Source of the DNA: Tepidiformaceae bacterium
GTDB lineage: Bacteria > Chloroflexota > Dehalococcoidia > Tepidiformales > Tepidiformaceae
DNA: 64,000 nucleotides
Assembly: GCA_958295975.1 (NCBI GenBank)
Contig: OY282446.1
Coordinates: 2,209,289-2,273,288 of the forward strand
Direction: 5' to 3'
Part shown: positions 1 to 64,000 of the stretch, one piece after another
Layout: every line of letters begins with the position of its first letter
Numbering within the stretch: position 1 is the first letter of the stretch
Notes under the pieces: generated by a model
Seen by the model: only the letters and a program-made list of their open reading frames with translations
Database searches by the model: none
What the model was told of the DNA's origin: nothing
Position numbers and translations under genes: made by a program

Positions 1-1390
1 CCTCGGCCTCGCCGAAGGCCTCCAGCTGGCGGCCCGTCACGTCGGGCATGGCGGCCAGATCGCGCACGTGGCGGGCGAGCGTCCCGTCGTCCACGCGCCC
101 GCGCGCGCGCCCGGTTTCGAGGGCGAGGGCGAAGAGGGCCGCGATCGAGGCGGTGAAGGTCTTGGAGCTGGCCACGCCGCGTTCGAGGCCCGCGCGCGTG
201 AGCACCGCGCCCTCGGCCACGCGCGTGGTCTGGCTGCCGGGCGTGTTGCAGATGGTGATCTGGGGAGCGCCGCGCGCGCGCGCCACGTTCATGGCCTCCA
301 GCACGTCCACCGTCTCGCCCGACTGACTGACGGAGACGACCAGCGTTTCCGGGCCGAGCACGGCCTCGCGGTAGCGGAACTCGCTGGCGTTGTCGATGTC
401 GGCGGGCAGGCCCGCGATCTGCTCGAAATACCAGCGCCCCACCATGGCCGCGTGCAGGCTCGTGCCCATGCCCACGAGCAGCACGCGCTCGATGCGCGTC
501 AGCCAGGGCCGCGCCCGCCCCAGGTCGTCGAGGTGCAGGCCCGCGGGCTCCACCCGCGTGAGGCCGCGGATGGTGTCGGAGAGCGCCCGCGGCTGCTCCA
601 TGATCTCCTTGAGCATGAAGGTCTCGTAGGGGTCCCGCTGGGCGCCCGCGGGGTCGAGCGCGACCGTGTGCGCGGGAACGTCCGCGGGGGCGCCGTCGAG
701 GCTCGCGTAGGAGGCCCCGGCGGCGGTCACGCGCACGACCTGGCGGTCGGCGAGGAAGGCCACGCGGCGCGTGTGCGGCAGCAGGGCGGCGAGGTCGCTG
801 GCGAGCAGCATCTCGCCCTCGCCGTAGCCGACCACGACGCCGCCCGCGTTGCCCACGCGCGCGCCCACGGCCACGCCCGGCTCGCGCGGGGAGAGGGCGA
901 CGATGGCCTGCGATCCGGCGAGGCGGGCGCAGGCCGCGCGCAGGGCGGCGAGCAGGTCGCGCCCGGCCTCCAGCTCGTCCTCGATGAGGTGCGCGATCGT
1001 CTCCGTGTCCGTCTCGCTGGCGAAGGCGTGGCCGCGCCCCGCCAGCTCCGCGCGCAGGGCGGCGTAGTTCTCCACGATGCCGTTGTGCACGACGGCCACG
1101 GCCCCGTCGCAGCCCGTGTGGGGGTGGGCGTTGGCGTCGCTGGGCGCGCCGTGCGTGGCCCAGCGCGTGTGCCCGATGCCCGTATGCGCGGAGGGCGGGG
1201 GCCGCTCGCGCAGGGCCGTTTCCAGCTCCGCGATGCGGCCGCGGCGCTTGGCCACGGCGGAGGCGGCGTTCGCCTCCCCCTGCAGGGCCACGCCGGCCGA
1301 GTCGTAGCCGCGGTATTCGAGGTCGCGCAGCCCCGCGATGAGGATGGGCGCGGCCTCGCGCGAGCCCGTGTAGGCGATGATTCCGCACAT
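1..1390 (-). CDS. glmS: Glutamine-fructose-6-phosphate aminotransferase (3' part cut by window edge)
   Basis: This enzyme makes glucosamine-6-phosphate from fructose-6-phosphate and glutamine, the entry step to cell-wall amino sugars. The protein begins MCGIIAYTGS, so after Met removal Cys is the N-terminal glutamine-hydrolysing nucleophile. The class II amidotransferase motifs GLRDLEYRGYDSAG and TRWATHG follow, then an SIS isomerase domain with MGTSLHA and SVSQSGETVDVLEAM. About 463 residues are visible; the family is near 600, so the second SIS domain lies beyond position 1. The ATG at 1388-1390 is preceded on the coding strand by a GGGGGAA ribosome-binding stretch. The 334-base gap upstream contains hairpins but no gene. 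The identification is firm from motifs alone. Confidence 0.96.
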   Translation of the reverse strand, partial: MCGIIAYTGSREAAPILIAGLRDLEYRGYDSAGVALQGEANAASAVAKRRGRIAELETALRERPPPSAHTGIGHTRWATHGAPSDANAHPHTGCDGAVAVVHNGIVENYAALRAELAGRGHAFASETDTETIAHLIEDELEAGRDLLAALRAACARLAGSQAIVALSPREPGVAVGARVGNAGGVVVGYGEGEMLLASDLAALLPHTRRVAFLADRQVVRVTAAGASYASLDGAPADVPAHTVALDPAGAQRDPYETFMLKEIMEQPRALSDTIRGLTRVEPAGLHLDDLGRARPWLTRIERVLLVGMGTSLHAAMVGRWYFEQIAGLPADIDNASEFRYREAVLGPETLVVSVSQSGETVDVLEAMNVARARGAPQITICNTPGSQTTRVAEGAVLTRAGLERGVASSKTFTASIAALFALALETGRARGRVDDGTLARHVRDLAAMPDVTGRQLEAFGEAE

Positions 1391-1724
1391 GCCGGTTCCC
1401 CCGTGGTATGGGAGGGGCGCGCCCGGACGCGCGCTCCGGGGCGGCGCTTCAACCGCCGCCTGGTGGGGGAAAGGGGGGATCGCGAATCCCCTCGCACGTG
1501 GCTGGCGCTTTGTCGGCACGGTTGCCCGCGCCGCGTTGTCTCCAGCCTGACGACCGTGCCGCCGGGAGGCCACCCGCCGAATGGTTCGATGCTGCCTCCG
1601 CCTCGTCGTCCGCGCAGCGCGCGGACCTGGCGCTTGTCGGGGTCCCACCGCTGGTCGGGATGACAGGAGCCGCCGTCACCTCCCGCGCGAATGTTCCATA
1701 AGTTTCGCGCGTTCGTGCGTACGG
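1391..1724. other. Non-coding gap upstream of glmS with several hairpins
   Basis: No convincing gene is seen in these 334 bases. Three inverted repeats are visible: 1440-1446 with 1454-1460 (7 bp), 1475-1480 with 1486-1491 (6 bp) and 1514-1522 with 1553-1561 (9 bp, CGGCACGGT). On the minus strand the block opens with TGTCATCCCGACC near 1667 and closes with a GGGGATTCGCGATCCCC hairpin. This layout resembles dispersed intergenic repeat elements. It lies in the leader of glmS, so a structured regulatory RNA is an alternative. I do not recognise a glmS ribozyme or a T-box. Confidence 0.4.
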
Positions 1725-2603
1725 TCAACCGCCCCCGCCCGCGTCCGGGGCGGGCGCGCCGACCTCCGCGCGCAGGCGCTTGAGGCGCTCCACGTTCTCG
1801 GCGTCGGGCCCGCCGCCCTCGATGCCGGGCACCTCCAGCAGCAGGGGCTGCTCGCGGAAGGCGGGGTGCGCGAGGATGGCGCGGAAGCCGTCCAGCCCGA
1901 TGTGCCCGTCGCCGATGTTCTCGTGGCGGTCGCGCACGCCGCCGAGCGCCATCTTGCTGTCGTTGGCGTGCACGGCGCGCAGCCGCTCGAGGCCGATCTC
2001 GCGGTCGAACTCGGCCATGGCCGCCTCGCAGCCCGCGCGCGTGGCGATGTCGTAGCCCATGGCGAAGGCGTGGCAGGTGTCGAGGCAGACGCCGAGGCGG
2101 GGATGGCCGCCGCAGCCGCGGATGATCTCGCCGATCTCGCCGAAGGCCGCGCCGATGCCGTTCCCCTGCCCGGCGTTGTTCTCGATGAGCAGCATGGACT
2201 CGTTCGCGGCCGCCTCCAGCACCGCGAGCACGGCGGCGCAGACCTGTTCCCGCACGGCCTCGAAGCCCGCGCCCTTGTGGCTGCCCACGTGGAAGATGGT
2301 GCCCTCCACGCCCAGCTCGCCCGCATGGCGCACGTAGCGTGTGAGCGAGTCCGCCGAGCGTTCCAGCAGCGCCCCGTCCGGCGTGCCCAGGTTGACGAGG
2401 TAGACGGCGTGGAAGAAGACGGGCAGGGGCGCGCGCGCGTGGGCGGCGCGGAAGGCGGCCACCGTCTCCGCGCCGAGGCTGGGCGCGCGCCACTGCTGCG
2501 GCGCGGAGATGAACAGCTGGATCGCCTCCGCGCCGATGGCCGCGGCCCGCTCGAAGACGTTGTGCGGCCCGCCCGCCGAGGAAACGTGCGCTCCCACCCG
2601 CAT
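1725..2603 (-). CDS. nfo: Endonuclease IV (AP endonuclease)
   Basis: This enzyme cuts the backbone 5' of abasic sites in base-excision repair. The 292-residue product matches the usual length of the TIM-barrel family. It shows the N-terminal MRVGAHVSSAGG and the metal-ligand motifs FHVGSHKGAG, LLIENNAGQG, VCLDTCHAFAMGYD, VHANDSK and RHENIGDGHIG, with Glu in LLLEVPG near the C-terminus. The ATG at 2601-2603 has a TAGACT hexamer exactly six bases upstream on the minus strand, so the mRNA is probably leaderless. The gene is divergent from the copper genes and shares a 67-base promoter region with them. Confidence 0.95.
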   Translation of the reverse strand: MRVGAHVSSAGGPHNVFERAAAIGAEAIQLFISAPQQWRAPSLGAETVAAFRAAHARAPLPVFFHAVYLVNLGTPDGALLERSADSLTRYVRHAGELGVEGTIFHVGSHKGAGFEAVREQVCAAVLAVLEAAANESMLLIENNAGQGNGIGAAFGEIGEIIRGCGGHPRLGVCLDTCHAFAMGYDIATRAGCEAAMAEFDREIGLERLRAVHANDSKMALGGVRDRHENIGDGHIGLDGFRAILAHPAFREQPLLLEVPGIEGGGPDAENVERLKRLRAEVGAPAPDAGGGG

Positions 2604-2609
2604 GGGCGG

Positions 2610-2615
2610 AGTCTA
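2610..2615 (-). promoter_or_regulatory. -10 element of nfo (TAGACT), leaderless start
   Basis: On the minus strand TAGACT ends six bases before the nfo ATG. Transcription would therefore begin at or next to the start codon. The same arrangement recurs across the window. Confidence 0.6.
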
Positions 2616-2634
2616 CCCGCCCCGCGCCGCGGCG

Positions 2635-2640
2635 TAAGAT
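2635..2640 (+). promoter_or_regulatory. -10 element of the copZ-copA operon (TAAGAT)
   Basis: TAAGAT lies 30 bases before the copper-chaperone ATG. This leaves a short leader that contains a GGGGGAAAG ribosome-binding site. It is back to back with the nfo promoter. Confidence 0.5.
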
Positions 2641-2670
2641 GGAAGGAGCACCGGCAACGGGGGGAAAGCC

Positions 2671-2889
2671 ATGGGCGACGCCATCGAACTGACCGTGGAC
2701 GGCATGACCTGCGACCACTGCGTGCGCGCCGTGACCGAGGCCATCGGCGGCGTGGCGGGCGTGACCGGCGCGAGCGTCGACCTCGAGGCGGGCGCGGCCA
2801 CCGTCGCGGGCGAGCGCGTGGACGTGGACGCCGTCATCGCCGCCATCGCCGAGGAGGGGTACGAGGCGGCGCCGCGCGGCCCCGCGTGA
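2671..2889 (+). CDS. copZ: Heavy-metal-associated domain copper chaperone, CopZ-like
   Basis: This is a 72-residue single HMA domain with the metal-binding motif GMTCDHC near residues 11-17, the ferredoxin-like fold pattern and a closing GYEAA. Proteins of this size carry Cu(I) to a CPx-type ATPase. The stop codon overlaps the GTG start of copA (GTGA), so the two are translationally coupled, which supports the role. The metal is inferred from the GMTCxxC motif and the CopA partner; no copper-responsive regulator is visible. Confidence 0.88.
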   Translation: MGDAIELTVDGMTCDHCVRAVTEAIGGVAGVTGASVDLEAGAATVAGERVDVDAVIAAIAEEGYEAAPRGPA

Positions 2890-5195
2890 ACGAGGGCGGC
2901 GCCGTCACCCTGCGCATCCGCGGGATGACCTGCGCCTCCTGCGTGCGGCGCGTGGAGCGCGCCCTCGCGCGCGTCGAGGGCGTGGAGGCGGCCAGCGTCA
3001 ACTTCGCCTCCGCCACCGCGCGCGTCTCCCTCGGCGGCGAGCTGCCCGCCGAACGGCTCGTGGCCGCCGTCGAGCGCGCGGGCTACGGCGCGGCCCGCCT
3101 CGAATCCGCCGCGGCCCCCGACGCGGATCGCGGCGCGCGGGCGATGCTGCTGCTGGGCGGCGCGCTGGCCCTGCCCGTGATCGTCGCCAGCATGGCCCTC
3201 GACATCGCCGGGCTGGCGCTCCTCGGCGACGCCCGCGCCACGGGCTGGGCGCTGCTGGGCGCGGCGGCGGTCGTGCAGGCGCTGCTGGGCTGGCGCTTCT
3301 ACCGCGCCGCCCTGCCCGCCCTGCGCGCGCTCTCCCCGAACATGGACCTGCTCGTGGCCCTGGGCACGACCGCGGCCTTCGCCTTCAGCGCCTGGGTGGT
3401 GCTGTTCGACCGCGCGGAGGCCATGTTCTTCGACGTGAGCGCCGCCGTGCTGCTGTTCGTGAGCGCGGGCCGCTTCTTCGAGGAACGCGCCCGCGCCCAC
3501 GCGGGCGGGGCCGTGCGCGCCCTCCTCGGCCTCGCCGCCAAGTCCGCCAGCGTGCTGCGCGACGGTCGGGAAATGGCGGTGCCCGTCGAGGAGATCGCCG
3601 TGGGGGACGTGTTCCGCGTGCGCCCGGGCGAGCGCGTGGCCGTGGACGGCGTGATCCGCGCCGGACGCGGGGCCCTCGACGAGTCCCTGCTCACGGGCGA
3701 GTCCATGCCCGTCGAGCGCGGCCCCGGCGACGCCGTGGCGGGCGGCGCGCTCAACCAGCACGGCGCGCTCGAGGTGGAGGCGACGGCCACCGGCGCGGAC
3801 TCCGCCCTCCAGCGCATCGCCGCCCTCGTGGCCGAGGCGCAGGGCTCCCGCGCCCGCGTCGAGCGCCTCGTGGACGCCGTGGCGGCGGTGTTCGTGCCCG
3901 TCGTGCTGGCGCTCGCGCTGGCCGCCTTCCTCGGCTGGGGCCTCTGGGGCGGCGACTTCGTGCGCGCCATGACGCACGCCGTGGCCGTGCTCGTCATCGC
4001 CTGCCCCTGCGCCCTCGGCCTGGCCACGCCCGCCGCCATCGTGGCGGGCGTCGGCATGGGCGCGGAGCGCGGCATCCTCATCCGCGACGCCGGCACGCTG
4101 GAGACGGCGGCGCGCATCGACGCCGTCGTGTTCGACAAGACGGGCACGCTCACGGAGGGCCGCCCCGCGCTCGTCGAGCTCGCGCCCGCGGCGGGCTTCG
4201 GCGAGGAGCGCTCGCTCGCTCTCGCCGCCGCCGCCGAGGCGCTCAGCGAGCACCCCCTCGCCGCCGCCGCCGTCGAGGCCGCCCGCGACCGCGGCCTCGA
4301 CCTTCCGCCCGCGCGCGACTTCGCGGCCCTGCCGGGCATGGGGCTGATGGCCACCGTGGACGAACGCGCGGTGCTCATCGGCTCGCCCGAGCTGCTGGCC
4401 GAACGCGGCGTCCGCATCGGCGCGGACGCGCGCGCCACGCTCGCGCGGCTGGAGGCGGAGGGCCGCACCACCGCCCTGCTGGCGGTCGATGGCGCACACG
4501 CCGCCACGCTCGCCTTCGCCGACCCGCTCAAGGCGAACGCGGCCCGCTCGCTGGCGGCGCTGCGGGCCATCGGCGTGCGCGCCATCATGGCCAGCGGCGA
4601 CAACGAGCGCGCCGCCCGCGCCGCCGCCGCCGCCCTCGGCATCGACGAGGCGCACGCGCCCCTGCGGCCCGAAGGCAAGCTGGCGCTCGTGCGCGGGCTG
4701 CAGGAGCGCGGCCTGCGCGTGGCCGTCGCGGGCGACGGCGTGAACGACGCCGCCGCGCTCGCCCAGGCCGACGCCGGCATCGCCATGAGCACGGGCGCGG
4801 ACGCCGCCATCGAGGCCGGGGACGTCACCATCCTGCACGGCGACGTGGCCAAAATCGCGGAGGCCGTGCTGCTCAGCCGCGCCACCCTGCGCACCATCCG
4901 CTGGAACCTCGCCTGGGCCTTCGGCTACAACGTCCTCGCCATCCCCGTGGCCATGGCCGGGCTGCTCAACCCCATCCTCGCGGGCGCGGCCATGGCCCTC
5001 AGCTCCGTGAGCGTGATGGCCAACAGCCTGCGCCTGCGCGGACGCCGCCGCGCCATCGCGGAGGCCGCGGGCGGCCACTGGGATGGCCCGCGCGAGGGCT
5101 TTGTCGCCGCCAACCGCGGCCCCCTGCTGGCGCTCGCCTCCATCGCCCTCACGCTGCTCGTCCCCTTCCTCATCTTCACCACCATCGCGCGCTAG
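2886..5195 (+). CDS. copA: Copper-translocating P1B-type ATPase, CopA-like
   Basis: This inner-membrane ATPase exports Cu(I). The 769 residues hold one N-terminal HMA domain (GMTCASC, Cys16 and Cys19) and paired transmembrane segments. The actuator TGES motif follows, then the membrane metal site CPC at about residues 373-375, the phosphorylation motif DKTGTLT with Asp417, the nucleotide-domain HP pair (SEHPLA) and the hinge GDGVND. The GTG at 2886 overlaps the chaperone stop codon and is the first start that keeps the HMA domain intact. No regulator is adjacent. Silver co-transport is possible; zinc or cadmium is unlikely given CPC with the GMTCASC domain. Confidence 0.95.
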   Translation: MNEGGAVTLRIRGMTCASCVRRVERALARVEGVEAASVNFASATARVSLGGELPAERLVAAVERAGYGAARLESAAAPDADRGARAMLLLGGALALPVIVASMALDIAGLALLGDARATGWALLGAAAVVQALLGWRFYRAALPALRALSPNMDLLVALGTTAAFAFSAWVVLFDRAEAMFFDVSAAVLLFVSAGRFFEERARAHAGGAVRALLGLAAKSASVLRDGREMAVPVEEIAVGDVFRVRPGERVAVDGVIRAGRGALDESLLTGESMPVERGPGDAVAGGALNQHGALEVEATATGADSALQRIAALVAEAQGSRARVERLVDAVAAVFVPVVLALALAAFLGWGLWGGDFVRAMTHAVAVLVIACPCALGLATPAAIVAGVGMGAERGILIRDAGTLETAARIDAVVFDKTGTLTEGRPALVELAPAAGFGEERSLALAAAAEALSEHPLAAAAVEAARDRGLDLPPARDFAALPGMGLMATVDERAVLIGSPELLAERGVRIGADARATLARLEAEGRTTALLAVDGAHAATLAFADPLKANAARSLAALRAIGVRAIMASGDNERAARAAAAALGIDEAHAPLRPEGKLALVRGLQERGLRVAVAGDGVNDAAALAQADAGIAMSTGADAAIEAGDVTILHGDVAKIAEAVLLSRATLRTIRWNLAWAFGYNVLAIPVAMAGLLNPILAGAAMALSSVSVMANSLRLRGRRRAIAEAAGGHWDGPREGFVAANRGPLLALASIALTLLVPFLIFTTIAR

Positions 5196-5206
5196 GCCGT
5201 CTGTGC

Positions 5207-5212
5207 TATTCT
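5207..5212 (+). promoter_or_regulatory. Putative -10 element (TATTCT) before the methyltransferase-HNH gene
   Basis: TATTCT lies 40 bases upstream of the GTG at 5253. It is followed by a GTGAGGAG ribosome-binding site at 5237-5244. Confidence 0.45.
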
Positions 5213-5252
5213 GGCCGTCGCCCCAGCCGTGTGGGCGTGAGGAGTCGTAGCC

Positions 5253-6929
5253 GTGCCCGAAATCAACTTCCCCAACCGCACGCTTGCGATCATGGACAAC
5301 CTCACCTTCCTCAAGACGCTCAACAGTGAGAGCATCGACCTCATCGCCATGGACCCGCCCTTCGCCGCCAACGAGACGTTCAAGGGCAAGCCCAAGAAGC
5401 CCATCACGCGGGAAGAAATGGCTGAGGAGATGGCGCTGGCCGCGAAGCATGGCGTGCCGCACAACGAGGGCATCGGCGAGACGCGCGTCGACGACATGTG
5501 GCGCTGGGACGACTTCCGCCACGAACCTTGGCTCGAGGAGTTGGAGGAGACGCACCCCGACGTCGCGGCGGTCGTGCGGACGGTGGACAAGTGCGCGACG
5601 GAGAACGAGGCAGCGTACATCGCCTACATGGCGGCACGGCTGCTGGAGTGTCACCGCGTGCTGAAGGATACGGGCAGCATCTACATCCACTGCGACGACA
5701 GCGCGAATGCGTACCTGAGAATGATCATGGGGCTGATCTTCGGGCACGGCAACTTCCGCAACGAGATCGCATGGAAGCGCCAGACCTCCAACAACGCAGT
5801 GAAACGTGGCTATGGGCGCATCACGGACTACTTGCTTTTCTACACCAAGTCGGACGAATTCACGTGGAACCCCGTCTATCATAATCGCTCAGAGAAAGAG
5901 ATGAAAGAGTACCGACGCGATGAGCGTGGGCTCTATAAAGTGGAGAACCTGACCACTCCCTCCTCAAATCCAGCGCGGCAATTCACTTGGCGTGGGGCAA
6001 CTCCCAGTGCATCCCGTTCGTGGAAATGCGACGAGGCTGAACTGGAAGCCATGCTCGCACGCGGTGAAATCGAACTTGGCCGCAACGGGAACGCCAAGTT
6101 GCGCGGATGGAAGCGCTACCTGGATGACATGGCAGAGGGCCAGAAGGCACAAAGCATCTGGACGGACATCCTTCGCGTTGGCAACACATCCAGAGAACGC
6201 ACGGGATACAAGACGCAGAAGCCCGTGGCGCTCTACGGGCGTATCGTCGAAGCGTCTTCCAACGAAGGCGACGTCGTGCTCGACCTCTTCTGCGGCTGCG
6301 CCACCACGCTCGTCGCTGCCGAGAACCTCAAGCGCCGCTGGCTCGGTTGCGACATGGCATACCGCGCGTGGACCATGATCAAGCGCCGCTTCTATGAGGA
6401 AGGCTACGCCCTGTCGGACATGAGCGAGGCTACGCCCGCAGCGCTCGGTCCCCACCAGCGCAAGCTGACGTACAAGCATTCGCAGACCATCGGACCAGGC
6501 GAGCTGCCAGAGCGTGACCCCGATGATGCCCCGGAGCCGCCGTCCGAGTTGAGGCTGCGTCGCCCGCGCCCGAAGTCGAAGTGGTCGGTGCCGGGGATGC
6601 GCCGCATCCTCGCCGAAGCGCAGGGCGTGCCGGGTGGCAACCCCGAAACCGAAGTCGTCTGCGCGGGCTGTGGGCGCGTGCGTGAGCTGCCCGAGTTCCA
6701 CCTCGACCACATCCTTCCCAAGAAGGATCGCGGCACGGACGACCTGCCCAACCGCATCCTGCTCTGCGGTCCCTGCAACCTCCGCAAGGCTGATCGCTTC
6801 ACGCTCGCCGGGCTGGTGCAGGAGAACCACAAGGCGGGCTGGACGCCCTCGCGCAGCGCTCGCGCTCGCGCGGCAGCCGCCACTCGCCAGCGCGCCGCCG
6901 AGCGTGTCGAGATCGAGGCGATGGAGTAG
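5253..6929 (+). CDS. Beta-class DNA methyltransferase fused to a C-terminal HNH domain
   Basis: The 558-residue protein is predicted to methylate an exocyclic amine in DNA. The catalytic motif DPPF (residues 34-37) comes before the SAM-binding motif FCGCATT (about 346-352), the circular order of beta-class enzymes. The usual FxGxG reads FCGCA here. A target-recognition region lies between them. From about residue 470 an HNH-type zinc nuclease domain follows (CAGC, then HLDHILPKKD, then LCGPCNLRK). A modification and a cutting domain in one chain could form a self-contained restriction-modification protein. HNH tails of this kind may also be non-cleaving, so cutting activity is not shown. The GTG at 5253 follows a good ribosome-binding site. 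It is followed 33 bases later by an unrecognised gene, with which it seems to form an accessory pair. Confidence 0.85.
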   Translation: MPEINFPNRTLAIMDNLTFLKTLNSESIDLIAMDPPFAANETFKGKPKKPITREEMAEEMALAAKHGVPHNEGIGETRVDDMWRWDDFRHEPWLEELEETHPDVAAVVRTVDKCATENEAAYIAYMAARLLECHRVLKDTGSIYIHCDDSANAYLRMIMGLIFGHGNFRNEIAWKRQTSNNAVKRGYGRITDYLLFYTKSDEFTWNPVYHNRSEKEMKEYRRDERGLYKVENLTTPSSNPARQFTWRGATPSASRSWKCDEAELEAMLARGEIELGRNGNAKLRGWKRYLDDMAEGQKAQSIWTDILRVGNTSRERTGYKTQKPVALYGRIVEASSNEGDVVLDLFCGCATTLVAAENLKRRWLGCDMAYRAWTMIKRRFYEEGYALSDMSEATPAALGPHQRKLTYKHSQTIGPGELPERDPDDAPEPPSELRLRRPRPKSKWSVPGMRRILAEAQGVPGGNPETEVVCAGCGRVRELPEFHLDHILPKKDRGTDDLPNRILLCGPCNLRKADRFTLAGLVQENHKAGWTPSRSARARAAAATRQRAAERVEIEAME

Positions 6930-6962
6930 CGCTCCGCCACACCCTTGAGAAGGAGAAGAGAC

Positions 6963-7712
6963 ATGGAGAAATGGGAGATCAAGAAGAGGGATAGTACCGA
7001 TTCGTTGACCGGCTACGACGTCCTGCGGGACGGATATCTGGTTGCTGTCTTTACTGATCATGATGACGCTTTCGAACATGCCGAGAGGCATAAAAGGACC
7101 GATTCTCAGAATGAGAAGGAATGGGGTGTTCTGACGGGATATACTATCTCTCGGGGAGCGTTTGGGTTTTTGAAGAAAGCTGAAAGGCGAGCGATTGATG
7201 GGATTGGTTCGGACACGAGTCAGCATGTTCTTGATTGTCTCATGGCTGCTCATGATGCCTGTATCATTCTCGAATGGAACCTCAAGACGCTCGTGAGCGC
7301 TTGCGGGATGGATGTTCCGCCAACGCACAGCCTTTCTCGGCTGTATGAAAAGCTTACACAGCAAGCGAAGGACATTCTACTCTTGCACTGGCGCCCGAAG
7401 AAGTATGGACCGCTGCCGGAGTATCTGCGCTCTACGAACGGAAGGTACGAAGCGCTGAGATATGGCCTCTTTGAGAAAGGAGAAATCCCGCCAACCTATC
7501 TTCCGAATTTGATCCACGCGGTTAATGCCGCGAGCTTGGCTATCAAGGATTTGCTCCGTAAACAGGAGCAGTGTCCGCATTGCCGTCTATCCAACATGGT
7601 TATTCCCGGAGCACGTGGAACGCTGTGGTGTATCGGCTGCGAGAAGCGTCGTGAGGATGCTGAAATCGCTATAGCCGAGGTCGTGGCCTGGCAGAAGGGC
7701 ACAGTGATCTAG
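6963..7712 (+). CDS. Unrecognised helical protein with C-terminal zinc ribbon
   Basis: I do not recognise this 249-residue protein. An N-terminal stretch (residues 1-45) could be a small beta-rich domain. Residues from about 75 to 200 are helical and carry THSLSRLYEKL and RYEALRYG. That pattern is loosely like HEPN domains of defence proteins, but I see no clear R-x4-6-H RNase motif. The C-terminus has paired CPHC and CIGC, a probable zinc ribbon. The start is set by AGAAGGAGAAG just before the ATG at 6963. The gene is visibly richer in A/T than the chromosome around it, a sign of transfer. It probably acts with the methyltransferase-HNH protein 33 bases upstream. Confidence 0.65.
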   Translation: MEKWEIKKRDSTDSLTGYDVLRDGYLVAVFTDHDDAFEHAERHKRTDSQNEKEWGVLTGYTISRGAFGFLKKAERRAIDGIGSDTSQHVLDCLMAAHDACIILEWNLKTLVSACGMDVPPTHSLSRLYEKLTQQAKDILLLHWRPKKYGPLPEYLRSTNGRYEALRYGLFEKGEIPPTYLPNLIHAVNAASLAIKDLLRKQEQCPHCRLSNMVIPGARGTLWCIGCEKRREDAEIAIAEVVAWQKGTVI

Positions 7713-7780
7713 GCCCCGCTAACGCCGTGGCGGCGTTGAAGCGCGTGTCCGCGCCCCTGCCCCGTTCGCCCCGCGCGCGC

Positions 7781-7786
7781 TAGACT
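7781..7786 (+). promoter_or_regulatory. -10 element of ispG (TAGACT), leaderless start
   Basis: TAGACT ends six bases before the ispG ATG at 7793, and no ribosome-binding site lies between them. ispG thus has its own promoter, independent of the accessory genes upstream. Confidence 0.6.
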
Positions 7787-7792
7787 GGCCCC

Positions 7793-8950
7793 ATGCAGCG
7801 AGCGCCCAGCAGGCCCGTGCGCGTCGGCTCCGTCACCATCGGCGGCGGCGCCCCCGTCGTCGTCCAGTCCATGGCCGCCACGCGCACGCAGGACGTGGAC
7901 GCCACCGTCGCGCAGGCGCGCATGATCCACGAGGCCGGGGCCGGGCTCGTGCGCGTGGCCGTGGACAGCCGCCGGGACGTGGAGTGCCTGGCGCGCGTGC
8001 GCGAGGCCGTGCCCGAGGCCAACTTCGTCGTCGACCTGCAGGAGAGCTACCGCCTGGTCACGCAGGTCGCCCCCCACGTGGACAAGGTGCGCTACAACCC
8101 GGGCCACCTCTACCACCACGAGAAGGACAAGCCCGTCGCGGAGAAGGTGGCCTTCATCGCCGAGACCGCGGCGAAGCACGACTGCGCCATCCGCGTCGGC
8201 GTCAACTGCGGCTCCGTCGATCCGGACATGGACGCGCGGCACGCGGGCGCGGACGAGCCCGGCCTTGAGGGCGTCACGGCCATGGTCGAGAGCGCGCTCG
8301 ACCACTGCCGCATGCTCGACGACGCCGGTTTCACGCGCTACGTGGTCTCGCTCAAGGACAGCGACCCGCGCAAGGTGATCGCGGGCAACCGGCGCTTCGC
8401 CGAGGCCCGCCCCGACGTGCCGCTCCACCTCGGCGTGACCGAGGCGGGGATGCCGCCGGAGGGCGTGATCAAGACGCGCATCGCCTTCGAGCAGCTGCTC
8501 AGCCGGGGCGTGGGCGACACCATCCGCGTCTCGCTCACGCTGCCCTTCGCGGAGAAGTGGCGCGAGGTGGAGGCGGGCCGCGCCATCCTCGACGACATCG
8601 AGGCCGGGCGCTTCCGCTCCGTGCCCGAGTTCCTCGACGGCGGCCTCAACATCATCAGCTGCCCCAGCTGCAGCCGCGTCGAGAACGAGGCCTTCATCGA
8701 GCTCGCGCAGGACGTGAAGGCGATGACGGCCTACGCGAAGGAGCACGACATAACGATTGCGGTGATGGGCTGCCGCGTGAACGGTCCGGGCGAGACGGAC
8801 GACGCGGACCTGGGCCTCTGGTGCGCGCCCACGTTCGTGAACCTGAAGCGTGGCGAGGAGGAGCTGGGGGCGTACCCGTACGACGAGGTGCTGGGCCGCC
8901 TGAGGGCGGAGCTGGACGCCCTCATCGCCGGGCGGTCGGCTACTTCGTGA
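7793..8950 (+). CDS. ispG: 4-hydroxy-3-methylbut-2-enyl diphosphate synthase
   Basis: This iron-sulfur enzyme makes HMBPP in the non-mevalonate isoprenoid pathway. The 385-residue form is the short bacterial type. Visible are [17 protein letters not shown] at the N-terminus, the barrel motif [10 protein letters not shown] and the cluster ligands in ISCPSCSR and [13 protein letters not shown]. The first ATG gives the expected N-terminus and sits six bases after a TAGACT promoter element. The last 11 bases overlap the convergent methyltransferase gene. It is a housekeeping gene standing between two accessory blocks; dxs of the same pathway is at 22 kb. Confidence 0.96.
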
Positions 8951-10061
8951 AGCCAGCAGGCTTCCGCCACGGCTGTGCACAAGGCAGGTACAGAAGGTCA
9001 ACCTCGCCAGGCTTGGACGTATGATCGCCATACAGGGCTGTTTGTGTCTTGCCGGGATACGGAGCCGCCTTGCTGTAGCACTGATGATTGGGCAGCAGGT
9101 CCGCCATCACGTGGCGAACTGCATCCTTTGTTCTGGAACGGGCATCAGTCCTGATATACCACACGGAGTCCGGGGTGGAGCGGGCGCGTGTGGACCGGAG
9201 GGTTCGGTGCAACATGGCGGTGTACTTCTGAACGTCGCAGAACTTTTGCTCCCCGCTCCAGTCAGGGAGTTCCGAACCCTCCCCCAAGGCCCAGAGCCTC
9301 AGCCAACTGTCAGCTCGATAGTTGGTGACACCAGAGTAGGGTGGCGAGGTGAGAATCAGGTTCGCCTTCCTTGTCTTGGGGAGTGCGAGCGCCGAATCAC
9401 CCAGCAGGATGTCGGCGCAACCAGCACCTCGCGGCAAACCCTTGGCATAGCGCCAGATGGCTCGTCTGCTGAGGAATTCGACAGGAGCGATGTCCGGAGG
9501 AGTGTCGAGTCCGCGGGTGCGCCACCAACGGATGGCGTAGTCGGGCGAAAGCGCACGCGATGCGCGCATTTGATTTGAGAGTCCTTGCCCGGTCTTGGCA
9601 TGAAGATAGTGGAGCAGAAATGCAGCGACCGTGCGGTCGCGACTATCGTTGCGCCAGTGGAGCTCTCGCCGTGCTGCGTTGATGAATCCGAGCGGGCGCG
9701 GAGCAAAGGCGTACGCCTGGAACTCATTAGTCGGCTTGCGATCCGCAGGGCGGACGGCAGACTCGATCTCACCCATTCGCCGGATAACCGTGCTGGAGTC
9801 GGAGTGAGGGCCCGTTTTCGTAGCGGCGTAGACCCAAGCGACGGGGTTGACATCACAACCGATGGCATGGCGTCCCGAAATCATCGCAACATACGGTGCA
9901 GTGCCGCGACCACAGAACGGATCCAAGATGGTATCGCCCGGCTGACTGAACGTCTGCACAGCCCGTCGCGCAAACTTGATCGGGAACATCGCATAGTAGG
10001 GGCCGAGGCGTGCCCAGCGGTCCTCAGCGGTACCGAATCCGTCCAACTCCGGCACATCCAT
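8940..10061 (-). CDS. DNA methyltransferase, probably N4-cytosine type
   Basis: The 373-residue protein has the SAM-binding motif DPFCGRGT (residues 47-54) ahead of the catalytic motif TSPPY (about 238-242). This is the order of alpha/gamma amino-methyltransferases, and TSPPY is typical of N4-cytosine enzymes. The segment between them would recognise the target. It is the last gene of an operon read herA, nurA, methyltransferase. Its ATG shares one base with the nurA stop codon, so it is translationally coupled. In this setting it would mark self DNA against a HerA-NurA nuclease, which is an inference. Its end overlaps ispG by 11 bases tail to tail. Confidence 0.88.
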
Positions 10062-11395
10062 CAGTCTTCCCTGAACAGATCTTCAAGGATCCGCGTTCCC
10101 ATCCTCAGCGGAATGGCAGCGTGTGCGTGGGCCCGCACGAGGGGAGCGAAGCCATCCTCGTAGAGATAGGTGGAGAGATTGTCCATCAAATCCAGCGCTT
10201 CACCGAGTCTCGGGTAGGCATCGTCGTCAACATGGGTGAGGTCCTTGCCCGCGGGATTCACGATGGGCGTCATCACCACCGAGTGCTGTCCCGCCTGATT
10301 CTTGTACAACACTTTCCGGCCGTAGTACGTCGCATCGCCCCAAGGCTTCGCTCCCGGTGGACGGAGCGCGATGTACCGATGGATGTAGTCGAGATCAGGG
10401 GTCAGTGCGGTACCTGCCGCCAATCGTTGGCCGGGGCCTTCCCGCTCGCTCCAGTCCAATGCCTTCAGGTGTTCCAGGAATTGTCCGGACTTCTCCACCC
10501 CAAACAGGAGTATCCCCGGACCGCCTTCCTGAAGGCACTTGCTGTGCAACCGTGCGATTTCATCTTGGATGTAGGTCTTCAGCCAAGCTGGCATTCCGAA
10601 GATGGCCAACGGCCCATCCATGATGAAGGCCGTCGTCCGAAACACGTTCCATCGCTCCAATCGCTCGAAGTACCGCAAAATATTAACCAGCGCAAGGTGT
10701 TCCACCACTGCCTGGACAGCAGTATATGCCTGTTCCGACGATCCATGATCCTCAAAGCGCTCGTGTATCCGGAGACGATCCGTTTCAAAAATGAGTTCGT
10801 CTCGATCACAAGGGCACTGCTCTCTTCCTGCGCCCACGCTGATTTCAGCATCGCAGTCCTCAATAGGACAATGGTAACGAGGGTTGCTCCGTGCAGATGT
10901 TATCGCAGATAGGGTTTCCATCATTGTCTCATGATCGTCATCCAATCGGGAGGAATTAAGGAGATCGTATATCTGCGAACGAAAGAATCGTTGCGCCGAA
11001 TCATTCTTGACTTTTTCGCGCACCACATTGCGGCCAGGGAGAACTTCGTCAAGCGTCCTGCATTGTTCCAAGTCACGGATCGCACTCGGTCGCGGGATCG
11101 TCACGGACGGCAGGTTCCGCAAATCCTCGAGGTTGACCACAATCACAGCAAGCCGCAGCAGCGCGGCCTCGGCACCGGGATATCCGTTGTGGACCTGGGC
11201 CGGGACCGTCGAACCATCAATAACGATCAGGTGCCGGAGATGGTCCGTCCCCCGCGGGGGTTCGATGCACAGCGGGAGCGTGAGATCCTGCTCGGTAAGG
11301 CTATACCTGATCACGCCCTTGAACGCGGTCACGCTCGGGCTCTCAACGAGCCGCCACAGGGAGTCGCCACTGGCAAACTCATCACGGTAGGGCAT
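10061..11395 (-). CDS. nurA: NurA-family nuclease with inserted zinc-like cluster
   Basis: NurA proteins are Mn-dependent 5' to 3' nucleases that work inside a HerA hexamer in DNA end resection. In this 444-residue protein the first acidic motif is LIVIDGS (Asp60). A second is IMDGPLAIFG (Asp260), the pair expected for the RNase H-like NurA fold. Between them (about residues 170-195) is a Cys cluster, CPIEDC then CPC, which could bind zinc and is an addition to the core fold. The ATG lies within the last 14 bases of herA. Adjacent HerA and the coupled methyltransferase strengthen the assignment. The catalytic residues are assigned by pattern only. Confidence 0.82.
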   Translation of the reverse strand: MPYRDEFASGDSLWRLVESPSVTAFKGVIRYSLTEQDLTLPLCIEPPRGTDHLRHLIVIDGSTVPAQVHNGYPGAEAALLRLAVIVVNLEDLRNLPSVTIPRPSAIRDLEQCRTLDEVLPGRNVVREKVKNDSAQRFFRSQIYDLLNSSRLDDDHETMMETLSAITSARSNPRYHCPIEDCDAEISVGAGREQCPCDRDELIFETDRLRIHERFEDHGSSEQAYTAVQAVVEHLALVNILRYFERLERWNVFRTTAFIMDGPLAIFGMPAWLKTYIQDEIARLHSKCLQEGGPGILLFGVEKSGQFLEHLKALDWSEREGPGQRLAAGTALTPDLDYIHRYIALRPPGAKPWGDATYYGRKVLYKNQAGQHSVVMTPIVNPAGKDLTHVDDDAYPRLGEALDLMDNLSTYLYEDGFAPLVRAHAHAAIPLRMGTRILEDLFRED

Positions 11396-13512
11396 CAGGC
11401 CTCCGGGGAGCTTTGAACAAGTCGATCTGGACGGGGACAGTGTAGGGGCTGGACATCATCCGAACCCGGAGGAATCCCGGCTCCTTCACCTGACGAATGC
11501 TCGCGATAAAGTCTTCGAAGTCATTATACTGTTCAAGCACACGGGTCTCCGCCGTGCTATTGAGATGCGCGATGAACCAGTTCTCGGTGTTCTGGAGGAT
11601 GTTGGTTTGGACAGAAGATGGCTCTTGTGTCGAGTAAACGAGACCGATGCCAAACTTGGCTCCCTCTTTTGCTGTGCGGGCCCAAATGTTGCGGGTATCC
11701 TGTTCACTACCCCGAGGAAGGAGAGTATGTGCTTCTTCAACGTAAATGATGACGGATGGCGGTTGTTGGAGGGTGCCATCGGGAGATTTGGACGGGGTGA
11801 TGAAAAAATTCTGTTGCCGTCGAAATATGGCTTGCATGATACGCTGAGCAGACTGCTCGTTCATTGCAGGATCACCAAGGGCTTGGTCTAGAATAACCAA
11901 GCGGCCATTCGAAAGATCTTCAAGAATCGATTGCGTATATTCTTTGGACTGGTCAGGACTATGCCATTGTCGGCATTCTCGAATTGCACGAATCCCGCGG
12001 CTTGCCTCGAAGATACTGAGCAAATTGATGAGGCGATCATCGGTCCAGCTTCGTCCCTTATTCTGTTTCTGATAGTTTTCATTGAATGATTTGAAAGAAG
12101 CCTCTTCGATCCATTTCTTGAGGCTCCGACAGAAGCTGCTAGCAGTGTCCCAAGACGCGAAAAAACCGTCCGCCAACTGAGACACATAAGGTGCCATTTC
12201 TTGCGATGCTTCCATAGCGGACACAACATCTTTCCCAAACAAACCTTTTATGTCGACACTATTGCCAGGCGGAGAAAACCCCGCTTCTGCCAAGATAGAA
12301 CGGTACACGAACAAGGAACGCCGGTACCTTATATACTGCCCGACATCGTTGATGACTTTCGTCTGCACCTCCATATCAGCAGTCCTGAATGCCGAAATAT
12401 AACCAGCGTCTTCTTCTTCGAGGCGGCCATCAATAATCTGTTTTCCGGTATATAGAGTCTGTAGTGCTTCCTCAATAGCGGAAACAGTGGGCGGAGGAAC
12501 AGGAGGGATGGTGCTTCCATAGAAGTTCAGCCGCATGATCTTGCGGTCCGGATCATTGGGATGCGGATTGAGCCCATACGTCACAACATCTCCATCCGTA
12601 CTTGGGTCGATAGATTTGATGTTCTTAAGGCAGCCTTCATCTTGAGGGTTCTCGTTGGCGTACTCCCCATTCGGGTCGATGATGAGCTGCGCCACGCGAA
12701 GCGGGTCCGTCGGGTCGAGGCGCATCTCGAACACGGCCTTGGCAATTGTCTTCGTGGTGTTGGACTTTCCTGTGCGGGTCATCCCGAACAGGGCTGTGCG
12801 CTGGGCAAGGATGTCGCGGGTTGTCATAAAAACGGGAATGGACTCCGGGCTCTCCGGATTGCGGTTCGCCGCCGCATATCGGAGTTTGCCGATGGGAACC
12901 CTGCGCTGACCAGTGGCGCCCAGTGCGAAATTCGCAATACGCTCCAAGGCATCCCCGGCAGGCTTGTAAACCTTCATGCCTTGCCCGGCATAGAAGTTGT
13001 CGATGTCACCGCCGAAGGCCAGCTCGCCGTCCGTCACGCTGAACGTCCCAAGGATTTTGCAACTCACCCCGGCATAGCGCATTTGATGCAGGGTGAACTG
13101 GTCGGTGTTGTGCCCTTCGTCCCAGTTGTCCGGGGAATCCGAGGCGCGTTGGCCCGCCAACAATCGGGCCTGCTGCATCTCGATGTCGTTCGGCAGCGGG
13201 CTTGCTCTTCAGTGCGCGGAGCAGGAGCATGGACAACGGGTTCCCGGAAGCATCGGATGCGCTGTCGGGCCTGAGCCGGGTCGCCAGCAGCAGGCAGCCA
13301 TGAGGAACCCCGCCCACCTGCTGCCGCAGGGCATCGTGGACGAGCACTTCGGCCGTGCCGAAGTCCATGCGGATCAGGTCTCCGACCTGCCGGTCGTCAC
13401 CAAGCAGGCTGAGCAGCTCGTGCGATGCCTCGGCGTGGTCATCGTGAGCCACAACGCTGCCGAGGAACGGATCGCTGGTGCTGGTGTCGGTCACGAGCGA
13501 AGGGTAGCCCAT
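11382..13512 (-). CDS. herA: HerA-family DNA-translocating ATPase, reading frame broken by one base near 13197
   Basis: HerA forms a hexameric ATPase that drives NurA along DNA. The main frame (11382-13178) has Walker A GMTRTGKSNTT and Walker B IIYVEEAH, with a conserved STQEPSS stretch further on. A separate frame from 13512 encodes about 110 residues with the character of the N-terminal HAS-barrel (DPFLGSVVAHDD onwards) and ends its sensible sequence at LLRALKSKP. The main frame resumes as LPNDIEMQQARLL. Removing one base from CCCGCTG (plus strand 13194-13200) joins them into a 709-residue protein of ordinary HerA length. The break may be a sequencing error, a real mutation or a programmed shift. 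The ATG at 13512 is 12 bases after the tmRNA 3' end, with no obvious promoter between. Confidence 0.82.
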
Positions 13513-13523
13513 CCAGAAGAAAT

Positions 13524-13886
13524 TGGTGGAGACGCGGGAGAATCGAACTCCCGGTCCAGCTAGGGTCTGCTCCGGATTGTCCTACAGGCTTTCCCGCCTT
13601 CAGGGTTCTCGTTCCGTCGCTCCGCAGGCGGTGGCGGGGGCGATGGAACCAGCCGATGGGTCTTGGACGGGCGGTATCGGCGTTAGCCCGCCGCACCCCG
13701 ACTCAAGGTGGCGCCCCGCCGCGCTCCGTCAGGGGGAGAGCGGTCGGCGGGACGCTCGCGGGCTAGGCCGCGAGAGCGAGTTCGCGATCGTCGGCGCTTA
13801 CTCGGTGGCCGCCTTTTAACGAGGTTCGCGGCCAACCTCGGCCTGCTATCCGGTTACGTTCCCTCCTGTCGATACCTTTCGTCCCC
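13524..13886 (-). ncRNA. ssrA: tmRNA
   Basis: tmRNA rescues stalled ribosomes together with SmpB. The minus-strand RNA starts GGGGACG, which pairs over seven positions (one G-U) with CGTCTCC before an encoded ACCA end at 13524. The T arm carries GTTCGATTC. The tag frame lies at 13763-13795. The resume codon GCC follows GTAAGC, giving the ten-residue tag ADDRELALAA and a TAG stop. A GAGAAT box at 13905-13910 could be the -10 element, with the 5' leader removed by RNase P. smpB lies 63 bases upstream. No terminator is seen before herA, 12 bases downstream. Confidence 0.95.
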
Positions 13887-13919
13887 ACGGACGACGATGC
13901 GGCCATTCTCGCACGGTTC

Positions 13920-13940
13920 GCCCCCTTGTGGGAAGGGGGC
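13920..13940 (-). terminator. Hairpin between smpB and tmRNA
   Basis: An 8-bp perfect stem (GCCCCCTT/AAGGGGGC on the minus strand) with a five-base loop starts ten bases after the smpB stop codon. It lacks a clear T run, so it may be a weak terminator or an RNA-processing site. Confidence 0.45.
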
Positions 13941-13949
13941 GCGGGGCGC

Positions 13950-14411
13950 TCAGGCGGAATGGCGCAGGGCGCGGGCCACCTGGCGGCCCTCCTCGCGCTC
14001 GCGCAGCTTGCGGCGCTTGTCGTAGCGCTTGATGCCGCGGGCCACGCCCAGCTCCACCTTGGCGCGCCCGTTGCGCAGGTGCAGGTCGAGCGGCACGAGC
14101 GTGAGGCCGCGCTCGTCGAGGGCCGCGCGGATGCGGCGCAGCTCCTGCCGGTGCAGCAGCAGCTTGCGGTCGCGGCGCGCCTCGTGGGGCGTGTAGCCCG
14201 CGTTCAGGTAGGGCGCGATGTAGGCGTCGAGCAGCCACGCCTCGCCGTCGCGCAGCCGCCCGTAGGCGCCCTGGATGTCCACCTTGCCCAGGCGGATGGA
14301 CTTGATCTCGGAGCCGGTGAGGGCCAGCCCGGCCTCGTAGCGGTCGAGGATCTCGTAGTCGCGGCGGGCGCGGCGGTTGCGGGCGACGACCGCCTGCGGG
14401 GGGGAGGCCAC
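13950..14411 (-). CDS. smpB: SsrA-binding protein
   Basis: SmpB binds tmRNA and places it in the empty A site of stalled ribosomes. The 153-residue product has the diagnostic NRRARRDYEI, TGSEIKSIRLGK, GEAWLLDAYIAPY and KLLLHRQEL. The C-terminal tail is basic (KRYDKRRKLRERE), as needed to enter the mRNA channel. The GTG at 14409-14411 gives a normal N-terminus. The gene follows the S41 protease by eight bases and precedes ssrA, the usual pairing. Confidence 0.96.
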   Translation of the reverse strand: MASPPQAVVARNRRARRDYEILDRYEAGLALTGSEIKSIRLGKVDIQGAYGRLRDGEAWLLDAYIAPYLNAGYTPHEARRDRKLLLHRQELRRIRAALDERGLTLVPLDLHLRNGRAKVELGVARGIKRYDKRRKLREREEGRQVARALRHSA

Positions 14412-14419
14412 GGCCCGCG

Positions 14420-15922
14420 CTATTGCGACTGCTCCGCGCCCGCGTCGTCGTCGGCGGGGCGCTCGGGCGGGGGCGGGGGCTCGATGCCGCGCAGCAGGTC
14501 GATGGCGGCCAGCAGCTGCAGGTCACCGTACTCGAGGTAGTCGTCGCCGCTGAGGGGAATCTCGTAATCGGGATCGATGCCGAGCCCCTCGATCACGTCG
14601 CCGGAGGGCCGCAGCCATCGCCCGATGGTGACATAAATGGCGCCGCATCCGGCGGGATCGCCGCAGCGCGTCAGCTCGTGCAGCTGGTTGACGGAGCCCT
14701 TGCCGAAGGAGCGCACGCCCACGACGAGGGCGCGCCCGTTGTCGGCCAGGGCGGCGCTGATGACCTCGGAGCCGCTGGCGCTGCTCTCGTCCTGGAGCAC
14801 CACGAGGGGGATGCTCGTGGCCACGCCGCCGGGGCGCGCGGCGTAGGTGGTGGCTTCGCCGTCGGCGTCGATCTCGGTGAGGATGGCGCCGTCGTCGAGG
14901 AACTCGTCCGTCAGCTCCACGGTCTGGCGCAGCAGCCCGCCCGGGTTGCGCCGCACGTCCACGATGAGGCCGCGGTAGCCGCCGCTTTCCACGTCCGCCA
15001 GCTTCGTTCGCAGCTCGTCGGGCGTTTGCGCGTGAATCTGGGAGACGTGGACGTAGGCGATGTCCGTCACGGGTTCGCCGTCGCGGTCCACCAGTTCGGC
15101 GCCGCTCTCGCCGGGGAAGACCTCGAAGAGGGGGATGGTGTAGACGCTCTCGATGCGGATTTCGTCGCGCACGACGCGGATGTCCTCGACCTCCGGCGTC
15201 GCGCTCCCCTCGGCCAGGTCGGTATGGCGCACGGTGAGCACGACCTCGGTGCCGCGCGGCCCGCGGATGCGCTGCACGGCCTGCGTGACGCTCCAGCCCT
15301 CGGTCGATTCGCCGTCCACGGCGAGGATGATGTCGCCGCTGCGGATGCCCGCCGCCTCCGCCGGGGAGCCGCGGAAGGGCGTGCCGATCTGGATGACGCC
15401 GGTCTGGTCGCTCACGGTCGCGCCGATGCCCTGGTAGGTCGCCTCGAAGCCGTCCCCCAGCTGCAGGTCGGCGGGGCTGATGTACTCCGTGTAGGGATCG
15501 TTGAGCGAATCGAGGGCCCCGCGGATGGCCGCGTCCCGCATGGAGCGCTCGTCCAGCAGCTCCTTGTCCACGAAGGTCCGTTCGAGGATGTCGTAGATCT
15601 CCTCGAGGATGACCCCGCCCCCGGCGAGCTCCGAGCGTTCCGATGACGGCGCCGGTTCGGCCGGCTCGCCGCCGCCGTCATCGCCGCCATCAGCCCCGTC
15701 CCCGTCCCGTTCCGGCGCGGGGCTGGCCGCGGGCGCGGGCGCGGGCATCTGCGCGGTCGCGGGCGCGACGGCGGCGTCGTCCTCGCTCGCCAGCTCGCTC
15801 ACGCCGTAGCCGAGGCCGAAGACGAGCAGCAGCGCCGCCAGCGTCAGCAGCGCGAAGGCGAGGCCGCGGAAGAGGCGCGATCCGCCCGACGGCGCGGGCG
15901 TGGAGGCGGGGTAGGGCTGCAT
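14420..15922 (-). CDS. S41-family carboxyl-terminal processing protease
   Basis: This serine protease acts outside the cytoplasmic membrane and trims protein C-termini. The 500-residue product begins with a cytoplasmic tail and one transmembrane helix (FALLTLAALLLVFGLGYGV, about residues 27-45), then a Ser/Ala/Pro-rich linker. A PDZ domain follows (SPAEAAGIRSGDIILAVDG), then the S41 core with VRRNPGGLL, nucleophile Ser at about 383 in SSASGSE, and the Lys base in SFGKGSV near 408. It lies just before smpB on the same strand. A CtpA/CtpB-type role is likely; the substrate is unknown. Confidence 0.93.
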   Translation of the reverse strand: MQPYPASTPAPSGGSRLFRGLAFALLTLAALLLVFGLGYGVSELASEDDAAVAPATAQMPAPAPAASPAPERDGDGADGGDDGGGEPAEPAPSSERSELAGGGVILEEIYDILERTFVDKELLDERSMRDAAIRGALDSLNDPYTEYISPADLQLGDGFEATYQGIGATVSDQTGVIQIGTPFRGSPAEAAGIRSGDIILAVDGESTEGWSVTQAVQRIRGPRGTEVVLTVRHTDLAEGSATPEVEDIRVVRDEIRIESVYTIPLFEVFPGESGAELVDRDGEPVTDIAYVHVSQIHAQTPDELRTKLADVESGGYRGLIVDVRRNPGGLLRQTVELTDEFLDDGAILTEIDADGEATTYAARPGGVATSIPLVVLQDESSASGSEVISAALADNGRALVVGVRSFGKGSVNQLHELTRCGDPAGCGAIYVTIGRWLRPSGDVIEGLGIDPDYEIPLSGDDYLEYGDLQLLAAIDLLRGIEPPPPPERPADDDAGAEQSQ

Positions 15923-15979
15923 GGACGCTCCGGCGATTAGTGTAGGGGCAAGGCGCGACGGGCGGCAACGCGCGCGCCT

Positions 15980-17182
15980 TTACCCGTCCTGCCCGTCCGC
16001 CTCCGGCGCGGCGGGCGGGAAGAAGCCGGCGCCGCCCTCGCCGATGGGGTCGAGGGGCGCGCCCCGCGCGGGCCGCCAGTGCAGCACGGCGTCGCGGGAG
16101 CCGTCGGCGAAGGCCGCCGCGGGCGCGTCCGTATACAGCCGCCCGCCCGCGAGGAAGCCCGAACCGTCCGGCGCCCAGAGGCGGTGCGAGAGGCCGTACT
16201 GGTCGAAGAAGCCGCTCAACATGCGGTAGTCGGGCGAGGGCGCGAAGGGCGGGCTCGCGCCGAGGAAGGCCCCGTCCGCCGCGCGCGCGTGCAGGGAGAC
16301 GGCCCCGTCGCCCGTGCTGGAGGGCACCACGAACGCGAGCGCGTCCCCCGTCGGGCTCCAGTAGACGCTGGCGAAAGGATGACGTAACAGGCGGCGCGGC
16401 GCCCCCTCGAGCCTTCCCGAAGCGTCGAGATCGAGCGCCCACAGCTCGTCGAAGGCCCCCGACGAGGGCCGTGTCGTGACCGCCGCCGTGAGCGTGCGCG
16501 CGCCCGGGCGGAAGGACAGGGCCACGCCCCCCGGCAGCCCGTGCAGCTCCTCGCTCGCGCCGCTGGCCGTCTGCGCCACGCGCAGGATCACGCCCTCGCC
16601 GTCCGCGTCGGGCGTGGCGTACGCCAGCAGCGCCCCGTCGGGGCTGAAGGCGGGCGTGCGGAAGCCCCGCGCCTCCGCCGAGAGCGGCCGCGAGGCGCGC
16701 GCCTCCGCCAGCTCCAGCAGCGACAGGTTGACGCCCGCGTGCACCGCCAGCCGCCGCCCGTCCGGCGACCACGCCAGGAAGATGGGCCCGCCCGTCTGCA
16801 CCGGATCGGCGATCAGCGGCCCCTCCGCCTCGCTCACGAACAGCGTCAGCCCCGCGCGCCCCTGCGCCACGAAGGCCAGCCGCGCCCCGTCCGGCGACCA
16901 CAGCGCGTAGTGCGGCACGTTCGGCGCGATCACCGCCCCCGCCCCCGCCGGACTCTCGAACAGCGAGCGGCGGCGGTTGCCGTGCAGGTCCACCAGCTCG
17001 ATGGCGCTGCGCTGGCCGTCGCCCGCGCCGTGCACGACGGAGAGCCCCACCTCGGCGTGGCCGGGCCGCCACGCGGGCCACGCGCCGGAGGGCGCGAGCG
17101 GCGCGACCGTCCAGCCGTCGCCATCGGGGCGCAGGAGCGTGACCGCGCGTCCGGGTTCGGCGACGGCGATGGGGGCGGACAT
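15980..17182 (-). CDS. TolB-like beta-propeller protein with PD40 repeats
   Basis: The 400-residue protein contains repeated blades with the PD40 signature: LWSPDGARLAFVA, AWSPDGRRLAVHA, AFSPDGALLAYAT, YWSPTGDALAFVV and LWAPDGSGFLAGG. Such propellers bind proteins or peptides. No signal peptide is visible, so it may be cytoplasmic. The ATG at 17182 is chosen because upstream codons have no protein-like sequence and a TACAAT element lies eight bases before it. The product ends GFFPPAAPEADGQDG. A peptidase domain, which such propellers sometimes carry, is absent. The specific function is unknown. Confidence 0.8.
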   Translation of the reverse strand: MSAPIAVAEPGRAVTLLRPDGDGWTVAPLAPSGAWPAWRPGHAEVGLSVVHGAGDGQRSAIELVDLHGNRRRSLFESPAGAGAVIAPNVPHYALWSPDGARLAFVAQGRAGLTLFVSEAEGPLIADPVQTGGPIFLAWSPDGRRLAVHAGVNLSLLELAEARASRPLSAEARGFRTPAFSPDGALLAYATPDADGEGVILRVAQTASGASEELHGLPGGVALSFRPGARTLTAAVTTRPSSGAFDELWALDLDASGRLEGAPRRLLRHPFASVYWSPTGDALAFVVPSSTGDGAVSLHARAADGAFLGASPPFAPSPDYRMLSGFFDQYGLSHRLWAPDGSGFLAGGRLYTDAPAAAFADGSRDAVLHWRPARGAPLDPIGEGGAGFFPPAAPEADGQDG

Positions 17183-17261
17183 GGGCGCGCATTGTAGCCC
17201 GGCGGCCCCATCGCGCAGCCCCGAACGCCCGTTTTCGCCCGGCGGGGGGATAACCCGCGAA

Positions 17262-17286
17262 CTTCGCACTATTCCCGTTATGTGCG
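17262..17286 (+). repeat. Left copy of a 25-bp perfect inverted repeat
   Basis: CTTCGCACTATTCCCG followed by TTATGTGCG is present here and, exactly inverted, at 18001-18025. This copy ends 32 bases before the ATG at 17319 and may act as its promoter or operator. Confidence 0.9.
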
Positions 17287-17318
17287 TTTTGGCGCGCAAA
17301 TTCCAGGAGGTGCGGTCC

Positions 17319-17687
17319 ATGTTCCGCATTCCCATCCTCATCGCCCTGGTCGCGATCATCGCGACCTTCACCATCGGCATCACCGCCGGGGGCGGCTCGA
17401 CCGCTCACGCGGCGGTGATGGAGTCGTCCGAGCCGTTCGCGGTTTCGGAGGGGAACAGCTACGTGCGCCCCATCTCCCCTTGCTTCCCGACTGAGTACAT
17501 GCCATCCGCACCTCAGTGTGCATCACCAGTGGAGGTCTTCATCCGGCTCCTGCAGAGACTCTTCGACTTCTTCCGTAGTCCGGCACAGCCCGAGGCTCCG
17601 CCGCCACTACCGGGGCCGACGCCAGTCCCAGCCGACGAACAGGGATTCTTCGGCTGTCTTCCCGCGTATCCCTTGGGTCCCTGCTGA
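17319..17687 (+). CDS. Small secreted protein of unknown function
   Basis: The 122-residue product begins MFRIPILIALVAIIATFT and continues to a TAHAA cleavage-like site near residue 32, so it should be exported. The mature part is rich in Pro, Phe and Glu, has four Cys and a PPPLPGPTPVP stretch, and ends CLPAYPLGPC. No known domain is recognised. AGGAGG at 17305-17310 sets the start. The gene lies inside the unit bounded by 25-bp inverted repeats, and its base composition is closer to balanced than that of its neighbours. Confidence 0.65.
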   Translation: MFRIPILIALVAIIATFTIGITAGGGSTAHAAVMESSEPFAVSEGNSYVRPISPCFPTEYMPSAPQCASPVEVFIRLLQRLFDFFRSPAQPEAPPPLPGPTPVPADEQGFFGCLPAYPLGPC

Positions 17688-17710
17688 TCCACCTCCCCCC
17701 CAGATCTTCG

Positions 17711-17744
17711 GCACGCGATTACCAACCCGGTGGTAATCGCGTGC
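17711..17744. terminator. 14-bp perfect hairpin between two small genes
   Basis: GCACGCGATTACCA and its exact complement flank a six-base loop (17725-17730). It lies 23 bases after the secreted-protein gene and 25 before the next start. There is no T run, so it may be a terminator, an RNA-processing site or a dyad bound by a regulator. Confidence 0.6.
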
Positions 17745-17769
17745 TACCATCTCCTCAAGGAGAGCCCCG

Positions 17770-17949
17770 ATGACCCCTGACGAACAAGAGCGCGCCTATG
17801 CCAAACTCGCTACCGACGAACCGAGTCGGGCGGAGGATGCGGCCTTCTCCCTTGCCACTACTCCCATTGGATGGCTTGCTCTTCCGTGGCTTGCCTTCCT
17901 CGCCATCCGGCCCATCATCCCTTGGATCCTCCGTAAACTGCGACGATAA
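17770..17949 (+). CDS. Tiny membrane protein (59 residues)
   Basis: The frame starts at an ATG ten bases after an AAGGAG ribosome-binding site. It gives an acidic N-terminal half (MTPDEQERAYAKL) followed by a hydrophobic helix, IGWLALPWLAFLAIRPIIPW, and a basic end (RKLRR). One membrane helix with a cytoplasmic basic tail is likely. No family is recognised. The good ribosome-binding site and its position between the hairpin and the right-hand inverted repeat support a real gene. Confidence 0.6.
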   Translation: MTPDEQERAYAKLATDEPSRAEDAAFSLATTPIGWLALPWLAFLAIRPIIPWILRKLRR

Positions 17950-17989
17950 CACCAACATCTTCTTGTAACATGGTAATCCTATAATATGA

Positions 17990-18009
17990 TTATGTGCCTA
18001 CGCACATAA
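17990..18009. repeat. 8-bp hairpin overlapping the right inverted repeat
   Basis: TTATGTGC and GCACATAA flank a four-base loop. The TATGTGC core also occurs in both copies of the 25-bp repeat, so the motif is present three times around this unit. Confidence 0.55.
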
Positions 18010-18025
18010 CGGGAATAGTGCGAAG
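18001..18025 (-). repeat. Right copy of the 25-bp perfect inverted repeat
   Basis: This is the exact reverse complement of 17262-17286. The two copies enclose 764 bases with two small genes. No target-site duplication is seen outside them and no transposase lies inside. Confidence 0.9.
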
Positions 18026-18117
18026 GTCGGTGGAACCTGTCAATACGTCATACCACTCCTTCCATACATAACACACGAAATTGCGTGAATCTTCCTCTTG
18101 TGGCCGCACATCCCCGC

Positions 18118-18282
18118 TCATCGCCCCAGCTGCACGACGAGCACGGTGAGGATGCCCGCCACCGCGCCAACGGCCACTGCCACGCCCCACGCGAGCGACC
18201 GCCGGGTTTCCCAGAGATGGAGCCACGCGCCGAGGATGGCGTCACCCGGCCCGTCCCACAGCCGCTGACGGATGCGCTTCAT
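18118..18282 (-). CDS. Tiny membrane protein (54 residues), sixth in the array
   Basis: The frame begins MKRIRQRLWDG and has a basic N-terminal half. A single helix, WGVAVAVGAVAGILTVLVVQ, then ends at LGR. GAGGGA precedes the ATG at 18282. It is the last of six small membrane-protein genes on the minus strand, 13 bases after the gene before it. There is no family match. It is too short for most gene finders, and the support is the ribosome-binding site, helix and operon position. Confidence 0.55.
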   Translation of the reverse strand: MKRIRQRLWDGPGDAILGAWLHLWETRRSLAWGVAVAVGAVAGILTVLVVQLGR

Positions 18283-18295
18283 GGTCTATCGTCCC

Positions 18296-18487
18296 TCAGA
18301 TCAGCAGCAGCGCCACGACCGCCGCCACGGCGACGACCGCCAGCGCGATGGCCGAGCCGGAGCAGCCGAGACAGCCCGTCGCGCAGCCGAGCGCCTGGAG
18401 CGGGCCCTGCGCCTCTTCCCAGCCCACGTTGGGTTCGGGTTTCGGGACGGGCTCGATCTCCGGCGCGCGTTCGGGATGCTCGGACAT
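18296..18487 (-). CDS. Tiny Cys-rich membrane protein, copy 2 (63 residues)
   Basis: The protein starts MSEHPERAPEIEPVPKPEP, then has a Gly/Cys turn (ALGCATGCLGCSGS) leading into one Ala/Val helix that ends AAVVALLLI. It is almost identical to the product of 18690-18881, so one copy arose by recent duplication. The N-terminal half is acidic and Pro-rich, likely extended. The function is unknown. The start at 18487 is fixed by the shared MSEHPE beginning of the two copies. Confidence 0.65.
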   Translation of the reverse strand: MSEHPERAPEIEPVPKPEPNVGWEEAQGPLQALGCATGCLGCSGSAIALAVVAVAAVVALLLI

Positions 18488-18500
18488 TCGGGGGCCTTCC

Positions 18501-18683
18501 CTACCGAGGCAATTCGGGGGCCACGCTGAGCACCGTGATGATAGCAAGGAGCAGCCCGATGACAAGCGTCACGATCCAGCGGAACAGCGCGTTGGCTTCC
18601 CCCAAAGACACAAGCAGGGCCCAGAGAGCGCGACAGGGATCACTGAGAACGCGCTCGACGAAGCGCCCCACCTTGCTCAGCAT
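18501..18683 (-). CDS. Tiny membrane protein between the duplicated copies (60 residues)
   Basis: The frame MLSKVGRFVERVLSDPCRAL is followed by a strongly hydrophobic helix with IVTLVIGLLLAIITVLSV and a short PELPR end. GAGGAA lies just before the ATG at 18683. It sits between two near-identical genes with gaps of only 6 and 13 bases, so it belongs to the same transcript. It has an amphipathic N-terminal helix and one membrane helix. No family is recognised. Confidence 0.6.
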   Translation of the reverse strand: MLSKVGRFVERVLSDPCRALWALLVSLGEANALFRWIVTLVIGLLLAIITVLSVAPELPR

Positions 18684-18689
18684 CGTTCC

Positions 18690-18881
18690 TCAGCTCAGCA
18701 GCAGCGCCACCACCGCCGCCACGGCGACGACCGCCAGCGCGACCACCGAGCCGGAGAAGCCGAGACAGCCCGTCGCGCAGCCGAGCGCCTTAAACGGCCC
18801 GCGCTCCTCTTCCCAGCCGACGTTGGGTTCGGGCTTCGGGACGGGCTCGATCTCCGGCGCGCGTTCGGGATGCTCGGACAT
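18690..18881 (-). CDS. Tiny Cys-rich membrane protein, copy 1 (63 residues)
   Basis: This is a near-identical paralogue of 18296-18487. It has the same MSEHPERAPEIEPVPKPEP start and then ALGCATGCLGFSGS and a C-terminal helix ending AAVVALLLS. Differences from the other copy cluster in the middle and at the last residue. Both copies keep an intact frame, which suggests selection to retain the protein. It lies eight bases downstream of the 50-residue gene above it. Confidence 0.65.
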   Translation of the reverse strand: MSEHPERAPEIEPVPKPEPNVGWEEERGPFKALGCATGCLGFSGSVVALAVVAVAAVVALLLS

Positions 18882-18889
18882 GGATGGTC

Positions 18890-19042
18890 CTAGGGGCACC
18901 TGTGGACGAGCACATGCCCGAAGTACAGACCCGCGAACGTGAACGTACCGATCAGCGCGCCGCTGAGGAGCCGGTCCTTCCAGGTGCGCGGATGCGGCCA
19001 CGTCAGAATCCAGAGGATGCGGTGTGCGATGCTGCGGGGCAT
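18890..19042 (-). CDS. Tiny membrane protein (50 residues)
   Basis: The frame starts MPRSIAHRILWILTW and then has LLSGALIGTFTFAGLYFGHV, a single membrane helix, ending HRCP. A strong AGGAGGAGG lies just before the ATG at 19042. Its start is 15 bases after the stop of the 64-residue gene and its stop is eight bases before copy 1. No relatives are recognised. Confidence 0.6.
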   Translation of the reverse strand: MPRSIAHRILWILTWPHPRTWKDRLLSGALIGTFTFAGLYFGHVLVHRCP

Positions 19043-19057
19043 GGGCGTCTCCTCCTC

Positions 19058-19252
19058 CTACATCAGCAACAGCGCCACGACCGCCGCCGCGGCGATGGCC
19101 ATGAGGGCGATGGCCGAACCGAAGCAGCCCAGCGCGGCGCAGCCACAGCCCTCGAGAGCCACGCTCAAGCCCGCCTGCTTCTCCCAGCCGGGGTCGTCGT
19201 GGCGCTCGTGCCGCCGGGGCGGATCGGGCGGGAGCCGCGGCGGTTCGAGCAT
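19058..19252 (-). CDS. Tiny Cys-rich membrane protein, divergent copy (64 residues)
   Basis: This is the first gene of the array. A Pro/Arg/His-rich N-terminus (MLEPPRLPPDPPRRHERHDD) leads to CGCAALGCFGSAIAL and a helix ending AAVVALLLM. The Cys-turn plus helix plus AVVALLL ending is shared with the 63-residue copies, so the three form one family with variable N-terminal halves. The function is unknown. Confidence 0.6.
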   Translation of the reverse strand: MLEPPRLPPDPPRRHERHDDPGWEKQAGLSVALEGCGCAALGCFGSAIALMAIAAAAVVALLLM

Positions 19253-19306
19253 GGCCGCGCCACTCTACCGAAACGCCCGCACGGTGGGCCGGAGGCGCTA
19301 ACGCGG

Positions 19307-19732
19307 TCAGGGGCGATCCGGATGGGGGACGGGCCTCAGTTCGAGGTCGCGAATCGCGATGAAGTCATCGGGGTTCGTCGTATACAGCGGGAGTCCGTTG
19401 GCGATGGCAATGGCGGCGATGAGTGCATCGTAGGCGCGCGCGGCGGACTTGCGGCCAGCGCCCCGAAGATCGGCGGAGACCTGTCCGAACACCCTCGCGG
19501 CGGCCTGATCGAAGGGGAGCGCCTCGAAGTCGGCCTCGGCCTGCTGAATCTGGGCCTGGCGGCGGGCTCGTTCCGCATCGGTGACGGCGGCGAGTGGGCC
19601 AGCGGAGAGCTCGGCGAGGGTGATCGTGGTGATCAGTGGCTCTGCGGGGAGCGTTCCGGGGTCCGTGAGGCGAGGGAGCAGGATCACGGTATTCGTGTCG
19701 AGAATGCCAGCGCCGTTGTCGTTGGATGTCAC
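19307..19732 (-). CDS. vapC: PIN-domain toxin, VapC-like
   Basis: VapC toxins are RNases with three or four acidic residues. This 141-residue protein has ILDTNTVI (first Asp), TLAELSAGP (Glu), YDALIAAIAI (Asp) and TTNPDDF (Asp), so the active site looks complete. The GTG start at 19730-19732 overlaps the antitoxin stop in a GTGA, typical of coupled toxin-antitoxin pairs. It borders the small-membrane-protein array. Confidence 0.88.
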   Translation of the reverse strand: MTSNDNGAGILDTNTVILLPRLTDPGTLPAEPLITTITLAELSAGPLAAVTDAERARRQAQIQQAEADFEALPFDQAAARVFGQVSADLRGAGRKSAARAYDALIAAIAIANGLPLYTTNPDDFIAIRDLELRPVPHPDRP

Positions 19733-19965
19733 AGGGACGGGTCGATGAGGCGGTCGATGTCACGCCGGAGCGCGGCCGGATCGACATGGGGCAGCCGTCG
19801 CCAGCGCTCCAGCAATGCCGCCGGAGCCGGTCCCCTGCGCGGCAGCGGGCGGATCTCCGCGACGGGGCGGCCAGCCCGGCTCACGATGAGACGCTCGCCC
19901 GCCTGCACGCGATCAAGGACGGCGCCGCCGTGATTGCGGAGTTCCCCAACCGTGACCGTGTCCAT
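19729..19965 (-). CDS. Phd/YefM-type antitoxin of the vapC above
   Basis: The 78-residue protein begins MDTVTVGELRNHGGAVLDRV and continues with IVSRAGRPVAEIRPL, the DNA-binding fold of Phd/YefM antitoxins. A Pro/Arg-rich C-terminal arm would cover the toxin. The ATG at 19965 is preferred because a TACACT element ends six bases upstream. The pair is probably autoregulated at that promoter. Confidence 0.87.
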   Translation of the reverse strand: MDTVTVGELRNHGGAVLDRVQAGERLIVSRAGRPVAEIRPLPRRGPAPAALLERWRRLPHVDPAALRRDIDRLIDPSL

Positions 19966-19971
19966 GCCTTC

Positions 19972-19977
19972 AGTGTA
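19972..19977 (-). promoter_or_regulatory. -10 element of the vapBC pair (TACACT), leaderless start
   Basis: On the minus strand TACACT ends six bases before the antitoxin ATG. It lies back to back with the two-component promoter at 20017. Confidence 0.6.
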
Positions 19978-20016
19978 GCACCGATGCGTCTTTACCGGGC
20001 CTTCCCCTGCGCCCGC

Positions 20017-20022
20017 TACACT
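20017..20022 (+). promoter_or_regulatory. -10 element of the two-component operon (TACACT)
   Basis: TACACT lies 29 bases before the response-regulator ATG. It leaves a short leader with GCGGGAGGA as ribosome-binding site. Confidence 0.5.
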
Positions 20023-20050
20023 GGCGGGAACGGAGCGGGAGGATTCGCCC

Positions 20051-20710
20051 ATGCGCGTGCTCGTGGTCGAGGACGAGGAGCCCATCGCCTCCGCCGTGGC
20101 GCGCGGGCTGAGGCAGCTCGGCTACGAGGCCGACACCGCCGCCGACGGCGTGGAGGCGCTGGAGATGGCGGGCGCGCACGACTACGACGTGGTCTGCCTC
20201 GACCTCAACCTGCCGCTCATCGACGGCATCGAGGTGTGCCGCAGGCTGCGCGCCGAGCGCTTCCCCGGCCGGATCATTATGTTGACCGCGCGCAGCGGCA
20301 TCCACGAGCGCGTGGAGGGGCTGGACCAGGGCGCCGACGATTACCTGGTGAAGCCCTTCGCCCTGAGCGAGCTGGCCGCGCGCATCCGCGCCGTGACCCG
20401 CCGCGCGGGCGGCGCGGATGCCACGCTGCGCGCGCGCGGGCTGGAGCTGGACCCCGACACGAACCGCGTGCGGCGCGAGGGCGTGGACGTGCACCTCACG
20501 CCCCGGGAGTTCGAGATCCTGCACTACCTGGCGCGGCACGAGGGGCGCGCCGTGCCCCAGGAGGAGCTGATCGAGCGGCTCTGGGGGGAGCGCGCCAGCC
20601 CCTTCACGCAGACCGTGAAGGTGCACATGAACAACCTGCGCCGCAAGCTCAACGACGGCTTCGGCCAGCCGCTCATCGCCACCGTGCGGGGGAAGGGCTA
20701 CGTCCTCTAG
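20051..20710 (+). CDS. OmpR/PhoB-family response regulator
   Basis: The 219-residue protein has a receiver domain (VVEDEE, phosphoacceptor Asp51 in CLDLNLP, Lys in DYLVKPF) and a C-terminal winged helix. The latter shows LTPREFEILHYLARH and VRGKGYVL, the DNA-binding signature of OmpR-type regulators. The sensor kinase follows 28 bases later on the same strand. The signal and target genes cannot be told from sequence. Confidence 0.95.
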   Translation: MRVLVVEDEEPIASAVARGLRQLGYEADTAADGVEALEMAGAHDYDVVCLDLNLPLIDGIEVCRRLRAERFPGRIIMLTARSGIHERVEGLDQGADDYLVKPFALSELAARIRAVTRRAGGADATLRARGLELDPDTNRVRREGVDVHLTPREFEILHYLARHEGRAVPQEELIERLWGERASPFTQTVKVHMNNLRRKLNDGFGQPLIATVRGKGYVL

Positions 20711-20738
20711 GCCGCGCCTGCCGCATTTCGTCCGGACC

Positions 20739-21971
20739 GTGCGCTTCCGGCTCACGCTCTGGTATTCGGCCCTGCTGCTGCTGCTGGGGCTGGCCTTCGT
20801 CGTCTCCCTGAACGTGGCTGCGCGGCTGGACAAGCCCGACGAGCAGCGCGTGCTCGCGGAGATGGACAAGGACGGGGGCACCGGCTGGCGCGGGGTGGAC
20901 GGCGCGTCCGCCGCGGGGGAGGGGGAGGCGTCGCCCGCGGCCTCCGCGCGGCTGGCCGAGGAGATGGGGGCGGAGTTCCAGTCGGAGAACCTCGATCGCC
21001 TGCGCCTGTGGTCGATCGTGGCCGTCATCGGGCTGGCGTTCGCGTCCGGCATGGGCGGCTACGCCCTCTCCGGCTTCCTGCTGCGGCCCGTGCGCGACAT
21101 CACGCAGGTGGCCTCCGAAATCGGGGCGGGCAACCTCTCGCGGCGCATCAACCACCAGGGCCCGGACGACGAGCTGCGGGGGCTGGCGGACACGTTCGAC
21201 TCCATGATCGCGCGCATCGAGAGCGGCTTCGAGACGCAGCGCCGCTTCGTGCAGGACGCCTCGCACGAGCTGCGCACGCCCCTCGCCGCCATCCGCATGA
21301 ACATCGAGGTGGCCGAACTGGAGCGCGGCGCGGACGGCGGCGAGGAGCGCCTGCCGGAGCTGCTGGAGACCGTGAAGGCGCAGACGGACCGGCTCACGCG
21401 CCTCAGCGACGACCTGCTCCTGCTCACCTCCCCCGAGGCCACGGTGGCGCCCCTCGATCTGCCCGAGCGCGTGGACGTGCGCGGGCTGGCGGCGGCGGCG
21501 GCGGCCGAGCTGGGGCCGCTGGCCAGGCGCGCGGACGTGCGCCTGTGGGTGGCGGAAGGCGACCCCCGCGAGGCCGTGGCCAGCACCGACCTGCTCTACC
21601 GCTGCGCGCTCAACCTCATCGACAACGCCATCAAGCATTCGGGCGAGGGCGCCTCCGTGACCATCACGGCGAGCGAGGACGACGAGGACGTGTGGCTGCG
21701 CGTGCGCGACACCGGCCCGGGCATCCCCGCGGAGGACCTGGCGCACGTGTTCGAGCGCTTCTACCGCGTGGACCGCAGCCGCGCGCGCGGGGGACGGGGC
21801 GGCGCGGGCCTGGGGCTCCCCATCGTGCGCGCCCTCGTGGAATCCATGGGCGGCTCCGTGGAGGCGGAATCGGCGGAGGGCGGGGGCGCCCTCTTCACGC
21901 TGCGCCTGCCGCGCGCCCCCGAGGAGGAGGAGGCTGCTCCCCCCGAGGAGGGCGAGCCCGACGGTTCTTGA
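20739..21971 (+). CDS. Membrane sensor histidine kinase
   Basis: The 410-residue kinase has two membrane helices (about residues 5-25 and 90-110) enclosing a short extracytoplasmic segment, and a HAMP domain. The phosphoacceptor motif ASHELRTPLAA contains His176. The ATPase domain shows NLIDNAIKH, DTGPGIP and GGAGLGLPIV. The GTG at 20739 gives a normal short cytoplasmic N-terminus (MRFRLTLWYS). It partners the regulator just upstream. The small sensor loop (about 60 residues, Asp/Glu-rich) gives no clue to the signal. Confidence 0.94.
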   Translation: MRFRLTLWYSALLLLLGLAFVVSLNVAARLDKPDEQRVLAEMDKDGGTGWRGVDGASAAGEGEASPAASARLAEEMGAEFQSENLDRLRLWSIVAVIGLAFASGMGGYALSGFLLRPVRDITQVASEIGAGNLSRRINHQGPDDELRGLADTFDSMIARIESGFETQRRFVQDASHELRTPLAAIRMNIEVAELERGADGGEERLPELLETVKAQTDRLTRLSDDLLLLTSPEATVAPLDLPERVDVRGLAAAAAAELGPLARRADVRLWVAEGDPREAVASTDLLYRCALNLIDNAIKHSGEGASVTITASEDDEDVWLRVRDTGPGIPAEDLAHVFERFYRVDRSRARGGRGGAGLGLPIVRALVESMGGSVEAESAEGGGALFTLRLPRAPEEEEAAPPEEGEPDGS

Positions 21972-22087
21972 CTGGCGCGGGCGCGGCGCGTAGCGTGCCG
22001 CCCACTGGAGCGGCCCGGCGGTCCGTAAGCGCCCGCACAGCGGCAGACGGCCCGCCCGGCTTTACTCGCGCAAGCGGAGGCGCGCCC

Positions 22088-24010
22088 ATGGGCCAGCTCC
22101 TCGACCAGATCGACTGTCCCGCCGACCTGCGCGCCCTCTCGACGGGGGAGCTGGAAGAGCTCGCGGGGGAGATCCGCGCGGAGCTGGTGGCCACCATCCA
22201 GGGCATCGGCGGGGGCGGCCACCTCGCCTCCAACCTCGGCGTGGTCGAGCTCACGCTGGCCCTGCACCGGCAGTTCGATTCGCCCCGCGACCGCATCCTC
22301 TGGGACGTCAGCCACCAGGTCTACGTGCACAAGATGGTGACGGGCCGCCGCGGCAGGATGTCCACCATCCGCCAGTACGAGGGCCTGTCGGGCTTCGCCG
22401 ACCGGCGCGAGAGCCCGCACGACCTCTTCGGCGCGGGCCACGCGGGCACCTCCGTGTCGGCGGCCACGGGCATGGCCGTGGCGCGCGACCTGCGCGGCGA
22501 GGAGCACCACGTCATCGCCGTCATCGGCGACGGCGCCATGACGGCGGGCATGGCCCTCGAGGGCCTCAACCACGCGGGCCACCTGGGCACGAACCTGATC
22601 GTCGTGCTCAACGACAACGCCATGTCCATCTCGCCCAACGTGGGCGCGCTCAGCCGCAACGTGAACAAGCTCCGCATCGACCCCCACTACCGGCGCGCCA
22701 AGCAGGAGCTGGGCGGCTTCGTGGAGCAGTTCCCCATCGCCCGCCAGATGTGGCAGAGCGCCCGCCGCGTGAAGGCCTCCATGCGCGACATGATCGTGCC
22801 CGCCAGCTTCTGGGAGCAGTTCGGCTTCGAGTACTACGGCCCCATCGACGGCCACGACCTGGGCGAGCTGGAGACCACGCTGGCGGCCATCCGCGAGGTG
22901 CGCGGCAAGCCCGTGCTGCTCCACGTGCTCACGGAGAAGGGGCACGGCATTCCCGAGGCCGCCGCCGACCCGGTGCAGAGCCACAGCGGCACCTTCTGGC
23001 TGAAGAAGCCCCCCGCGCCCGCCGCCCCCGCGCCGCCGCCCACCTACAGCAAGGTCTTCGCCAACGCCGTGGGCGAGCTGATCGAGCGCGACCCGCGCGT
23101 GGTGGCCGTCACGGCGGCCATGCTGGAGGGCACGGGGCTGGCGGCCACGCAGCGGCGCCATCCGGAGCGCGTCTTCGACGTGGGCATCGCCGAGCAGCAC
23201 GCGGTCACCTTCGCGGCGGGGCTGGCCACGCAGGGCATGCGCCCCATCGCCGCCATCTACTCCACCTTCCTGCAGCGCGGCTACGATTCCATCGTGCACG
23301 ACGTGGTGGTGCAGAACCTGCCCGTCGTCTTCGCCCTCGACCGCGCGGGCTTCGTGGGCGACGACGGCAAGACGCACCAGGGCTTCATCGACACCTCCTA
23401 CCTGCGCTGCCTGCCGAACATGGTCGTGAGCGCGCCCAAGGACGAGGCCGAGCTGCGCGACCTGCTGTGTACGGCTGTCGCCCACGACGGCCCCTTCGCG
23501 GTGCGCTACCCGCGGGGGGCGGGGCCGGGCGCGCCCGCCGACCAGCCCATGCGGCGCATCCCCGTGGGGCGCGGCGAGCTGCTGCGCGAGGGCCGCGACG
23601 CCGCCCTCATCGGCTACGGCGCCTCCGTGGCCGAGTGCGTGAAGGCCGCCGACGCCCTCGCCGAACGCGGCGTCGAGGCGCGCGTGATCAACGCCCGCTT
23701 CGCCAAACCCCTGGACGAGGAGCTGATCCTCGCCGCCGCGCGCGAGACCGGCGCGGTCGTGACCGCCGAGGAGAACGTGCGCGCGGGCGGCTTCGGCGAG
23801 GCCGTCACCGCGCTGCTGCACGACCACGGCCTCGGCGACGCCTTCCTGCTCAACCTGACGATGCCGGACGCGATCGTCGACCACGGCCCGCAGAAGGTCT
23901 ACCGCAAGGTGTACGACCTCGACGGCGAGGGCATCGCGCGGCGCACGGTGGAGGCGCTCGCCGGACGCGCCGCGCCCGTCGGGGAGCGGGCCGCCAGCCT
24001 AGCCGGATGA
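22088..24010 (+). CDS. dxs: 1-deoxy-D-xylulose-5-phosphate synthase
   Basis: This thiamine-diphosphate enzyme makes DXP from pyruvate and glyceraldehyde-3-phosphate, the first step of the non-mevalonate pathway. The 640-residue product shows LWDVSHQVYVHKM, the thiamine-diphosphate motif GDGAMTAGMALEGLN ending in ND (LNDNAMSI), GHDLGEL, and the transketolase-like second half with DVGIAEQHAVTFAAG. The ATG at 22088 fits the family N-terminus. The stop overlaps the next start (ATGA), coupling it to a prenyl synthase. ispG of the same pathway is 14 kb upstream. Confidence 0.97.
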   Translation: MGQLLDQIDCPADLRALSTGELEELAGEIRAELVATIQGIGGGGHLASNLGVVELTLALHRQFDSPRDRILWDVSHQVYVHKMVTGRRGRMSTIRQYEGLSGFADRRESPHDLFGAGHAGTSVSAATGMAVARDLRGEEHHVIAVIGDGAMTAGMALEGLNHAGHLGTNLIVVLNDNAMSISPNVGALSRNVNKLRIDPHYRRAKQELGGFVEQFPIARQMWQSARRVKASMRDMIVPASFWEQFGFEYYGPIDGHDLGELETTLAAIREVRGKPVLLHVLTEKGHGIPEAAADPVQSHSGTFWLKKPPAPAAPAPPPTYSKVFANAVGELIERDPRVVAVTAAMLEGTGLAATQRRHPERVFDVGIAEQHAVTFAAGLATQGMRPIAAIYSTFLQRGYDSIVHDVVVQNLPVVFALDRAGFVGDDGKTHQGFIDTSYLRCLPNMVVSAPKDEAELRDLLCTAVAHDGPFAVRYPRGAGPGAPADQPMRRIPVGRGELLREGRDAALIGYGASVAECVKAADALAERGVEARVINARFAKPLDEELILAAARETGAVVTAEENVRAGGFGEAVTALLHDHGLGDAFLLNLTMPDAIVDHGPQKVYRKVYDLDGEGIARRTVEALAGRAAPVGERAASLAG

Positions 24011-25029
24011 CGCCCGCCGCGGCATCGCCCCCGCCCGCCCTCACCGCCCACCTTCCGGCGCTCGAAGCGGCCCTGCGCGCCGCCGTCGGCGAGGAGCGCG
24101 GCGATCTCGCCGCCGCCGCGCGTTATGTCATGGGCTGGGAGGACGAGCATGGCCGCCCCGCCTCCGCCGCGGGCAAGCGCATCCGTCCCGCCCTCTGCCT
24201 GCTCGCCGCCGAGGCGCTGGGCGGGAGCGTGGCCGCGGCCATGCCCGGCGCGGTCGCCGTCGAGCTCACGCACAACTTCTCGCTCGTGCACGACGAAATC
24301 CAGGACCGCGACGCCGAGCGCCACCACCGCCCCACCATCTGGCGGCTCACGGGCGAGGCGCAGGCCATCAACGTGGGCGACTTCCTGTTCACGCGCGCGC
24401 TGCGGGCGCTGGCCGGGGCGGACGCCCCCGCCGAACGCCGCGTGGCCGCCCTCGACGCCCTGCTCGCCGCCATCGAGGACATGATCGGCGGGCAGTGGGC
24501 CGACCTCGCCTTCGAGCCGCGCGGCGACGTCTCCGTGGCCGAGTACCTGGCCATGGTGGAGGGCAAGACGGGCGCGCTCATCGGCGCGCCGCTGCAGATC
24601 GGGGCCATCCTCGCGGGCGCGTCCGCCGAACGCTGCGACGGCATCCGCGACTGGGGGCGCGGGGTCGGCCTCGCCTTCCAGGCGCGCGACGACGTGCTCG
24701 GCATCTGGGGCGACCCCGCCGTCACGGGCAAGTCGAACCGCAACGACCTCGCCCGCCGCAAGAAAACGCTGCCCGTGATCGCGGCGCTGGCCGACCCCCG
24801 CACGCGCGACGCCGTCGAACGCCTCCATGCCCGCGACGAACCCGCGGGGGACGAGATCGCGGCGGTCGCGGACCAGCTGGAGGCGGCGGGCGTGCGCGAG
24901 CGCGCGGAGGAGTACGCCCGCGGTTATGTCGCGGAGGCGGACGCCCGCCTCGACGCCCTCGGCCTGCGCGACGACGAGCGCGCGCTCTTCGCGGCGGTCG
25001 CCCGCTACCTCGTCGAGCGCGCGGGCTAG
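24007..25029 (+). CDS. Polyprenyl diphosphate synthase
   Basis: The 340-residue enzyme extends allylic diphosphates with isopentenyl diphosphate. Hallmarks are AAGKRIRPAL, the first Asp-rich motif LVHDEIQDRD, the Lys-Thr pair (VEGKTGALIG) and the second Asp-rich motif QARDDVLGIWGD. The first motif has Glu in place of the second Asp of the usual DDxxD, which is unusual but keeps the acidic character. Coupling to dxs by a 4-base overlap supports an isoprenoid role. Chain length cannot be assigned with confidence. Confidence 0.9.
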   Translation: MTPAAASPPPALTAHLPALEAALRAAVGEERGDLAAAARYVMGWEDEHGRPASAAGKRIRPALCLLAAEALGGSVAAAMPGAVAVELTHNFSLVHDEIQDRDAERHHRPTIWRLTGEAQAINVGDFLFTRALRALAGADAPAERRVAALDALLAAIEDMIGGQWADLAFEPRGDVSVAEYLAMVEGKTGALIGAPLQIGAILAGASAERCDGIRDWGRGVGLAFQARDDVLGIWGDPAVTGKSNRNDLARRKKTLPVIAALADPRTRDAVERLHARDEPAGDEIAAVADQLEAAGVRERAEEYARGYVAEADARLDALGLRDDERALFAAVARYLVERAG

Positions 25030-25511
25030 GCATCCCCGGCGCGCAGGTCGCGCGCGACCGCGATCTCGCGGCAGTCGCTGAAGAAGGGGCAGCGCACGCA
25101 TTCGCGCCAGACCTTCTGGGGGAAGTCCATCACGTTGGCCACGGCGAAGCCCTGGCGCTCGAAGAAGCCGGGCTTGTAGGTGAGGGCGAAGACGCGCTCG
25201 ATGCCCAGCTCGCGCGCGTCCGCCACGCAGGCGGCGACGATGGCCGCGCCCACGCCCCGGCCCTGGCTGGCCTCGCCCACGGCCAGCGAGCGAATCTCGG
25301 CGAGGTCGGCGCCCAGCACGCGCAGCGAGCCGCAGCCCGCGATCGCGCCGTCGAGGCGCGCCACCTTGAAATCGCGGATGGCCTCGTGGATTTCGGCGAG
25401 CGGGCGCTCCAGCATCTCGCCCGCCCGCGCCCAGCGATCAACGAGCGCGAAGATGGCCTCCGCGTCGGCGGGGCGGGCGGCGGCGACGGAGAGGCCCGGG
25501 TCCGGCGGCAT
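25026..25511 (-). CDS. ArgA-like GNAT N-acetyltransferase
   Basis: The 161-residue protein has the GNAT acetyl-CoA site (IRSLAVGEASQGRGVGAAIV) and the late LTYKPGFFERQGF. The C-terminal stretch FPQKVWRECVRCPFFSDCRE, with three Cys, resembles the short stand-alone N-acetylglutamate synthases of arginine synthesis. It is convergent with the prenyl synthase, overlapping by four bases. Arginine biosynthesis genes are not nearby, so the substrate is inferred from family resemblance. Confidence 0.8.
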   Translation of the reverse strand: MPPDPGLSVAAARPADAEAIFALVDRWARAGEMLERPLAEIHEAIRDFKVARLDGAIAGCGSLRVLGADLAEIRSLAVGEASQGRGVGAAIVAACVADARELGIERVFALTYKPGFFERQGFAVANVMDFPQKVWRECVRCPFFSDCREIAVARDLRAGDA

Positions 25512-25601
25512 CGTCCGTCGAGTGTACGCGCGGCGCGCCTAACGCTCGCGGGCGCGCGCTGGTAGGCTCGCGGGCGAGGATTCCGCGTCGGGAGGAACGC
25601 C

Positions 25602-26519
25602 ATGCGCGTCTCGATCATCGGGCAGGCCGCCTTCGGGGAGGCGGCGTTCCGGCGGCTGCGCGAGGACGGCGCGGAGGTGGCCGCCGTCTCCGCCCCCGCC
25701 CCGCGCGAGGGCGCCCGCCCCGACCCCCTCTGGACGGCGGCGGCGGACGCCGGGCTGGCGCCGATCGACACCGCCGCGCTCAAGGGGGAGGAGGGGCTGG
25801 CCGCGTGGCTGGCCGCGGGCGCGGAGCTGGGCGTGATGGCCTTCGTCACCGAAATCCTGCCCGCCGCGGCGCTGGCCGCGCCCGCGCGGGGCACCATCCA
25901 GTACCACCCCAGCCTGCTCCCCCTGCACCGCGGCTCCTCGGCCATGAACTGGCCCATCATCTTCGGCGAAACGGAGACGGGGCTGACCGTGTTCTGGCCC
26001 GACGAGGGCGTCGATACCGGCCCCGTGCTGCTCCGCAAGCGCTGCCCCATCGGCCCCGACGACACGCTCGGCACGCTCTACTTCGAGCGCCTCTTCCCCA
26101 TGGGCGTGGACGCGCTGGCGGAGGCGGTGGCGCTGGCGGAGGCGGGCGAGGCCCCGCGCATCGAACAGGACCACGCGCGCGCCACCTACGAGCCGCCCTG
26201 CGACGCCGACCGCGCGCGCATCCGCTGGCACGAGCCCGCCCGCCGCGTCTACGACCTGATCCGCGGCTGCAATCCCCAGCCGGGCGCCTGGACGACGCGG
26301 CGCGGCCAGCGGCTGGGCGTCTTCGACTGCCGCCTCTCCGACGAGGAAGCGCCGGGGATGCCGGGGGCGGTGCTGCGCGTGGACGGCGAGGGGTTCGACC
26401 TGCGCCTCAACGGTGGCGTGCTGCGCGTGCTGCGCGTCCAGCCGGAGGGCGCGCGCAAGACCGGCGCGGGCGAGTGGGCGCGGGAAGCGGGCCTCACGGA
26501 GGGCGCGCGCTTCCGCTAG
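25602..26519 (+). CDS. Formyltransferase-family protein (10-formyl-THF hydrolase-domain type)
   Basis: The 305-residue protein has the formyl-transferase fold: MRVSIIGQAAFGEAAF at the N-terminus, IQYHPSLLPLHRGSSAMNW with the catalytic His, and FWPDEGVDTGPVLL with the catalytic Asp. The C-terminal domain is of the Fmt type. The spacing and the phrases around YHPSLLP and DDTLGTLY match the hydrolase domain of 10-formyltetrahydrofolate dehydrogenase better than Met-tRNA formyltransferase. It may hydrolyse or transfer a formyl group from folate. The GGGAGGAA before the ATG at 25602 supports the start. Confidence 0.82.
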   Translation: MRVSIIGQAAFGEAAFRRLREDGAEVAAVSAPAPREGARPDPLWTAAADAGLAPIDTAALKGEEGLAAWLAAGAELGVMAFVTEILPAAALAAPARGTIQYHPSLLPLHRGSSAMNWPIIFGETETGLTVFWPDEGVDTGPVLLRKRCPIGPDDTLGTLYFERLFPMGVDALAEAVALAEAGEAPRIEQDHARATYEPPCDADRARIRWHEPARRVYDLIRGCNPQPGAWTTRRGQRLGVFDCRLSDEEAPGMPGAVLRVDGEGFDLRLNGGVLRVLRVQPEGARKTGAGEWAREAGLTEGARFR

Positions 26520-29500
26520 GGCCCGCCGTCCTCCTCCTCCTCCGGTGCGTCGTCAGGCGGGGGCGTCGCGCCGTCGAAAAGGTCCGGCGCATCGGGCGGA
26601 GCCTCGCTGCGCTCGGTGAGGTTCACGAGCACGCGCGTGGAGATCGGCCCGGCCACGCGCTGCTCCGCCAGCAGGCGGATGGTGTAGACGCGCGGCGCGA
26701 ACTCCTCGAGCGCGATCACGCCCAGCAGGGCGTCCTCCACGTTCTCCTCGCCGGAGCCCAGCAGCGTCCAGTCGTCCTCGCCGGGGCTCGCGCCGGGGGC
26801 GATCTCCAGCCGCCAGGCGTGCAGCCGCTCGAGGTTGACGCTGCCCGTGACGGCGGCCCCCACGGGCACGCTCGCCCCCCGCGACGGCGAGGCGATGGCG
26901 ACGGCGGGGCGGCCATCGCTCTCCTCCTCCGGCGCGATGGGGATGAAGACCTCCAGCTCGTCGGGCGGGTTCTCCACCAGCTCGATGGCGAGCTGGGCCC
27001 GCCATTCGGGCAGCTTCACGAAGAGGCGCTCCTCGCGGAACTGGGCGGGCGTTCCGGCCCCGGCCAGCAGGCCGTTGCGCGCGTCGACGACGGCGGGCTC
27101 GCACTGGTCCTCGTACTCCACGTCCGTGCGCACCCACGCCTCCACCGTCTGGTCGCAGCCGCCATCGAGGTTGCGGTCCGTGGCGGGCGTGGCGAATTCG
27201 CGGCGCTCCACGTTTTCGGGCTGGAGCGCGGCGAAGCCATCGATGCGCTCGATGCGCCCGCGCCCCAGCAGGTGGCCGTGGTAGGCCGACATCCAGTTCT
27301 TGAAGAGCCACAGCGTCGTGCGCGCGGCGGCGTAGCCCCCCGCCGGGCCGTCGATGACGAGCTCGTTGGTGGCGTTCCCCACCCACACCGCCGCGGCGGC
27401 GTGGCGCGAGTAGCCGTTCATCCACGTCTCCAGCGTGTCGATGGCGCTGAGGGGGCCCTGCTGCGTGCCCGTCTTCACGCCCGACGGCAGCGGTTCGCCG
27501 TTCACGAACGCATCCAGGCGCAGATCCTCGTTGTTCCCGCCGCAGCCCCAGATGACGAAGCGCGCGGTGCAGTCGGACATGATGCTGTGCAGCAGCCAGA
27601 CGGCGCCCGCGTTCACCGTGCGGATGCGCTGCGGCTCCTCGTGCCGGAAGATCGTCTCGTGGTTGTTGTCGCGCACCTCCAGCACGACCACGGGGTCGAG
27701 CACGCGCGTGCCCGGCAGGCGCAGGTGGCCGCGCTGGAAGGCCAGCTTCTGCTGGAGCGCGTTCTCGTAGTCCACGCCCTCGTCGAAGGCGGTGTTGTTG
27801 AGTTCGTCGAGCGTGATCGTGGCGGCGTGGTGGGGGACGCCCACCATCACGCCCATGTTGGCGATGACGGCGTTCATGTAGGCCATGTCCACGGCCCGGA
27901 TGTTGGCCCCGCCGGTGGCGATCGAGGCCCCGTAGATGACGTCGAGGTGCGAGACGAAGGTGGGGTCGAAGCGCTGCTCGATGGTGGTGATGCCGAGCTG
28001 CTTGGCCACTTCGATCACGTTCTCGATGCCCGCCTCCTGGGCGGCGCGGTAGGCGGGCACGTTCTGCGAGCCGCCCAGGGCCGCGCGCGCGGAGATGAGC
28101 CCCTCCGTGCGCGGCCTCGGGCGCGGGTTCTCGATCACCGTCCGGTCGTCCGCCAGCGTCAGCGGGTGCGTGTCCCAGAGGATGCTCATGGGCGCCTTCA
28201 CGGCGTGCTCGAACCAGGCCAGGTAGACCGCCGGCTTGAAGGACGAGCCCGGCTGGTTGATCTCGACCAGCTGATCGACGGCGCCCGCCACGCGCGGGTC
28301 GTCGGTCACCGCCGGGTCGCGGTTGGGGGCGTAGACGAGCAGCTCGCCGCTGGCCGGATCGATGGTGGCGATGGCGGCGTTGTGGCACTCGCAGCCCGCC
28401 TCCAGCCCGCGCTCGATGGCCGCGCGCGCCGTGCGCAGGGCCAGCTGCGTGGCCTGCCAGTCGAGCGTCGTGATCACCGTCCAGCCCGCGCTGTGCACGC
28501 TCGTCTCGCAGTCGTCCACGGCATCCAGCCGCGGCAGCAGGCCCGCCTCGCACATGCGCACCAGCCGCGGCTCCACCTGGTTGTCGATGAAGGCGGAGGC
28601 GTCGGCGGCGGCGGTGGTGGCGGCGGGGTAGACGTACAGCGTCGCCGCCTTGGCCTCCGCCGCCGCCGTGAAGGTGAGCCAGCCGCGCGACACCATCAGG
28701 TCGATGACGTCCTCCTGGCGCAGCTTGGCCGCGTTGCCCACGGTCATGCGCCCGCGTCCGTCGAGGCGGCAGCGGTCCTCCTCGTCGCGCACGCAGTTGA
28801 GGCGCGGGTGGTAGCGCGTGGGCGCGGCGGGGATGCCCGCCAGCATGGCCGCCTCGGCCAGCGTCAGGTCCGCCGCGTCCTTGCGGAAATAGCCCTCCGC
28901 CGCCGCCTGCACGCCCACGTAGCGGTCGGCGTAGGAGATCTGGTTCAGGTACCAGGTGAGGATCTGCTCCTTCTCGTAGTCGTTCTCCAGCTCGACGGCG
29001 TAGGCGATCTCGCGCAGCTTGCGGTCCAGCGTGCGCTCCGCCACGCAGGGATCGTCCACGTCCGTGAAGCTGCCGCAGATGTAGACGTTCTTCACCAGCT
29101 GCTGCGTGATGGAGGAGCCGCCCGTGCCGCTGCCGATGCCGCCGCCCACGTAGTTCTCCCAGGCGGCCCGCGCCAGCCCGCGCACGTTCACGCCCGGATG
29201 CGACCAGAAGAGGTGGTCCTCGGTGGAGACGGTGGCGTCGATCATGCTCTGCGAGATGGCGTCCAGGTCCACCGGCTGCAGCAGGCGCTGGTTGGGGTTG
29301 TTGAGCACGCCCAGCTCGACGCGCCCCGTGCGGTCGAAGATGCGCGTCAGCCCCACCTGCCGCTCGATGAGCAGGTCCTCGATGGGCACGTAGTCGCGCG
29401 CGTAGCTCTGGTAGACGGCGAAGACCGCGCCCGCGCCCGCCGCCGCCGCCGCCGACAGCAGCGCGCCCAGCGCGAGCAGGCCGATGGCCCAGAGGGGAAA

Positions 29501-29566
29501 GCCGCGCCCCGGCGCGCGCTGGCGGCGCCCGCGGAGCCGTCGCCGGATGACGGCGCGGCTCGTCAT
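26516..29566 (-). CDS. Bifunctional penicillin-binding protein 1A
   Basis: This class A PBP polymerises and cross-links peptidoglycan. The 1016-residue product has a cytoplasmic basic tail and one membrane helix (about residues 23-50). The GT51 glycosyltransferase domain (catalytic Glu in STEDHLFWSHPG, then GGSSITQQLVKN) follows. The transpeptidase domain has SSFK (Ser about 441), GGSQN and KTG near residue 698. About 200 further residues follow the transpeptidase, with a probable beta-sandwich and a very acidic end (PDDAPEEEEDGGP). The ATG at 29566 is chosen because it begins the basic tail directly before the helix. Confidence 0.95.
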   Translation of the reverse strand: MTSRAVIRRRLRGRRQRAPGRGFPLWAIGLLALGALLSAAAAAGAGAVFAVYQSYARDYVPIEDLLIERQVGLTRIFDRTGRVELGVLNNPNQRLLQPVDLDAISQSMIDATVSTEDHLFWSHPGVNVRGLARAAWENYVGGGIGSGTGGSSITQQLVKNVYICGSFTDVDDPCVAERTLDRKLREIAYAVELENDYEKEQILTWYLNQISYADRYVGVQAAAEGYFRKDAADLTLAEAAMLAGIPAAPTRYHPRLNCVRDEEDRCRLDGRGRMTVGNAAKLRQEDVIDLMVSRGWLTFTAAAEAKAATLYVYPAATTAAADASAFIDNQVEPRLVRMCEAGLLPRLDAVDDCETSVHSAGWTVITTLDWQATQLALRTARAAIERGLEAGCECHNAAIATIDPASGELLVYAPNRDPAVTDDPRVAGAVDQLVEINQPGSSFKPAVYLAWFEHAVKAPMSILWDTHPLTLADDRTVIENPRPRPRTEGLISARAALGGSQNVPAYRAAQEAGIENVIEVAKQLGITTIEQRFDPTFVSHLDVIYGASIATGGANIRAVDMAYMNAVIANMGVMVGVPHHAATITLDELNNTAFDEGVDYENALQQKLAFQRGHLRLPGTRVLDPVVVLEVRDNNHETIFRHEEPQRIRTVNAGAVWLLHSIMSDCTARFVIWGCGGNNEDLRLDAFVNGEPLPSGVKTGTQQGPLSAIDTLETWMNGYSRHAAAAVWVGNATNELVIDGPAGGYAAARTTLWLFKNWMSAYHGHLLGRGRIERIDGFAALQPENVERREFATPATDRNLDGGCDQTVEAWVRTDVEYEDQCEPAVVDARNGLLAGAGTPAQFREERLFVKLPEWRAQLAIELVENPPDELEVFIPIAPEEESDGRPAVAIASPSRGASVPVGAAVTGSVNLERLHAWRLEIAPGASPGEDDWTLLGSGEENVEDALLGVIALEEFAPRVYTIRLLAEQRVAGPISTRVLVNLTERSEAPPDAPDLFDGATPPPDDAPEEEEDGGP

Positions 29567-29686
29567 CGCGGGGCGCTCGCGGGGATGGCGGAAGCCAGGG
29601 GGGAGAAGGGAGCGGATGCGCCGTGCGATCGCATCGAATTCGAGCCTACCACCGCCCCGCCTTGCGGGCACGCGCCCCATGCGGTG

Positions 29687-29692
29687 TACGAT
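29687..29692 (+). promoter_or_regulatory. -10 element of gatCA (TACGAT), leaderless start
   Basis: TACGAT ends six bases before the gatC ATG at 29699, with no room for a ribosome-binding site. Confidence 0.55.
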
Positions 29693-29698
29693 CCGCGC

Positions 29699-29986
29699 AT
29701 GGCCATCTCCCCCGACGAGGCGCGGCGCATCGGCCAGCTCGCGCGGCTGGGCCTGGACGAGGCCGCGGTCGGGCGCCTCGCCGGGCAGCTCTCCGACATC
29801 CTCGGCCACTTCGCGGCGCTGGCCGCCGTGGCCACCGACGGCGTCGAGCCCACCGCCCATCCCCTGCCCCTGCGCAACGTGATGCGCGCCGACGAGGTGA
29901 CGCCCTCGCTCACGCGCGAGGAGGCGCTGGCCAACGCGCCCGAGGTCGAGGACGGCCTCATCCGCGTGCGCGCCGTGCTCGAATGA
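29699..29986 (+). CDS. gatC: Aspartyl/glutamyl-tRNA amidotransferase subunit C
   Basis: GatC is the small subunit that stabilises GatA in the enzyme converting Glu-tRNA(Gln) or Asp-tRNA(Asn) to the amide form. The 95-residue product shows ISPDEARRIGQLARLGL, the Pro-rich middle (HPLPLRNVMRADEV) and EALANAPEVEDGLIRV, all typical. Its stop overlaps the gatA start as ATGA. No gatB is in the window. Confidence 0.94.
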   Translation: MAISPDEARRIGQLARLGLDEAAVGRLAGQLSDILGHFAALAAVATDGVEPTAHPLPLRNVMRADEVTPSLTREEALANAPEVEDGLIRVRAVLE

Positions 29987-31443
29987 GCGAGCTCTGGCGG
30001 CTCAGCGCGCACGCCGCGGGGGAGGGCCTGCGCGCGCGCGAGTTCACCGCCGTCGAGCTGACGGAGTCGGTGCTGGCCCGCGTCGAGGCCGTCGAGCCGC
30101 GCGTGAACGCCTACATCACGCGCATGGACGGCATCGCGCTGGAACAGGCGCGCGAGGCGGACGCCCGCTTCGCCGCGGGCACGGCCACGCCCCTCACCGG
30201 CATCCCCTTCGCCGTGAAGGACCTGATCGTCACGAAGGGCGTCCGCACCACCGCCGGCTCGCGCATGCTGGAGAACTTCATCCCGCCCTACGACAGCCAC
30301 GTGGCCGCGCAGTTGAAGCGCGCGGGCGCGGTCATGGTCGGCAAGGCGAACATGGACGAGTTCGCCATGGGCTCCAGCACGGAGCACTCCGCCTTCGGCC
30401 CCACGGCCAACCCGTGGGACACGGGGCGCGTGCCCGGCGGCAGTTCGGGCGGCTCGGCGGCGGCGGTGGCGGCGGGCGAGTGCCTGGCCGCGCTCGGCAG
30501 CGACACGGGCGGCAGCATCCGCCAGCCCGCCGCCCTCTGCGGCGTGGTCGGGCTGGACCCCACCTACGGGCGCGTGAGCCGCTACGGCATCGTGGCCTTC
30601 GGCAGCTCGCTCGACCAGGTCGGCCCCATCGGGCGCGACGTGGAGGACGTGGCCGCCATCCTCGACGGCATCGGCGGGCACGACCCGCGCGATTCCACCA
30701 GCGATCCCGCGCCCTCGCCGGACATGCGCCACTACCTCGGCCGGGACGTGCGCGGCATGCGCCTGGCCGCCCCGCGCGAGTACTTTGGCGACGGCATCGA
30801 GCCCGGCGTGCGCGCCCGCGTGGAGGAGGCGCTGGCGCGCCTCGAACGGCTCGGCTGCGAGGTCGACACGGACCTCTCCCTGCCCATGACGGAGCACGCG
30901 CTGGCCGTCTACTACCTGATCGCGCCCAGCGAGGCCAGCTCCAACCTCGCCCGCTACGACGGCGTCAAGTACGGCCTCAGCGCCCGCGGCGGGAGCATGT
31001 GGGAGAACATGGAGCGCACGCGCGCGGCGGGCTTCGGCGAGGAGGTGAAGCGCCGCATCATGCTCGGCGCCTACGCCCTCAGCGCGGGCTACTACGACCA
31101 GTTCTACCTGAAGGCGCAGCGCGTGCGGACGCTCATCGCGCGCGAGTTCCGCGATGCCTTCGCCCGCTACGACGCGCTGGTCACGCCCACCGCGCCCACC
31201 GTGGCCTTCCCCCGCGGGGCCAAGCTGGACGATCCCTACGCCATGTACCTGAACGACGCGCTCACGCTGCCGGCCTCCGTGGCCGGGCTGCCCGCGCTGA
31301 GCCTGCCCTGCGGCCTGAGCGAGGGGCTGCCCGTGGGTCTGCAGATCATCGGCGACGTGGGCGCGGAGGGCGCCATCCTGCGCATCGGCCACGCCCTCGA
31401 GCGCGACCTCGGGCAGGCCAACCGCCTCGCCCCCCTTCCTTGA
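29983..31443 (+). CDS. gatA: Aspartyl/glutamyl-tRNA amidotransferase subunit A
   Basis: GatA releases ammonia from glutamine for tRNA-dependent amidation. The 486-residue amidase-signature protein has the catalytic Lys79 (PFAVKDL), the cis-Ser region PGGSSGGSAAAV (about 151-162) and the nucleophile Ser in GSDTGGSIRQPA near 178. VGLDPTYGRVSRYG and the C-terminal CGLSEGLPVGLQIIG are standard for GatA rather than other amidases. It is coupled to gatC. Confidence 0.96.
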   Translation: MSELWRLSAHAAGEGLRAREFTAVELTESVLARVEAVEPRVNAYITRMDGIALEQAREADARFAAGTATPLTGIPFAVKDLIVTKGVRTTAGSRMLENFIPPYDSHVAAQLKRAGAVMVGKANMDEFAMGSSTEHSAFGPTANPWDTGRVPGGSSGGSAAAVAAGECLAALGSDTGGSIRQPAALCGVVGLDPTYGRVSRYGIVAFGSSLDQVGPIGRDVEDVAAILDGIGGHDPRDSTSDPAPSPDMRHYLGRDVRGMRLAAPREYFGDGIEPGVRARVEEALARLERLGCEVDTDLSLPMTEHALAVYYLIAPSEASSNLARYDGVKYGLSARGGSMWENMERTRAAGFGEEVKRRIMLGAYALSAGYYDQFYLKAQRVRTLIAREFRDAFARYDALVTPTAPTVAFPRGAKLDDPYAMYLNDALTLPASVAGLPALSLPCGLSEGLPVGLQIIGDVGAEGAILRIGHALERDLGQANRLAPLP

Positions 31444-31510
31444 CGGTAGGCCGCGCCGCGCCCACGCTCCCACCGGAGCCCGCGCCGCGCCAGGCGAGGA
31501 GAACGGCGGC

Positions 31511-32692
31511 ATGGACGGCCCTTCCGGCGGACCCCGGCGCTTCGTCTCCCGCTCCCTCGCCGCCGTGCCCGCCAGCGGCATCCGCCAGTTCTTCGACCTG
31601 CTCAGCACCATCGAGGACGTGATCTCGCTGGGCGTGGGCGAGCCCGACTACGTCACCCCCGAACCCATCCGCCGCGCCGCCCTCGACAGCATCGAGCGCG
31701 GCGAAACGCACTACACCTCCAACTACGGCCTGCCGCGCCTGCGCGAGGCCCTCGCCGCCCAGCTGCGCGACCTCTACGGCGTCTCCTACGACCCCGCCAC
31801 CGAGATCGTCGTCACCAGCGGCTCCAGCGAGGCCTTCGACATCGCCCTGCGCGCCCTGCTCGACCCGGGCGACGAGGTGCTCTGCCCCGACCCCAGCTAC
31901 GTCGCCTACGAGCCCGCCGTGGTCATGGCCGGGGGGCGCTTCACGCCCGTGCCCACGAACGCCGCCGGCGAGTTCCGCCTGGACGCCGCCGACGTGGCCG
32001 CGCGCGCGGGCCCGCGCGCGAAGGCGCTGCTCTTCGGCTTCCCCGCCAACCCCACGGGCGCGACCATGGACCGCGCGGCCCTCGAGGCCGTGGCCGCGGT
32101 GGCCGCCGAACGCGACCTCGCCGTGGTCAGCGACGAGCTCTACGCGCGCCTCACCTACGAGGGCGAGCACGCCTGCTTCGCCTCCATCGGCGACATGCGC
32201 GAGCGCACCGTCCTCATCGGCGGCTTCAGCAAGGCCTACGCCATGACGGGCTGGCGCGTGGGCTGGCTGGCCGCCCCCGAACCGCTCGCCGCCGCCGCCA
32301 TGAAGGTGCACCAGTACGTCATGATGTCGGCCCCCACGGCGGCCCAGTACGCCGCCATCGCGGCCATCGAACGGGGCGAGTCCTTCGTGGCCGAAATGCT
32401 GGCCGAATACGACCGCCGCCGCCGCCTCATGGTGGACGGCCTGCACGCCGTGGGGCTGCCCGCCTTCCGTCCGCGCGGTGCCTTCTACGCCTTCCCCGAC
32501 ATCCGCGCGACGGGCATGAGCAGCGCCGTCTTCAGCGAGCGGCTGCTGGCGGAGGAGCGCGTGGCGGTGGTGCCGGGCTCGGCCTTCGGGGCGTGCGGCG
32601 AGGGCCACGTACGGGCCTGCTACGCGAGCGGCTACGAGCAGATCGAGCGCGCCCTGGAGCGCATCGGCCGCTTCGTCCAGCGCAACCGCTAG
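31511..32692 (+). CDS. Class I/II PLP-dependent aminotransferase
   Basis: The 393-residue fold-type I aminotransferase has YTSNYGLPRLREALA, SSSEAFDIALRALLDPGDEV, FPANPTGATM, the PLP Lys241 in GGFSKAYAMTGWRVGW, and a C-terminal RACYASGYEQI containing the carboxylate-binding Arg region. It most resembles the aspartate/aromatic aminotransferases of subgroup I-gamma. GAGGAGAA lies before the ATG at 31511. The substrate is not determined; it stands alone 67 bases after gatA. Confidence 0.93.
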   Translation: MDGPSGGPRRFVSRSLAAVPASGIRQFFDLLSTIEDVISLGVGEPDYVTPEPIRRAALDSIERGETHYTSNYGLPRLREALAAQLRDLYGVSYDPATEIVVTSGSSEAFDIALRALLDPGDEVLCPDPSYVAYEPAVVMAGGRFTPVPTNAAGEFRLDAADVAARAGPRAKALLFGFPANPTGATMDRAALEAVAAVAAERDLAVVSDELYARLTYEGEHACFASIGDMRERTVLIGGFSKAYAMTGWRVGWLAAPEPLAAAAMKVHQYVMMSAPTAAQYAAIAAIERGESFVAEMLAEYDRRRRLMVDGLHAVGLPAFRPRGAFYAFPDIRATGMSSAVFSERLLAEERVAVVPGSAFGACGEGHVRACYASGYEQIERALERIGRFVQRNR

Positions 32693-32748
32693 CGGCGCTC
32701 ACGGCGGCGGAAGGCCCTATACTGAATTCACGGATCGGAGGGCCACGC

Positions 32749-32991
32749 ATGAAGCGAACGTTCACCGCGAGCGTCCAGCGGGAAGGCGAGTGGTACATCG
32801 CGCAGGCGCTGGAGGTCGACGTGACCAGCCAGGGCGAAACGCTGGACGACGCGCTCGCCAACCTGCGCGAGGCGCTGGAGCTGTACTTCGAGCCGCCCAC
32901 CGCCACCATCGCCCCCAGTATCTACCGCATCGAGGTGGAGATTCCGGCGGGGACCGCCGTGCCCGCCGTGGAAGTCGCCGCCGGACGCTAG
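32749..32991 (+). CDS. HicB-like antitoxin
   Basis: The 80-residue protein has the HicB pattern FTASVQREGEWYIAQALEVD followed by SQGETLDDALANLREALELY, a partial RNase-H-like fold. A TATACT box at about 32719 and CGGAGG precede the ATG at 32749. The HicA-type toxin that should follow is only a short remnant (see 33001), so this antitoxin seems to be orphaned. Confidence 0.8.
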   Translation: MKRTFTASVQREGEWYIAQALEVDVTSQGETLDDALANLREALELYFEPPTATIAPSIYRIEVEIPAGTAVPAVEVAAGR

Positions 32992-33000
32992 CGGCGCCGC

Positions 33001-33063
33001 ATGAAGCCGCTGCCCTACCGAGTGGTCGCGCGCAAGCTCAGATCGCAGTCGTGGCACACCCCA
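33001..33063 (+). pseudogene. Remnant of a HicA-type toxin
   Basis: Nine bases after the HicB stop, an ATG opens MKPLPYRVVARKL, the usual N-terminus of HicA. The sequence then stops resembling HicA. In another frame a short IAVVAHPNK, like a late HicA strand, can be read before the 3' end of the next gene. This looks like a toxin lost through internal deletion and junction with foreign sequence. The assignment rests on about 20 residues and is an inference. Confidence 0.5.
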
Positions 33064-33078
33064 ACAAGTGCAGTTGGC

Positions 33079-34182
33079 TCAATAGCAGGACAGGTCGTCC
33101 AGCACTGCGTCGATGCCGGTCACGTCGAACGTATACACTCCGATCGGTATGGGCCCGGACCTGACTTCGACCCTGACGATTCCGTCGCTGTCGGTCAGTA
33201 GTGCTCTGGCAAGCCTTCGCGGGTACAGGGCCGCGCCGTCAGGGTAGTCATTGGGGAAAGTGCTGATTAGCCTGCTGTAACCGTCCGCTCCCCTGGTCTC
33301 GGCCTCGAAGCGAGGCGCATTACGGCTGACACCAGAACACCCAAGCGCAAGTGCCATGCTCTCTGGTGCTCCAGCCGTGATTCCATCCGCCTCGTCGTGG
33401 ACGAGAACGTACCATATATGCGTCAGGCGGTTGGGATTGTCAACATGCGATTTGTCGCGCACCTCCTCGCGTCGCCAATCGCCAAACCTGGCGTGGGCGG
33501 GCACAGGGCGCGAAGCCGTTGTTCCGCTTGCGTTCAGGTCCAGACTGTTCAGTCTGGTATTGCGCCAGACGCCCGTCTCCGCTGCGGGGACGCCGCCAAC
33601 AGTGAAGGTGACAGTCGCACCCGGCGAGCCGCAGCTGGGCGGAACCGACAGGGTGTAGAGGCCGTCCGCGCGCACGGTCGCGGTGGCGCAGCAGACCTCT
33701 CCGACCGTGGCCGTGATGGTCGTGCCACGCTCGGCCGGGCGCCCGTCGATGCGCGCCACGCCCAGGAAGACGGCGGGGGGCCCTCCGCTGTCTTCGCCCT
33801 GCTCGCAGACGACGGAGGTTGGAGTCGGAGTTGGAGTAGGCGTCGGGCTGGGAGTTGGAGTAGGTGTGGGTGTCGCGGTCGGACTGGGAGTCGGCGTGGC
33901 GGTCGGAGTAGTCGCCCCGTCTCCCAACGGCACGGCGAGTGTGATGTCGCCATAGCGGAAGCGGCCCGTGCTGCTCACGCCGTCCGCCAGCGGCAGGGGG
34001 ATCGTGCCGAGCGTGCGCCAGCTGCCGCCCTCGGGCCGGGCGCTGATGTAGTTCCGTTCCGGATCGTTCACGTCCTCCCAGACGCGCACCTCGATGTTGG
34101 CCGTACGCTGCGACTGGGCGAAGACGACCGCGCCGCCGATGGCGATGACAGCGACGAGCCCGGCGATGATCCAGTTCTTCAC
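33079..34182 (-). CDS. Exported protein with Pro-Thr linker and Ig/CnaB-like domain
   Basis: The 367-residue product starts with a signal or anchor helix (WIIAGLVAVIAIGGAVVFA). An N-terminal module follows (VEVRVWEDV-like: IEVRVWEDVNDPERNYISAR). A Pro-Thr-Ser linker, then a domain with VARIDGRPAERGTTITATVG and GAYTL-like strands (YTLSVPPSCGSPGA), as in regulatory-like/CnaB domains, comes next. A C-terminal extension of about 130 residues has HIWYVLVHDEAD. It is a surface protein of unknown ligand. The GTG at 34182 follows AAGGAGG. It is a paralogue of the protein at 44727-45578, sharing both modules. The extension is unique to this copy. Confidence 0.75.
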   Translation of the reverse strand: MKNWIIAGLVAVIAIGGAVVFAQSQRTANIEVRVWEDVNDPERNYISARPEGGSWRTLGTIPLPLADGVSSTGRFRYGDITLAVPLGDGATTPTATPTPSPTATPTPTPTPSPTPTPTPTPTSVVCEQGEDSGGPPAVFLGVARIDGRPAERGTTITATVGEVCCATATVRADGLYTLSVPPSCGSPGATVTFTVGGVPAAETGVWRNTRLNSLDLNASGTTASRPVPAHARFGDWRREEVRDKSHVDNPNRLTHIWYVLVHDEADGITAGAPESMALALGCSGVSRNAPRFEAETRGADGYSRLISTFPNDYPDGAALYPRRLARALLTDSDGIVRVEVRSGPIPIGVYTFDVTGIDAVLDDLSCY

Positions 34183-34568
34183 GAGGAAGCCTCCTTGCGG
34201 CAAGGGAAGACGTAGTCGTGGAACTGCCGTGTTCGCCGTGGACCAGCAAGGAGGCGGAGGCCGTCCGTCCCTTGTTGGGGAGTCCACTCAACCGAGGGCG
34301 CAACGCGCCCCACGGCAGTTCCACGCCGGGCACGCTAAGGGCTGGGGGCGAGCCGAGCAAGGTGCGTTGGACACGCCGCCGAGCAGGTGCTAGCATCTGC
34401 TCACGGCGGGATCTGCCCGGCTACCAGTCGGGATGGGCTCCCAAGGTACCGGTTGGCGGTTATCGCTGATCTGTAAAAAATTGTTGCCTGCTGCTCTTCC
34501 GTAGCCAGCCAGGTTGCGGGAGAGCAGCGAGACCGGCTCCCAGTGCACCCTTGGCGTAGAATGCGCCC
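34183..34568. other. Non-coding gap with a long inverted repeat
   Basis: No gene is supported in these 386 bases. A 15-bp perfect inverted repeat (34217-34231 with 34311-34325) encloses 79 bases. Next to its inner right end is a 6-bp GGGCGC/GCGCCC hairpin (34296-34310). These lie 35-143 bases upstream of the GTG at 34182 on the minus strand, so they could form a structured leader. From about 34400 to 34500 the DNA is richer in A/T. Confidence 0.5.
34557..34562 (+). promoter_or_regulatory. -10 element (TAGAAT), leaderless start of a tiny gene
   Basis: TAGAAT ends six bases before the ATG at 34569. Confidence 0.5.
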
Positions 34569-34709
34569 ATGCCCGAACAGCCGCGCCCCGATGCATCCCC
34601 GACGCGCATCCGGCAGTCGGACCAGCCAGCACCGCCCCAGCCTCCGCGACCAGCTCCGCCGCGCCCCAACAATCCGTCTCAGCCGGGCCGCGAGCCCGAG
34701 GTCAGCTAG
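34569..34709 (+). CDS. Tiny Pro-rich protein (46 residues)
   Basis: The frame MPEQPRPDASPTRIRQSDQP continues as a Pro/Arg/Gln-rich chain to PEVS, with no hydrophobic segment. It is likely unstructured. The evidence for a real gene is the TAGAAT element spaced as in other leaderless genes here; nothing else supports it. It ends overlapping the convergent membrane-protein gene by four bases. Confidence 0.4.
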   Translation: MPEQPRPDASPTRIRQSDQPAPPQPPRPAPPRPNNPSQPGREPEVS

Positions 34710-35224
34710 ACCCACAGCAGGGCGAAGGTGAAGCCCAGGAACACAAGCGCCTCGACCACCACCACCGCCAGAATGGCGGCGTTCAGACGGCTGTTGCGCT
34801 GGATGCGCGGGCGGTTCGCCTCGAACGCATCCTGAAGGTCGTACGACCACGCCCAGACCGCGGCTGGTCCCTCGTACCAGGTGCGCTCGTTGATGTCCTT
34901 CGGTTCGGGCGCGGTGAGGAGCGAGGCGGGCCAGTGGACGACGAGGAAGAGCGCGCCCGCCAGCAGGAACAGCCCCGCGATGATGAAGGCGCCCGCCCAT
35001 CCCCACGCGGGCAGCGTGGCGTCGTTGGCCACGAGGATGCCGATGTGGAAGCCGAGGAAGGCGAGCGAGAGGGCCATGTAGCGCTCGGCGCGGCTCCTCA
35101 TGCGCGTGGCCGCGCGCTCCTGCGCGGAGAGGCGGTAGATGAGCAGCTGCAGCCCGCTCTGCGACGCCTCGAAGGAGTCGGGCGCGACCGGATCGGGCTC
35201 GTGGGGCAGCGGTTCGGCGACCAT
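34706..35224 (-). CDS. Membrane protein of unknown function, three helices
   Basis: The 172-residue product has a soluble N-terminal helix region (residues 15-50). Two close membrane helices follow (ALSLAFLGFHIGILVA and GAFIIAGLFLLAGALFLVV), then a soluble segment with DINERTWYEGPAAVWAW, and a C-terminal helix (ILAVVVVEALVFLGFTF). The helix-TM-TM-soluble-TM layout with DIN and SYDLQDAFEANR loosely recalls small SLATT/Pycsar-type effector membrane proteins. This is only a topological resemblance. A TAGAAT box lies nine bases before the ATG. Confidence 0.65.
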   Translation of the reverse strand: MVAEPLPHEPDPVAPDSFEASQSGLQLLIYRLSAQERAATRMRSRAERYMALSLAFLGFHIGILVANDATLPAWGWAGAFIIAGLFLLAGALFLVVHWPASLLTAPEPKDINERTWYEGPAAVWAWSYDLQDAFEANRPRIQRNSRLNAAILAVVVVEALVFLGFTFALLWV

Positions 35225-35314
35225 CGCGCGTCCATTCTACCCACAGGGGAACCGCGTCGCGCGCGACCGTGCTAGACTCCGCACGCCAGACTCGGAAGGA
35301 CGGTCACGCCCACC

Positions 35315-36424
35315 ATGGACCTCAGCCTCAGCGAAGAGCAGACCCTCATCCGCGACTCCGCCCGCGACTTCCTCGAGAAGGAGTGCCCCGAGGAGCACGT
35401 GCGCGCCATGGAGGAGGACGAGCGCGGCTACAGCCCCGACCTCTGGCGCCAGATGGCCGGCCTCGGCTGGCAGGGCCTCATGATCTCCGAGGACCACGGC
35501 GGCTCCGGCTTCTCCTACCTCGACCTCTGCGTGCTGGTGGAGGAGTTCGGGCGCGCGCTCGTGCCCGGCCCCTTCATCCCCAACGCCGTCTGCGCCGCGT
35601 GGCTCACGGTGACGGGCACGGACGCGCAGCAGGCGAAGTACCTGCCCGGCATCGCCGACGGCTCCGCCATCCACACCTACGCCGTGACCGAGGAGTCGGG
35701 GCGCTGGGACCGCGAGGGCCTGACGCTGACGGCGCGCGCGGACGGCGACGGCTACGCGCTGGACGGGACCAAGCTGTTCGTGCCCGACGCGAACGTGGCG
35801 GACTATCTGCACGTGGTGGCCAACCTGCCGGACGGCGAGCTGGCGGACTTCATCGTGCCGCGCGAACAGGCGGGCGTGGAGGTGACGCTGCTGAAGACGA
35901 TCGCCAGCGACCGGCAGGCGGAGGTGGCGCTGACGGGCGTGCGCGTGGAGGCGGCGGACGTGGTGCGGGCGGACGGGGAGGCCAGCCGCCGCATGCGCAA
36001 CATGGCCGTGAACCTGGAGAACGCCTACCTGGTGGGGCTGGCGCAGAAGGATTTCGAGATCGCGGTGAACTACGCCAAGGAGCGCGTGCAGTTCGGGCGG
36101 CCCATCGGCTCCTTCCAGGCCATCCAGCACAAGGCGGCGGACATGGTGACGGACGTGGACGGGATGCGCTTCATCACCTACAAGGCGGCGTGGGCGACGA
36201 GCGAGGACGACCCGTCGCAGCACATGGACACGGCCATGGCGAAGGCGTGGTGCAGCGAGGCGAGCCGTCGCGTGGTGGCGCACGGGCAGCAGATCCACGG
36301 CGGCATCGGCTTCACGAAGGACTACATCATCCAGCTCTACTTCCGCCGCCAGAAGCGCGCCGAGCTGTTCTGGGGCGACGCCGATTTCCACCGCGAGCAG
36401 GTGGCGGAGCTGCTGGAGATCTAG
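35315..36424 (+). CDS. Acyl-CoA dehydrogenase family protein
   Basis: The 369-residue flavoprotein has the ACAD fold: SLSEEQTLIRDSARDFLEKE at the N-terminus, GLGWQGLMISEDHGG, the middle beta-domain, and the C-terminal helices with YAKERVQFGRPIGSFQAIQHK and HGGIGFTKDY. The usual FAD-binding TEPGAGSD phrase in the middle domain is replaced by TEESGRWD, a feature of the smaller, non-catalytic-like subunits of heteromeric dehydrogenases. It may therefore pair with another ACAD. A TAGACT box precedes the ATG by about 40 bases. Confidence 0.88.
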   Translation: MDLSLSEEQTLIRDSARDFLEKECPEEHVRAMEEDERGYSPDLWRQMAGLGWQGLMISEDHGGSGFSYLDLCVLVEEFGRALVPGPFIPNAVCAAWLTVTGTDAQQAKYLPGIADGSAIHTYAVTEESGRWDREGLTLTARADGDGYALDGTKLFVPDANVADYLHVVANLPDGELADFIVPREQAGVEVTLLKTIASDRQAEVALTGVRVEAADVVRADGEASRRMRNMAVNLENAYLVGLAQKDFEIAVNYAKERVQFGRPIGSFQAIQHKAADMVTDVDGMRFITYKAAWATSEDDPSQHMDTAMAKAWCSEASRRVVAHGQQIHGGIGFTKDYIIQLYFRRQKRAELFWGDADFHREQVAELLEI

Positions 36425-36449
36425 GCGCGCTCCGCCCGGCAAGCGCCCG

Positions 36450-36758
36450 CTAGTGCGGGTGGGGGTGCGCATGCGAGTGGCCGCCGGGGCCGTGGCTGTG
36501 GCCGTGGTGCGTGATGTCGTCAAGGCCGTCGCCGCCGCTTTCGGCATCGTCGCCGTCCGCGTCGCCGCCGTCCTCCCAGGGCGCGGGACCATCGCCGGCG
36601 CCAGCCTCCGCGCGCCCGACGAGCGCGAAGTTGCCGATGACCTTGCGCGCCTTCGCGCCGCAGGCCGGGCAGGGGACGAGCTGGAGGACGTCGCCCATGG
36701 GCATGCGCCGCTCGAAGCGCTCGCGGCAGGCGGGGCAGCGGTACTCGTAGAGGGCCAT
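36450..36758 (-). CDS. FmdB-family zinc ribbon protein with His-rich tail
   Basis: The 102-residue protein has the FmdB CxxC pattern (MALYEYRCPACRERFERRM and VPCPACGAKARKVIG), an acidic middle rich in Asp and Gly, and a tail with eleven His in the last 19 residues (HHGHSHGPGGHSHAHPHPH). The Cys pairs would bind zinc, and the tail could buffer nickel, copper or zinc. It follows a Cys-rich gene on the same strand, so the two may form a small metal-related operon. Confidence 0.82.
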   Translation of the reverse strand: MALYEYRCPACRERFERRMPMGDVLQLVPCPACGAKARKVIGNFALVGRAEAGAGDGPAPWEDGGDADGDDAESGGDGLDDITHHGHSHGPGGHSHAHPHPH

Positions 36759-36789
36759 GGCCGGATCGTGGGCGCGGGCGCGGGGAGCG

Positions 36790-37041
36790 TCAACCCGCGC
36801 CGGACGCGCGCTCCCGCTCGTAGGGGCCGGAGCGCCGCGCCACCGCGCGGAAGCGCTCGAAGTTGCCGTCGTAGCGGCGCACGGACTCGCCGCGGCGCAC
36901 GCCCTGGTGCTCGCAGGCCGAGCCCACGGAGCAGCTGGCGCAGCAGAAGCGGCGTCCGGCCATGAGGTACGGCTCGCCGCGGATGGGCGTGAGGCAGCGT
37001 TCGCAGCGCGGGGAATCGGGCACGGGAACCTCCGTGCCCAT
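36790..37041 (-). CDS. Small Cys-rich metal-binding protein
   Basis: The 83-residue product starts MGTEVPVPDSPRCERCLTPI and has CCASCSVGSACEHQG, giving seven Cys in two clusters as in TRASH/metallothionein-like zinc modules. A basic, aromatic C-terminal half follows (RYDGNFERFRAVARR). No enzyme domain is present. The next gene, also a zinc ribbon, starts 31 bases further on. The role is inferred only from Cys spacing. Confidence 0.65.
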   Translation of the reverse strand: MGTEVPVPDSPRCERCLTPIRGEPYLMAGRRFCCASCSVGSACEHQGVRRGESVRRYDGNFERFRAVARRSGPYERERASGAG

Positions 37042-37113
37042 TCTCCCCGCTCGCGCGCGCGGGCGAAAGCGGCGCGCTGGCGTGCGTGCGCCCGCTCCGC
37101 CATGCTGGGCGGC

Positions 37114-37680
37114 ATGGTCCGCATCAACCGCGTCTACACGCGCGTCGGCGACGACGGCTCGACGGCGCTGGCGGGGGGGGCGCGCGTGCACAAGGAGAGC
37201 CTCCGCGTGGAGGCCTTCGGGGCCGTGGACGAGCTGAACAGCGCCATCGGCGTGGCCGTGGCGGCGGGCCTCGCGCCCGCGTTCGCGGATGCCTTCGCCG
37301 CCATCCAGCAGGCGCTCTTCAACCTCGGCGCCGACCTGGCCACGCCCGGCGCGGAGGGCGAGCGTCCGCCCGGCCCGCGCATTGAGGCGCGCCACGTGGA
37401 CATGCTGGAGGGCTGGATCGACGGCTGGAACGAGGACCTGGCGCCGCTCACCAGCTTCGTGCTGCCCGGCGGGAGCGCGGCGGCGGCCCACCTCCACCTG
37501 GCGCGCACCGTCTGCCGCCGCGCCGAGCGCGCCGCCGTGGCCCTGGGCCGCGCCGAGCCCACCGGCCCCTTCGTGGTCCCGTACCTGAACCGCCTCAGCG
37601 ACCTGCTGTTCGTGGCCGCGCGCCTGCAGAACCGGCTGGACGGCCACGGCGACGTGCTTTGGGATTCGCGCTCGGCCTAG
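37114..37680 (+). CDS. Cob(I)alamin adenosyltransferase, PduO type
   Basis: This enzyme makes adenosylcobalamin from ATP and cob(I)alamin. The 188-residue product shows the ATP-binding N-terminal NRVYTRVGDDGSTALAGG, DELNSAIGVA, the helix ARTVCRRAERAAVALG and PYLNRLSDLLFVAAR, all diagnostic of the PduO fold. The ATG at 37114 is preferred over one four codons upstream because MVRINRVYTR matches the family start. Its end overlaps the convergent epimerase gene by four bases. Confidence 0.93.
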   Translation: MVRINRVYTRVGDDGSTALAGGARVHKESLRVEAFGAVDELNSAIGVAVAAGLAPAFADAFAAIQQALFNLGADLATPGAEGERPPGPRIEARHVDMLEGWIDGWNEDLAPLTSFVLPGGSAAAAHLHLARTVCRRAERAAVALGRAEPTGPFVVPYLNRLSDLLFVAARLQNRLDGHGDVLWDSRSA

Positions 37681-38453
37681 CGGCGCAGGCGCACGAGGGG
37701 CCCCTCGGCGAAGAGGCCGCGGGCGCTCACCCCCAGGCGCTCACAGGCGGCGCGCGGCATCCCCAGGTCGGCCACGTAGAGTTCGCCCACGCGGTCGGCG
37801 CAGGCGGGCAGCACCTCGCCCTCCTTGGGCAGGTCGAAGATGAGCGTGGTGGCGGCGGTCATGGCGGGGCTGCTGACGGCGCCCGTGCCCGCGTTCACGC
37901 CCGTGGGCACGTCGAGCGCGAGCACGGGGCGGCGCGCGGCCTCCGTCATCTCCGTCACCGCCGCCGCCAGCCCCGTGGGTGCGCCCTCCAGCCCGTAGCC
38001 CACGAGCGCGTCCACCACCAGGTCGGCGCGCCGCAGGTGGTCCTCGGCGGCGTGCTCGCTGGTGTCGCGATCGTGCGGCTCGGCGATGCCGCATTCGGCG
38101 AGGACGTGCAGGTGGCGGCGCGCGGCGAAGCTCATCTGGTTCTCGACCTCGCCCAGCAGCAGTTCCACGCGGACGCCCCAGTTGTCGAGGTGGCGGGCGG
38201 CGCAGAGGCCCGCCGCGCCCACGTGCCCACCGCCCGCCAGCACCACCACGCGCTGGCCCCGCGCCTCGCCGCCCAGCATGGCCAGCGCCATCCGGGCGGC
38301 GGCCCGCCCCCCGTTCTCCACCGCCTGCAGGATGTCGTAGTGGAAGAGCTCCTGGGCGGCGCGCTGGATCGCGCGCATCCGCTCCGGCGTCACCGTGGGG
38401 GCGTCGCGCAGCCTGCGCTGGGGAAAGCCGCCGGGCGCCTGCTTCACGGCCAC
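37677..38453 (-). CDS. NAD(P)H-hydrate epimerase (YjeF N-terminal domain)
   Basis: This enzyme repairs hydrated NAD(P)H by epimerising the R form. The 258-residue protein has the YjeF_N fold with VVVLAGGGHVGAAGLCAARHL, LVVDALVGYGLEG and VLALDVPTGVNAGTG. The ADP-dependent dehydratase domain, often fused at the C-terminus, is absent. The GTG at 38453 is chosen because it lies just after the queF stop (38459) and gives a compact N-terminus; later starts are possible. It is on the same strand as queF. Confidence 0.85.
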   Translation of the reverse strand: MAVKQAPGGFPQRRLRDAPTVTPERMRAIQRAAQELFHYDILQAVENGGRAAARMALAMLGGEARGQRVVVLAGGGHVGAAGLCAARHLDNWGVRVELLLGEVENQMSFAARRHLHVLAECGIAEPHDRDTSEHAAEDHLRRADLVVDALVGYGLEGAPTGLAAAVTEMTEAARRPVLALDVPTGVNAGTGAVSSPAMTAATTLIFDLPKEGEVLPACADRVGELYVADLGMPRAACERLGVSARGLFAEGPLVRLRR

Positions 38454-38458
38454 CGGCG

Positions 38459-38860
38459 CTACCCGCCCGGATGCGAGGCCGTCACGCGCGCGCGGATGCC
38501 CCCGCGGGCGTGGAAGTCGCCGCACACGGTGGCGCGGCGCGGCGCGATCGCCGCCACCACGTCGTCGAGGATGGCGTTCACCGCGTCCTCGTAGAAGATG
38601 CCGCGCTGGCGGAAGGAGCCCAGGTAGAACTTGAAGCTGCGCAGCTCGATGCAGCGCGCGGCGGGTGCGTAGGTGAGCGTGATGGCGCCGAAGTCGGGCT
38701 GTCCCGTCATGGGGCAGAGGCTGGTGAACTCCGGCGCCTCGAAGCGGATTTCGTAGTCGCGCCGCGGATGCGGGTTGGGGAAGGAATCGATCGTGCCGTC
38801 GGTGGCGTAGTCGTTCGCGCCCACGCCCGCCAGCGTGCGCGCGAACGCGCGCGCGCGCAA
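38459..38860 (-). CDS. queF: NADPH-dependent 7-cyano-7-deazaguanine reductase
   Basis: QueF reduces preQ0 to preQ1 in queuosine synthesis. The 133-residue single-domain form has IDSFPNPHP, the thioimide-forming Cys and Asp in EFTSLCPMTGQPDFG, and ELRSFKFYLGSFRQRG. FYED follows where many homologues have FHED, so the usual His is Tyr but Glu is kept. The TTG at 38860 lies nine bases after the PIN-toxin stop; a GTG about 12 codons later is an alternative. The precursor transporter yhhQ lies 0.7 kb away. Confidence 0.92.
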   Translation of the reverse strand: MRARAFARTLAGVGANDYATDGTIDSFPNPHPRRDYEIRFEAPEFTSLCPMTGQPDFGAITLTYAPAARCIELRSFKFYLGSFRQRGIFYEDAVNAILDDVVAAIAPRRATVCGDFHARGGIRARVTASHPGG

Positions 38861-38869
38861 GCGGAAGGC

Positions 38870-39277
38870 TCAGCGGCCGATCCCCGCAATCGCCTGTGCG
38901 GGCGTGACCGCGGGGACGGGCGAACGCGCGAAATCGCGCACGTTGCGCGTGACGATGGAGCGCGCCCCGCAGGCCCGCGCCGCCGCCGCCTGCAGCGCAT
39001 CCTCGAAATCGGCCATGGGCAGGCCAATGGCGTAGCGCACGTCCGCCGTGCCCGTCTCCGCCACTTCAATGTACTGCAACAACCCCGCGATGAAATCGCG
39101 GGCGTACGGACCGCCGCGTTCCTGAGCCACGATGTAGTGGAAGTTCGAGATGGTGTGCCACGCCAGGAACGCGCGCTGCCCGCGCTGCTCAATCAGGGTG
39201 AGCAACCGTGACGAGGGGCCGTGGTGCGGGGTCCGTTCCAGTGCCACGTCGATGAGCACGTCGGAGTCGAGCAGCAC
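38870..39277 (-). CDS. vapC: PIN-domain toxin, VapC-like (module A)
   Basis: The 135-residue PIN RNase has MLLDSDVLIDVALER (first Asp), DFEDALQAAAARACG (Asp/Glu) and IVTRNVRDFARSP (last Asp). It is closely similar over its whole length to the toxin at 45884-46291, including the EVAETGT and PMADFEDALQAAAARACGA phrases. The GTG at 39277 shares a base with the antitoxin stop. The module separates queF from yhhQ. Confidence 0.87.
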   Translation of the reverse strand: MLLDSDVLIDVALERTPHHGPSSRLLTLIEQRGQRAFLAWHTISNFHYIVAQERGGPYARDFIAGLLQYIEVAETGTADVRYAIGLPMADFEDALQAAAARACGARSIVTRNVRDFARSPVPAVTPAQAIAGIGR

Positions 39278-39498
39278 TAGCGGGGACCGTACTTGTCGAC
39301 CAGATACTCGTAGCGCGGGTCGCCGCGTTTCTCCGCCAGCCGGAATTGCCCCCGCCAGCGATCAACGAAGGAGAGCGTCTCATCTTCCCGACGCGCCTTG
39401 GCCTCGTCCGGCGTCTCGGCGCCACGAGCGCCGTTCGGAGTGGGGGCGGCGGACGGCCCCGGCGCCTCGGAGCGGGGAACCTTCGCGAAGATGGCCAT
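39277..39498 (-). CDS. Antitoxin partner of module A, without a visible DNA-binding domain
   Basis: The 73-residue protein starts MAIFAKVPRSEAPG, is Pro/Ala-rich in the first half, and ends DRWRGQFRLAEKRGDPRYEYLVDKY. The last segment matches the C-terminal tail of the antitoxin at 45625-45876 (RWRG, DPRHEYLARKY). The N-terminal ribbon-helix-helix seen there is lacking. The ATG at 39498 is preferred to a GTG two codons upstream because TACACT (39505-39510) ends six bases before it. Confidence 0.75.
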   Translation of the reverse strand: MAIFAKVPRSEAPGPSAAPTPNGARGAETPDEAKARREDETLSFVDRWRGQFRLAEKRGDPRYEYLVDKYGPR

Positions 39499-39504
39499 GG
39501 CCAC

Positions 39505-39510
39505 AGTGTA
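39505..39510 (-). promoter_or_regulatory. -10 element of toxin-antitoxin module A (TACACT), leaderless start
   Basis: TACACT on the minus strand ends six bases before the ATG at 39498. It decides between two possible starts. Confidence 0.55.
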
Positions 39511-39534
39511 CGCGATGGCCGCGCGGCGTTCCGG

Positions 39535-40281
39535 CTAGCGGTGGAACCAGCGCCCGGGCAGCGGCACGGGGCTGAAGTTGGTGTCCACGTCGTAGGCGTC
39601 CACGCCCTCCAGCCGCTTCATGAAGTTCACGGTCACATAGGTGAGCGGCGTGGCGATGGCCTCGTAGAGCGTCTTGATCAGCCACGCGCGCCACCAGAAG
39701 CCCCACAGCGCCTCGCCGTTGGGGATGGTCGCCGTGCCGAAGAAGGCGATGGTGAGGAAGAAGGCGGAGTCGAGCCCCTGCCCCACCACGGTCGAGCCGA
39801 TGGTGCGCGTCCAGAGGAAGCGCCCGCCCGTCAGGCGCTTCATCCAGGACAGCACGATGGAGTTGGAGAACTCGCCCACGAGCACCGCCGCGAAGCTGCC
39901 GCTGAGGATGCGCCAGGTCTGCCCGAGGATGCGCTCGTAGGCGTCCTGGTCGCCCCAGAACGGCGCCGCCGGGATCTCCTGCGCGGCCACGATGGCCAGC
40001 ACCGCTATGGCATTGGCGAAGAAGGCCGACCAGATCACGCGCCGCGCCTCGCGGTAGCCGTACACCTCCGTGAGGATGTCCCCGATGATGTAGGAGACGG
40101 GGAAGATGACGATCGAGGCGGGCTGGAAGTAGTCGAACGCGCCTCCCACCAGCCCGGAAACGTCGACGACCTTGACGGCGATGATGTTGGAGACGATGAG
40201 CGCGCCCGTGAAGATGACGGCCACGGGCAGGAGGAAGCGGAACTCGCGCTCCGGAGGGGCCGAGGCGGTCGGCGACGCCAT
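39535..40281 (-). CDS. yhhQ: Queuosine precursor transporter, YhhQ/QueT-like
   Basis: The 248-residue membrane protein has about six helices and the family phrases VSNIIAVKVVDV, SYIIGDILTEVYGYREARRVIW, GEFSNSIVLSWMKRLTGGRF and STVVGQGLDSAFFLTIAF. The family imports preQ0/preQ1. Presence of queF 0.7 kb away fits salvage of preQ0. The ATG at 40281 is eight bases after a TAGCAT element. A toxin-antitoxin module has come to lie between the two queuosine genes. Confidence 0.93.
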   Translation of the reverse strand: MASPTASAPPEREFRFLLPVAVIFTGALIVSNIIAVKVVDVSGLVGGAFDYFQPASIVIFPVSYIIGDILTEVYGYREARRVIWSAFFANAIAVLAIVAAQEIPAAPFWGDQDAYERILGQTWRILSGSFAAVLVGEFSNSIVLSWMKRLTGGRFLWTRTIGSTVVGQGLDSAFFLTIAFFGTATIPNGEALWGFWWRAWLIKTLYEAIATPLTYVTVNFMKRLEGVDAYDVDTNFSPVPLPGRWFHR

Positions 40282-40421
40282 CGGGCGCCATGCTACCAGC
40301 CACTCGCCCGCGCGTGTACCTGCGCCCTGCGGACGCGGGAATGTCCCGAACGCGCGCATGGCGTAGCATCCCCGCGCCCGCCGCTCGCTCCACGCGAGAA
40401 TCCGCGCGGCCAAGGGGATTC

Positions 40422-42047
40422 ATGCGAGCGCGAACGTTGCGGACGACGATGCGGCTGCTGGGCGGGGCCGCCCTGCTGGCCCTGCTTGGCCCCGCGCTGC
40501 TGGCGGCGGCCCCGGCCCTCGCCCAGGGGACGCACGCGGAGCCCTCCGAACACGAGCACTGCGTGGCCACGATCGAGAACACCGGCGAGGCCGCGCTCTC
40601 GCCCGGCGTCTGGCTCGTGCACCACGACCGCGACGTCCTCTGGGGCCCCGGGCTGCCCGCCGGAGGGATGATCGAGCTGCTGGTCGAGACCGGCGCCAAC
40701 CTCATCGCCCTCGGCATCGTCGAGCCGGGCGGCAATCACCGGGCCATGGCCATTCCCACCATCCCGCCCGGGCTCAGCGTCAGCTTCGACTTCGACAACG
40801 AACCCGGCGGCGTCTACCTCTCCACCATCAACAAGCTGATGGACTCGAACGACTCCTTCGTGGGCGTCGCCAACGAGCACATCTTCAGCGAGAGCGGCGG
40901 GGCCGTGCTGGAGGAGTGGGAGCTGGCGGCCTTCGACGCGGGCACGGAGGAGAACGAGCCGCGCGGCGGCGGCTTCGCGGCGGGCCAGCCGGACATCACC
41001 CGCGGGCTGGCCAACGTGGCCAACGGCGTCCCCACCGTGGGCGGTGTGATCACGGAGAACACCCCGCAGTACGGCAGCGCGCCGCAGGCGCTGCTCACCG
41101 TGCGCTGCGAGATGCTGGACATCACCCACGAGGAAGCGGTCGCCATCCGGGAGGCGGGCGGCGATCCCTACGCCTCCGATGCATCCGGCGCGGGCGGGCG
41201 CGCCCCGGATGCCGACTACGCGCGCTGCGAGGCCGTGCTCGAGAACACCGGCGCCGCCCCGCTCGCGCCCGGCGTCTGGACCCTGCATCACGACCGCGAC
41301 GCGCTCTGGGGGCCGGGCCTGCCCGCCAGCGCCGCCTTCGAGCAGCTGGTCGAGGGCGCCAATCCGGCCATGGCCGTGGCCCGGGGCATGAAGCTCGTCG
41401 ACACCCTCCTGCCCGGCGCGAGCGCCCGCTTCTCGTTCGACAACGCCGCCGGCGACGAGGTCTACCTGTCCACCGCCAGTATGATCTTCGACTCCAACGA
41501 CTCCTTCGTGGGCGTCGCCAACGTGCGCGTCTTCACGGACCCCGGCGAGACCGTGCCGACGACGTTCGACCTGTTCGCGTGGGACGCGGGCACGGAGGAG
41601 AACCAGCCGCGCGGCGGCGGCTTCGCGGCGGGCCAGCCCGACGTCACGCGCGGCACGGCCAACTTCGACAACGGCGCCCCCACCGACGGCGGCGTGATCA
41701 CGGAGAACAACCCGCAGTACGGCAACGCGCCGCAGGCGCGCCTCACGCTCCGCTGCGAGACGGCCGCGGGCGCGGACGTGCCGCCCGAGCCCGCTCCGGG
41801 CGCCGTCGGGGAAACGCCCGCCGAGCCGCCCGCGGCCACGGATGGCGAGATGCCGCCAGAGCCCCGGGCGGACGGCGACGAACCGCCCGCGACGATGGAC
41901 GGCGATGCGGCCACAGCCCCGCGTACGGGCACGGGCCTCGCCCCCGCTGGCGGCGGCGGCCCCACTCGCGCGGTCCTGCTGACGCTGGCGGCGGCGGTTG
42001 TGGCCCTCGGCAGCGCGACGCTGGCCGTGCGGCGCTCCCGCCGCTAG
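40422..42047 (+). CDS. Cell-surface protein with two tandem spondin domains
   Basis: The 541-residue product has a signal peptide ending AAAPALAQG. Two spondin-like domains of about 190 residues follow (CVATIENTGEAALSPGVWLV and CEAVLENTGAAPLAPGVWTL). Each contains SNDSFVGVAN, DAGTEEN and PQYG-APQA-L-RCE. A Pro/Glu/Ala-rich stalk, a membrane helix (AVLLTLAAAVVALGSATLAV) and RRSRR end the protein. This is a surface-anchor layout; the GLAPAGGGG before the helix is only faintly like a sortase site. The copies are clearly related by internal duplication. Ligands are unknown. Confidence 0.87.
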   Translation: MRARTLRTTMRLLGGAALLALLGPALLAAAPALAQGTHAEPSEHEHCVATIENTGEAALSPGVWLVHHDRDVLWGPGLPAGGMIELLVETGANLIALGIVEPGGNHRAMAIPTIPPGLSVSFDFDNEPGGVYLSTINKLMDSNDSFVGVANEHIFSESGGAVLEEWELAAFDAGTEENEPRGGGFAAGQPDITRGLANVANGVPTVGGVITENTPQYGSAPQALLTVRCEMLDITHEEAVAIREAGGDPYASDASGAGGRAPDADYARCEAVLENTGAAPLAPGVWTLHHDRDALWGPGLPASAAFEQLVEGANPAMAVARGMKLVDTLLPGASARFSFDNAAGDEVYLSTASMIFDSNDSFVGVANVRVFTDPGETVPTTFDLFAWDAGTEENQPRGGGFAAGQPDVTRGTANFDNGAPTDGGVITENNPQYGNAPQARLTLRCETAAGADVPPEPAPGAVGETPAEPPAATDGEMPPEPRADGDEPPATMDGDAATAPRTGTGLAPAGGGGPTRAVLLTLAAAVVALGSATLAVRRSRR

Positions 42048-42108
42048 GCGGACGTCCGCGGGACGGAATCGGGGGGCTCCGCTGGCGCTGGCGGGGCCCC
42101 CCGCACGT

Positions 42109-43281
42109 TCAGGAGCGGGGCAGGCCGAGGCCGCGCGTGGCGATCACGTTGCGGTTCACCTCGCTGGTGCCGCCCGCCACCGTGTAGCTCGGCCCCGCCA
42201 GGGCCCAGCGCTCGACGCGCCCGCGCAGGGGCGCGCGCGGGTCGCCCGGCTCCAGCTGCCCGGCCATGCCCAGCACGCGCAGGCCCGTCTGGCCCATGCG
42301 CCGCTGCAGCTCCGTGCCGAACACCTTGGAGATGGAGGCCTCGTGGTTGGGCGCGAGTCCGTCGCGCTGCATCTGCGCCACGCGGTAGCAGAGCCAGCGC
42401 CCCAGCTCGAACTCGATGGCGCGCGCGGCCAGCTCGTGGCGCACGGCGCGGGACGTCGCGCCCCCGTCCCGCTCGCGCACGTGCTCGACGAGCGCCTCCA
42501 GCGTGGAGCGCGTCATGACGATGCGGTTGATGGAGCTGCGTTCCTGATCGAGCGTGGCGGCGGCCACGTACCAGCCGCGGTTCTCCTCGCCCACGCGGTT
42601 GCCCGCGGGCACGCGCGCGTCGTCGAGGAAAATTTCGTTGAAGTGGGCCGCGCCCATCATGTTCACGAGCGGGCGCACGCTCACGCCGGGCGTGGTCATG
42701 TCGAGGATGAAGTAGCTGATGCCGCGGTGCTTGGGCGCGGCCGCGTCCGTGCGCGCCAGCAGGATGCCCCACTGCGCGCCGTCCGCCCAGCTGGTCCAGA
42801 TTTTCTGGCCGTTGAGCACGTACTCGTCGCCGTCGCGCACGGCGCTGGTCTGGAGCGCGGCCAGGTCGGAGCCCGCGCCCGGCTCGGAGAAGAGCTGGCA
42901 CCAGCGCGAGGTGCCGTCGCGCAGGCCGGGCAGCCAGCGTTCGCGCTGCGCCTCCGTGCCCTCGCGCATGAGCGCCGGACCGGCCAGCCACACGCCCTGG
43001 TCGTAGGCCCCGGGCGCGCCGCGCGCGCTCATCTCCTCCATGTAGATGGTCTGCGTCACGAAGTCCGCGCCGCCGCCGCCGTGCTCCTTGGGCCAGCCCA
43101 GCGTGAGCCAGCCGCGCTCCGCCAGCTTCGCCCGGAACTGGCGCGTGAACGCGGCCTCCTCCGGCGTCATCTCCTCGCGGTCGTTGCGCATGTTCCACGC
43201 ATCCGCGGGCAGCTCGGCGTCGAGGAAGGCGCGAATCCCGGCGCGGAAGGCCGCCTGCTCCGGCGAATCGCGGAAGAGCAC
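42109..43281 (-). CDS. Acyl-CoA dehydrogenase
   Basis: The 390-residue flavoprotein has FRDSPEQAAFRAGIRAFLDA, GWPKEHGG, the FAD motif CQLFSEPGAGSDLA, IWTSWADGAQWGILLARTD and the C-terminal GGTSEVNRNVIATRGLGLPR. The ending with GGTSEV and IATRGLGLP is typical of the large-subunit-like ACADs used for sterol, aromatic or branched substrates. It is the third gene of a minus-strand operon: enoyl-CoA hydratase, selenocysteine peroxiredoxin, dehydrogenase. The gap to the peroxiredoxin is two bases, which suggests joint use, perhaps against peroxide made by the flavoprotein. Confidence 0.93.
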   Translation of the reverse strand: MLFRDSPEQAAFRAGIRAFLDAELPADAWNMRNDREEMTPEEAAFTRQFRAKLAERGWLTLGWPKEHGGGGADFVTQTIYMEEMSARGAPGAYDQGVWLAGPALMREGTEAQRERWLPGLRDGTSRWCQLFSEPGAGSDLAALQTSAVRDGDEYVLNGQKIWTSWADGAQWGILLARTDAAAPKHRGISYFILDMTTPGVSVRPLVNMMGAAHFNEIFLDDARVPAGNRVGEENRGWYVAAATLDQERSSINRIVMTRSTLEALVEHVRERDGGATSRAVRHELAARAIEFELGRWLCYRVAQMQRDGLAPNHEASISKVFGTELQRRMGQTGLRVLGMAGQLEPGDPRAPLRGRVERWALAGPSYTVAGGTSEVNRNVIATRGLGLPRS

Positions 43282-43283
43282 GC

Positions 43284-43748
43284 TCAGCCGTCCCCGTCCA
43301 GCGCGCGCAGGGCCTCGAGCGCATGGGGCGCGTGCCCTTCGAGGTCGCGCATGTCCACGTAGGCGTCGCGCAGCACGCGCTCCTGGTCGATGACGAAGGT
43401 GGCGCGCATGTGGAACCCGAACTCCTCGTTGAGCACGCCATAGGCGTGGCCCGCGGCGTTCTTCGGGAAATCGGAGAGCAGGGGGAACTCCAGCCCCAGC
43501 TTCTCCTGGAACTCGCCCGCGGCGGCGAAGGAATCGACGCTCACGCCCAGCACCTGGGCGTTGGCCTCCGCGAACGCATCCGTATGCGTGCGGAAGCTCG
43601 TCATCTCCGCGCTTCAGCCGCCCGTGAAGGCCAGCGGATAGAACGCCAGCACGAGGCGCTTGCCGGGGAAGGAGTCGAGCGTGATCTCCTCGCGGTCCTT
43701 GTTCAGCAGCGTGAAGGGCGGGGCCGGTTCGCCGGTGGTGGGGGTCAT
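43284..43748 (-). CDS. AhpE-like peroxiredoxin with in-frame UGA at the peroxidatic position (probable selenoprotein)
   Basis: The frame runs from the ATG at 43748 through 155 codons, with one TGA at codon 45 (plus strand 43614-43616). Before it is LAFYPLAFTGG and after it SAEMTSFR. AhpE-type peroxiredoxins have PLAFTG-x-C at exactly this place, so UGA replaces the peroxidatic Cys. The remainder is a complete thioredoxin-fold peroxiredoxin (FPLLSDFPKNAAGHAYGVLNEE, ATFVIDQERVLRDAYVD). No resolving Cys is visible, so it is one-Sec with an outside reductant. A hairpin at 43568-43593 fits a bacterial SECIS. Read without Sec it would look like two fragments. The selA/B/C/D genes are not in the window. 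Confidence 0.88.
43568..43593 (-). promoter_or_regulatory. Candidate bacterial SECIS hairpin
   Basis: In the mRNA, bases 24-49 counted from the UGA form CCGC, then ACGCAU-ACGG-AUGCGU, then a UC bulge and GCGG. This is a 10-bp stem with a two-base bulge and an ACGG loop about 34 bases from the UGA. Known bSECIS elements put the loop within about 16-37 bases. The loop sequence is not the E. coli one. Confidence 0.5.
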
Positions 43749-43767
43749 GCCTGTGCCTCCCGCGGGG

Positions 43768-44574
43768 CTAGTAGCCCCGGAAGTTGGGCTCGCGCTTCTC
43801 CGTGAAGGCGCGCGGACCCTCCCGCGCGTCCTCCGTGGATTGCGCCAGCGTCATCGCCATCTGCGCGAAATCGAGGTGCTCGTCGAAGGTCAGGTGGGCC
43901 GAGCGGTAGACCAGCTTCTTGGCCAGCTGGATGGCCGTGGCCGGGCCCCGCGCCAGCGCGCGGGCGAACTCGCGCGTGCGCTCCAGCAGCTCGTCCGCCG
44001 GGTGCACGGCGCTCACGTAGCCGATGCGAAGCGCCTCCTCCGCGCCGAACAGCTCGCCGCTCCAGATCAGCTCCAGCGCTTTGGCCGTGCCCACGATGCG
44101 CGGCAGCGTCCACGCGCCCCCGTCGCCGGGGATGAGACCCATGCGCACGTAGGCCATGCCGAAGCGCGCCCGCTCGCCGGCGAAGCGGATGTCGGCCATG
44201 GAGGCCATGTCCATGCCCGCGCCCACCGCCGCGCCGTTGACCGCCGCGAGGTAGGGCTTCTCCAGCTGGATGAGGGCGCGGGGGATGGGGTGCACGCGAT
44301 CGCGCAGGCTGTGGCGCCGCTGCGCCACCGTCTCCTCCGTGCGCAGCACGCCCTCGCCGCCCGCCTCCCGCGCCACGTCCATGCCGCTGCAGAAGCCGCG
44401 CCCCGCGCCCGTGAGGATGATGGCGCGCACGCCGCCGTCGGCGTCCGACCGCTCGATGGCGTCGAGCCACTCGCGCAGCATCAGGTCGTCGAAGGCGTTG
44501 AGCCGTTCGGGGCGGTTGAGCGTGATCGTGGCCACGCCCTCCGCCACGTCGTAGAGGATGCGCTCGTACTCCAT
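43768..44574 (-). CDS. Enoyl-CoA hydratase/isomerase family protein
   Basis: The 268-residue crotonase-fold protein has ATITLNRPERLNAFDDLM, the oxyanion pair in GAGRGFCSGMDV and AAVNGAAVGAGMDMA, and the catalytic acidic region around MGLIPGDGGAWTLPRIVG. It hydrates 2-enoyl-CoA in beta-oxidation or related acyl-CoA routes. A TAGAAT box ends seven bases before the ATG at 44574, so the operon may be leaderless. It is followed 19 bases later by the selenocysteine peroxiredoxin and then an acyl-CoA dehydrogenase. Confidence 0.92.
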   Translation of the reverse strand: MEYERILYDVAEGVATITLNRPERLNAFDDLMLREWLDAIERSDADGGVRAIILTGAGRGFCSGMDVAREAGGEGVLRTEETVAQRRHSLRDRVHPIPRALIQLEKPYLAAVNGAAVGAGMDMASMADIRFAGERARFGMAYVRMGLIPGDGGAWTLPRIVGTAKALELIWSGELFGAEEALRIGYVSAVHPADELLERTREFARALARGPATAIQLAKKLVYRSAHLTFDEHLDFAQMAMTLAQSTEDAREGPRAFTEKREPNFRGY

Positions 44575-44618
44575 GCGCGCGATTCTACGGGATGGCGGCG
44601 GGCGGGGCGCTCGCAAAA

Positions 44619-44652
44619 CCGGTCCCCGGAGGCGAGCGCCTCCGGGGACCGG
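44619..44652 (-). terminator. Perfect long hairpin with T run on the minus strand
   Basis: CCGGTCCCCGGAGG pairs perfectly with 44639-44652 around a six-base loop that can itself pair. On the minus strand the stem is followed by TTTT. It lies between divergent genes, so it would stop transcripts running antisense from the surface-protein side or act ahead of the hydratase promoter. Confidence 0.55.
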
Positions 44653-44726
44653 CTGTACAGGGAACCTCCCCGTAGCGCACGATGGGCGATAACAGCGGCG
44701 CCGGGCCGTTCGTGTGGAGGAAGGCC

Positions 44727-45578
44727 ATGAAGCAGATCGTCGTCGCCATCCTCGCGGTGGTCGTGGTCGCTGGCGTCGCTGGCGCGGCCATCGCGCAGCC
44801 GGAACGCACGGCCAGCGTGGAGGTGCGCGTCTGGCAGGACGTGCGCGACGACCTCGCCCTCTACGTCAGCGCGCGTCCGGCGGGCGGCAGCTGGCGCGCG
44901 CTCGGCACCATCCCCCTTGACATGAGCGGCCTCAGCCGGTCGGGGCGCTACCGCTACGGCGACATCGCCCTGGCCGTGCCCCTCCCCGACGGCCCCGCCG
45001 CCGACGTGGAGGTGCGCGTCTGGCAGGACGTGCGCGACGACCTCGCCCTCTACGTCAGCGCGCGTCCGGCGGGCGGCAGCTGGCGCGCGCTCGGCACCAT
45101 CCCCCTCGACATGAGCGGCCTCAGCCAGTCGGGGCGCTACCGCTATGGCGACATCGCCCTGGCAGTGCCCCTCCCCGACGCGCCCACGCCCACGCCGACC
45201 CCAACGCCAACCCCGACCCCGACGCCCACCCCGACGCCGGTTCCCACCGCGACGCCGACGCCGACACCAACGCCCTCGCCCGCCGTCTGCGAGCGGCCCG
45301 AGGACGGCGGCAGGCTGCCCCCCGCCGTCTTCAACGGCGTCGCGCGCATCGACGGGCGCCACGCCCGGCCCGGCGCGACCGTCACGGCCACGGTCGGCGA
45401 GACCTGCTGCGCCAGCGCGAGCGTGGACGCGAACGGCGCCTACATGCTGCAGGTTCCGTCCAGCTGCGGCGCGGCGGGCGCCACCGTGACCTTCGCCGTG
45501 GGCGGCCTCCCCGCCGCCGAGACGGGCGTCTGGAGCAACCTCGCGCTGAACCGCCTGGACCTGAGCGCGAGCCGGTAG
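44727..45578 (+). CDS. Exported protein with duplicated N-terminal module, Pro-Thr linker and Ig/CnaB-like domain
   Basis: The 283-residue product has a signal peptide (IVVAILAVVVVAGVAGAAIA). Two near-identical 63-residue modules follow (VEVRVWQDVRDDLALYVSAR, GGSWRALGTIPLDMSGL, YRYGDIALAVPLPD). A PTPTPTP linker comes next, then a C-terminal domain with VARIDGRHARPGATVTATVG and MLQVPSSCGAAGATVTF. It is a paralogue of 33079-34182, which has one module and a longer C-terminus. GGAGGAAG precedes the ATG. The ligand is unknown. The repeat is so conserved at DNA level that the duplication must be recent. Confidence 0.78.
   Translation: MKQIVVAILAVVVVAGVAGAAIAQPERTASVEVRVWQDVRDDLALYVSARPAGGSWRALGTIPLDMSGLSRSGRYRYGDIALAVPLPDGPAADVEVRVWQDVRDDLALYVSARPAGGSWRALGTIPLDMSGLSQSGRYRYGDIALAVPLPDAPTPTPTPTPTPTPTPTPTPVPTATPTPTPTPSPAVCERPEDGGRLPPAVFNGVARIDGRHARPGATVTATVGETCCASASVDANGAYMLQVPSSCGAAGATVTFAVGGLPAAETGVWSNLALNRLDLSASR
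44817..45179 (+). repeat. Tandem 189-bp duplication inside the surface-protein gene
   Basis: Bases 44817-44990 recur at 45006-45179 with only a handful of differences (for example CTTGAC/CTCGAC and CCGGTC/CCAGTC). The period of 189 bases keeps the frame. Confidence 0.92.
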
Positions 45579-45624
45579 GGCGGCGGGGGCGCGCTGAGGC
45601 CGTATCATTCACGGAGACGGAGCC

Positions 45625-45876
45625 ATGTCGACGAAAACGAAGCTGACGGTCACCATCGACGCCGAGGTGCTCCCGCGTGCCAGGGACTACGCCCGCTCGC
45701 ACGGCGTGTCCCTCTCCTCGGTCGTCGAGCGGGCGCTGCGGGAAGTGACGGCGGACGAACCTTCGCCGGAAGAAGCGGGGGCCGCTTTCGTGGCCCGCTG
45801 GCGGGGCGTGCTCCAGCCGTCGGACCTGGACGGCGACCCGCGCCACGAGTACCTGGCGCGGAAGTACCTCGCGTAG
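45625..45876 (+). CDS. Ribbon-helix-helix antitoxin (module B)
   Basis: The 83-residue protein has an N-terminal ribbon-helix-helix pattern (KLTVTIDAEVLPRARDYARS, then SLSSVVERALREV). Its toxin-binding tail, ARWRGVLQPSDLDGDPRHEY, matches the tail of the module A antitoxin. It lies seven bases before its PIN toxin. The first half should bind the operator, the tail the toxin. Confidence 0.83.
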   Translation: MSTKTKLTVTIDAEVLPRARDYARSHGVSLSSVVERALREVTADEPSPEEAGAAFVARWRGVLQPSDLDGDPRHEYLARKYLA

Positions 45877-45883
45877 CCGTCCG

Positions 45884-46291
45884 GTGCTCCTCGACTCCGA
45901 CGTTCTCATTGATGTCGCGCTGGAACGGGATCCGCACCTCGGTCCATCCTCCGAGTTGCTCATCCTGATCGCCCGGCGGCGCGCGCCCGCCTTCGTGGCG
46001 TGGCACAGCCTCTCCAACATCCACTACATCGTGGCCCGCGCGCGCGGGCAGCAGGAGGCCCGCCGGTTCATCGCGGACCTGCTGCGCTTCACCGAAGTGG
46101 CGGAGACCGGCACGGAAGACCTGCGCCACGCCCTCGACCTGCCCATGGCGGACTTCGAGGACGCGCTGCAGGCGGCAGCGGCCCGCGCCTGCGGGGCGCG
46201 CCACATCGTGACGCGCAACGTGGCGGACTTCGCGCGCTCGCCCATCCCCGCGATCACGCCCGCCGAGGCCCTCGCGCGGCTCGCGCGCTGA
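45884..46291 (+). CDS. vapC: PIN-domain toxin, VapC-like (module B)
   Basis: The 135-residue PIN RNase starts at a GTG and reads MLLDSDVLIDVALERDPH. DFEDALQAAAARACGARHIV and TRNVADFARSP follow, so all acidic positions are kept. It is nearly the same length and highly similar to module A at 38870. Both modules probably came from one ancestor by duplication or repeated transfer. Confidence 0.87.
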   Translation: MLLDSDVLIDVALERDPHLGPSSELLILIARRRAPAFVAWHSLSNIHYIVARARGQQEARRFIADLLRFTEVAETGTEDLRHALDLPMADFEDALQAAAARACGARHIVTRNVADFARSPIPAITPAEALARLAR

Positions 46292-46316
46292 GCGCTCCCC
46301 AAGCCGAGCGCTGGCG

Positions 46317-46322
46317 TATACT
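46317..46322 (+). promoter_or_regulatory. -10 element (TATACT), leaderless start
   Basis: TATACT ends six bases before the ATG at 46329. Confidence 0.55.
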
Positions 46323-46328
46323 GGCGGC

Positions 46329-46682
46329 ATGGCGGACACGCTCGCGGTCAAGAAACGGCTCACCGCGTCCGGGTTCTCGGAGATGCAGGCCGAGGCCATG
46401 GTCGAGGCCATCGCCGACATGCGCGACGATCTGGCCACGCGCTCCGACCTGCAGGCGGAGTCGGCGGCGCTTCGGACCGAGATGGCGGCGCTCCGCTCCG
46501 ACATGCAGGCCGGGATGGCGGAGTTCCGGACCGAGATGACGGCCCTGCGCTCTGACATGACGGACCTGCGCTCCGACATGCAGGAGATGGAGCTGCGGCT
46601 CACCATCCGCATCGGCGCGGCCGTCGGTGCCGCGTCCATCGTCACCGTCGGCGTGCTCGGCGCCCTGATCGCGCTCCTGTAG
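46329..46682 (+). CDS. Coiled-coil protein with C-terminal membrane helix (CCDC90/DUF1640-like)
   Basis: The 117-residue product has a short N-terminal region (AVKKRLTASGFSEMQAEAMV). Heptad-like repeats follow, with recurring LRTEMAALRSDMQ, FRTEMTALRSDMT and LRSDMQEMELRL. A hydrophobic helix (IGAAVGAASIVTVGVLGALI) ends the chain. This is the layout of the CCDC90/DUF1640 family: a membrane-tethered trimeric coiled coil. The specific role is unknown. It often travels with mobile or accessory genes, and here it follows a toxin-antitoxin module. Confidence 0.72.
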   Translation: MADTLAVKKRLTASGFSEMQAEAMVEAIADMRDDLATRSDLQAESAALRTEMAALRSDMQAGMAEFRTEMTALRSDMTDLRSDMQEMELRLTIRIGAAVGAASIVTVGVLGALIALL

Positions 46683-46713
46683 CCCGCGCGCGGCTCGCGG
46701 CGGGCGCGCCCGC

Positions 46714-46719
46714 TACACT
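46714..46719 (+). promoter_or_regulatory. -10 element of uvrC (TACACT), leaderless start
   Basis: TACACT ends six bases before the uvrC GTG at 46726. Confidence 0.55.
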
Positions 46720-46725
46720 GGAGCC

Positions 46726-48603
46726 GTGGCCGCCGCCGTCCCGTCCGAACGCCTGCGAAAGCAGATCGAGGCGCTGCCCGCGCGCCCCGGCGTCTACCTC
46801 ATGCGCGACGCGAAGGGCGCGGTCATCTACGTGGGCAAGGCCGCGCGCCTGCGGGACCGCGTGCGTTCCTACTTCGGCTCGCCCCGCAGCCTCGAGCCCA
46901 AGACCCGCGCCCTGCGCGCCGACATCGAGGATTTCGAGTACATCGTCTGCGCCAACGCGGGCGAGGCGCTCATCCTCGAGGCCACGCTGATCAAGCGCCA
47001 CCAGCCCTTCTTCAACATCCGCCTGAAGGACGACAAGCGCTACCCCTACCTGCGCATCGACGTGCAGAACCCGTGGCCGCGCGTGGCCATCACGCGCCGC
47101 ATCGGCAAGGACGGGGCGCGCTACTTCGGCCCCTACGCCAGCGCCGGCTCCGTGCGCTCCACGCTCGACCTGCTGAAGAAGCTCTTCCCCTACCGCTCCT
47201 GCACGAAGGAGATCACGGGGCGGGACCCGCGCCCCTGCCTCGACTACTACATCAAGCGCTGCATCGCCCCCTGCACGGCCTACTGCACGGAGGAGGAGTA
47301 CGCCGAGGTGATCGCCCAGATCATCCTCTTCCTCGAGGGCAAGGCGGGCGACGTGCTGGACCGCCTGCGCGCGAGCATGGAGGCCGCCGCCGGGGCCCTC
47401 GACTACGAGCGCGCGGCCATGCTGCGCGACCAGATGCGCGCCATCGAACGCACCGTCGAGCGCCAGATGCTCTCCACCACGAGGCGCGAGGAGCTGGACG
47501 TGTACGGCCTCGCGCGCGAGGGCGACCGCGCCTGCGTGCAGGTGTTCTTCGTGCGCGGCACGCAGATGACGGGCCGCGACCACTTCGTGCTCGAGGGCGT
47601 GACCGGCGAATCCGACGAGGCCGTGCTCGGCAGCCTGCTCCAGCAGTACTACGAGAGCGCGCAGTCCATCCCGCGGCTGGTGGCGCTACCCATCGAGCCG
47701 CAGGGGCGCGAGGCGCTGGAGGCCATGCTCGCGGAGAAACGCGGCTCGGCGGTCGAGATTCGCGCGGCGCGGCGCGGCGAGAAGCGCCGTCTGGTGGAGA
47801 TGGCGCAGGAGAACGCCGCCGAGGCCCTCGCCGTGCTCAGGGTGCGCTGGCTGAGCGATCGCACGAAGACGGCGACGGCGCTGGAGGAGCTGCGCGAGGA
47901 GCTCTCCCTGCCCGACGTTCCCGCCCGCATCGAATGTTATGACAACTCGAACATCCAGGGATCGAGCCCCGTCGCGAGCATGGTCGTGTTCCGCGACGGC
48001 CAGCCCGCGCCGCGCGAATACCGCAAGTTCCGCATCCGGACGGTGGAGGGCGCGGACGATTTCGCCACCATGCGCGAGGTGCTGCGCCGCCGCTTCAAAC
48101 GCGCCGCCAAACGCATCGGGGAACGCGCCCTCGAAACGGGCGGGAGCGACGCCCCCGCGGCGGACGAAGACGCCTGGGAGCTGCCCGACCTCGTCATCGT
48201 GGACGGGGGCAGGGGACAGCTGCAGGCCGCCGTCGGGGTCATGCGCGAGCTCGGCGTCTACCACATCCCCGCCGTGGGGCTGGCCAAGCGCCACGAGGAG
48301 CTGTTCGCGCCGGGCGAGGATGCCCCCGTCGTGCTGCCGCGCGGCTCGGAGGCGCTCTACCTCGTGCAGCGCGTGCGCGACGAGGCCCACCGCTTCGCCG
48401 TGACCTACCACCGCCAGGTGCGGCGCAAGGCCGCCACCGCCAGCGTCCTCGACGCCGTGCCCGGCGTGGGCCCGCGGCGCAAGCGCGCCCTGCTGCGCAA
48501 GTTCGGCTCGCTCCGGGCCGTGCGCGAGGCCGCCGTGGACGACATCGCCAGCACGCCGGGCTACACGCGCGCCCTCGCCGAGCGCGTGAAGGAGCACGTG
48601 TAG
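46726..48603 (+). CDS. uvrC: UvrABC system subunit C
   Basis: UvrC makes the 3' and 5' incisions of nucleotide-excision repair. The 625-residue protein has the GIY-YIG nuclease (PGVYLMRDAKGAVIYVGKA), a Cys-containing segment (CIAPCTAYCTEEEY), the UvrB-binding UVR region (LDYERAAMLRDQMRAIE), the RNase H-like nuclease (ECYDNSNIQGSSPVASMVVF) and a helix-hairpin-helix end (VPGVGPRRKRALLRKFGS). The GTG at 46726 gives the expected start. The stop is directly followed by hyuA. Confidence 0.97.
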   Translation: MAAAVPSERLRKQIEALPARPGVYLMRDAKGAVIYVGKAARLRDRVRSYFGSPRSLEPKTRALRADIEDFEYIVCANAGEALILEATLIKRHQPFFNIRLKDDKRYPYLRIDVQNPWPRVAITRRIGKDGARYFGPYASAGSVRSTLDLLKKLFPYRSCTKEITGRDPRPCLDYYIKRCIAPCTAYCTEEEYAEVIAQIILFLEGKAGDVLDRLRASMEAAAGALDYERAAMLRDQMRAIERTVERQMLSTTRREELDVYGLAREGDRACVQVFFVRGTQMTGRDHFVLEGVTGESDEAVLGSLLQQYYESAQSIPRLVALPIEPQGREALEAMLAEKRGSAVEIRAARRGEKRRLVEMAQENAAEALAVLRVRWLSDRTKTATALEELREELSLPDVPARIECYDNSNIQGSSPVASMVVFRDGQPAPREYRKFRIRTVEGADDFATMREVLRRRFKRAAKRIGERALETGGSDAPAADEDAWELPDLVIVDGGRGQLQAAVGVMRELGVYHIPAVGLAKRHEELFAPGEDAPVVLPRGSEALYLVQRVRDEAHRFAVTYHRQVRRKAATASVLDAVPGVGPRRKRALLRKFGSLRAVREAAVDDIASTPGYTRALAERVKEHV

Positions 48604-50538
48604 ATGCCTCAGGCGGACGGCGTCCTCGGCGTGGACGTGGGCGGCACCTTCACCGATTTCGCGGCCATCGGCGACGGCGGCGTGCGCGTCTGGAAGCGGC
48701 TCTCCACTCCCGCCGCGCCCGAGGAGGCCGTGCTGGCGGGGGCTGGCGGAGGCGCGGCGCAGCTCGCCCACGGCAGCACCGTGGCCACCAACGCCCTGCT
48801 CGAACGGCGCGGGCCGCGCACCCTGCTGGCGACCACGGAGGGCTTCCGCGACCTGCTCGAAATCCGGCGGCAGGAGCGCCCCGCGCTCTACGACCTCGAA
48901 CCGCGCCGCCGCCCGCACGTGGTCGCCCGCGGCGACGCCATCGCCGTGCGCGAGCGCGTGGGCGCGGACGGCGCGGTGGTCGAGCCCCTCGCCGAGGCCG
49001 AGGTGGCGCGCGTGGTGACGGAGGCGCGCGCGCGCGGCGCCGAGGCCGTCGCCGTCTGCCTGCTGTTCTCCTGGCTGCGCCCGGAGCACGAGGCGCGGCT
49101 GGCGGCGGCCCTGCGCGCGGCGGGCCTCGCCGTGAGCGCCTCCCACGAGGCCCTGCCCGAGCACCGCGAGTACGAGCGCGCCAGCACGACCGCCGTCAAC
49201 GTCTTCCTGCAGCCCGTCGTGCGGCGCTACCTCGGCGGGCTGGAGGCGCGCTTCCCCGGCCTGCGCGTGATGCACTCGGCGGGCGGCCTCGCCAGCGCCG
49301 CCGCCGCGGGCGAACGGCCCGTCTCCATGGTGGCCAGCGGCCCCGCCGGGGGCGTGCTCGGCGCGCTGGCGGCGGCGCGCGCGGCGGGCCATGAGCACGT
49401 CGTCACCTTCGACATGGGCGGCACGAGCACCGACGTGTCGCTCTGCCCGGGCGGGCCGCGCTACCGCTCCGACGCCGAGATCGACGGCCTCGCCCTGCGC
49501 ACGCCCATGATCGACCTCGTCACCGTGGGCGCGGGCGGCGGCTCCATCGCGGCGCTCGACGCGGGCGGCGCCATGACCGTCGGGCCGCGCAGCGCGGGCG
49601 CCGACCCCGGCCCCGCCTGCTACGGGCGGGGCACGCTCCCGACCGTTTCCGACGCCAACCTCGCGCTGGGCCGCCTGCGCCCCGACGTCCCCCTCGGCGG
49701 GGCCGTCGCGCCCGACCTCGACCGGGCGCGCGCGGCCCTCGCCGCGCTGGGCGAACCGGTGGCCGCCGCCGCCGCCGTGGTGGAGGTGGCGAACGCGACG
49801 ATGGCCCGCGCCCTGCGCCGCGTGAGCCTCGAACGCGGCTACGACCCCGCCGATTTCACGCTCGTGGCCTTCGGCGGCGCGGGCCCGCTCCACGCCTGCG
49901 AACTGGCGGCCCAGACCGGCATCGCGCGCGTGCTCGTGCCCCGCCACGCGGGCGTGCTCTCCGCCATCGGCATCGCCGCCGCGCCGGAGGCGGTCGAGCG
50001 CGGCCAGGGCCTGCTCCTCGCGCTCGACGCGGACGCCGCCGAACCCGTGCGCGCGACGGCGGCGGCGCTGGAGGCGCGGGCCGCGGACGGCCTGCGCGCG
50101 GGCGGGAGCGCGCTGGCCGCGCTCTCCTGGGCCGCGGACGCGCGTTACGCGGGGCAGGCGCACGAGCTGCGCGTGGCCGTGGAGCAGCCCGCGCCGGACG
50201 CCATCGCCGCCGCCTTCCACGCCGCCCACGAGCGCGAGTACGGCTTCGCCGCGCGCGCACGGCCCGTCGAGCTGGTCGCCCTGCGCTGCCGCGCCGAGGG
50301 CCCCGCGCGCCCCCTGCCCCCCGCCGCGGAGACGGGCGCGGGCGATCCCGACGCCATCGTCCCCATCGCGCTCGGCGACGGGACGCGCGCCGTGCACGCC
50401 CCCCGCGCGGCGCTGGCGGCGGGCGCGGCGCTCGACGGCCCCGCCGTCGTCACGCAGCCGGACGCGACCTGCTACGTGCCGCCGGAGTGGCGCGCGACGG
50501 CGGACGCCGCCGGGAACCTGGAGCTGACGCCGCGATGA
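48604..50538 (+). CDS. hyuA: Hydantoinase/oxoprolinase subunit A
   Basis: The 644-residue protein has the actin-like ATPase start GVDVGGTFTDFA, HGSTVATNALLER, the metal/ATP region DMGGTSTDVSLCPGG and GAGGGSIAALDAGGA, plus a C-terminal domain of the acetone carboxylase/oxoprolinase type. With subunit B it opens cyclic amides such as 5-oxoproline or hydantoins using ATP. It starts right at the uvrC stop codon. The substrate cannot be told from sequence. Confidence 0.92.
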   Translation: MPQADGVLGVDVGGTFTDFAAIGDGGVRVWKRLSTPAAPEEAVLAGAGGGAAQLAHGSTVATNALLERRGPRTLLATTEGFRDLLEIRRQERPALYDLEPRRRPHVVARGDAIAVRERVGADGAVVEPLAEAEVARVVTEARARGAEAVAVCLLFSWLRPEHEARLAAALRAAGLAVSASHEALPEHREYERASTTAVNVFLQPVVRRYLGGLEARFPGLRVMHSAGGLASAAAAGERPVSMVASGPAGGVLGALAAARAAGHEHVVTFDMGGTSTDVSLCPGGPRYRSDAEIDGLALRTPMIDLVTVGAGGGSIAALDAGGAMTVGPRSAGADPGPACYGRGTLPTVSDANLALGRLRPDVPLGGAVAPDLDRARAALAALGEPVAAAAAVVEVANATMARALRRVSLERGYDPADFTLVAFGGAGPLHACELAAQTGIARVLVPRHAGVLSAIGIAAAPEAVERGQGLLLALDADAAEPVRATAAALEARAADGLRAGGSALAALSWAADARYAGQAHELRVAVEQPAPDAIAAAFHAAHEREYGFAARARPVELVALRCRAEGPARPLPPAAETGAGDPDAIVPIALGDGTRAVHAPRAALAAGAALDGPAVVTQPDATCYVPPEWRATADAAGNLELTPR

Positions 50539-52103
50539 GCGAGGACCCTGCCCGCCTCGCCGTCTGGAACGCGCTGCTGGCCTCGGCGGCGGACGAGATG
50601 GGCGCGACCCTCTGGCGCACGGGCCATTCGCCCAACATCCGCGAGCGGCGCGATTTCTCCTGCGCCGTGTTCGACGCGCGCGGCCAGCTGGCGGCGCAGG
50701 CCGCCCACATCCCCGTGCACCTCGGCGCCATGCCGGAGTCGGTGGCCGCCGTGAACGCGCTCGCGCCCTGGTCCGAGGGCGACGTGGCCATCGTCAACGA
50801 CCCCTACCTGGGCGGCACGCACCTGCCCGACGTGACGCTCGTGGCGCCGGTGTTCGCGGACGGCGCGCTCATCGGATTCGTCGCCAACCGCGCCCATCAC
50901 GCCGACATCGGGGGCATGTCGGCGGGCTCCATGCCGGTCGCCAGCGAGCTCTATCAGGAGGGGCTCATCATCCCCCCGCTGAAACTGCGCGAGGGGGGCG
51001 CGACCAACGAGGCCCTGCTCGCCCTCATCCTGCGCAACGTGCGCACGCCCGAAGAGCGGCGCGGCGATTTCGACGCGCAGCTGGGGGCGCTGCGAACCGG
51101 CGCGGCCCGCCTCGAGGCGCTGGCCGCGCGCCACGGGACCGCCGAACTGGCGCGCTGGATGGCGGCCCTGCTCGACTACGCCGAGCGCCTCACGCGCGCC
51201 GCCCTCGCCGCCATCCCCGACGGCGACTACGAGGCCGAGGACGCGATGGAGGGCGCGGACGGCGCGCTCCTGCCCCTGCGCGCGCGGGTGACCGTGGCGG
51301 GCGGCGGCGCGACCATCGACTTCAGCGGCTCCGCGACGGAGCAGGACGCCTCCATCAACGCCGTGGAGGCGGTCACGCGCTCCGCCGCCGTCTACTGCGT
51401 GCGCTGCCTGCTGCCGCCGGACGCGCCCTCGAACGCGGGCGTGTTCCGCCCCCTCCGCGTGCTCGCGCCGGAGGGCTCGATCGTGAACGCGCGTCCGCAG
51501 CGGGCCGTCTCCGCCGGCAACGTGGAGACCTCGCAGCGCGTCACCGACGTGGTCCTCGCCGCCCTCGCCCGGGCCCTGCCGGAGCGCATCCCGGCGGCGA
51601 GCGCGGGCACCATGAGTAACCTCGCCTTCGGCGGCGTGCGCCCCGACGGCTCCCCCTTCGCCTGCTACGAGACGATCCCCGGCGGCGCGGGCGCGGGGCC
51701 GCGCGGCGACGGCGAAAGCGGCGTGCAGACGCACATGACGAACACGGCCAACACGCCCGCGGAGGCGATTGAGCGCGCCTTCCCCGTGCGCGTGCGGCGC
51801 TTCGAGCTGCGCGACGGCAGCGGCGGCGCGGGCCGCCACCGCGGCGGTGACGGCGTCGTGCGCGAAATCGAGTTCCTCGCCGGGGCCGGCGTCACCCTCA
51901 TCGGCGACCGGCGGCTGATCGGGCCGCCCGGCGCGCGCGGCGGCGGGGACGCCCTGCCCGGCGCGAACGCGCTCATCCGCGCCGGCGGCGAACGCACGCC
52001 GCTGGCCGGACAGGCGCAGCTGCGCGTCGCGCCCGGCGACCGCATCGAGGTTCGCACGCCCGGCGGCGGCGGCTGGGGAAGCGCCGCGCCCGACGCGCCC
52101 TGA
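50535..52103 (+). CDS. hyuB: Hydantoinase/oxoprolinase subunit B
   Basis: The 522-residue protein matches HyuB: NALLASAADEMGATLWRTGHS, the metal-site regions VHLGAMPES and NDPYLGGTHLPD, NRAHHADIGGMSAGSMP, TNTANTPAE and a C-terminal GGGGWG. The ATG overlaps the hyuA stop (ATGA), showing coupled translation and a heteromeric enzyme. No transporter for a hydantoin is adjacent. Confidence 0.92.
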   Translation: MSEDPARLAVWNALLASAADEMGATLWRTGHSPNIRERRDFSCAVFDARGQLAAQAAHIPVHLGAMPESVAAVNALAPWSEGDVAIVNDPYLGGTHLPDVTLVAPVFADGALIGFVANRAHHADIGGMSAGSMPVASELYQEGLIIPPLKLREGGATNEALLALILRNVRTPEERRGDFDAQLGALRTGAARLEALAARHGTAELARWMAALLDYAERLTRAALAAIPDGDYEAEDAMEGADGALLPLRARVTVAGGGATIDFSGSATEQDASINAVEAVTRSAAVYCVRCLLPPDAPSNAGVFRPLRVLAPEGSIVNARPQRAVSAGNVETSQRVTDVVLAALARALPERIPAASAGTMSNLAFGGVRPDGSPFACYETIPGGAGAGPRGDGESGVQTHMTNTANTPAEAIERAFPVRVRRFELRDGSGGAGRHRGGDGVVREIEFLAGAGVTLIGDRRLIGPPGARGGGDALPGANALIRAGGERTPLAGQAQLRVAPGDRIEVRTPGGGGWGSAAPDAP

Positions 52104-52138
52104 GCGCCCGCCGCATCGACGCGCCCCGCGGAATCGCC

Positions 52139-52144
52139 TATCGT
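52139..52144 (+). promoter_or_regulatory. -10 element (TATCGT), leaderless start
   Basis: TATCGT ends six bases before the GTG at 52151. Confidence 0.45.
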
Positions 52145-52150
52145 GGAGGC

Positions 52151-52585
52151 GTGACGCCCGACCGCATCGACCGCGAGATCGAGGAGATCCTCTCCCGCCT
52201 GGACGAGGACGAGCCGATCTCGCTGGAAGCGCGCCGCCGCCGCCGTCAGCGCAAGCCGCTCGGCGCGCGCGCGGGCGCGGCCATCGGGGCCTCCGGCGCC
52301 GTCGTGCGCGTCACGCCGACCTCGCTGCTGTTCACGGGCGCGGGCGTGATGCTCGCCGGGATCGTGCTGGCCCGCGTCTGGGACCCGCTCATCTGGCTCG
52401 CCTTCGCGGGCGTCACGCTCTTCCTCGCGGCCTTCGCGTGGGCGCTGCTCCGGCCCCGGCGGGCGGCCCGCGCGAGCCAGCGGCAGACCGCGAAGGGCGC
52501 GTACTGGCGCGGGCGCTACGTCGAATACGAGCCCGCGTCGACGGGCGTGCTGCGGCGCATCCGCCGGGCCTTCCGCCGCCGGTAG
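52151..52585 (+). CDS. Small membrane protein of unknown function, two helices
   Basis: The 144-residue product has an acidic N-terminal helix (DREIEEILSRLDEDEP), a stretch of basic residues (RRRRRQRKP) and two hydrophobic helices (SLLFTGAGVMLAGIVLARVW and LIWLAFAGVTLFLAAFAWAL). A basic C-terminal half with GAYWRGRYVEYEP follows. The motif order suggests a conserved lineage-specific protein, but no function is known. It lies ahead of a LysM lipoprotein on the same strand. Confidence 0.7.
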   Translation: MTPDRIDREIEEILSRLDEDEPISLEARRRRRQRKPLGARAGAAIGASGAVVRVTPTSLLFTGAGVMLAGIVLARVWDPLIWLAFAGVTLFLAAFAWALLRPRRAARASQRQTAKGAYWRGRYVEYEPASTGVLRRIRRAFRRR

Positions 52586-52594
52586 CCCGCGGAG

Positions 52595-53185
52595 ATGCGG
52601 CTTCGCCCCGGCATGGTCCGCGCGCTGGCCGCGCTCTGTCTGGCCGCGCTGGCGGCGGCGGCCTGCGGCGGGGGCGGCGAGACCGAACCCGCGCGCGCCG
52701 TCCCCACGCTCACCGACCCCGCCAGCGTGCCCATCGCCACCGCCAGCGCGGACCGCACGCCCTTCCTCATCGGCGAGGACACCATCAGCGATCCCGGCGG
52801 CGGCGCCATCGCGCGCGCCCCCCAGCCCGGCGCCGCCACCATCTACACCGTGGTGGAGGGCGACACCTGCGGGGCCATCGCCTCCGGCTTCGGCATCGCC
52901 CTGCGGACGCTGCTCGACGAGAACCCGGCCATCGACGAGGACTGCACGAACCTCGCCATCGGCGCGGAATTGCGTATCCCCGCCGCCGAGCCCGACGCGG
53001 GCGGGGACGACGGCGGCGGAGAGCCCGCCGCGGGCGCCGCCTACATCGTCGTGCAGGGCGATACCTGCTCGGGCATCGCCGGCGACCACGACGTGCCCCT
53101 GGCGACCTTCCTCTCGGTCAACGGCCTCACGGACGAGTCCTGCACCCGCCTCTCCATCGGCCAGGAGCTCACGATTCCGCGCTAA
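52595..53185 (+). CDS. LysM-domain lipoprotein
   Basis: The 196-residue product has a signal peptide with lipobox LAAAAC. A low-complexity region follows, then two LysM repeats (IYTVVEGDTCGAIASGFGIA and YIVVQGDTCSGIAGDHDVP), each ending LRIP or LTIPR. It should be anchored on the outer face of the membrane and bind peptidoglycan or another GlcNAc polymer. It starts nine bases after the membrane-protein stop, so the two probably share a transcript. Confidence 0.88.
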   Translation: MRLRPGMVRALAALCLAALAAAACGGGGETEPARAVPTLTDPASVPIATASADRTPFLIGEDTISDPGGGAIARAPQPGAATIYTVVEGDTCGAIASGFGIALRTLLDENPAIDEDCTNLAIGAELRIPAAEPDAGGDDGGGEPAAGAAYIVVQGDTCSGIAGDHDVPLATFLSVNGLTDESCTRLSIGQELTIPR

Positions 53186-53201
53186 GGCGGGACGGGTCCC
53201 C

Positions 53202-53855
53202 TCAGCCAGCCGATGCGGGGGCGGCGCCGTTGGCGGTGGCGGATGCGGCGGCGGGGCTCTCCAGCACTTCGTCGATGAGGCCGTACTCTTTGGCAGCGCG
53301 CGCGTCGAGCCAGAAGTCGCGGTCGGTGTCGCGCTCGATGCGCTCCCTCGGCTGGCCCGTGCGCTCGTGGATGATGTTGCGCAGGATGGCCTGCAGGCGC
53401 AGCGTCTCCTTCGCCTGGATCTCGATGTCGGAGGCCTGGCCCTCGGCACCGCCCATCACCTGGTGCAGGTGCACGGTGGCGTTGGGGAGGGCGGTGCGCT
53501 TGCCCTTCGCGCCGCCCGTGAGCAGCACCGTGCCCATGCTCGCCGCCAGCCCGATGCAGACGGTGGCCACGTCGGGGCGGATGAGCTGCATGGTGTCGTA
53601 GATGGCCAGCCCCGCCGTCACGCTCCCGCCCGGACTGTTCACGTAGAGCGTCACGTCCTTCTCCTCGTCCTCGCGGTCGAGGTAGAGCAGCTGGGCGATG
53701 ATGATGTTCGCCACCATGGCGTCGATGGGCGTGCCCAGAAAGACGATGCGCTCCTTGAGCAGGAGCGAGTAGATGTCGTAGGCGCGCTCGCGGCGGCCAT
53801 CGGATTCGATGACGAGCGGCATGATGCCGCGGACGGGGTCGAGTTCGAGGCTCAC
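53202..53855 (-). CDS. clpP: ATP-dependent Clp protease proteolytic subunit
   Basis: ClpP forms the 14-subunit chamber that degrades proteins fed by Clp ATPases. The 217-residue product has the catalytic triad region: Ser106 in [11 protein letters not shown], His131 in ATVHLHQ and Asp near 180 in [37 protein letters not shown] is also standard. The GTG at 53855 is used; an ATG at MPLVIE, 11 codons on, is a credible alternative and would match the mature N-terminus. Confidence 0.94.
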
Positions 53856-53923
53856 GGGCGGCTCCCGGCGATGGTCCCCCCAGTCTGGCGGGCGCGAGCG
53901 GTGCGGACAAGGGCGCGCGGCGC

Positions 53924-53929
53924 TAGACT
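53924..53929 (+). promoter_or_regulatory. -10 element (TAGACT), leaderless start
   Basis: TAGACT ends six bases before the GTG at 53936. Confidence 0.5.
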
Positions 53930-53935
53930 GGGCGC

Positions 53936-54109
53936 GTGAAGACCTGTCCCGCCTGCGGACGCGAGAACCTGAACGTCTACGGCTACTGCCAGGGCTGCGG
54001 GCGCGGCTTCGCCGAGCTGGCGGAGGCGGACGGCGGCGCGAAGGAGCCGAACCCGCAGCTGCGGGCGCTCCTCGACTGGCTGCGCGGACGCCGCCCCGGC
54101 GTCGCCTGA
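53936..54109 (+). CDS. Tiny zinc-ribbon protein (57 residues)
   Basis: The frame reads [20 protein letters not shown] then CGRGFAEL, giving two CxxC pairs spaced as in a zinc ribbon, and a short Leu/Arg-rich tail. The promoter element six bases before its GTG supports a real gene although it is very short. The function is unknown. The next gene, a methyltransferase, begins 14 bases later. Confidence 0.62.
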
Positions 54110-54123
54110 GCGCCCCCCGCTCC

Positions 54124-54762
54124 GTGTCCCCCGCCCGAACGCGGCTCACGCGCATCGCCGGAAGCTACGACCGGGGCGCGCTCGCCTACGCGCAGCAGGG
54201 CGAGGCTTCGCCGCGGGACTGGTTCGATGAGCCCCGGCGGCGGTTCCACGGCCTCCTGCGGCCAAACGCGCGCGTGCTGGACGTCGGCTGCGGGCCAGGG
54301 TTCGAAATGGCCGACCTCGACCGGTTGGGGCTGCGCGCGGTCGGGCTGGACGTCTCGCGGGGCCAGCTGCGGATCGCCCGCGAGCGTCTGCCCTTCGCGG
54401 GGCTGGCGCGCGGCGCGATGCTCGCGCTCCCCTTCCGCGCGGCGGCGTTCGACGGCGCGTGGGCGTCGGCGTCCCTGCACCACCTGACCCGCGACGAAGC
54501 GCCCCGCGGGCTCGCGGAGATACGCCGCATTCTGGCGGATGGGGGCGCGTTCTACGCTTCCGTCCAGCGCGGGCACGCCGCCGGCTGGATTCGCGGCGAG
54601 GCCGTGGCGGAGGACCTCTGGTACACCTTCTTCGGGGAGCGCGAATGGCGGGAGCTGCTCGCCGCGGCGGGGTTCTCCGTGCGCTGGTTCCTCGCCGCTT
54701 CCGGCGGAGCGACCAACGCAGGCGCGAGCGGATGGATCAACAGCATCGCCATCGCCGCGTGA
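54124..54762 (+). CDS. Class I SAM-dependent methyltransferase
   Basis: The 212-residue protein has the SAM-binding motif [15 protein letters not shown], then [13 protein letters not shown] and the post-motif region [20 protein letters not shown], as in UbiE/Methyltransf_11 small-molecule enzymes. The GTG at 54124 is the first start in the coding stretch. The substrate is unknown; it lies between a zinc-ribbon gene and aldolase. Confidence 0.85.
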
Positions 54763-54844
54763 CGCCCGCCCCGCGCCGTGCCCGCCCGCGGGAGCGCGTA
54801 AGATGGGCGGCATCGCAGCCGCCCCGCGGGGGCAGGGGGACCGC

Positions 54845-55870
54845 ATGGACGCAGGCGCGCTCCGCCGCACCGTCGCCGACCTGATCGCGCCGGGCAAGGG
54901 CATCCTCGCCGCCGACGAGAGCTCGGGCACGATCAAGCGCCGCTTCGACTCCATCGGCGTGGAATCGACGGAGGAGAACCGCCGCGCCTACCGCACGCTG
55001 CTGCTCACCGCGCCGGGCGCGGGCGACTCCATCTGCGGCGTCATCCTCTTCGAGGAAACGCTGGGGCAGTGCGACGACGCGGGCGTCCCCCTGCCCGAAG
55101 TGGCCGCGAGCCGGGGCATCGTCCCGGGCGTCAAGGTGGACAAGGGCACGGTCCCCCTCGCGGGCGCGCCCGGCGACCTGATCACGGAAGGGCTCGACGG
55201 GCTGGCCGGACGGCTGGAGGGCTACAAGGCGCAGGGGGCGCGCTTCGCCAAGTGGCGCGAGGTCTACAACGTGGGCGACGCCCTGCCCGGCGCGCTCGCC
55301 GTCTCCGCCAACGCCGAGGTGCTGGCGCGCTACGCCCGCGTCTGCCAGGAGGCGGGCGTGGTCCCCATCGTCGAGCCCGAGGTGCTGATGGACGGCGGCC
55401 ACTCCATCGAACGCTGCGCGGAGGTGACGGAGGCGGTGCTGCACGCGGTGTTCGCCGCGCTCGACCGCCACGGCGTGCTGCTGGAGGGCATCGTGCTCAA
55501 GCCGAACATGGTCCTGCCCGGCAGCGAGCACGAGAAGGCCGCGCCGGAACGGGTGGCGGAGGCCACGCTCACCGTTTTCCGGCGGGCGGTGCCGGCGGCG
55601 GTCCCGACCATCAACTTCCTCTCCGGCGGGCAGTCGGCGGTGGAATCGACGGAGAACCTGCACGCCATCAACGCGGCCTCCGGTCCGAAGCCCTGGGCGC
55701 TGAGCTTCTCCTACGGGCGCGGGCTGCAGGCTCCGGCGCTGGCGGCGTGGGGGGGCAGGGCGGAGAACGCGGCAGCGGCGCAGGCGGCCTTCCTGGAGCG
55801 CGCGCGCCTGAACGGCCTCGCCCGCGACGGGCGCTACGAAGGCGAGCCCGCAACCCCGGCGGCGGGCTGA
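54845..55870 (+). CDS. fba: Class I fructose-bisphosphate aldolase
   Basis: The 341-residue enzyme is of the animal/plant-like class I type: PGKGILAADESSGTIKRRF, GVILFEETLGQ, GVKVDKGTVPL, FAKWREVYN, VPIVEPEVLMDG and the Schiff-base Lys in LEGIVLKPNMVLPG, then FLSGGQSAVESTENL. It cleaves fructose-1,6-bisphosphate in glycolysis or works in reverse. The ATG at 54845 gives the usual N-terminus. A TAAGAT box at about 54799 would leave a short leader. Confidence 0.95.
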   Translation: MDAGALRRTVADLIAPGKGILAADESSGTIKRRFDSIGVESTEENRRAYRTLLLTAPGAGDSICGVILFEETLGQCDDAGVPLPEVAASRGIVPGVKVDKGTVPLAGAPGDLITEGLDGLAGRLEGYKAQGARFAKWREVYNVGDALPGALAVSANAEVLARYARVCQEAGVVPIVEPEVLMDGGHSIERCAEVTEAVLHAVFAALDRHGVLLEGIVLKPNMVLPGSEHEKAAPERVAEATLTVFRRAVPAAVPTINFLSGGQSAVESTENLHAINAASGPKPWALSFSYGRGLQAPALAAWGGRAENAAAAQAAFLERARLNGLARDGRYEGEPATPAAG

Positions 55871-55921
55871 CGCGCGCGCTAGAATCGGGGGAGCCGCGCG
55901 GGGCGCGGCGGGAGGCTGGCG

Positions 55922-57601
55922 ATGACGGCCACGAAGACGCGCGATCGAGACACGGACCGCCTCTACGCGCGGCTGGAGGAGAGCATCGTCGGGCGCGACC
56001 AGCTGGCCGCCCGCGGGACGCTCCTCGAACTGCTGGAGGCCGGGCGCGAGCCGGTCGAAATCCTGAGCGAGACGGTGCGCGCGCACGCGCCCTACACGAA
56101 CGTGCCCTACCACCAGCGCATCGATGGCGGCGTGCTGCGCTTCGTGAACAACGACCACTGCCTGCTGAGCGCGCGCACCTGTCTGGGGCTGCCGCGCCAC
56201 CTGCCCGCGGAGCTGCGCCACCTGCCGCTGGCGCAGACGCTCTGGTACGCGCCCACGGGCCTGGACCCGTGGAACCAGCTCATCGGGCGCATGCCCGGCC
56301 ACTACGGGCGTCGCGCCTACCGGGCCGAGCCGGGCGTGGCCGCGCCGCCGCCCGAACGGCACTGGGAGGATCAGGAGCCGCTGCGCCTCGAGGGCAGCTT
56401 CGGGGAGCGGCTGAACGAGTGGCTCACGCTGGTGGAGCGGGGCGAGGTGACGCGCGCCTACCGCGTCTTCCTCGGCCTCTTCGAGGAGAAGGCGCGGCGC
56501 GACGAGCTGCTGGCGCAGCTGGTGTTCGCGGGGCTCATCGACGTGCAGGGGCGGCTCCTCTACAACCGCTCCTACACCACCGGGCACAAGGCCTACCGCG
56601 CCCGCGCCACGGTGGAGCTGGGGCGCGCCATCGGCTGGGACGACGCGCGCCACGTGCTCTACGCGGGCGTGCTCGACATGGCCGTGGGGCCGCGCTGGCA
56701 CTCGGAGTACGAGATGGCCTGCCAGGTGGAGCTCTACCGCCTGCGCGCGGAACTGCCCGGCTCGTCCATCGACCCGACGCCGCCGCCGGGCCACGACGCC
56801 GAGCTGTTCGCCAACGACGAGCCCCTGTCGGAACCGGAGACGGAGGGCCTCATCCGCGCCCTCACCACGATGCCGGAACCGGACTACATCGAGCATCTGG
56901 TGGCGCTGCTGCTGGCGGGGCGCGGGCCGCGCCGCATCCTCGACGCAATCCAGGTGGCGGCGGCCAACGTCATCCTCGAAACGGTGGTGCCGGACGAGTT
57001 CTCCATGCCCCAGCACGCCTACGAGTACGCGAGCACCCTGCGCTGGTTCTACGACGCCTTCGAGCATCCGCACCGCACGAAGCTGCTGTTCGTGGCGGGG
57101 TCGTTCGTGAACCAGGCGGCGCGCTGGATCGCCAGCCTGAAGGGCCACGGACGGCCCCTCGTGCGCCCGCCGAAGGGCACGGACGCGCTCTCCGGCGAGC
57201 AGCTGCTGGCGCGGCTGGACGACGCGCTCATGGGCCTGCGCGCGCCGGAGAGCGTGGCCTGGACGCAGGCCTACCTGGACGCGGGCTACGGGCGCTCGCC
57301 CCTGCTGCGCACGCTCACCACGGCGGCGGTGAAGCACGGGAACGATCCGCACAATCAGGAGATCGGGCTTTGTCTGGCGGAGGACTACGGGCGCTCGACC
57401 TCTCCGCGGCGGGAGACGCTGCTGCTGGCGAGCGCCTGGCACACGGCGGGGCACCGCAAGTACGGCGATTCGCTGGAATCGTACCGCCGCTTCGCCGGGG
57501 CGGCGGGGCTGGCGTCGAGCGGGGAGGGGCGTGGCGAGGGCGATCCGGCCGAGGCCGCGCTCGACCAGATCGAGGAACTGCCCGCCACGCCCGCCACGTA
57601 G
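55922..57601 (+). CDS. Unrecognised 559-residue protein
   Basis: No known domain is recognised. The protein is mostly helical by composition and soluble, with no signal peptide. It has conserved-looking patches rich in His, Tyr and Trp (HAPYTNVPYHQRIDGGVLRF, VNNDHCLLSARTCLGLPRHL, GRMPGHYGRRAYRAEP) and late His residues (EHPHRTKLLFVAGSF and HGNDPHNQEIGLCL). Such spacing could hold a metal or haem site, which is speculation. A TAGAAT box lies about 40 bases upstream with GGGAGG near the ATG. It precedes a flippase-like gene by five bases and so may act with it. Confidence 0.75.
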   Translation: MTATKTRDRDTDRLYARLEESIVGRDQLAARGTLLELLEAGREPVEILSETVRAHAPYTNVPYHQRIDGGVLRFVNNDHCLLSARTCLGLPRHLPAELRHLPLAQTLWYAPTGLDPWNQLIGRMPGHYGRRAYRAEPGVAAPPPERHWEDQEPLRLEGSFGERLNEWLTLVERGEVTRAYRVFLGLFEEKARRDELLAQLVFAGLIDVQGRLLYNRSYTTGHKAYRARATVELGRAIGWDDARHVLYAGVLDMAVGPRWHSEYEMACQVELYRLRAELPGSSIDPTPPPGHDAELFANDEPLSEPETEGLIRALTTMPEPDYIEHLVALLLAGRGPRRILDAIQVAAANVILETVVPDEFSMPQHAYEYASTLRWFYDAFEHPHRTKLLFVAGSFVNQAARWIASLKGHGRPLVRPPKGTDALSGEQLLARLDDALMGLRAPESVAWTQAYLDAGYGRSPLLRTLTTAAVKHGNDPHNQEIGLCLAEDYGRSTSPRRETLLLASAWHTAGHRKYGDSLESYRRFAGAAGLASSGEGRGEGDPAEAALDQIEELPATPAT

Positions 57602-57606
57602 CCGCC

Positions 57607-58623
57607 GTGCCCTCGATCGGGCGCCTCGCGCAGCCGCTCCGCATCCTGCTCGGCGTGGCCGTGAGCCTGCTGCTCCTGTGGCTGCTGCTGCGCGACGTGA
57701 GCCTGGCGGAGGTGGGGAGCACGCTGCAGCGCGCCGACCCGCGTTTCCTGCCGCCCATCGCGCTCGTCTTCTTCACGCGCTACTGGCTGCGGGCGCACCG
57801 CTGGCGCATCCTCGTCGGCCACCTGCGCGCGGTGACGGCGCGGCGCGCCCTGCCCCGCGTGGTGCTGGGGCAGGCGGCGAACATGGCGCTGCCCTTCGGG
57901 CTGGGCTACGTGCTCACCATCCAGCTGACCGCCCGCAAGTTCGGCATCGGCCGGCCACAGCTGTTCGGGGCGGAGGCCGTGGAGCGCATGATGGACGGCC
58001 TCGTCTTCGCCCTGCTGCTGGCGCTGGCGCTGGCCACGCTCGCCATCGGCGACGGCTTCACGGGGCTGACGGCCTTCATGCTCGTGGGCGCGCCCGCGGG
58101 GCTGGCGCTGGCCTGGTTCGCCACGCGCGAACGGGAGGGGGCGGCGGCGGGCTGGCGGGGCGTGCTCGCGCGGCCCGGGCTGGCGCCCTTCCTCACGGGC
58201 ATGCGCTCGATCCGGAGCGGCCCGCGCACGACGAGCGCGCTCGCCCTCTCGCTGGCCGTGTGGCTGAGCGAGGCGCTGCTCTACTGGGCGGTGGCGGCCT
58301 CGCTGGGCATCAGCCTGAGCTTCCTCGTGCACGTGTTCGTGGTGGCGGCGGCCAACATCGGCGCGGGCATCCCCCTGGCGCAGGCGAGCGTGGGCCTCGC
58401 CTTTCTGGCCAAAACGGCGCTGGAGAGCCTCGGCGAGCCCCCGGAGGCGGCCCTCGCCTACGCCGTGGGGGTCGAGGCCATCATCGTCCTGCCCGCCGTC
58501 CTGCTCGCGCCGCTGGCGGCGTGGGACCTGCGCGTGGGCTGGCGCGACGTGATCCCGCGCTTCGGACGCGCCCCCGCGGAACCGCCGCCCGCCGCCGCCG
58601 CCAGCATCCCGGAGCGCCCGTGA
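57607..58623 (+). CDS. Lysylphosphatidylglycerol synthase-like (YbhN/UPF0104) membrane protein
   Basis: The 338-residue product has about eight hydrophobic segments. It shows the family phrases FTRYWLRAHRWRIL, GQAANMALPFGLGYVLTIQL, GAEAVERMMDGLVFALLLAL and the late GAGIPLAQASVGLAFLAKTA. Stand-alone members are lipid flippase-like domains without the aminoacyltransferase. The GTG at 57607 follows the previous stop by five bases; the end overlaps the next start (GTGA). Transport of a lipid or polyprenyl-linked substrate is inferred. Confidence 0.85.
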   Translation: MPSIGRLAQPLRILLGVAVSLLLLWLLLRDVSLAEVGSTLQRADPRFLPPIALVFFTRYWLRAHRWRILVGHLRAVTARRALPRVVLGQAANMALPFGLGYVLTIQLTARKFGIGRPQLFGAEAVERMMDGLVFALLLALALATLAIGDGFTGLTAFMLVGAPAGLALAWFATREREGAAAGWRGVLARPGLAPFLTGMRSIRSGPRTTSALALSLAVWLSEALLYWAVAASLGISLSFLVHVFVVAAANIGAGIPLAQASVGLAFLAKTALESLGEPPEAALAYAVGVEAIIVLPAVLLAPLAAWDLRVGWRDVIPRFGRAPAEPPPAAAASIPERP

Positions 58624-58988
58624 CGGACGCGCGCGCTCCCGACGACGCCCTCTTCCGCGAGCTGGCGGAGCCGCTCCTCGCCGAGGGGCTGGCGGAGGAG
58701 GGCACGATCATGGGGTTCCCCTGCCTGCGCGCGCCGGGCGGGGCCTTCCTCGCGATGGCCGCGCCCGCGCCCGTCCCCTCGGCCACCGCCGGGCGCCGCA
58801 CGGGCGACCTGATCGTGAAGCTGCCCCGCGCGCGCGTGGACGAGCTGATCGCCAGCGGCGCGGGGGATCCCTTCGCGCCCGCCGGACGGCCCTTCCGCGA
58901 ATGGGCGCGCATCCCCGGGCGCGACGTCGCCCTCTGGCGGGCGCTGCTGGCGGAGGCGCTCGCCTTCGTCGCGGGGGACGCGCGCTGA
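58620..58988 (+). CDS. TfoX N-terminal-like small protein
   Basis: The 122-residue protein has ELAEPLLAEGLAEEGTIMGF followed by DLIVKLPRARVDELIASGAG and PFREWARI, the pattern of TfoX-N/MmcQ-like folds. These occur as short stand-alone proteins of unclear role. Its GTG overlaps the flippase stop, so it is the last gene of that operon. Confidence 0.7.
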   Translation: MTDARAPDDALFRELAEPLLAEGLAEEGTIMGFPCLRAPGGAFLAMAAPAPVPSATAGRRTGDLIVKLPRARVDELIASGAGDPFAPAGRPFREWARIPGRDVALWRALLAEALAFVAGDAR

Positions 58989-59003
58989 GCGCGGGGGCGC
59001 TGC

Positions 59004-59009
59004 TACAAT
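59004..59009 (+). promoter_or_regulatory. -10 element of tRNA-Gly (TACAAT)
   Basis: TACAAT ends 11 bases before the mature tRNA 5' end, leaving a short 5' leader. Confidence 0.6.
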
Positions 59010-59020
59010 CCGCCGCGCGG

Positions 59021-59095
59021 GCGGGAGTAGCTCAGTGGCAGAGCTCCTGCCTTCCAAGCAGGCCGTCGAGGGTTCGATCCCCTTCTCCCGCTCCA
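59021..59095 (+). tRNA. tRNA-Gly (anticodon TCC)
   Basis: The acceptor stem GCGGGAG pairs with CTCCCGC. The D arm is TAGCTCAGTGGCAGAGC, the anticodon stem CCTGC/GCAGG has loop CTTCCAA, the T arm holds GGTTCGATCC, and CCA is encoded at 59093-59095. The anticodon TCC reads GGA/GGG glycine codons. Confidence 0.96.
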
Positions 59096-59124
59096 CCTGC
59101 CTTCCCGTTGCACGCCAGCCCGGA

Positions 59125-59130
59125 TAAGAT
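59125..59130 (+). promoter_or_regulatory. -10 element (TAAGAT) before the antitoxin remnant
   Basis: TAAGAT ends six bases before the ATG at 59137. Confidence 0.45.
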
Positions 59131-59136
59131 CGGGCC

Positions 59137-59394
59137 ATGCCCGCGAAGAAGCAGCAGCGGCACGGCGTCGCACGGGACAGCCAATTCGCCGGGACGGCAT
59201 CCCCGGCCCAGCGGAAGATTGGGCTGTTTGCGGGCCAGATCCGAATCGCGCCCGACTTCGATGAGACCTCCGGGGAGATCATCAGGGCGTTCGAAGGCGC
59301 CTTCGACGACGGATAGGCCGAGGGCCTGACCATCGTCACGGCGGACGCGGCCATCGCGCGCTACGGCGTGCGCACGATGGCCGCCGGGCGCTAG
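59137..59394 (+). pseudogene. Decayed toxin-antitoxin locus: short antitoxin plus PIN C-terminal remnant
   Basis: From the ATG at 59137 a 59-residue frame ends IGLFAGQIRIAPDFDETSGE, then IIRAFEGAFDDG, the usual C-terminus of Phd/VapB-type antitoxins, and stops at 59316. Read on in the same frame, 59317-59394 gives AEGLTIVTADAAIARYGVRT, the C-terminal strand and last Asp of a PIN toxin. The antitoxin lacks its DNA-binding half and the toxin its first 100 residues, so a deletion has fused the ends. The short antitoxin may still be made. Confidence 0.65.
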
Positions 59395-60179
59395 CCGCGC
59401 GGAACCGACAGGTCGAGGGCCATGATCAGCAGGTCGCGGGGCAGCCCGCGGCGGTCGGTGACCCAGCCCGAGAGCGTCGCCTCCTCCTGGAAGCCGAGGC
59501 GCTCGAAGGCGGCGCGCGCGCCCGTCTGATCGACCGTCATCTGGGCGGTGATCTTGCGCGAGCCGAAGTTGGGGGCGGCGTCGATCACCTCGCGCGCGAG
59601 CCTGCCGCCGAGGCCGCTGCCGCGGTAGCCCTCGGCCACGATGATGCGGATCTCGCCCACGTTGCGCGTCCAGCGCATGGGCTCGCCGTGGAGGGAGGCG
59701 TAGCCCGCCACCTCGTTCCCGTCGCGCGCCACGAGGGCGAAGTCGTCGCCCGCCTCCACGCCGCGGATGATGCCGTCCACGACGGCGCCGCTGGCGAGGT
59801 CCTCGCGCAGGAAGAGCATGTCGTCCTGGGGCAGCGCGCGGGCGAAGCGCAGGAAGGCGCCGCGGCTGGAGGAATCGAGGCGGCGCAGCTCCACCTCGCG
59901 CCCGTCGGCCAGGTGCCACGTGCGGGGATACTGGGCGCGCAGGTTGGGGCGCTCCTGCAGGCCGCGGCGGATGCGGTCGGCTTCGGTCGCGCGCAGGATG
60001 GCTTCCTCCTCGCGCGTGAAGTGCTCGTCGCAGGTGTTGCAGCGGTAGCTGCTCGCCTTCTCCTCGTTGCCGATGCTGGCGGGCGAGTCCCAGTGCGGCA
60101 CCAGCAGCAGGTGATGACAGGTCTCCACGCTCTCCTCGGGCGTGGCGACGCTCGTTTCTCCGCGCCGAAAGAACCTCAT
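59391..60179 (-). CDS. GNAT acetyltransferase with an N-terminal zinc-like domain
   Basis: The 262-residue protein has an N-terminal segment with CHHLLLVPHWDSP and YRCNTCDEHFTREE, a possible zinc-binding knuckle. A GNAT domain follows with the acetyl-CoA site IRIIVAEGYRGSGLGGRLAREV and the late AAFERLGFQEEATLSGWVTD. It probably acetylates an amine on a protein or small molecule. AAGGAGG precedes the ATG at 60179. Confidence 0.82.
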   Translation of the reverse strand: MRFFRRGETSVATPEESVETCHHLLLVPHWDSPASIGNEEKASSYRCNTCDEHFTREEEAILRATEADRIRRGLQERPNLRAQYPRTWHLADGREVELRRLDSSSRGAFLRFARALPQDDMLFLREDLASGAVVDGIIRGVEAGDDFALVARDGNEVAGYASLHGEPMRWTRNVGEIRIIVAEGYRGSGLGGRLAREVIDAAPNFGSRKITAQMTVDQTGARAAFERLGFQEEATLSGWVTDRRGLPRDLLIMALDLSVPRG

Positions 60180-60260
60180 GGCGGGCCTCCTTGCCTGCTC
60201 CCAACGTGAGCCGTTGCCACCAGCCTACTCCCTTCGCGCGGGCGCGGGAACGGGCGGGGG

Positions 60261-61730
60261 CTACGGATCGAGGGCATCGGCGGCGGCGCGGGCGGCGCGT
60301 CCCGAGCGCCCCGGCGGCGGCTCCGCGCGCGCGACCCTGGGCAGCAGCAGGAAGCCGAGGAAGCCGAGCGGCGCGGCCACGGCGAAGGCCGCGAGGATGC
60401 CGACCTTGGCGTGGCGCAGCAGGGCGTCGTCCACGTAGGCGAGGTCGGCGACGAAGAGGGCGACGGTGAAGCCGATGCCCGCCACGAAGCCGATGGCGGC
60501 CACGCCCCGCCAGGTGACGCCCGCGGGCCGCGTCGCGCCGAGCCGCACGGCCAGCCAAGTGGCCGCCACCAGCCCCACGGGCTTGCCCACCACCAGCCCC
60601 GCGAGCACGCCCCAGGTGACGGTGCTGGTGAAGGCGGCCGTGATCTCCCCGCCCGAGAACTGCACGCCCGCGTTGGCGAGGGCGAAGGCGGGCACCACGA
60701 GGAACGCCACCCACGGATGGAGGTGGTGCTCGAGGCGGTCGACGTGGGGCACGGCGTTGCTGCTCAGGTCGCCGAGGCTGAGCAGCGAATCGACCATCCG
60801 GTCGTGGCCGAGGGAGCTTTCGGGGACCTCGTCGCCCGCGCGGAAGCGCTCCAGCAGCTGGCGCGCCGTGCGCACGAAGCCGTCGAGGGGCACGGGCGGG
60901 CGCCAGGGCGTGAGGAAGCCCAGCACGGCCCCCAGCGTGGTGGGATGCACGCCCGATTCGAGCGTCACCGCCCAGGCCACGACGCCCACCGCCAGGAAGG
61001 CGAACACGGAGCGCACCCCCACGCGGTAGAGCGCGAGCATGAGCACGACCAGCCCGACGGCGATCGCCACCTGCTCCAGCTGCACCTCGTGCGAATAGAA
61101 GAAGGCGATGACCACGACCGTGCCGACGTCGTCGACGATGACGAAGGTGAGGAGCATGGCGCGCAGGCCGAGGGGCACGCGCGATCCCACGAGCGCGGCC
61201 ACGCCGAGGGCGAAGGCCACGTCGGTGGCCATGGGCACGGCCCAGCCCGAGCGCGCCTCCGCCCCCTGCGCGATCAGCAGGAAGATGCCGAGGGGCAGCA
61301 GCATTCCGCCCAGCGCCCCCGCGACGGGCGCGGCCATGACGCGCGGATTGGAGAGCTCGCCGATCGTGATCTCGCGCTTGATCTCGAGGCCGATGACGAA
61401 AAAGAAGAGGACCATGCCCACTTCGTTGATCCAGAAATGGAGCGTGCCCTCCACCTGCCAGAAGGCGAGGTCGATGCCGAGGCTGGCGTGGAGCAGGCGC
61501 TCGTAGGAGTCGCTCCAGGGCGAGTTGGCCCAGACCAGCGCGGCCACGGCGGCGAGCATGAGCAGGGCCGCGCTGGCGCTCTCCGTGCGGATGAACTCCT
61601 GCGCGGGGCGCACGAATTTCGTGATTCGCCGCCCCGTGAGCGACGCCATGGGGTAGGCCATGCCCGCGCGCACGGCCCGCCACGGACCGCCCAGCCGGCG
61701 CAGGCCGCCGATGCCGCGAATGCGCGCCAT
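60261..61730 (-). CDS. nhaA: Na+/H+ antiporter NhaA
   Basis: The 489-residue membrane protein is longer than E. coli NhaA (388), mainly from a basic N-terminal extension and a soluble segment with SLLSLGDLSSNAVPH. It shows EVGMVLFFFVIGLEIKREIT, the sodium-site region WAVPMATDVAFALGV with Asp, and VIVDDVGTVVVIAFFYS with the conserved Asp-Asp. It exports Na+ in exchange for H+. TAGGCT (61737-61742) ends six bases before the ATG. Confidence 0.95.
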   Translation of the reverse strand: MARIRGIGGLRRLGGPWRAVRAGMAYPMASLTGRRITKFVRPAQEFIRTESASAALLMLAAVAALVWANSPWSDSYERLLHASLGIDLAFWQVEGTLHFWINEVGMVLFFFVIGLEIKREITIGELSNPRVMAAPVAGALGGMLLPLGIFLLIAQGAEARSGWAVPMATDVAFALGVAALVGSRVPLGLRAMLLTFVIVDDVGTVVVIAFFYSHEVQLEQVAIAVGLVVLMLALYRVGVRSVFAFLAVGVVAWAVTLESGVHPTTLGAVLGFLTPWRPPVPLDGFVRTARQLLERFRAGDEVPESSLGHDRMVDSLLSLGDLSSNAVPHVDRLEHHLHPWVAFLVVPAFALANAGVQFSGGEITAAFTSTVTWGVLAGLVVGKPVGLVAATWLAVRLGATRPAGVTWRGVAAIGFVAGIGFTVALFVADLAYVDDALLRHAKVGILAAFAVAAPLGFLGFLLLPRVARAEPPPGRSGRAARAAADALDP

Positions 61731-61736
61731 GCCCCA

Positions 61737-61742
61737 AGCCTA
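61737..61742 (-). promoter_or_regulatory. -10 element of nhaA (TAGGCT), leaderless start
   Basis: On the minus strand TAGGCT ends six bases before the nhaA ATG at 61730. Confidence 0.5.
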
Positions 61743-61814
61743 GCCGCCGCCGCCGTTGCGCGGGGCGCGGCGGGCATGTTGACCCGCCGCGGGGCGGTCG
61801 CTAGCGTGCGCGCC

Positions 61815-62759
61815 GTGACCACCTACATCCTGCGGCGGCTCCTGCTGGTGCCGGTGACGCTGTTCATCCTCTCCTTCGGCACGGCCATGATCATGCGGCT
61901 GATCCCCGGCGACGTGGTCGATTACCGCCTGCAGAACAGCTACAAGCCCGAAAGCGCGGACGCCCTGCGCGAGCAGCTGGGGCTGAACAAGGGGCCGTTC
62001 GATGCCTACTTCGACTGGATGGCCAGCGCCTTCCGGGGCGATTTCGGCAGCTCCTTCGTGAGCGGCACGCCCATCGCGGACGAGATCAAGCGGCGCCTCC
62101 CCGTCACCATCCAGCTGGTCGTGCTCACGGTGCTCGTGCAGGCGGCGCTGGCCATTCCCCTCGGGGCGATCGCGGCGGTGCGCCAGAACGGACTCGGCGA
62201 CCACGGCATCCGCATCATGAGCGTGGTGGTGCTGGCCGTGCCCAGCTTCGTGGTGGCCGTGTTCGCCCTGCGCTTCCCCGCTATCTGGTGGGGCTGGTTC
62301 CCGCCCTCCGGCTACGTGCCCTTCCTGGAGGATCCGCTCCAGAACATGAAGGTCTACTCAATCCCCGTCATCGTGGGCTCGCTGGCGCTCATGGCCACGC
62401 TCATCCGCCTGACACGCACGGAGATGCTGGAGGTGCTGCGGCAGGACTACGTGCGCACGGCGCGGGCCAAGGGGCTGGCCGCGCTCACGGTGGTGCGGCG
62501 GCACGCGCTCAAGAACGCGCTCATCCCCGTCGTCACCGTGCTCGGCCTCTCCTTCGGCGGGGCGCTCGGCGGCGTCGTCATCATCGAGACCATCTTCAGC
62601 CTGCCCGGCCTCGGCCTCTACGCCCTCGACGCCGTGCGTCGGGAGGACTACCTCGTGGTGCAGACGTTCGTGGTGCTCTCCGGCTTCATGTTCGTCATGG
62701 TCAACCTCGCGGTGGACATCCTCTACGCGTGGCTCAACCCGCGGATCCAGTACTCGTGA
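61815..62759 (+). CDS. Oligopeptide-type ABC transporter permease, DppB-like
   Basis: The 314-residue permease has about six helices. It shows the DppB start (YILRRLLLVPVTLFILSFGT), LIPGDVVDYRLQ, and the ATPase-docking EAA loop DYVRTARAKGLAALTVVRRH. The C-terminus FSLPGLGLYALDAVRREDYL is typical. The GTG at 61815 is seven bases after TAGCGT. The end overlaps the DppC-like gene by four bases. Confidence 0.93.
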   Translation: MTTYILRRLLLVPVTLFILSFGTAMIMRLIPGDVVDYRLQNSYKPESADALREQLGLNKGPFDAYFDWMASAFRGDFGSSFVSGTPIADEIKRRLPVTIQLVVLTVLVQAALAIPLGAIAAVRQNGLGDHGIRIMSVVVLAVPSFVVAVFALRFPAIWWGWFPPSGYVPFLEDPLQNMKVYSIPVIVGSLALMATLIRLTRTEMLEVLRQDYVRTARAKGLAALTVVRRHALKNALIPVVTVLGLSFGGALGGVVIIETIFSLPGLGLYALDAVRREDYLVVQTFVVLSGFMFVMVNLAVDILYAWLNPRIQYS

Positions 62760-63643
62760 GCGCGAGCGCGGCGGCGGCCACGGGCGATCTCGTTCTCGCC
62801 CCCCGGCCGGGCGTCTGGCGGCGGCTGGGACGCACGGCGCGGACCCAGCCCGTGGGCACGTTCGGCCTCTTCCTCACGCTCGTCGTGGTCGTCATCGTCG
62901 TCTTCGGGCCGATGATCGCGAGGACGGACCCGGACGCGCAGAGCGCCAACCTGCTGGCCCCGCCCTCCGGCGAAAGCTGGTTCGGGACCGACGACAAGGG
63001 GCGCGACTACTTCGCGCGCGTGATGACGGGCGGGCGCATCACCGTGGCCGTGGCCATCGTTTCGCTGGCGCTGGCGACGGCGGCGGGCACGCTGCTGGGG
63101 ATGCTCTCCGCCTACGTGCCCTGGCTCGACCTCGTCTTCCAGCGCATCATCGACGCCATGCTGGCCCTGCCGGGCCTCTTCCTCATCCTGCTCTTCATCA
63201 TCGTGCTGGGGCGCGACATGCAGGTGCTCATCTACGTGCTCGCGCTCGCCGTGACGCCACCGCTGGTACGCATCGCGCGCGCATCCACGCTGGCAACGCT
63301 CACCAACCCGTACGTGGAAGCGGCGGAGGTGCTCGGCGCTTCGTGGGGGCGGGTGCTGCTGCGCCACGTCCTGCCGAACATCGCACCGACGATCGGCGTG
63401 ATCTTCGCCGTGGGCGTCGGCAACCTGATGCTCCTGACGGGCGCGCTCGGCTTCCTCGGACTGGGGGTCAGCCCGCCCCAGTCCGAGTGGGGCCTCATGA
63501 TCGCCGACAGCCGCACCTACATCTCCTTTGCCTCGCACCTGTTCATCTTCCCGGGCATCGGGCTCGCGCTCGCGGTCCTCGGCGTGAACCTGCTGGGCGA
63601 TTCCCTGCGCGACCTCTGGGATCCGCGCATGAGGGGCACCTAG
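62756..63643 (+). CDS. Oligopeptide-type ABC transporter permease, DppC-like
   Basis: The 295-residue partner permease has the DppC pattern: GLFLTLVVVVIVVFGPMIAR, SWFGTDDKGRDYFARVMTGG, the EAA loop NPYVEAAEVLGASWGRVLLRH, and GFLGLGVSPPQSEWGLMIAD. It pairs with DppB. No ATPase genes are within the window, while a solute-binding protein follows on the opposite strand. Confidence 0.94.
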   Translation: MSASAAAATGDLVLAPRPGVWRRLGRTARTQPVGTFGLFLTLVVVVIVVFGPMIARTDPDAQSANLLAPPSGESWFGTDDKGRDYFARVMTGGRITVAVAIVSLALATAAGTLLGMLSAYVPWLDLVFQRIIDAMLALPGLFLILLFIIVLGRDMQVLIYVLALAVTPPLVRIARASTLATLTNPYVEAAEVLGASWGRVLLRHVLPNIAPTIGVIFAVGVGNLMLLTGALGFLGLGVSPPQSEWGLMIADSRTYISFASHLFIFPGIGLALAVLGVNLLGDSLRDLWDPRMRGT

Positions 63644-63673
63644 ACGGCGCCCCAACGCGCACGGAGCAACGGC

Positions 63674-63701
63674 AGGGGCCGCCCCTTTCGGGACGGCCCC
63701 T
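63674..63701. terminator. Bidirectional terminator between convergent transporter genes
   Basis: AGGGGCCG pairs with CGGCCCCT, with an inner CCC/GGG pair around TTTC. The stem is followed by CCGCTTTCTTCC. It lies between the permease stop and the binding-protein stop, so it would serve both strands. Confidence 0.65.
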
Positions 63702-63723
63702 CCGCTTTCTTCCGGGGACGGGA

Positions 63724-64000
63724 CTAGGCGTCCAGCCAGAGCCGCCCGAGGTTGTGGGTGAGCCCGAAGGGGATGCGCTCCGGGTGGCCCATCACGTAGC
63801 TGCGGAAGATGGGGTAGAAGACGAGCGAGGCGGTGAACGCCTGGGGCGAATGCTCGATGATGGCGAGCGACGCCTCGCGCACCGCGTCCGCGCGCGCCTC
63901 CGTGTCCAGCGTCGCGCGCTGCTTCTCCAGCAGGCGGTCGACGTCGGGGTCGGAGAAGCCCGTGCGGTTGAAGGGCGCGCCCGTATGGAAGCGGTGGTAG
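63724..64000 (-). CDS. Solute-binding protein, family 5 (C-terminal part; rest beyond window)
   Basis: Only the last 91 residues are visible. They carry TGFSDPDVDRLLEKQRATLD, then IIEHSPQAFTASLVFYPIF and RSYVMGHPE, the C-terminal lobe of oligopeptide/nickel-type extracellular binding proteins. It faces the DppBC genes and is probably their substrate receptor. The N-terminus and any lipobox are out of view. Confidence 0.88.
   Translation of the reverse strand, partial: YHRFHTGAPFNRTGFSDPDVDRLLEKQRATLDTEARADAVREASLAIIEHSPQAFTASLVFYPIFRSYVMGHPERIPFGLTHNLGRLWLDA

Follow-up and report, generated by a model that had tools for sequence, protein, structure and literature searches.

A probable accessory cassette of small membrane-protein genes, arranged as three A-B units beside a dif-like Xer site in a Tepidiformaceae bacterium

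The peptides of type I toxin-antitoxin systems are about 30-70 residues long with one membrane helix and are sometimes found in tandem copies, and the six proteins considered here, encoded in an array within a window of 64,000 nucleotides (the whole stretch of DNA that was analysed) from a Tepidiformaceae bacterium, are alike in this. Toxins of the Hok, TisB, Ldr and Fst type (review: PMC8309996) are single peptides with antisense RNA antitoxins, whereas in the array two protein families, here called A and B, alternate. Searches of Pfam, NCBIfam and PHROGs revealed no sequence relation of the array proteins to known type I toxin families. Phage holin/antiholin pairs and class IIb two-peptide bacteriocins also offer a likeness, with two small membrane-active partners encoded by adjacent genes, but neither lysis genes, leader peptides, an exporter nor sequence similarity to them was found here, and no endolysin or other lysis or phage gene was recognised between 17.2 and 20.1 kb.

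Small genes are also known in association with Xer recombination sites. The plasmid dif (pdif) modules of Acinetobacter are short segments with an XerC/XerD site at either end, the two being inversely oriented, of equal spacer and able to recombine, and they often hold toxin-antitoxin pairs and small uncharacterised ORFs (PMC13141974). A 712-base segment next to the array (17288-17999) has the same shape (cf. PMC13141974), since it is bounded by inverted Xer-type sites with the same spacer. Unlike the pdif modules it is chromosomal, lies at the native dif-like site of a bacterium from an unrelated phylum and belongs to no alternating series of modules, and the array is situated outside the pair of inverted sites. 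Integrative mobile elements may likewise use Xer, for example LME-1 at the dif site of Legionella, where the neighbourhood of the site is variable (PMC9765430); the present locus resembles this case in its presumably foreign DNA at a conserved dif-type site that may be close to the terminus. Direct repeats of the site would, however, be expected to flank such an element, while the second copy is inverted in this case, and no mobilisation genes were noticed.

The array consists of six ATG frames on the minus strand (19252..18118), read in the order A1-B1-A2-B2-A3-B3 (Table 1), with gaps between consecutive frames of 15, 8, 6, 13 and 13 bases. This agrees with an earlier annotation made from the letters of the window only (hereafter the sequence-only reading), which had reported six packed frames of 50-64 codons, with gaps of 6-15 bases, at these positions. 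The same annotation gave most of the frames a ribosome-binding site, which was found in part: a Shine-Dalgarno-like sequence is clear for B1 and plausible for A3, B2 and B3, but weak for A2, and none was found upstream of the start of A1. No promoter or terminator could be resolved for the array, the sole promoter-like match on its strand in the region being inside B2. That gene finders miss arrays of this kind, as was also proposed, is plausible.

Table 1. Positions of the array, its neighbouring genes and the dif-like sites in the window
Feature	Position	Strand	Length	Description
Native dif-like Xer site	17261..17286	+		core TTCGCACTATTCCCGTTATGTGCG; adjoins conserved PD40 beta-propeller gene
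122-aa ORF	17319..17687	+	122 aa	signal-peptide-like N-terminus, strong Shine-Dalgarno, Cys/Pro-rich end; codon score slightly negative
Perfect hairpin	17709..17746	+		15 pairs as RNA, 6-base loop, z -6.8 vs shuffles
59-aa ORF	17770..17949	+	59 aa	one hydrophobic stretch, Shine-Dalgarno, weak coding score
Second dif-like site, inverted	18001..18024	-	24 bases	copy with identical central bases; unique to this genome (G000) in the genus
B3	18118..18282	-	54 codons (54 aa)	N-terminus basic and amphipathic; a single membrane helix
A3	18296..18487	-	63 codons (63 aa)	87% identity to A2
B2	18501..18683	-	60 codons (60 aa)	amphipathic helix at the N-terminus plus a single membrane helix; B3 relative
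A2	18690..18881	-	63 codons (63 aa)	acidic tail rich in Pro, GCATGCLG motif, membrane anchor at the C-terminus
B1	18890..19042	-	50 codons (50 aa)	basic N-terminus, single weak membrane helix, strong Shine-Dalgarno AGGAGGAG
A1	19058..19252	-	64 codons (64 aa)	charged tail rich in Pro, Gly/Cys motif, membrane anchor at the C-terminus
PIN-domain (VapC-like) toxin gene	19307..19732	-		Pfam PF01850, E 4.6e-9; VapC-type NCBIfam matches below cut-off
PHD/YefM-type antitoxin gene	19729..20085	-		Pfam PF02604 and TIGR01552, both above cut-off

When chains of same-strand ATG frames of 40-75 codons, each with a membrane helix and with gaps of <=25 bases, were counted, the longest had six members in the array; the maximum was one across 40 blocks of 20 kb from the same genome (800 kb, both strands) and across 3000 dinucleotide-model randomisations of the region. 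GC3 is 0.79-0.92 in all six frames, with GC2 the lowest, and with codon log-odds derived from 398 long frames of the same genome all six score positive, while each of the five alternative readings scores below zero or close to it. Taken individually the frames are indecisive, as 2-33% of short false frames inside genes reach an equal codon score, and it is the row of six, rather than any single frame, that is decisive for coding. Large plus-strand ORFs over the array (18085..18942 and others) were taken as antisense openness of high-GC DNA. An excess of synonymous changes, suggested in the sequence-only reading as a check on the frames, is weakly visible, with a dN/dS of about 0.46 for A2/A3 and of 0.73-0.85 for A1 against A2/A3, over very few sites.

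Alignments revealed that the A proteins form one family of three members, two of them near-identical, as had been noticed before; A2 and A3 are the close pair (Table 1) and A1 shares 43% identity with them. The A genes are at the same time a DNA repeat, in which A2 and A3 share 200 nt at 92%, beginning at the start codon and extending 8 bases beyond the stop, and 71 nt are shared at 85-92% by the three copies. For the B proteins, comparison with shuffles that keep the helix composition supported kinship between B2 and B3 (p = 0.001), the kinship of B1 being marginal or absent (p = 0.08 with B3 and 0.53 with B2). The three are thus not unrelated frames, a point missed in the sequence-only reading, B2 and B3 being related to judge from their sequences. 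Because A1-A3 are one family and the interleaved B2 and B3 are related, the array is regarded as three A-B pairs; in two of these units A is nearly constant and B strongly diverged.

All six proteins have a single hydrophobic stretch, in line with the one helix per frame claimed for them, with a best 19-residue Kyte-Doolittle mean of 2.5-3.0, but in B1 this stretch is marginal at 1.52. The A proteins combine a charged Pro-rich tail and a GW motif with a Gly/Cys motif, placed at the boundary of the membrane, and with a C-terminal helix that terminates at the last or second-last residue, in the style of tail-anchored proteins. The B proteins have a basic N-terminus, one helix and a short tail, and in B2 and B3 the N-terminus is amphipathic with a moment of 0.53-0.60 across 18 residues. 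The N-terminal net charges are -2, -4 and -5 for A and +4, +1 and +3 for B. AlphaFold predicts the C-terminal helix of A with a pLDDT of about 90 there, and N-terminal and membrane helices in B2, in both cases at modest confidence from alignments of two or three sequences.

Relatives of A were found in the own genome only: a profile search gave none in about 700 other genomes (family 38, class 393, phylum 400), and two GTDB contig scans gave none either, the short proteins and the collections used limiting this absence. The single A match in the phylum (G727, E 6e-5) falls within a Xaa-Pro-aminopeptidase-like frame and was regarded as chance. A B profile gave no credible relative in the family genomes, where weak matches had E-values of 0.02 or worse and the best one, sitting on a frame that overlaps a HAD-like gene, was rejected. 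A2 has no match in phages, plasmids or viral contigs, A1 and B2 have none in viral contigs and the 2-kb segment has none among phages or plasmids. In Pfam, NCBIfam, PADLOC, PHROGs and PDB there was no credible match to the array proteins, so the roles of pore former, membrane-stress sensor or defence effector that had been proposed for them find no direct support; the Pfam hit Trypan_PARP on A2/A3 (E 0.0015; at 19 bits far under its cut-off of 100) is a low-complexity Glu-Pro match. An Rfam scan of 17200-20200 found nothing, and chains of small membrane ORFs similar to the array are absent from 57 other dif-like loci, most of them just 3 kb long.

The native dif-like Xer site next to the PD40 gene was compared throughout the class. 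Its arms, TCGCACTAT-nnnn-GTTATGT, are nearly constant and its centre is variable (49 sites), and the core TCGCACTATnnnnGTTATGT occurs in one copy in each other genome of the genus and in two copies in the genome of the window (G000). With <=1 mismatch the site was identified in 210 of the 393 class genomes, single-copy with very few exceptions, and a reversed-sequence control gave matches in a handful of class genomes only. In 11 class members with complete or near-complete genomes the site and dnaA are separated by about 0.33-0.49 of the genome, and in G060, of the same family, by about 0.35. In G000 the site is located at 2.23 Mb of 2.40 and the best dnaA-like gene, which scores below the family cut-off, at 363 kb, 0.22 away; the GC skew of this genome is ambiguous, turning clearly once, near 1.1 Mb, and running flat around the site. 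The GTTATG half resembles the XerD arm of known dif sites. Constant arms, a variable centre, one copy per genome with few exceptions and, in the class members just named, a position far from dnaA are the reasons for naming the site dif-like, and on these sequence features it is likely to be the chromosome-dimer-resolution (dif) site. The reading of the conserved 22-mer as a mere promoter of the PD40 gene is disfavoured by its once-per-genome presence across the class and its variable centre, by its location next to an S41 peptidase gene in one genus, and also by the distance from dnaA in those class members.

In the search for dnaA the best matches to the DnaA family in G000 (G000:C1:362597-363814) and G060 (G060:C1:765649-766872) scored 171-207 bits, against a curated cut-off of 344, and 443-473 bits were reached in other families of the class. 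In this family DnaA may be unusually divergent, or those genes may not be true dnaA.

The second, inverted dif-like copy, whose 24 bases correspond to 17263-17286 of the native site, lies about 95 bases downstream of B3, and the 712-base segment between the two sites should be invertible if both of them function. It holds two plus-strand ORFs with a perfect hairpin in between (Table 1). The 122-aa ORF has no family match. The hairpin is single-copy in the window, is followed by no T run and has no copy in viral contigs. From 18025 to 19400, across the array and on to its PIN side, no third dif-like site was found, the best other score being negative. The array is thus not enclosed by two dif-like sites, and its delivery by Xer recombination is conjecture.

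The array lies between this inverted site and a PHD-PIN gene pair, in which the two genes overlap by 4 bases, as in type II toxin-antitoxin systems, and the distance from the end of the PIN gene to A1, which follows it on the same strand, is 54 bases. The genes flanking the interval, encoding the PD40 protein and a response regulator, are kept in 8 of 8 genomes of the same genus, and the content in between differs. In G004 and G006 (intervals L019 and L020) the PHD-PIN pair is directly beside the dif-like site, without the array; G001, G002 and G007 have a different pair, VapB/VapC-like by eye, G003 a LysM-type lipoprotein and G005 frames without assignment, and in G008 the interval is almost empty (about 250 bases). 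Varied cargo together with a conserved dif-like site marks the interval as a place of variable cargo in which toxin-antitoxin genes abound. Within the genus the array, the 712-base segment and the second inverted site are present only in G000, and from the absence in all relatives we infer a gain of the array, not a loss elsewhere.

A further row of four minus-strand frames was observed elsewhere in the window (7709-13178), encoding a conserved 440-aa protein, an N4/N6 DNA methylase, a 444-aa protein of no assigned function and a HerA-like ATPase. The 440-aa protein is kept in the genus, and because the other three frames were not seen in the compared stretches of relatives (about 8 kb), the row may be a defence-type insertion.

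As regards location and anatomy, the array is very probably an accessory cassette of three A-B units at a dif-side hotspot. A lineage-specific cassette would have entered, or expanded within, the dif-side cargo interval downstream of the PHD-PIN pair. Close spacing and the Shine-Dalgarno sequences suggest that each A-B pair would be translated together and that A, with its acidic tail, and B, with its basic or amphipathic N-terminus, oppositely charged outside the membrane, probably form complexes at it; the alternation of the two families likewise suggests action as a pair. Beside toxin-antitoxin genes, at a cargo hotspot, a conflict or selfish role is more likely than a housekeeping one, and B may be a membrane-active peptide restrained by the constant partner A, as selfish or defensive cargo like the adjacent toxin-antitoxin genes. 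Pairing of A with B, membrane activity, the parts of toxin and neutraliser and an arrival through Xer recombination are inferred; no homologue was found elsewhere, of known function or otherwise, so that what A and B do is read from their anatomy. A membrane-active B neutralised by A is the leading candidate for the function, tentatively held, and the weakly visible purifying selection and the scant similarity of B1 to B2 and B3 count against it. There is a slim chance that the array is a new membrane-peptide conflict system, in which A-B units, with A tail-anchored, homogenised and nearly constant and B membrane-active and fast-diverging, have been multiplied beside dif and give several specificities per lineage.

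In our tentative ranking this function is followed by an accessory or regulatory one and then by a phage or plasmid remnant, the remainder going to functions not listed here. It is conceivable that A and B are non-toxic membrane proteins, regulators or stabilisers, of the PHD-PIN operon or of envelope physiology that were amplified in tandem. Many known small bitopic proteins are regulators, and cotranscription is possible as the array starts so close behind the PIN gene, on the same strand; yet the array is dispensable to PHD-PIN, since the pair occurs without it in two same-genus genomes, and divergence is far greater among the B copies than among the A copies, which is unusual for simple dosage amplification. 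A remnant of a phage or plasmid that integrated at dif, with A and B as holin/antiholin-like or superinfection-exclusion peptides, would account for the dif-adjacent position, the duplicated inverted site and the small membrane proteins, but is rather unlikely given the lack of matches in phages, plasmids, viral contigs and PHROGs reported above and the lack of any phage gene noticed around the array.

Exported partners in a secreted, bacteriocin-like array are improbable. Small hydrophobic or amphipathic peptide pairs are indeed repeated with variation, but no double-glycine leader or signal peptide was seen by eye, the anchor of A is placed at the C-terminal end as in tail-anchored proteins and neither a transporter nor a processing protease gene is located beside the array. 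Least credible of all is that the frames are spurious and the array non-coding or the product of a repeat: the dN/dS signal is weak and there are no relatives in which to follow conservation, but six same-strand frames in succession, closely packed and each with the codon signature of a gene, stand against a background of one.

The class-wide dif-like consensus can be used as a search tool. If a membrane-active B restrained by A is confirmed, a two-peptide membrane cassette that is invisible to family libraries would be added to the dif-side cargo, and the dif-side interval of this clade would be a hotspot for toxin-antitoxin genes and orphan small-protein genes that can be found by looking beside dif.
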